Assembly (NCBI GenBank): GCA_030042755.1
Contig: JASHZC010000056.1
Span: 1 to 19,060 of the forward strand
Source of the DNA: Vulcanimicrobiota bacterium
GTDB taxonomy: Bacteria > Eremiobacterota > Eremiobacteria > Baltobacterales > Baltobacteraceae
Direction of reading: 5' to 3'
DNA: 19,060 bases
In this document: piece by piece, positions 1 to 19,060 of the stretch
How positions within the stretch are numbered: position 1 is the first letter of the stretch
How the letters are laid out: the number at the start of each line of letters is the position of its first letter
Made by a program: the position numbers and the translations under genes
Notes under the pieces: generated by a model
What the model saw: the letters and a program-made list of their open reading frames with translations, nothing else
The model's database searches: none
Told to the model about the DNA's origin: nothing

Positions 1-32
1 GAGCGCGAAATCGAATTGGCGACCGCCGCGGG

Positions 33-602
33 TTAAGGCTCCTTGGATCCGTTCTCTGGCGGGGCGTGCGTTTGTATGGTCTCGAACGGCTTGCCGTCGG
101 GACCGTAAGGTATCGGTTCGAGGCCGCGCCCATGCAATAAGCGCGAGCTAACCGCGCCGATGCGAATCAAGATGCGGTCGTGCCCGAGCAGCGGAAAGAG
201 CAGCTCGAGCGGCGGGCCTTCCTTCTCTCCGGTGAGCGCCATGCGAACGGCGGCAAACGCGTCGTGCCGCGCGATTCCGAACTCCCGGGCGATTTCAGGA
301 ATGTCGTGCGCGAGGGGCAAGCCTCGCAATTCCGGTTGATGATCGACATACTGCCCGATGGTATCGAGGAAGAACAGTACGCTTCGCGTCCGTAAACGCT
401 CGAGTTCGAGCGCGGGAATCACGCACGACTCCGCACGCAGTCCAGCGATTGGTGCGAAAGCATTGTCGACCGATTCGATCCGATCGCCGTATGCTTCGAT
501 GAAGGTATCGATCCATCGCAGAGCGGCCTCTGGTGCGGGTTCTTCGAGAAACCCCCAGCGCTGCATTGCACGCGCCAAGTCGGAACGGTGCAATTCGCTC
601 AT
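33..602 (-). CDS. Free-standing GluRS-type anticodon-binding domain protein (189 aa)
   Basis: The protein resembles only the C-terminal, all-helical anticodon-binding part of bacterial glutamyl-tRNA synthetase (GltX). The signature is around residues 100-150: the stretch ending VRMALTGEKEGPPLELLFPL followed by LGHDRILIRI corresponds to the GltX C-terminal pattern 'plR.AltG...gP.l.ell..LGke..l.Rl'. No HIGH or KMSKS motif and no Rossmann catalytic domain is present. A normal GltX is about 470-490 residues; this is roughly its last 175. The start is well fixed, because its ATG overlaps the ispF stop (ATGA), so a catalytic half cannot lie directly upstream. It occupies the gltX position in the Firmicutes order yacL-ispD-ispF-gltX. 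It may pair in trans with a truncated catalytic subunit encoded elsewhere, or be a paralogue with another RNA-binding role. Bases 1-32 downstream hold nothing I recognise. Domain identity is fairly sure; function is inference. Confidence 0.75.
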   Translation of the reverse strand: MSELHRSDLARAMQRWGFLEEPAPEAALRWIDTFIEAYGDRIESVDNAFAPIAGLRAESCVIPALELERLRTRSVLFFLDTIGQYVDHQPELRGLPLAHDIPEIAREFGIARHDAFAAVRMALTGEKEGPPLELLFPLLGHDRILIRIGAVSSRLLHGRGLEPIPYGPDGKPFETIQTHAPPENGSKEP

Positions 603-1072
603 CGTTCGATCGACGCCACGGCGAACGCGGCGATCCCACTGCCGTCTCCGGTATAACCCATGCCCTCGCTCGTCTTCGCCTTAACGCTGACGTATTCGAG
701 AGCCAAACCTAAGCGATTGGCTAAATGTTCGCGCATCGCGCCGATGTACGGCGCGAGCTTGGGCCGCTCGACCACGATCGTTGCGTCGATGTTCGCGATG
801 CGGTAGCCGCTCTGCCGGACGCGTGCCGCGCACGCTTCCAACAATACGATCGAATCGGCGTCCTTCCACTGCGGATCGCTATCGGGAAAGTGCCCGCCGA
901 GATCGCCGAGAGCGGCCGCGCCGAGCAACGCGTCGGAAATGGCGTGCGCCAGCACATCGGCGTCGGAGTGTCCGAGAGCTCCGCGTTCGTGAGGAATGGC
1001 GATGCCTCCCAAGATCAATCGACGGCCTTCTACCAAGCGATGCGCGTCGAAACCGTGACCGACGCGCGTCAT
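599..1072 (-). CDS. ispF: 2-C-methyl-D-erythritol 2,4-cyclodiphosphate synthase
   Basis: This is the cytosolic MEP-pathway enzyme that cyclises CDP-methylerythritol 2-phosphate to MEcPP with release of CMP. At 157 residues it has the normal family length. The N-terminus RVGHGFDAHRL carries the metal ligands Asp9 and His11, and His43 in the GHSDADVLAHA segment is the third ligand. The GDLGGHFPDSD loop and the C-terminal KAKTSEGMGYTGDGSGIAAF signature (CDP-binding Thr/Glu region) are intact. Its ATG overlaps the ispD stop by four bases, and its own stop overlaps the start of the GluRS-domain gene, so the three should be translationally coupled. IspD and IspF catalyse nearly consecutive steps (IspE lies between them and is not in the window). 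In some bacteria the two are fused; here they are separate. Identification is secure. Confidence 0.97.
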   Translation of the reverse strand: MTRVGHGFDAHRLVEGRRLILGGIAIPHERGALGHSDADVLAHAISDALLGAAALGDLGGHFPDSDPQWKDADSIVLLEACAARVRQSGYRIANIDATIVVERPKLAPYIGAMREHLANRLGLALEYVSVKAKTSEGMGYTGDGSGIAAFAVASIER

Positions 1073-1743
1073 CCGAGCAACGCCTCGGCCCGCGCGGCGT
1101 CGTCGGGATGCGTAACTTTGAAATTCTCGCCGCTCGAAGGGACGATCGCAACCTCAACGCCGATCGCCTCGAGCAATGCAACGTCGTCGGTCGCGTCGAG
1201 CCCGGCCCGCTCCGCGTGCTCGTGTGCGCGAATCATCTCGTCTCGCATCGCAAATTGAGGCGTCTGCGCGGCCCATAGCTCTGCGCGGTCGAGCGTATGA
1301 CGCACGAGCATCGTGCGCGGATCGACGACCTTGATCGTGTCGACGACGGGCGCGGCCAACACGGCCGCACGCCCCGTGCGGACTTCGCGCATGCCCGCAC
1401 GCACGTCTTGCGGACGAACGAGTGGACGCGCGCCGTCGTGCACGAGAACCGCGTCGCATTCGATTCCGAGCGCCGCAAGCCCGCATCGCACGCTCGCCTG
1501 TCGCGTCGGGCCGCCGGCAACGACCGTCGTAGCCTGCTGCGACGCAAGGTTTCGAGCAAGAATGCTCATTGCGTCGATCCACTCGGGTTCCGTCACGATG
1601 GCGATTTCGGCAATCTCGTCCATCGACGCAAATGCGGCGAGAGACCACGCCAGCATCGGCCTGCCCCGTAATTCGACCAACTGTTTAGGACGCCCAAAAC
1701 GCGTTCCGCGTCCGGCAGCGACGATAATCGCGGCCCAATTCAT
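1069..1743 (-). CDS. ispD: 2-C-methyl-D-erythritol 4-phosphate cytidylyltransferase
   Basis: IspD couples CTP and methylerythritol 4-phosphate to give CDP-methylerythritol, an early MEP-pathway step. The 224-residue protein has the nucleotidyltransferase N-terminus AAIIVAAGRGTRFGRPKQL (Arg15 and Lys20 region), the metal-binding VHDGARPLV motif, the WAAQTPQ segment and the C-terminal GENFKVTHPDD signature. The glycine-rich loop is about two residues shorter than in the E. coli enzyme, but the PKQ that follows is intact. The ATG overlaps the yacL stop (ATGA), and the ispD stop overlaps the ispF start in the same way. This places it inside a tightly coupled yacL-ispD-ispF-gltX-like string, the same order as in Bacillus. 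A MobA- or CMP-sugar-type transferase is unlikely given the full C-terminal signature and the ispF neighbour. Confidence 0.96.
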   Translation of the reverse strand: MNWAAIIVAAGRGTRFGRPKQLVELRGRPMLAWSLAAFASMDEIAEIAIVTEPEWIDAMSILARNLASQQATTVVAGGPTRQASVRCGLAALGIECDAVLVHDGARPLVRPQDVRAGMREVRTGRAAVLAAPVVDTIKVVDPRTMLVRHTLDRAELWAAQTPQFAMRDEMIRAHEHAERAGLDATDDVALLEAIGVEVAIVPSSGENFKVTHPDDAARAEALLG

Positions 1744-2834
1744 CGCGCGACCGGGCTGGCTGACTTCGCTCGCGCGAAAATCATCTTCCCCGCAACGGTC
1801 TGCAATACGCTCGTAACGATGACGTCGGCCTGCGCTCCAACCAGTCTGCGCCCATGCTCGACCACGATCATCGTGCCGTCATCGAGATACGCAACGCCCT
1901 GATCGGGTTCCTTACCCTCGCGAATCACGTGCACGTGCAATTCTTCGCCCGGAAGTACGACCGGTTTGAGGGAATTTGCCAGTTCGTTGATGTTGAGGAC
2001 CTCGACACCTTCGACTTGCGCAACGCGATTGAGATTGTAATCGTTGGTGAGCAATCGGCCTCGCAGTTCGCGCGCGAGACGAACGAGTTTCGCGTCAACG
2101 TTCCCGGGCGTAAGGTCGTCATATTCGCGTTCGTAGATTTCGATCGCGCGCAGCTCCTGGAGCTTGGCAAGGGTCTCGAGTCCGCGACGTCCACGCGTAC
2201 GCCGTTGAGCGTCGGCCGAATCGGCGATCGTCTGCAGCTCGCGCAGCACGAAACGCGGAACGATGAGCGTGCCTTCAACGAAGCCACTCTGCACGATCTC
2301 GACGATTCGTCCATCAACGATGACCGACGTGTCGACCAGCTTAGCGCTGGCGCTGTGCGGACCGAGACTCTTGGGAAGCGGAACGAGCGGAGACTTCGCG
2401 CCAACGCGCGCGCCGAGGTACGCGAAGAAGATCGTGACGATCAGATACAGCACGATTGCCAGATAGCTGCCCGCCCGCCCGGTGACGGAGACAAACTCGA
2501 AAAGAATGCTCTTGAGAAGCAGTGCGATGCCGAGGCCGACGAGCAGCCCAATGGCTCCACCCGCTAATTCGGCCGGGGCCAAGCGTTCGATCGCGCGTTC
2601 GACGACGTTGAGTTCGTCCTCGAAGAACGACTGCGCGAGCGGGGCGAGGAGCACACCGATCAAGGCGCCGACGACCGGCGAGAGGATCAGCATCGTCCAT
2701 TGTAACCCCTCGCTCGCGAAATGCAGCGAGAGAACGTTGACGTAGACTTCGCGTCCCAGCAGAAAGCCCGTAATGAAGAACACGATGGCGAAGACCGTGC
2801 GCAGGACCGTTCCGGACAAATTACTCGTGGTCAT
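1740..2834 (-). CDS. YacL-type membrane PIN-TRAM domain protein
   Basis: This 364-residue protein has four predicted membrane helices in the first ~145 residues (about 11-33, 45-68, 90-112 and 123-146). A cytoplasmic PIN nuclease-like domain follows at about 163-285, then a TRAM RNA-binding domain at about 288-352. The PIN acidic residues are all present: Asp168 in KLVDTS, Glu199 in FVLREL, Asp247 in NVDAKL and Asp265 in LLTNDYN. Family members (B. subtilis YacL) are commonly annotated as putative membrane-bound RNases; activity is expected from the intact acidic set but not demonstrated by sequence. The gene precedes ispD exactly as in Bacillus and related genomes. Its ATG lies 14 bases inside the 3' end of hemW, and its stop overlaps the ispD start. 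Identification is strong; substrate unknown. Confidence 0.9.
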   Translation of the reverse strand: MTTSNLSGTVLRTVFAIVFFITGFLLGREVYVNVLSLHFASEGLQWTMLILSPVVGALIGVLLAPLAQSFFEDELNVVERAIERLAPAELAGGAIGLLVGLGIALLLKSILFEFVSVTGRAGSYLAIVLYLIVTIFFAYLGARVGAKSPLVPLPKSLGPHSASAKLVDTSVIVDGRIVEIVQSGFVEGTLIVPRFVLRELQTIADSADAQRRTRGRRGLETLAKLQELRAIEIYEREYDDLTPGNVDAKLVRLARELRGRLLTNDYNLNRVAQVEGVEVLNINELANSLKPVVLPGEELHVHVIREGKEPDQGVAYLDDGTMIVVEHGRRLVGAQADVIVTSVLQTVAGKMIFARAKSASPVAR

Positions 2835-3960
2835 GGAATGTTACAAACGCTCCGCACACCTCGTTCGCGACGAACCGCCCTCGTCTTGTTAATCTGAGCG
2901 CGTCGCCGGTGCGCTCGAGCAGGCCGTCGCTTTCGAACTTGGCAACGACCGGCGCGTACCGCGCGGCGACGTCGACGCCGTATCGCTCTTTGAACTCGGT
3001 CAGAACAACCCCTTGCGCCGTGCGTAGTGCCAGCATTACCGCTTCCCCTACCGCGCGCAGGCCCTCCAAACGTTCGGCCTCGCCCGGGATCGGAAGCCCC
3101 CCGGCAGCCGCGAGTACGTAGTCGTCGAGCTTGCGCGTATGGCTGCTCCGTTCGCCGTTACGATACGAGGCTGCGCCGACGCCGAATCCCGCGTACTCAC
3201 CGTTTTTCCAATAATTTTCATTGTGAGCGCAACGGTGACCGGGACGCGCAAAATTGCTGATCTCGTAGTGTTCGTATCCCGCGCCCTCCAGGGAGGCAAT
3301 TGCGACATCGTAGAGTTCCGCCTCGAGGTCCTCGCTTGCGAAAGCCGACGGCTCGCGCTCGCGCCACGTTTCGAACGGCGTGCCTTCTTCTATAGTCAAT
3401 CCGTAGGTCGAGATGTGATCGACGCCGAGTTCGATCGCCATGTCGAGCGAGCGCTGCCAAGAATTCACCGTCTGGCCCGGGACGCCGAACATCAAATCGA
3501 CGGACACGGATCGAATCCCCGCGCGCCGCGCAAGTGCGACCGCTCGCGCGACGTCGGGCATCGTGTGACGGCGCCCGAGGGTTGCGATCTCGTCGCGCAC
3601 GAACGACTGCACGCCGATCGACGCCCGATCGATTCCGACCGCAACGTACTGCGTAAAATCGTCGTCGCGAACTAATTCCGGATTGAGCTCGATCGAAATT
3701 TCCCTTCGCGCGCCGATCGGCGGAAATCGCTCGCGCAACACCCGCGTCAGCGAACCGATTTCCTCCGCGCCGTAGGCGTTGGGCGTGCCTCCACCATAGA
3801 AAATCGTCGCCGCCGGTTCGGGCAAAGCCGTAGCAATCTCCGCCTGCAACGCGTCGAGGTATTGCGCGGCGCGCGTCTTGGCCATCGGCCACTTTGCAAA
3901 ATCGCAGTACGGACAGATATACGGACAGAACGGAAGATGGACGTAGATTCCGAGGGGCAC
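2821..3960 (-). CDS. hemW: Radical SAM heme chaperone HemW
   Basis: HemW is a radical-SAM-family protein that binds heme and is thought to deliver it to membrane proteins; it is often misannotated as oxygen-independent coproporphyrinogen oxidase. From the chosen GTG start the protein is 379 residues, the family length. It opens VPLGIYVHLPFCPYICPYCD, giving the cluster cysteines Cys12, Cys16 and Cys19. The residue two after Cys19 is Phe rather than the extra Cys of true HemN, which supports HemW. The SAM-binding IFYGGGTPNAY follows at about 53-63, and a HemN_C-like winged-helix end is present. The frame stays open upstream to 4587, but that part lies inside fakB and is an antisense-style artefact. 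An AGAGG ribosome site sits five bases before the GTG at 3960. It lies 23 bases downstream of fakB and overlaps yacL by 14 bases. Confidence 0.93.
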   Translation of the reverse strand: MPLGIYVHLPFCPYICPYCDFAKWPMAKTRAAQYLDALQAEIATALPEPAATIFYGGGTPNAYGAEEIGSLTRVLRERFPPIGARREISIELNPELVRDDDFTQYVAVGIDRASIGVQSFVRDEIATLGRRHTMPDVARAVALARRAGIRSVSVDLMFGVPGQTVNSWQRSLDMAIELGVDHISTYGLTIEEGTPFETWREREPSAFASEDLEAELYDVAIASLEGAGYEHYEISNFARPGHRCAHNENYWKNGEYAGFGVGAASYRNGERSSHTRKLDDYVLAAAGGLPIPGEAERLEGLRAVGEAVMLALRTAQGVVLTEFKERYGVDVAARYAPVVAKFESDGLLERTGDALRLTRRGRFVANEVCGAFVTFHDHE

Positions 3961-3983
3961 ATCGACCTCTATCCTAAGAGAGA

Positions 3984-4838
3984 CTACGCGTCTTGCGCGA
4001 CAAAAATCCCAACGGCGCCCGGGCCTCCATGCGTCGCGATGACCGGCCCTGCTTCGAGAATGTCGAGCATCCGCGGCTGCACGCCATCCAGCTTCGCGCG
4101 TAGTTTTTCGAGCGCATCTTGCGCGAGTTGCGGAGCATTGGTGTGCATCACCAAAAACCGCGCCTTGGCGGGGTCGGAAACTGCCGCCCACGCAAGATCC
4201 AGCATCGTCGCTTGCGCGCGGGCGAACGTTCGAACTTGGGCTTCGGCTACGACCTGACCATCCTTTAGCGCGATCACCGGCACGATCTTCATCAACGTTC
4301 CGAGCACCGCTTGCGCTTTTCCAATCCGTCCCGTGCGCTGGAGATGCGAAAGGTCGGCGAAGCACGCATAGAGACGCTGCGTGGCGCGCTCGCGATCGAG
4401 TGCGGCGATCACCTCGTCCCAGCTGCCGCCTGCAGCCATAACTTCTTGCGCGCGAAGCACCATCATACCGAGTCCACCGGCGGCGCTTTGCGAGTCGTAA
4501 ATTTCGATCTTCGCTCCCGGAAAATTCTGCGCGGCCGTGCGTGCGGAATTGATCGTTCCCGAAAGATACGACGAGATCGTGATGCACAAGATATCGTGTC
4601 CGGCTTCCACCAGCGGCGCGAACGCTTCTTCGAACATTCGCGCGGTCGGCTGCGACGTGGTCGGGAGCGCGCTCTCGGTTTCGAGCAGTTCGAAAAACTG
4701 CCGGCGCGTCAAATCGACGTTGTCGCGATAACTACGATCGCCGAAGACGACGAAGAGAGGTACGATCGTGATGCCGAGCGACGCAGCCCGCTGCGGGTCG
4801 AGATCCGACGTGCTGTCGGTAACGATGGCGATCGACAA
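3984..4838 (-). CDS. fakB: DegV family fatty-acid-binding protein (FakB-like)
   Basis: DegV/FakB proteins hold a fatty acid or acyl-phosphate in a buried cavity. They present it to the kinase FakA and pass the acyl-phosphate to PlsX/PlsY. The 284-residue length is typical. Family motifs are visible: IAIVTDSTSDL at the N-terminus, TSQPTARMFEEAF near 61-73, CITISSYLSGTINSAR near 85-100, and ATHGGPGAVGIF near the C-terminus. The start is TTG at 4836-4838; the codon directly before it is the in-frame plsX stop TGA, so no earlier start is possible. plsX and this gene therefore share one reading frame with a single stop between them and no intergenic base. Adjacency to fakA and plsX makes the fatty-acid role much likelier than for an orphan DegV. 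Confidence 0.93.
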   Translation of the reverse strand: MSIAIVTDSTSDLDPQRAASLGITIVPLFVVFGDRSYRDNVDLTRRQFFELLETESALPTTSQPTARMFEEAFAPLVEAGHDILCITISSYLSGTINSARTAAQNFPGAKIEIYDSQSAAGGLGMMVLRAQEVMAAGGSWDEVIAALDRERATQRLYACFADLSHLQRTGRIGKAQAVLGTLMKIVPVIALKDGQVVAEAQVRTFARAQATMLDLAWAAVSDPAKARFLVMHTNAPQLAQDALEKLRAKLDGVQPRMLDILEAGPVIATHGGPGAVGIFVAQDA

Positions 4839-5867
4839 TCAGGCGCTTTCTACGGAAGATTCGCGGGTGAGGTGGGGCGTCACGAGCTCCGCAATACGGC
4901 CGACGACATCGTGATCCACCTCAGCGATCGCCGTGCCGATCGCGGCTTTGATGCCGCGCCGCGAAACGCGGCCGTGCGTCACGATGCAATTGCCGCGCAA
5001 GCCAAGAAACGGAGCCCCGCCATAGGTCTCGTAATCGAATCGTCGGCGCAGTCCGCGCAGCGCCGGCGCGAGCAATACCGTGCCCATCTTGGTCAGCAGA
5101 TTTCCGCCAAGCAGCGTGTCTTTGATGACCTTGCCCATTGCGGAGACGAGCCCTTCGCCCGTTTTGAGCATGACATTGCCCACGAAACCGTCGGCAACGA
5201 TCACGTCGGCGGCGTTATAAAAGATGTCTTTGCCCTCGATGTTGCCGATGAAATGTATAGGCGCGCGCTCGAGCAATGCGGCCGCTTCGAGCACTTGCGC
5301 ATTGCCTTTCGTGCGCTCTTCACCGACCGAAAGGATGGCCACGCGCGGATTTTCGATGCCGAGCACCGCTTTGGCGTAAGCAGATCCCATCATGCCGAAT
5401 TGCTCGAGCCATTCCGGGCGGCAATCGACGTTCGCCCCAGAATCGAGCAGAACGGTCCGGCCGCTCAACCCCGGCCAGACCGTGGCGATCGCGGGCCGCG
5501 CGACGCCTTCGATCGTCCGTAACCGAATCAACGCGATTGCTAGGAACGCCCCGCTGTTTCCGGCCGAAACGACGGCGTCCGCGTCGCCGCTCTTCACCGC
5601 GTTTACAGCCATGCCAAGGGAGGTGCGGTCGGCCGTACGCAAGGCCTGGGACGCGTGCTGATCCATCGGCACGGAATCGGGCGCATGCACGACGGCAATC
5701 CGCTCGCTTCCTCGCCCTTGCAAGAGCGGGCGAACGCGCGCTTCGTCACCGTACAGCGTCAATGACGCCGCGGGGTACTCGCTTGCCGCGAGAATCGCGC
5801 CGGCAACGACCTCTTCAGGCGCTTGATCGCCGCCCATGGCGTCGACCGCAATTCGTGGATTAGTCAT
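4839..5867 (-). CDS. plsX: Phosphate acyltransferase PlsX
   Basis: PlsX reversibly transfers acyl chains between acyl carrier protein and inorganic phosphate, making the acyl-phosphate used by PlsY for the first acylation of glycerol-3-phosphate. It works at the cytoplasmic face of the membrane. The 342-residue protein begins RIAVDAMGGDQAPEEVV, the family hallmark, and contains MDQHASQALRTADRTSLGMA, DAVVSAGNSGAF, LLDSGANVDC and ADGFVGNVMLKTGEG, all typical. The ATG at 5865-5867 overlaps the fakA stop by eight bases. The TGA stop at 4839-4841 is immediately followed, in the same frame, by the TTG start of fakB. Order fakA-plsX-fakB puts the whole fatty-acid-to-acyl-phosphate-to-acyl-ACP exchange in one transcription unit. 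Identification is secure. Confidence 0.96.
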   Translation of the reverse strand: MTNPRIAVDAMGGDQAPEEVVAGAILAASEYPAASLTLYGDEARVRPLLQGRGSERIAVVHAPDSVPMDQHASQALRTADRTSLGMAVNAVKSGDADAVVSAGNSGAFLAIALIRLRTIEGVARPAIATVWPGLSGRTVLLDSGANVDCRPEWLEQFGMMGSAYAKAVLGIENPRVAILSVGEERTKGNAQVLEAAALLERAPIHFIGNIEGKDIFYNAADVIVADGFVGNVMLKTGEGLVSAMGKVIKDTLLGGNLLTKMGTVLLAPALRGLRRRFDYETYGGAPFLGLRGNCIVTHGRVSRRGIKAAIGTAIAEVDHDVVGRIAELVTPHLTRESSVESA

Positions 5868-7461
5868 CGAGCGAAATCCAGTACTCCGCGTTCTTCATGC
5901 CGCCGTAGTAGTATTCGACGTCGCTATTCGCGTAGGCGTCGATCAGCTCTTCGCTCAGCCGCTGCGCATCCTTCTCGCGCTGAGAACCGCCATAGTAAAG
6001 CGTCACCAGGCCCCCATTGTCCGCGCCCATCTCTTGCAGGACCGCGTGCACGACTTCGTCGAGGCTCTCGCCTGCGAAGAGCTGCCCGCCAAAGGCCGCA
6101 GCCGGTTTGCCCTTCGCCACGGAAACGCCGCCGATCGCCGCGTCCTTGCTCGCGAAGAAAACCGAGGCGCGGCGCGTGCGTCCGGACGCAGCCATGATTT
6201 CGTCGTCGGACGGCGTTCGGTCGCCGGACGAGCGCATCGCGATAAGGCCTGCGATGCCGGCGACGATATCGCTCGTAGGCAAAACGTGAAGATTCTTGTC
6301 GGTCATCTGCGGAACTTCGCTTGCCGCAAGCGCGACGTTTTTGTCGTTCACGAACAAGTACACGTCGTTTCCGAGCGTCTTGTTTACCGCAAGCAAGAGA
6401 TCCCGCACGCTCGGATTGCGCTCGGCGTTCACCGTGACCTCGGCACCGAGCTCGCGCGCGATTCGCTCGAATCCGGCGCCGGGCACAAGCGCAACGATCG
6501 AACGGGAATGTACGGGCTCGTCGACGACGAGCAGCTGATGCTGCTGCTCCATGTTGTCGACCTTCACGCGCGTCGCGCGTCCATTCTTTCCGGCGATTTC
6601 CAAAACACGATCGGGATTATCGGTATGGAGATGCACCTTGATCGTCGGCGGCGCTCCGATGACCAACAGCGACTCGCCGCGCGGTTCGAGCTGCCGGCGC
6701 AGATCGTAGACCGAGATCGTTGCGTCTTCGAGCACGAACTCGGTGCAGAACTTGTTTTCCCCGACCGCCTGCGCCGTGGTGAAGACACGCGGACGAAGTG
6801 GACGGCGCGGAAAGGCGGTCGCCCGCGTTTTGGACTCCGGCAAGAAGCGCAGCACGCCTTCCACAAAATAAACGAAGCCCGCGCCGCCCGAGTCGACGAC
6901 GCCGGCCTCTTTGAGGATCGGCAGTTGGTCAGGCGTCCGATCCAGCGCCTCGTTCGCTGCACGTACGATGCCGCTGCCGACGCGATAAAAATCCCGCTCG
7001 TGCAACGCGAGTTTGTACGCCGCTTCGGCTGCGGCGTCGGCGACGGAAAGAATCGTGCCCTCGACCGGGCGCAGCAGGGCTCCCCGTGCCGCAGCTACGG
7101 CTTCGCGCATGCCGGTTGCGAGAACGAACGTATCGATCTCGTCTCGATGCCGCACGTGATGCGCGAAGCCGCGGAGCATCTGTGAAATGATTACCCCCGA
7201 GTTCCCGCGGGCACCCATGAGGCTGCCCTGGGCAGCGGCAGCAGCAACCTCAGAAAGAGGCGCGTCGCCATCCTTGCCGATGACCTTTCCCGCCTCGAGC
7301 ATCGCCGAACGCACGGTCAGATACATGTTCGTGCCCGTGTCCCCATCGGGAACCGGAAAGACGTTCAGGTCGTTGAGGACCTGGCGGTACTTCCTAAGGA
7401 AGTACGTGCCGGCCGCCACAAACTTGGCGTAAGCGCGGCCATCGAGGGTCGTGACGTCCAC
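5860..7461 (-). CDS. fakA: Fatty acid kinase catalytic subunit FakA (DAK2/YloV family)
   Basis: FakA phosphorylates fatty acids bound to FakB, using ATP. The 533-residue protein has the usual three parts. An N-terminal DAK2-type ATP/Mg domain spans about 8-205, with LNVFPVPDGDTGTNM at 32-46 (Asp39 and Asp41 for metal binding) and GARGNSGVIISQ at 83-94. A middle domain spans about 225-335, with CTEFVLE (Cys239) and KVHLHTDNPD (His277, His279), matching residues proposed as metal or catalytic ligands in S. aureus FakA. A C-terminal degV-like domain follows. The GTG start at 7459-7461 puts the N-terminus where homologues begin, but no convincing ribosome site precedes it, so translation may be leaderless or weakly primed. 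It heads the minus-strand block and diverges from rpmB, as yloV lies near rpmB in Bacillus; no asp23 gene intervenes. Confidence 0.94.
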   Translation of the reverse strand: MDVTTLDGRAYAKFVAAGTYFLRKYRQVLNDLNVFPVPDGDTGTNMYLTVRSAMLEAGKVIGKDGDAPLSEVAAAAAQGSLMGARGNSGVIISQMLRGFAHHVRHRDEIDTFVLATGMREAVAAARGALLRPVEGTILSVADAAAEAAYKLALHERDFYRVGSGIVRAANEALDRTPDQLPILKEAGVVDSGGAGFVYFVEGVLRFLPESKTRATAFPRRPLRPRVFTTAQAVGENKFCTEFVLEDATISVYDLRRQLEPRGESLLVIGAPPTIKVHLHTDNPDRVLEIAGKNGRATRVKVDNMEQQHQLLVVDEPVHSRSIVALVPGAGFERIARELGAEVTVNAERNPSVRDLLLAVNKTLGNDVYLFVNDKNVALAASEVPQMTDKNLHVLPTSDIVAGIAGLIAMRSSGDRTPSDDEIMAASGRTRRASVFFASKDAAIGGVSVAKGKPAAAFGGQLFAGESLDEVVHAVLQEMGADNGGLVTLYYGGSQREKDAQRLSEELIDAYANSDVEYYYGGMKNAEYWISLDD

Positions 7462-7497
7462 GGAGGAGCGGTCTGCGAGCCGCCGGAGACGGAATCC

Positions 7498-7526
7498 TTG
7501 TCAACCTCTCGGACCCGTGGTATCAT
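7498..7526 (+). promoter_or_regulatory. Sigma70-type promoter for rpmB
   Basis: A -35 hexamer TTGTCA (7498-7503) and a -10 hexamer TATCAT (7521-7526) are separated by exactly 17 bases, one and two mismatches from consensus respectively. Transcription would start near 7533, leaving a leader of about 75 bases before rpmB. This is the best promoter-like sequence in the only divergent intergenic region of the window. Consensus-like hexamers in a GC-rich background are supportive, not proof. Confidence 0.6.
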
Positions 7527-7540
7527 CCGAAAGTTCGTCC

Positions 7541-7554
7541 GCGGCCCTAGCCGC
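7541..7554 (+). other. Small hairpin in the rpmB leader
   Basis: GCGGC (7541-7545) and GCCGC (7550-7554) can pair around a CCTA loop, just downstream of the predicted rpmB transcription start. The stem is only five base pairs and there is no following U tract, so it is not a terminator. It may stabilise the leader or be chance in GC-rich DNA. Confidence 0.25.
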
Positions 7555-7591
7555 CGGTGCGAGTTTTGTCGAAGCCCACATCCGTATCTTC

Positions 7592-7597
7592 AGAGGA
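7592..7597 (+). promoter_or_regulatory. Ribosome binding site of rpmB
   Basis: AGAGGA lies ten bases before the rpmB ATG at 7608. It is a purine-rich Shine-Dalgarno match at a usable, slightly long distance and supports the ATG as the start. Confidence 0.6.
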
Positions 7598-7607
7598 AAC
7601 GACCTAA

Positions 7608-7799
7608 ATGGCGAAGCGCTGCGAAGTCTGCTCGAAAGGCCCCATGAGCGGCAACAACGTCAGCCACGCGATGAATAAGACGCGCCGCCGCTGGCTGCCA
7701 AACTTGCAGTCGGTCAAGGTCGACGTTGGCGGAACACACCGCACCGTCCGCGTTTGCACGCAGTGCCTGCGCTCCAAGCGCATCACTCGCGCGATCTAG
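7608..7799 (+). CDS. rpmB: 50S ribosomal protein L28
   Basis: L28 is a small structural protein of the large ribosomal subunit. The 63-residue product begins [20 protein letters not shown], contains [13 protein letters not shown], and ends with [12 protein letters not shown], the classic L28 pattern. Two CxxC pairs (Cys5/Cys8 and Cys50/Cys53) show it is the zinc-ribbon (C+) form. Many bacteria carry or switch to zinc-free paralogues under zinc limitation; no Zur-like site is evident here. It is the only plus-strand gene in the window, monocistronic in appearance, with its own promoter in the 146-base gap to fakA. Its stop is only three bases from the convergent stop of the next gene, and I see no terminator hairpin between them. 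Placement beside fakA is also found in Firmicutes. Confidence 0.97.
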
Positions 7800-7802
7800 C
7801 GC

Positions 7803-8216
7803 CTACTCCAACACCGCCAGATCGTTAAGGAGCCGCGTAATCTCTTCGGGCTCTAGCGTAATCATGTATTCCAGTCGCACGTGCGAGCGCTCGATGCTCT
7901 TGAGCCCTACGGCGCAGAGCACCGGCCCCCGGCGACTTGGCGCGAACGAAAGATCGAACATCCCGCCAGAAAGAGAAAAGCTTCCCGCCGGCCCGTTTCC
8001 CGAATTGATCTGCGAGAGGTAGGCGCCCACCGAGCGTAACTCCTCGACGCGAATCGAAACCGGAAACGTCGCATCGACGGGCGGCGCGATCGCGCGAACG
8101 AAGCAGTCGAGCAGATCCATCCCTTCGGGCTCGGCTACCTCAGGATGAACGTATCCCGCAATCTGAATGGTGACAGATGGTTCGGTCTCGCCGATGCGGA
8201 TCGTTTGAGGGATCAT
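7803..8216 (-). CDS. Hypothetical protein, 137 aa, unrecognised
   Basis: I do not recognise this family with confidence. The protein has no signal peptide, membrane helix, cysteine cluster or nucleotide-binding motif. It reads as alternating short strands (for example SVTIQIAGYV, FPVSIRVEEL, GSFSLSGGMFDLSF, PVLCAVGL, VRLEYMITLE) ending in a short helix EEITRLLNDL, suggesting a small beta-rich cytoplasmic fold. The strand-helix rhythm loosely recalls WapI-type immunity proteins, but this is a weak impression. ATG at 8214-8216 is preceded by an AAAGGGG ribosome site five bases upstream, and it starts ten bases after the stop of the PdxK-like kinase gene, so it is probably the last gene of that operon. 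Its stop nearly touches that of convergent rpmB. Codon use and GC look like the neighbours, so I believe it is real. Confidence 0.7.
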   Translation of the reverse strand: MIPQTIRIGETEPSVTIQIAGYVHPEVAEPEGMDLLDCFVRAIAPPVDATFPVSIRVEELRSVGAYLSQINSGNGPAGSFSLSGGMFDLSFAPSRRGPVLCAVGLKSIERSHVRLEYMITLEPEEITRLLNDLAVLE

Positions 8217-8226
8217 CGGGACCCCT

Positions 8227-9177
8227 TTACCCGTAAATGATCTTGTGCTTCGGCGGAGCGAACTTCAGCCTCGGACCGTCGGAGGCGCTGGCTTTGAGTG
8301 CTTCCGCGCTCACGCTCGACCGCTCGCAAAATCGCATCGCCCGCTCGTCATCGAGTTGATAGCCGAGTGGATTCCATTTCGCTAGTGCCGCCACCGGATC
8401 GCAGCTGGACCCGCCGTAACTTGTCGTGTCGGCAACGGCGCGCGCGCTCAAGGCCGTTGCAAGCAGGGTCGAAGCAAATGCCGAGCCGCCAAGCGCAACG
8501 AATGCGGCCACCGAGGCGGCGAACACGTCGCCCGCACCGTGCGCTAGGAAGCGCGCGAACATTGGACCGTTGACCCGGTGATAATAATAGCCGTTGGTGA
8601 AGAGCGCGGTCATACGGTGTTTTTCAGGATCGCGTTCGAATGACGTCACGATCACGGACCCTGGGCCCATGTCGAAGATACCGTTTAGAAAGGCGTGCTC
8701 GCTCAGCTGTCGGTCGCCGGCTCCAAGCAACACCTCGGCTTCGAACCGATTTGGCGTAACGATTTGCGCGACCGGAACGAGCAATTCGCGGATCGCACGA
8801 GCCGTCTCTTCCGATACGAAAAGGCCTTTGTTGAAGTCGCCGATCACGGGATCGACGAGAACGACACCCTTATACTCTTTGATCGCGGTGGCAACCACGT
8901 CGACGTGCATCGGCTTGGGCAAGTACCCGACCTGCAACACGGCAGGACGCGCTCGGATTACGAATTCGACGTCACGTCGAAACTGCGCGATGTCGGTAAT
9001 CACGCTGGTACGGCCCGGAACGCCCGCATGAGCGTTTGCGAATTGCGACGGCGCGTGAACGACACGCGCGCCTAACGCATTGGCGACGGCGAACGTCGCC
9101 TGATTGCCGAGAAAACCAATCCCGACGCTGTTCTGTATGCTGCCAATCAGCGGTAACGATTGAACGTCGTCGATCAA
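8227..9177 (-). CDS. PdxK/PdxY-like pyridoxal kinase family protein
   Basis: This ribokinase-fold protein of 316 residues most resembles pyridoxal kinases, which phosphorylate pyridoxal or related hydroxymethyl-pyrimidine/pyridine alcohols with ATP. The N-terminus GSIQNSVGIGFLGNQA and the segment VVHAPSQFANAHAG parallel the PdxY opening, where a conserved histidine (here His50) follows the 'Q.SNH.G' type motif. TPNRFEAEVLLG at 141-152 and GAGDVFAASVAAF near 214-226 (catalytic Asp217) are the anion-hole and catalytic signatures. About 30 residues at the C-terminus, rich in Ser/Lys/Pro, extend past the usual end. The start is TTG at 9175-9177, overlapping the thiL stop as TTGA. Direct coupling to thiL raises the alternative that it acts on the thiamine pyrimidine (HMP kinase), as some PdxK-like enzymes do; the sequence alone does not decide. 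Confidence 0.8.
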   Translation of the reverse strand: MIDDVQSLPLIGSIQNSVGIGFLGNQATFAVANALGARVVHAPSQFANAHAGVPGRTSVITDIAQFRRDVEFVIRARPAVLQVGYLPKPMHVDVVATAIKEYKGVVLVDPVIGDFNKGLFVSEETARAIRELLVPVAQIVTPNRFEAEVLLGAGDRQLSEHAFLNGIFDMGPGSVIVTSFERDPEKHRMTALFTNGYYYHRVNGPMFARFLAHGAGDVFAASVAAFVALGGSAFASTLLATALSARAVADTTSYGGSSCDPVAALAKWNPLGYQLDDERAMRFCERSSVSAEALKASASDGPRLKFAPPKHKIIYG

Positions 9178-10166
9178 ATGATCCGTTCCTCTGGCGAGAA
9201 GTGGTCCCAGCCGGTGCGCACGATCGGTTCCTCACGCCCCTGGTTCACCATCACGACGCGCTCGTCCGCCCAAAATACGCCAAGCCGTTCGAGCGGCCGG
9301 CCGAAGCGCACGCGGAAACGACCGGCAAGGTGTTGGAACGCGCGCCCGTCTACTGCAACCAGCAATTCGAAATCTTCGCCCCCTGCCATGGCGTACGCAA
9401 CCGGATCGACGCACAGCGCGCGCGCAGCCTCTTGCGCGCACGGCGCAACGGAGACGCGGTCGATGCGTACGCCCACGCGGCTTGCGCGCGCGAGGCGGAG
9501 CAGATCGGTGGAGAGGCCGTCGGAGCAATCCATCATCGCGTGAACGTTCCGACTCGCGGCGAGCCACATGCCCTGCGCGACGCGCGGCTGCGGTGTGCGG
9601 TGCGCGTCGAGCGCCGCAACCGCGAGCTCCTGAGCGATCTTGACGCGCGCTTGCGCCACGTCCAAACCCGCACGGCTCGCACCAAGTGGACCGGTAACCG
9701 CGAGCACGTCGTTTGGCCGGGCGCCCGCCCGCGTCTTCACGTTGCTGGGACGCACTTCGCCAACGACCGTGATCGCAATCGAGAGCACCGGTGCTCGCAC
9801 CAAATCTCCACCGGCGATTTGTGCGCCGTACGAATTCGCGCATGCGGCCATTCCCGCGCAGCACGCGAGAATCTCCGCCGGCGCGCGATCCGCAGGAATG
9901 CCAAGCATGACCGTAGCCAACCGCGGGCGCGCACCCATTGCGGCAAGGTCGCTGAGATTCGCAGCCATCGCGCGCCAACCGATCTGTTCGTCCGACATCC
10001 ATGCTCGCGAGAAGTGAACGTTCTCGATCAGCGCGTCGCTCGAAATCGCGCTGCGATGCGAACGCGAGGGCTGCCACACCGCAGCGTCGTCTCCGATCCC
10101 GATGAGTACGCGCGAGGTACCGCCCTGCAGCGCGGCGATCGCCGCTACGAGCTCGTCTTCATTCAT
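9174..10166 (-). CDS. thiL: Thiamine-monophosphate kinase
   Basis: ThiL phosphorylates thiamine monophosphate to thiamine diphosphate, the active cofactor. The 330-residue protein has the AIR-synthase-like fold signatures: GIGDDAAVW at 23-31 (metal-binding Asp26/Asp27), SDALIENVHF, GWRAMAANLSDLAAMGARP, AGGDLVRAP, DCSDGLSTDLLRLA and the late AGGEDFELLV. All acidic ATP/Mg positions are kept. In the SDALIENVHF segment Asn replaces the Gly usual in 'T.D.LvEGvHF', a mild deviation. The ATG overlaps the rpe stop (ATGA), and the thiL stop overlaps the TTG of the PdxK-like gene. In Bacillus the gene after rpe is thiN, a thiamine pyrophosphokinase; here a different enzyme making the same end product takes that position. 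Confidence 0.95.
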   Translation of the reverse strand: MNEDELVAAIAALQGGTSRVLIGIGDDAAVWQPSRSHRSAISSDALIENVHFSRAWMSDEQIGWRAMAANLSDLAAMGARPRLATVMLGIPADRAPAEILACCAGMAACANSYGAQIAGGDLVRAPVLSIAITVVGEVRPSNVKTRAGARPNDVLAVTGPLGASRAGLDVAQARVKIAQELAVAALDAHRTPQPRVAQGMWLAASRNVHAMMDCSDGLSTDLLRLARASRVGVRIDRVSVAPCAQEAARALCVDPVAYAMAGGEDFELLVAVDGRAFQHLAGRFRVRFGRPLERLGVFWADERVVMVNQGREEPIVRTGWDHFSPEERII

Positions 10167-10819
10167 TCGTTAGCGAGACGGCGCATTTCACGCACCGTCG
10201 ACGCCGGATCGGCCGTACCGAAGATGCTCGATCCCATGACGATTGCGTTTGCGCCCGCGCGGACCACACGTTGAATGTTTGCCGAACCGACGCCGCCGTC
10301 AACTTCTAAAATGCACGACGGATTGCGCGCGTCGATCAAGGCTCGCGCCTCGCGCAATTTCTCGAGCGAGCGCGGAATGAACGCTTGCCCGCCAAACCCT
10401 GGATTGACGCTCATAATTAGGACGAGATCGCAATCTTCGATGATGTCTTGAAGCATTTCCACCGGGGTCTGCGGACAGAGAGAAATACCGGCTTTAGCGC
10501 CGAGCGTGCGAATGTGCGTAAGCAGTCGCTGCGCATGCGAGGTCGCTTCATAGTGAAAGGTGATGATGTCGGCCCCCACCGCTCGAAACTCGTCAACGTA
10601 GCGTTCGGGCTCGACGATCATAAGGTGCGCGTCGAACGTCAGTGGTGAGAGCTTGCGAAGATCGCCGATGATCTTCGGGCCCCAGGTAAGGTTGGGCACG
10701 AAGCGTCCGTCCATGACGTCCAAGTGCAAGTAATCGGCACCACCGGACTCGACGGCGGCGATTTGTTCGGCAATGCGCGCGAAGTCGGCGGAGAGCAGCG
10801 AAGGCGCAATGGCAACCAC
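10163..10819 (-). CDS. rpe: Ribulose-phosphate 3-epimerase
   Basis: Rpe interconverts ribulose 5-phosphate and xylulose 5-phosphate in the pentose phosphate pathway, which also feeds the MEP pathway and thiamine-dependent transketolase. From the chosen GTG the protein has 218 residues, the normal length. It shows the TIM-barrel motifs VVAIAPSLLSADF, LHLDVMDGRFVPNLTWGP, DAHLMIVEPERYVDEF, SVNPGFGGQAF and EVDGGVG, with the metal-binding His/Asp residues in place. The frame stays open far upstream (to 11263), but that part lies inside the PASTA gene and lacks Rpe homology. The GTG at 10817-10819 shares one base with the PASTA stop (TAGTG) and is preceded by a GGAGG ribosome site about six bases away. 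Its stop overlaps the thiL start. Confidence 0.95.
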   Translation of the reverse strand: MVAIAPSLLSADFARIAEQIAAVESGGADYLHLDVMDGRFVPNLTWGPKIIGDLRKLSPLTFDAHLMIVEPERYVDEFRAVGADIITFHYEATSHAQRLLTHIRTLGAKAGISLCPQTPVEMLQDIIEDCDLVLIMSVNPGFGGQAFIPRSLEKLREARALIDARNPSCILEVDGGVGSANIQRVVRAGANAIVMGSSIFGTADPASTVREMRRLANE

Positions 10820-11907
10820 TATCGGCCTCCAGGCGTGGGTGAAGATGCAGGTGAGGAGCGCGGGGACGATTTTCCTTCGTTGTAGATCACGGGAGGCTCT
10901 TCGCCCAAACGCGTTTCGCCGACAAGCGCATTGTCCACGTACAGATCGACGACCGACGTCCCGAGCGCCGTTATCGTGAAGTCGAGTTTCTGTCCCGGCT
11001 GCGCGTAGGCCCGATAGGCATCGTATTGTCCGGTCGCATCGCGTACGCGCACCACGACGGCGACCGACTTCCCCGACGTTGGGTTCGCCGGCGCCGGTAT
11101 CGATGCGAGAACGTGCACTTGCCGGAGAAGATACCCCGACTCGTCCGGACCAGCGCTCACTTGCAACGAGACTGGCTCGAACGACGAAATTCGCGTGCCC
11201 GGCGCGATCGACTGCCGCGCTACGACACCATGTTTGGGTCCACGAGCGCCAAGCGGCGTCCACACGATCTGGCCTATGTCAACACCGGCAGTCGCCGCCA
11301 TCAACCGTGCCTGATCGATCTGCGTGCCGACAAAATCGGGAACGCGTGCGATCGCGGCCCCGCCCTTGCTGATGACCAGATTGACGGTTTGCCCTTCGAC
11401 CACGTCGGAAAGCGGCTGTGGATCTTGTTCGATCACGTGGCCGGCTGGAATCAAATCGCTTTTGACCGAGTTCACGCGGCCAAGTTGGAGCTTCGAGCGT
11501 GCGAGGTCGAGAATGACCTCGCGCATCGATTGGTAGCGAAGGTCGGGCATCTGACTCGATACGATGCCATCGCTAACGACGAAGTCGATTTGCCTTCCGG
11601 CGCGGACAGCCGTACCCACGATCGGACGCTGGTTCATTACCGTGCCTTTCGGATAGCGATCGCTGGTGGAATGATCGACTACTTGCGGCAGCAGATTCAT
11701 TTGCTGCGCGGCCGCAGTTGCATCGCTCACCGACTGCCCAACGAACGAGGGAACCGTAATCGTACTCGCCGGAGGCATCAAGAAAAGATAGATCTGATGG
11801 CCGAACCAGACCAATACACCGACGAATGCCGCTAGGACGATCGGAAAAATCCATTCGCGCGGGACGTACTCGTGAAGGAGTTCCCGCCATTCGTCGGTTT
11901 GTTTCAG
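10819..11907 (-). CDS. Membrane-anchored triple-PASTA protein, no kinase domain
   Basis: The protein (362 residues from the start chosen) has a short cytoplasmic N-terminus with a charged patch, one membrane helix at about 19-44, and three extracytoplasmic PASTA repeats at about 49-114, 115-182 and 183-253. PASTA marks are ITVPSFVGQS, MPDLRYQSMREV and VPDFVGTQIDQA, each with the later '.G..V..Q.P..G' strand pattern. A beta-rich domain (257-343) and a Ser/Pro tail end the protein. PASTA domains bind peptidoglycan fragments in PrkC/PknB kinases and some PBPs; neither catalytic domain is present. The first ATG/GTG/TTG in frame is the TTG at 11814, which would delete half the membrane helix. CTG at 11905-11907 overlaps the yebC stop (CTGA) and has GGAGG seven bases before it, so I prefer it. 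rpe follows, as downstream of prkC-rsgA in Bacillus. Confidence 0.85.
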   Translation of the reverse strand: MKQTDEWRELLHEYVPREWIFPIVLAAFVGVLVWFGHQIYLFLMPPASTITVPSFVGQSVSDATAAAQQMNLLPQVVDHSTSDRYPKGTVMNQRPIVGTAVRAGRQIDFVVSDGIVSSQMPDLRYQSMREVILDLARSKLQLGRVNSVKSDLIPAGHVIEQDPQPLSDVVEGQTVNLVISKGGAAIARVPDFVGTQIDQARLMAATAGVDIGQIVWTPLGARGPKHGVVARQSIAPGTRISSFEPVSLQVSAGPDESGYLLRQVHVLASIPAPANPTSGKSVAVVVRVRDATGQYDAYRAYAQPGQKLDFTITALGTSVVDLYVDNALVGETRLGEEPPVIYNEGKSSPRSSPASSPTPGGR

Positions 11908-12641
11908 GTGAGCGCCTCCAACGCGGCCTCGCTCACGCTAAGATTGCTAAAGACGTGCTGTACGTCTTCGTGTTCTTCCAGCAGGTCGAGGAATGACAGC
12001 GCGGCTGCCAGAGCTTCGCCTTCCGGTTCGGTCGTCTGTTTCGCGCGTACGCCGAGATACACGTCGGAAATCTTGAGTCCGGCAGCGCGTAATGCTTCTC
12101 GCGCGGCAGCAAGCATCGCGGGTTGAGTGTACACGTATGCCTGCGATTCGCTGTATTCGACATCGACAACGCCGTCGACCAGCGCGGCTTCGGTGAGGGC
12201 GTCTTCGGATTTTCCTTGCGGATCGATTTCGACGATCCCGACCGCGTCGAACATCCACCCGACGGACCCGGTCTCGCCGAGCGAACCACCGTGCTTGCTG
12301 AAGACGAAGCGCAGTTCGCCCGCCGTGCGATTGCGGTTATCTGTTGCTGCATCGACAACGACCGCAAGGCCGTGGGGTCCATGGCCCTCGTAACGGATCT
12401 CCTCGATCTCCTTCTCGCCCGCGCCGCCGGCACGCGCGATCGCCCTTTTTACGTTGTCCGAGGGCATGTTGCTTTCGCGCGCCTTTTCGATCGCAAGCTT
12501 CAAACGATGGTTTGATTCGGGATCGCTGGATCCCGATTTTACCGCGAGCGTGATTTCACGGCCCAGCTTGGTAAAAAGTGCCCCTCGCTGCGAATCCGTC
12601 TTGGCTTTGTCGAGTTTGATATTTTGCCACTTCCGGCCCAT
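11904..12641 (-). CDS. yebC: YebC/PmpR/TACO1 family protein
   Basis: The 245-residue protein is a standard member of the YebC family, long annotated as transcriptional regulators and more recently linked to translation, including relief of ribosome stalling. It begins MGRKWQNIKLDKAKTD, continues RGALFTKLGREITLAVKSG, and has the family segments NMPSDNVKRAIARA, YEGHGPHGLAVVVDAATDNR and FSKHGGSLGETGSVGWMFD. The last leads into an acidic C-terminal domain. The ATG at 12639-12641 has a GAGGA ribosome site seven bases upstream. A 53-base gap separates it from the glycosyltransferase gene, with no clear promoter or terminator. Its TGA stop overlaps the CTG start of the PASTA gene. In other genomes yebC often precedes ruvC; here the neighbour is different. 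Confidence 0.95.
   Translation of the reverse strand: MGRKWQNIKLDKAKTDSQRGALFTKLGREITLAVKSGSSDPESNHRLKLAIEKARESNMPSDNVKRAIARAGGAGEKEIEEIRYEGHGPHGLAVVVDAATDNRNRTAGELRFVFSKHGGSLGETGSVGWMFDAVGIVEIDPQGKSEDALTEAALVDGVVDVEYSESQAYVYTQPAMLAAAREALRAAGLKISDVYLGVRAKQTTEPEGEALAAALSFLDLLEEHEDVQHVFSNLSVSEAALEALT
11915..11919 (-). promoter_or_regulatory. Ribosome binding site deciding a CTG start
   Basis: GGAGG on the minus strand lies inside the last codons of yebC and seven bases before the CTG at 11905-11907. No ATG, GTG or TTG lies in frame between this site and the TTG at 11814, about 100 bases away. The strong site at proper distance is the main reason for placing the PASTA gene start at CTG. Confidence 0.6.
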
Positions 12642-12694
12642 CTGTCTGTCCTCACCATTTGCTTATCGAACCCGCCCCGCGACGCCTTTTTGCG

Positions 12695-15600
12695 TTACCC
12701 GTACGGGCCAATGATCCAGGTTGGCAGCCACATCCGCTCGTGCCATTCATTCCAGGTGATCGGTATGGACGCCAAAATCGGATAAAAGAATATGAACGCC
12801 GAGCCGATCAGCACGACGGTCGCGACGACTCCCGCCATCGCCCAGCGGCGTGCACCGACGTCCGCGTCTTTGAATCGCAACCAAAGCTGCTGCAAGATGA
12901 TGGCGTTACACAGACAGATGAGCGGTATGTCGACGTAGAAATGGTAGGCGAACGTGATGCGCGGCGACCTCATCCAAGGCAGCCACTGCAAGAGGTAGGT
13001 CAAGACGATCAAGGCGTAGGCCTTGTTTTTTCGCCTCCACGCCAGCACGGCAACGATCGGAACGCTCACCAATCCCAGCCACATGTTCAGTGGATTGGGC
13101 ATCGACGTGATTTCCTCGACGCAGCAGCCGTTCGGGTCCTGCTTGTTCGCGCGATGGTCCTCGTAATAATACGCCACCGGAATGTAATCGATCGGCCACT
13201 GGTACCAATACGACGAATACGGATGCTTTGCGACGAGTTTGTCGTGATACTCGAACATCGTGTATTGGCGATACACGACGTCGTTGAAGTTGTGAATCTC
13301 ATTCGGGTCCGGCGAGTGGCGCACCAGATCCGGCACCCAGACCAGTGCGTAAACCGTCGCGCTTATGAAGAGAATCGTCGCCAGCGCTCCGTCGAGCCGA
13401 AAACCGCGCGGGTTGCCCCACAACGCTGGGCCGCGCTCGGCGAAATAGCGCTGCAGCCACACGAAGATCAGAACGCAGAAGCTGACTCCGAAGCCCATGA
13501 CGCCGTACCACTTGGAGCTGACAAGCAGCCCCAGCGCGATCGTGAACACGATCAGCCAAAGCGTGGCCGAGGAGCCTTTCTCGCGCGCATCCCCGACGCG
13601 AATTTCGTTGTTTTCGTATTTCGCCTCGGCCTCGGGCGTCTCGTACGTCACGCTTGGCTCCGGTCGATACGCAATCGAGTACGTATCGCCGGCGTAGACC
13701 AGTGCACCCGCGCGGTTTTGCGACACCGCACCGGCAGTAATTTTAGCCTTGCCGCCGGCGGTTTCGATCCGGCCCCCGTCAAGCGTATAGAGCGTGCGGT
13801 TTGCTCCCCGTACGAGCGCCAGCGAACCCTCCGGAAACGTGTATTCCGTCGCGCCGTCGGCGAACCACCGTGGCAGCAGCCAATAGCGCCAACCAACGTA
13901 TTTCAAGCAGGCAACGTACAGTCCAACGATGACGCTTGAAGCCGCATCGAGATGCCCGGGTGGATGGAAGTGGCTCCAGATCAGGTTCCAAATCAACACC
14001 ACGATGGCGCCCGAAACGATCGATGCTGCTACCGCCGAGGCGAAGGCCCACGGTGGAATCACCGTGTGTGCCCTCATTTCCACCTGCGACGCAATCCAAA
14101 ACCGGTAGAACGCATAAACGGCCGCCAGCGAGAAGACGACGACGAATCCCTCGGGCGTTGCAATGCGCGACTGCACGAAATGCATGCCGTCCGTCATCAA
14201 GAAGAACGCCGCAATCGAGGAGAAGACGATCGAGCCCGTAACGCGTTTGGCAAAGGCATAGAGCAGCATCACGACGATCGCGCCGAACACGACGTCGAGG
14301 AAGCGCCAGCCGAACGAGTTGTCGCCGTGCGCCAGCCCACCGAACATCATCACCGAGAGCGTCACCAGCAGCTTCGAGAATGGCGGGTGCGTATTCTCGT
14401 AGATCCGCATGTTGCGGAGATATTCTTCGGCTGCACGCGCAAAATAGATCTCGTCGAAGATCTTGGTAGGGGGATACCAATAACGTATGTATGAGAGCAG
14501 GAAGCTCGCCACGCCGAACACGCTCATGACCAGGTAGTCGAGCGCATTCATCACGCTCAAGCCTTCGCGCGGATCGTAGTAGGCGCGCGTTTCGTAGGCT
14601 TGAGGTACATCGCGCTCGTCGCGCTCGATCTTTTGCTCGCGCCGCGACACTGCTTCGGCCGGCTCTGGCGCAGATCCGAGATAGGTATAGCCTAAAACGA
14701 AGAACGTGCCGACGGCAATCAACGCGTAGAAGTGCGTGAGCGCTCCCCACATGTTGTACGCGTCAACCCCCGGCGTCGGATGGTTCACGAAAGCGAGATA
14801 CTGCAGCGAATAGACGAGGTTGGCGAAGAGCACCACGGTGAGGGCAATCGCTCCCCAGAGATAGCGGCGCGCGATCGGGATGCACGCGATGCAGAACGTG
14901 ACCGCATCAAAGCTATAGCGTTCGTGCATCCGCGTCGAGAGAATGAAGAACGCAAGCAATGAAAGCGTGGCGGCCTCCATCAGGGCCGCATTGGTGCGCT
15001 CTTGCAAATAGCGCCACACGATCAGCGCGACTGCAGCTACCAGCAATGCGATGCCCCACGCGTACTGCGGAAACTGCACTCCCCAGAAGCCGATCGACAG
15101 AGCGTCCTTCTGCCACATCTCTCCCTTGATCGCCCACAGGTTGAATGCGTTCACGGAATTGTCGGGGTAGACGCTCGAGCCAAACTCGTAGCGTTGGAGC
15201 AGCCATTGAAGCGCCGCGATTGGATTCGCCGTGGGATGGAACGGCAGCACGATCAGGATCGTGAAGACGATCGACGCCGCAATACCGATTGCAGTGGCAA
15301 TCAATCGGTCGCGCAGTCGCGAGCGATCGGCGAAGGCGAACGCAACCATGAGCGCGATCAACACCGACGCTTGAGGTTTGATCAGCAGCGAGTACGCGAG
15401 GGTGACCCAGGCAGCGGGGATGTAGCGCGAGATCCGCCCGGGCGCCTCATCGGTGCTCTTTAAGAGGAAGTAGAATGCCAGCAATGCCAGTCCGGCAGCG
15501 ATCGAGTCGACTTGGCCCCAATCCGCCGACGTCATGATCGTAGCCGGGTTCAAAATGTAGATCGCCGCCGCGCCCAGCGCAATTGCCGGTTTGGCGAACC

Positions 15601-15976
15601 GCAGTCCGATCGCGTAGATGAGCGCGCCTACGCCCAGATCCGCGAGCACGGCCGGCAACTTGACGACGACGCGGAGTAATGCATATTGCGGATCTAGAGC
15701 ACGGAACGGGGCCCACAAATGGCCGAAGATGGCGAGAATGTAGAAATAGCCCGGCGGATAATCGGCAAAACTCGTCTTGTCGTAGAAATGCGTGAGGCCG
15801 TTGCTCAGCAACGAAAGCGTCCACGCGACGAAGGTGTTGATATCGACCGTGAAGCCGCTCGAGCCAATGAACAGCACGCGAAGCGCGAACCCGCCGAGCA
15901 GCAGGATCGGAAGCGCAATCGGGAGCGTGAGCGTGCGCTCCCAGACGGACGTTTGGACGTTCGTCCTGGCGTTCAC
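12695..15976 (-). CDS. Tandem GT-C glycosyltransferase fusion (Gpi18-like + PMT/GT39-like)
   Basis: This 1093-residue polytopic membrane protein joins two GT-C modules. Module 1 (about 15-435) resembles Gpi18-like/DUF2029-type mannosyltransferases: TVDINTFVAW (putative catalytic Asp45), DYPPGYFYIL (72-81), SADWGQVDSIAAG and STRMHERYSF (347-356). A charged cytosolic-looking linker (435-475) follows. Module 2 (about 480-1093) resembles protein O-mannosyltransferases (GT39): IFDEIYFARAAEEYL with the acidic pair Asp508-Glu509, ENTHPPFSKLLV (527-538), and the four-helix PMT C-terminal region. A soluble, beta-rich insertion of about 100 residues (roughly 703-803) interrupts module 2. Both would use a polyprenyl-phosphate sugar on the outer face. 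The GTG start at 15974-15976 has GGAGG eleven bases upstream. The neighbouring prenyl synthase may supply the lipid carrier. Sugar and acceptor are unknown. Confidence 0.88.
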   Translation of the reverse strand: MNARTNVQTSVWERTLTLPIALPILLLGGFALRVLFIGSSGFTVDINTFVAWTLSLLSNGLTHFYDKTSFADYPPGYFYILAIFGHLWAPFRALDPQYALLRVVVKLPAVLADLGVGALIYAIGLRFAKPAIALGAAAIYILNPATIMTSADWGQVDSIAAGLALLAFYFLLKSTDEAPGRISRYIPAAWVTLAYSLLIKPQASVLIALMVAFAFADRSRLRDRLIATAIGIAASIVFTILIVLPFHPTANPIAALQWLLQRYEFGSSVYPDNSVNAFNLWAIKGEMWQKDALSIGFWGVQFPQYAWGIALLVAAVALIVWRYLQERTNAALMEAATLSLLAFFILSTRMHERYSFDAVTFCIACIPIARRYLWGAIALTVVLFANLVYSLQYLAFVNHPTPGVDAYNMWGALTHFYALIAVGTFFVLGYTYLGSAPEPAEAVSRREQKIERDERDVPQAYETRAYYDPREGLSVMNALDYLVMSVFGVASFLLSYIRYWYPPTKIFDEIYFARAAEEYLRNMRIYENTHPPFSKLLVTLSVMMFGGLAHGDNSFGWRFLDVVFGAIVVMLLYAFAKRVTGSIVFSSIAAFFLMTDGMHFVQSRIATPEGFVVVFSLAAVYAFYRFWIASQVEMRAHTVIPPWAFASAVAASIVSGAIVVLIWNLIWSHFHPPGHLDAASSVIVGLYVACLKYVGWRYWLLPRWFADGATEYTFPEGSLALVRGANRTLYTLDGGRIETAGGKAKITAGAVSQNRAGALVYAGDTYSIAYRPEPSVTYETPEAEAKYENNEIRVGDAREKGSSATLWLIVFTIALGLLVSSKWYGVMGFGVSFCVLIFVWLQRYFAERGPALWGNPRGFRLDGALATILFISATVYALVWVPDLVRHSPDPNEIHNFNDVVYRQYTMFEYHDKLVAKHPYSSYWYQWPIDYIPVAYYYEDHRANKQDPNGCCVEEITSMPNPLNMWLGLVSVPIVAVLAWRRKNKAYALIVLTYLLQWLPWMRSPRITFAYHFYVDIPLICLCNAIILQQLWLRFKDADVGARRWAMAGVVATVVLIGSAFIFFYPILASIPITWNEWHERMWLPTWIIGPYG

Positions 15977-15994
15977 AGTACGGTGGGCCTCCGA

Positions 15995-16891
15995 TTAGCC
16001 GACTGGTTCGGCGAGCGTTTCGAGCAGATAATCGCGGAGCGCGCGGTTGTGGTGATGTTCCACGACGGCCATAGGTTCTGCAACGGCACGCGTCGCGGCC
16101 TCTCGTGCCCCGAGATCCTCAAGCGCAGCACAGACTCGCTCGACCTCAGCCGGCTCCAGCGGCCGCCCGAGACGATACGCATCGGCGACGACGCGGCTCG
16201 CAATCGTCTCCGGCTGGCTGAGCGCCCAGGCGATCGGATAGGTCCACTTGCGGCGCGCTACGTCGCCGGCGACGGCCTTGCCGGTTCGCGCGGCAGACCC
16301 CCAGATTCCCATGATGTCATCGCGTATCTGGAACGCGATGCCGTATGCGCGGCCGAGTTCTGCGTAACTGCGAACGAGCGCTTCATCGTCGCTCGCGCAG
16401 CAGGCACCGAGCGCGCAGGCCGCTTCGAAAAGAGCCGCGGTCTTCCCCTCGATCATTCCGTAGTATGCGGGAAGATCGACGCGGGTCGCTTCTTCGAATT
16501 GCAAATCGAGCGATTGACCGTCGCACATCGTGCGGTGAGCGCGGTGCAGCCGCTCGATCATGGCCATCGCCCGTTCGGCACCGAGCAGTCGCTCTGCGCG
16601 GGCAAGCGCGAGAAAGCTCAACGCGCACATCGCGTCGCCGGCATTGATCGCTTGAGGGATGCCGTACACGCTCCAGAGTGTGCGCCGCCCGTGGCGCAAC
16701 TCATCGCGATCCTCGATGTCGTCGTGAATCAGCGAATAATTGTGAACCAGTTCGATCGCAACGGCAGCATCCAACGCGTGTTCGAGCGGCGCCCCTTCGG
16801 ACGTGCACACGAACGTGACCATCCGCGGACGCAAGCGTTTGCCGCGGCGCGCCGGCCCGTGCGCACCGTAGCCAAAATGGTACGATAGCAT
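15995..16891 (-). CDS. Polyprenyl diphosphate synthase (GGPP-synthase-like)
   Basis: This is a trans-prenyltransferase that elongates allylic diphosphates with isopentenyl diphosphate. It has GKRLRPRMV for diphosphate binding, the first aspartate-rich motif in LIHDDIEDRDE, GKTAALFEAA, and a second motif DDIMG within FQIRDDIMGIWG. The DDxxG form of the second motif is common in actinobacterial and archaeal-type synthases. Tyr five residues and Ser four residues before the first motif suggest a C15-C20 product, but chain length cannot be fixed by eye. The ATG at 16889-16891 falls within the usual N-terminal helical region. Homology-like sequence continues upstream in frame (LQERVLEYRGSPLIAE), and a CTG at 16922-16924 has AGGAG six bases before it, so the true start is probably upstream. 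It follows ispH by about 30-65 bases and precedes the GT-C fusion. Confidence 0.9.
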   Translation of the reverse strand: MLSYHFGYGAHGPARRGKRLRPRMVTFVCTSEGAPLEHALDAAVAIELVHNYSLIHDDIEDRDELRHGRRTLWSVYGIPQAINAGDAMCALSFLALARAERLLGAERAMAMIERLHRAHRTMCDGQSLDLQFEEATRVDLPAYYGMIEGKTAALFEAACALGACCASDDEALVRSYAELGRAYGIAFQIRDDIMGIWGSAARTGKAVAGDVARRKWTYPIAWALSQPETIASRVVADAYRLGRPLEPAEVERVCAALEDLGAREAATRAVAEPMAVVEHHHNRALRDYLLETLAEPVG

Positions 16892-16955
16892 CTCTGCGAT
16901 GAGGGGCGACCCGCGATATTCCAGGACGCGCTCCTGCAGATCGTCTTCGAAAACG

Positions 16956-17798
16956 TCAGGCGGATTGACGAGTGAGCTCCTCCATCCGCGCGTGCACCTG
17001 ATCGACCAGCCATCCAGGCGTCGAAGCGCCGGACATCAATCCCGCGACGCCTACGCCTTCGAACCACTGCGGCTGCAATTCATCCGGACCCTCGATGTGA
17101 TACGAATGGGCTCCGTGCGGTTCTGCCAACTCGGCTAGGTGCTTGGTATTCGCGGATGTCTTTCCACCTACGACGACCATCACGTCGACTTCTTCCGCTA
17201 GACGTAATGCTTCGCTTTGCCGGTTGTTCGTATCCGTGCAGATCGTGTTGACGGCGCGTACTTCGTAATACTTTTCGCTGAGGGCTTTGACAATGTCGCT
17301 GAAACGCTCGCGCGAGTAGGTTGACTGCACGACCACGCCGATCCGGCTGCCGCGCGGCAGTTTTCCGACGTCTTCGACCGTTTCGATGCACCACGCGCCT
17401 GGGACGTGACTAAGCGTGCCCTTCACTTCGGGATGGCTCGGATCGCCAACAACGATGATCTTGTAGCCGTCTGCACGTAAGCGCTCGGCCTGTACGTGAA
17501 TCTTCGTGACCATCGGACACGTCGCATCGATGATCTCCAGCCCTTTGGCGTGCGCTTTTTCGAAGACTTCTACCGGGAGGCCGTGCGCCCGAACGAAGAG
17601 CGCACCATGGTCGACATCGTCGACGCTGGCAGCATTGCGCAGTCCATTGGCTTCGAGCTCAGCGACGGTCTGCGGATTGTGCACCACGTGACCGAGCGTG
17701 GTCACGTCATCGCGGGCGCCGATTGCTCCTTCGGCCTTCTTGACCGTTATCGCAACGCCGAAGCAGAATCCCTGAACCTTTGCCTTACGAATCTCCAT
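16956..17798 (-). CDS. ispH: 4-hydroxy-3-methylbut-2-enyl diphosphate reductase
   Basis: IspH is the last MEP-pathway enzyme, an iron-sulfur protein reducing HMBPP to isopentenyl and dimethylallyl diphosphate. The 280-residue protein keeps all three cluster cysteines: Cys12 in VQGFCFGV, Cys94 in IIDATCPMV and Cys187 in VNTICTDTNNRQ. The substrate-binding histidines are His40 (GHVVHNPQTV), His72 (VRAHG) and His122 (DPSHPEV). The C-terminal GASTPGWLVDQV is also typical. The ATG at 17796-17798 lies 14 bases inside the plsC 3' end. Order cmk-plsC-ispH matches that of Clostridia, where rpsA or an IspH-S1 fusion often follows; no S1 domain is found here, and a prenyl synthase follows instead. Identification is secure. 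Confidence 0.97.
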   Translation of the reverse strand: MEIRKAKVQGFCFGVAITVKKAEGAIGARDDVTTLGHVVHNPQTVAELEANGLRNAASVDDVDHGALFVRAHGLPVEVFEKAHAKGLEIIDATCPMVTKIHVQAERLRADGYKIIVVGDPSHPEVKGTLSHVPGAWCIETVEDVGKLPRGSRIGVVVQSTYSRERFSDIVKALSEKYYEVRAVNTICTDTNNRQSEALRLAEEVDVMVVVGGKTSANTKHLAELAEPHGAHSYHIEGPDELQPQWFEGVGVAGLMSGASTPGWLVDQVHARMEELTRQSA

Positions 17799-18384
17799 CG
17801 ATACTTTCCCGGAGGGCCGCGATCGTGCCCATCACGTCGTTGGTGAACTTCTCCAAGTCGTCGCGAGTTGCTTTCCGATCGGCCGGTAGTGAAAGTGGCT
17901 TCCCGAACACGACACTGATCGTACCAAGCCGGGCGGCCTTCGCGCTACCGACAATGCAGGCAGGGACCACGGGAGCTCGACCGAGCGAGGCCAGGAGAGC
18001 TACGCCTGACCGAGGCTCCTTGTCGCCGTGAACGTTCCGTCCACCCTCCGGAAAGATTCCCACGCATCCGCCTTGACGCAGCACCTCGACGGAGCGCTTG
18101 ATCGCAGCCGCCGCGCTGCCTTCACGATCGACCGGATAGGCCCCGACGGCGGCGATGAGCGGCCCGAGAATCGGGATTTCGAAGAGCTCTTTCTTGGCCA
18201 TGTAGCTGATCTGGCGAGGACAGAATGCACCGAGAATCGGCGGGTCGAGATTCGAGATATGATTGCACGCGACGATGAGCGGTCCGTTCGCGGGGACGTT
18301 TTCCGCACCGTACGATCGCGTGCGCCAGGCGACGCGCGCGATCGTGCCGATCAGAACCTTCGCGAAGGCGTAGAGCGGCGTCAT
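17785..18384 (-). CDS. plsC: 1-acyl-sn-glycerol-3-phosphate acyltransferase (PlsC family)
   Basis: PlsC acylates lysophosphatidic acid to phosphatidic acid at the cytoplasmic membrane face. The 199-residue protein has the catalytic HX4D motif in NHISNLDPP (His42, Asp47), the MAKKELFEIPILG segment, and the FPEGGRN motif of the glycerol-phosphate binding site. The GAYPVDR and VVPACIVGS blocks are also present. The N-terminal region (4-20) is hydrophobic and could lie in the membrane interface. The ATG overlaps the cmk stop (ATGA). The context matches the cmk-plsC-ispH cluster of Firmicutes. With plsX elsewhere in the window, two of the three common phosphatidic-acid synthesis genes are present; plsY is not. 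Confidence 0.93.
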   Translation of the reverse strand: MTPLYAFAKVLIGTIARVAWRTRSYGAENVPANGPLIVACNHISNLDPPILGAFCPRQISYMAKKELFEIPILGPLIAAVGAYPVDREGSAAAAIKRSVEVLRQGGCVGIFPEGGRNVHGDKEPRSGVALLASLGRAPVVPACIVGSAKAARLGTISVVFGKPLSLPADRKATRDDLEKFTNDVMGTIAALRESIDGDS

Positions 18385-19060
18385 CGCGAGCCGTCCACGA
18401 TGCGCCCGATCTCGGCTACGACTTGGTCGACGTCGGTTTTGCTGGAGTCGACGACGTGCGCATCCGGAGCGGGCACCAGTGGTGATGCGGCGCGCTCGCG
18501 ATCCAGACGATCCCGCTCCTCGATCTCCCTCGCAAGCTGATGCTCCGTGACGTCGACGCCGGCGGCGAGCAGCTGCGCGCGGCGGCGCTCGACGCGCGCC
18601 TGCACGGATGCCGTGAGAAATATTTTAACTTGTGCGAACGGCAACACGACGGTGCCGATGTCGCGTCCGGCCATAACGACCGGTCCTTCTTGCGCGATCT
18701 CGCGCTGACTACGCACCATCGCCTCGCGCACGCGCGGATGCGCGGCGATCGTTGAAACGGTTGCCGTAACCTCGTTGGATTGCAGCGTCCGTTCGTCGAG
18801 TTCGATGCCCGATGCGTGTATGCGGAATCCGAGCGGCGCCAGCGGATCGAGCACGACGCTCACGTGGGCACCGTCCCACAGACGCACGAGCGCGCTTTCG
18901 TTGTCGGCGTCGATGCGATTGCGCAACGCCAAGTACGCGAGCGTGCGATACATCGCACCGGTGTCCAAATACAGGACGTTCAATTCGCGGGCGAGCCGCC
19001 GCGCGACGGTCGTTTTTCCCGAGGCGGCGGGTCCATCGATTGCGATTTGCAGGTGCGCTG
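18381..19060 (-). CDS. cmk: Cytidylate kinase (5' end beyond the window)
   Basis: Cmk phosphorylates CMP and dCMP with ATP; CMP is also released by IspF and by phospholipid synthesis. The visible part opens LQIAIDGPAASGKTTVARRL, the P-loop, followed by YLDTGAMYRTLAYLAL for CMP binding, AGRDIGTVVLP, and the lid segment EIEERDRLDRERAASPL. The sequence ends AEIGRIVDGSR. Only the first few residues are missing or ambiguous. A CTG at 19050-19052 would give a natural-length N-terminus, but an earlier start outside the window is equally possible. A TTG inside the protein at 18983 is not credible as the start because it would remove the P-loop. The stop overlaps the plsC start by four bases. Identification is secure. 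Confidence 0.95.
   Translation of the reverse strand, partial: AHLQIAIDGPAASGKTTVARRLARELNVLYLDTGAMYRTLAYLALRNRIDADNESALVRLWDGAHVSVVLDPLAPLGFRIHASGIELDERTLQSNEVTATVSTIAAHPRVREAMVRSQREIAQEGPVVMAGRDIGTVVLPFAQVKIFLTASVQARVERRRAQLLAAGVDVTEHQLAREIEERDRLDRERAASPLVPAPDAHVVDSSKTDVDQVVAEIGRIVDGSR

Follow-up and report, generated by a model that had tools for sequence, protein, structure and literature searches.

Synthetase-derived proteins without catalytic function are already known. According to the excerpted text of its report (PMC7237682), vertebrate DALRD3 carries an ArgRS-type DALR domain without a synthetase motif and brings tRNA-Arg to METTL2, and a duplicate synthetase that lost catalysis is one of two origins considered possible by the authors. 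It shares with the anticodon-binding domain (ABD) protein described here a class I synthetase anticodon-binding domain without catalytic motif, but, as far as that text goes, it differs in the synthetase and the host, in an added N-terminal part and in having METTL2 as partner. In the sections of PMC3927822 used here, GluRS2 of Thermotoga maritima is a second GluRS reported to charge neither tRNA-Glu nor tRNA-Gln; it keeps its catalytic domain, whereas the catalytic domain of the second GluRS (GltX2) considered here is degenerate or deleted. YadB (Glu-Q-RS) is, in the available text of PMC9437257 and PMC3927822, a GluRS paralogue cut to one domain like the ABD-only protein, but as its mirror image, with the catalytic domain kept and the ABD missing. 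Fragments of synthetases, some of them ABD parts, appear in the consulted portion of PMC7564348 as species-specific features of Arabidopsis. A free-standing bacterial GluRS ABD was not found in the open-access literature searched.

The ABD of bacterial GluRS (GltX; PF19269) resembles the protein described here in fold, sequence family, gene position and a GPPL-type loop. The latter differs from it by the lack of a catalytic domain and by an extra conserved tail, and is far from the ABD of the main GluRS (GltX1) of the same genomes. The intermediates at this locus are unusually complete: several steps in the loss of catalysis by a synthetase, with the tRNA-facing domain kept, coexist at one locus in one phylum and accompany an apparent change of the main GluRS. 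Thus, whether such reduced synthetases persist as relics or act as tRNA-targeting factors or regulators can be tested directly in this phylum, which would also give a bacterial example of an anticodon-binding domain living independently.

A stand-alone GluRS-type ABD gene next to ispF

The window, by which we mean the whole stretch of 19,060 nucleotides of Vulcanimicrobiota DNA that was analysed, contains the following features at and around the gene:

33..602, minus strand: gene for a stand-alone GluRS-type ABD protein, very probably a gltX2 remnant; 189 aa, with PF19269, GluRS fold matches of the AlphaFold model and orthologues in the same gene order
75..152, minus strand: tail of residues 151-176, outside the GluRS domain and conserved, with the family pattern V.SRLLHGRGL.PI..GPDGKPFE.I and a mean majority frequency of 0.91
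204..245, minus strand: residues 120-133 (RMALTGEKEGPPLE), a segment in gap-free alignment with R435 to F448 of Thermus thermophilus GluRS
599..602, minus strand: ATGA, in which the ATG that starts the ABD gene overlaps the TGA that ends ispF
599..1072, minus strand: ispF (PF02542)
1069..1743, minus strand: ispD (PF01128)
1740..2834, minus strand: PIN-TRAM membrane protein of the YacL type (PF01850 and PF01938)

The PIN-TRAM protein gene upstream of ispD is one that we take to be yacL. Residues 26-149 of the ABD protein matched PF19269 (Anticodon_2) with an E-value of 2.3e-6 and 28.5 bits, compared to a curated cutoff of 23.6. No other Pfam family matched up to E 1, and the catalytic domain PF00749 was absent from the 189 residues. 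The NCBIfam model gltX_bact gave a weak match confined to its end (positions 389-464 of 470). Since PF00749 with its HIGH and KMSKS motifs is missing, the protein is not a GluRS enzyme. The gene is probably translationally coupled to ispF by the ATGA overlap, and the same 4-base overlap was present in 21 of 43 measurable ABD-only loci, with start codons chosen mechanically. As the contig ends 32 bases beyond the stop codon, the downstream neighbour is invisible in the window. Neither a tRNA gene nor an Rfam family over its gathering score was detected in the window, and thus no nearby RNA partner was seen.

A protein search with the 189-aa query retrieved 1090 relatives at E 1e-3 from 1303 candidates. 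This search admits only proteins of about 104-331 aa for such a query, so that full-length relatives could not show up, and all of the 120 relatives listed measured 171-202 aa. The number of relatives and the lengths of those listed argue that the gene is no chance truncation. Organism names among these 120 were Candidatus Aquilonibacter (3), which belongs to the phylum Vulcanimicrobiota, Candidatus Baltobacteraceae (2) and 'bacterium' (1), and 14 loci located in genomes were titled Candidatus Eremiobacterota in 13 cases and 'bacterium' in one. Within the phylum, 83 of 149 genomes matched, 67 strongly (E 1.7e-61 or better) and 16 more weakly, the latter mostly with divergent full-length frames.

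An earlier note, made from the DNA letters, had proposed a GluRS anticodon-binding domain encoded alone at the gltX position, starting in an ATGA overlap with ispF and not being a truncated read of a full gene. All of this is confirmed: the score lies above the Pfam cutoff and the model matches GluRS folds, relatives carry a full gltX2 at exactly this position, and the overlap is in place. Against truncation speak the 1090 relatives and the absence of a catalytic domain from 45 inspected ABD-only loci (partial in the case of G009; see below). The note also asked whether the split is conserved in related genomes; the ABD alone is present in 57 genomes of the phylum. Beyond the earlier note, the domain very probably derives from a second GluRS of which degenerate intermediates survive in relatives.

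Predicted structure and the putative anticodon-contact segment

The AlphaFold model of the ABD protein (mean pLDDT 87.9, pTM 0.82) is predicted to adopt the all-helical fold of the GluRS C-terminus. In Foldseek searches followed by re-alignment, the model resembled GluRS C-terminal domains from residue 1 to about residue 159, with most matches ending near residue 160. All of the first 39 Foldseek rows were GluRS, one row alone having an E-value below 0.001. Re-alignment with VIA-align was a second look at these same matches, and families outside the Foldseek list could still match. The tail is mostly outside the structural matches, yet its conservation equals that of the core (0.91).

The family profile aligned without gaps, albeit weakly (E 0.05), to residues 403-463 of Thermus GluRS; the best chain in the same search was 8jpv (E 0.0011). 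In this alignment, R120, P130 and L132 correspond to Thermus R435, P445 and L447 and are invariant in 31 aligned relatives. The R435-F448 region of the Thermus enzyme presumably contacts the anticodon. At the position equivalent to R120, the GltX1 of G002, G081 and G112 has a tyrosine and the divergent GltX1 of G123 an arginine, as judged by eye. The conservation of these three residues favours recognition of the tRNA-Glu/Gln anticodon in trans, as far as can be judged from an alignment. The acidity of the domain does not favour a lone RNA binder: the mean net charge was -8.4 over 54 rows of ABD-only, degenerate and intact proteins, compared to +1.6 over 38 GltX1 ABDs. In G101 and G007, however, the full GltX2 has an equally acidic C-terminal part (-8 each); the values for basal GltX2 range from -6 to +1.

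Four states of the locus

We compared 60 fetched stretches with the loci L001-L014 and the window, using marker genes from the window and from genome G007. The gene order hemW-yacL-ispD-ispF-X-cysE-cysS was recurrent, with position X in four states. In the first state, X is a full gltX2. The gene of G101 has the motifs SPTGQTHVGG and KLSKRH and the same kind of ABD and tail as the window protein, and that of G007 was pieced together from two abutting contigs, L029 with ispD-ispF and the N-terminal part of GltX2 and L007 with the rest followed by cysE and cysS. In basal genomes, G043, G045, G086 and G048 among them, gltX2 is also full, and its ABD is more divergent.

In the second state, found in eight genomes (G120-G125, G127 and G129), a well kept ABD is joined to a degenerate catalytic domain. 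None of the eight has an unaltered KLSKR motif: KLS is kept and the following KR changed in G122, G124, G127 and G129, and the motif is gone in G120, G121, G123 and G125. The HVG of the HIGH motif is kept in six and lost in G121 and G123. An insert, CYC..SGRC, is missing from all eight. The gltX2 of G086 (L162) also has no such insert and keeps both HIGH and KLSKR, so that loss of the insert alone is weak evidence of decay. Judged by their motifs, the degenerate GltX2 proteins would be catalytically inactive.

The third state, with the ABD alone as in the window, was present in 57 of the 67 strongly matching genomes. No GltX catalytic domain was found beside the ABD in the 45 such loci inspected, the upstream side being off the contig in G009; for the remaining 12, frame length and the positions of PF00749 served as the sole criteria. 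For the fourth state, 18 chosen genomes of the 66 without a match were inspected; they showed ispF followed by cysE, with no ABD match at E 0.1 between the two. The gap was shorter than 200 bases in 16 of them, 476 bases in G054 and 1.39 kb in G052. The absence of the gene from these 18 means that it is not essential throughout the phylum.

Trees were obtained from quick IQ-TREE runs with SH-aLRT support only, and G083, whose ABD lies over two frames, was used neither in the ABD tree nor in the ABD rate counts. The ABD tree requires three changes for the ABD-only state, only one of which is forced by starred branches.

Several loci showed irregularities. The ABD part of the otherwise motif-complete gltX2 of G083 (L121) is split over two reading frames; either decay or a sequencing error has thus disrupted the frame. 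In G119 (L130), a 1023-aa ORF on the opposite strand (1041..4112, minus) lies between ispF and the ABD gene and enters the start of the ABD frame; judged by eye from its ends, it probably encodes a LuxR-type ATPase regulator. About 3 kb separate ispF from the ABD in G126 and G128. The GltX2 of G007 (L007 828..1082) continues for about 85 residues past the conserved tail, and that of G101 stops soon after the tail.

The main GluRS of the same genomes

In all 14 orphan-type genomes tested (13 with the ABD alone, and G007 with the fused form), another locus encodes a GltX in which a single frame combines PF00749 (E-values of 4.4e-94 to 4.4e-105) with an ABD of its own (PF19269, 1.2e-20 to 4.5e-30). 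Phylum-wide, PF00749 was detected in 145 and PF19269 in 144 of 149 genomes. PF00749 was not found in G076 and G080, both ABD-only, most simply because these assemblies are incomplete.

In ABD-only and degenerate genomes, GltX1 has a HIGH region of the DPHVGTAY type and a KSKLSKRKNPT-like motif. Of the solved structures, those closest to the G002 enzyme were GluRS from Pseudomonas aeruginosa (640 bits), Moraxella, Chlamydia and Thermus. Where a GltX2 catalytic domain is present, GltX1 is of HVGG or HIGS form with KLSKRDGA-like motifs. The Pseudomonas/Thermus-like type was present in every ABD-only genome that was typed (55 of 57, G076 and G080 being untyped; G087 with L for T; G081 typed from its C-terminal half only) and in all eight degenerate genomes, G123 with a divergent HLGTA form. 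Of the genomes with a retained GltX2 catalytic domain, 14 were typed (11 HVGG, 3 HIGS), and the Pseudomonas/Thermus-like type was present in none of them. This set comprises 16 listed genomes, of which G046, showing only the end of the domain, and G038 are untyped, and G022 and G027 have no isp or cys neighbour within the fetched stretch. From this distribution, it appears that GltX2 was made redundant and lost its catalytic function while its ABD was kept. The association of ABD state and GltX1 type may be a single event, because both are clustered on the tree. In G123 (L261), the HLGTA form is the sole full-length GltX seen and is unlike its neighbours, possibly as the result of a further GltX1 exchange.

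In the catalytic-domain tree, the Pseudomonas/Thermus-like GltX1 (38 rows) and the other GltX1 (7 rows) each form one clade, and the degenerate GltX2 form one clade inside GltX2, with a warning of long branches from the method. According to Dasgupta and Basu (PMC3927822), proteobacteria obtained an H-phi-G-T group of GluRS by horizontal transfer. GltX1 may have been replaced here too, and by horizontal transfer; the GltX1 sequences in the tree all come from the phylum.

Selection on the ABD

Matched-pair rates were determined for the 10 of 44 ABD-only genomes in which all seven pieces were covered to at least 85%, which gave 45 non-independent pairs. The mean identity of the ABD in these pairs was 0.721, compared to 0.709 for IspF, 0.615 for IspD, 0.720 for CysE, 0.675 for CysS, 0.781 for the GltX1 catalytic domain and 0.583 for the GltX1 ABD. 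Pair by pair, the ABD was more identical than IspF in 31, IspD in 44, CysE in 26, CysS in 39, the GltX1 ABD in 43 and the GltX1 catalytic domain in 6 of the 45 pairs. In all 28 pairs among the eight degenerate GltX2, identity was higher in the ABD (0.809) than in the catalytic part (0.643).

The dN/dS of the ABD was 0.05-0.18 in the 11 pairs of closest kin (dN up to 0.10) among 25 pairs listed of 946, and was slightly above that of ispF in 7 of 9 comparable close pairs. The other 14 listed pairs gave values of 0.27-0.45; their proteins differ strongly, yet the apparent dS was 0.60-0.72, a value probably flattened by codon bias. The alignment of 31 rows, 28 of them distinct, has 71 invariant columns. 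The ABD with its conserved tail is under purifying selection; its conservation is comparable to that of the neighbouring enzymes and above that of the GltX1 ABD, which argues that the gene is no relic.

Origin and possible function

The ABD gene is very probably the remnant of a second GluRS. GltX2 would once have filled the place between ispF and cysE, the ABD gene being its surviving C-terminal part. In this lineage, the genome would have acquired a different, Pseudomonas/Thermus-like GltX1; the active site of GltX2 would have decayed next, and the whole catalytic domain would have been lost in most lineages. We infer the order from intact GltX2 through the degenerate form to the ABD alone. 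The ABD and its own conserved tail would then have been retained by purifying selection, as a small non-catalytic accessory protein that may recognise tRNA-Glu, tRNA-Gln or both by the anticodon arm on behalf of another enzyme. We put the probability of this explanation as a whole, a GltX2 remnant kept as a non-catalytic accessory protein directed to tRNA(Glu/Gln), at roughly 0.55. As a synthetase-derived ABD without catalytic domain, the protein resembles DALRD3-like tRNA-targeting factors, among which it would belong if it delivers a specific tRNA to a partner enzyme. Weighing DALRD3 as the nearest functional parallel and the kept segment against the acidity, we prefer a tRNA-directed accessory role, the main rival being a role in protein-protein contacts. 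For the accessory role taken by itself, with the tRNA binding and the partner that it supposes, the odds seem somewhat below even. It is rather doubtful that a stepwise conversion into a targeting factor for tRNA-Glu/Gln, with the role begun while GltX2 was still an enzyme and the tail docking a tRNA-handling partner, made the protein a bacterial counterpart of DALRD3.

The least probable of the readings considered is that of a split GluRS, in which the ABD acts in trans with a catalytic polypeptide that has no ABD of its own. Such a split is possible in principle, and most ABD-only genomes have a single PF00749 gene, but this gene is full length with its own PF19269 in all 14 related genomes, and the split is rejected for these relatives. 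Of the two alternatives in the earlier note, the split enzyme is thereby refuted by kinship, its proposed search for a GltX lacking the C-terminal ABD having returned complete enzymes in related genomes; the other, a full enzyme elsewhere and a domain become independent, is supported by the full GltX1 of relatives. A functionless relic, decaying toward the empty state of other lineages, would agree with the 18 genomes without the gene, the broken frame in G083 and the dN/dS slightly above ispF. We nevertheless reject it as highly improbable on account of the IspF- and CysE-like conservation, the low dN/dS in closest kin, the invariant columns and the occurrence in 57 genomes and 1090 database proteins.

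That the ABD and its tail regulate or scaffold GltX1, GatCAB or the cysE/cysS products without binding tRNA would fit the acidic domain, the strongly conserved extra tail and the recurrent operon position with cysE and cysS. It would leave the kept segment matching Thermus R435-F448 unaccounted for, and GatB occurs with and without the ABD; we regard this role as unlikely, though worth keeping in mind. Another reading has the ABD help GltX1 to charge tRNA-Gln, as genomes without GlnRS need Glu-tRNA-Gln for GatCAB. No GlnRS C-terminal domain was found in the 67 genomes with a strong orphan-type match, and 63 of these have GatB and use the amidotransferase route, as this reading demands. The same GltX1 type, again with no GlnRS match, is however found without the ABD, e.g. 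in G054, G065, G107 and G110. Help with tRNA-Gln charging is therefore not strictly required, and a strict helper of this kind is weakened to an improbable candidate. With regard to a partner for the preferred tRNA-directed accessory protein, co-distribution over the 149 genomes pointed to none: GatB, HemA and MnmA are widespread whether or not the ABD is present, with GatB_N occurring in 134, GlutR_N (HemA) in 131 and the MnmA family, in some cases weakly, in 147 of them.

Other genes in the window

Two further ORFs in the window were recorded. A 137-aa ORF (7803..8216, minus strand) without a Pfam match at E 1e-5 adjoins a Phos_pyr_kin (PF08543) gene. A 1093-aa ORF (12695..15976, minus strand) carries the protein-O-mannosyltransferase domains PF02366 and PF16192 in its C-terminal half, and its long N-terminal half gave no Pfam match at E 1e-5; this ORF possibly encodes a fused glycosyltransferase.
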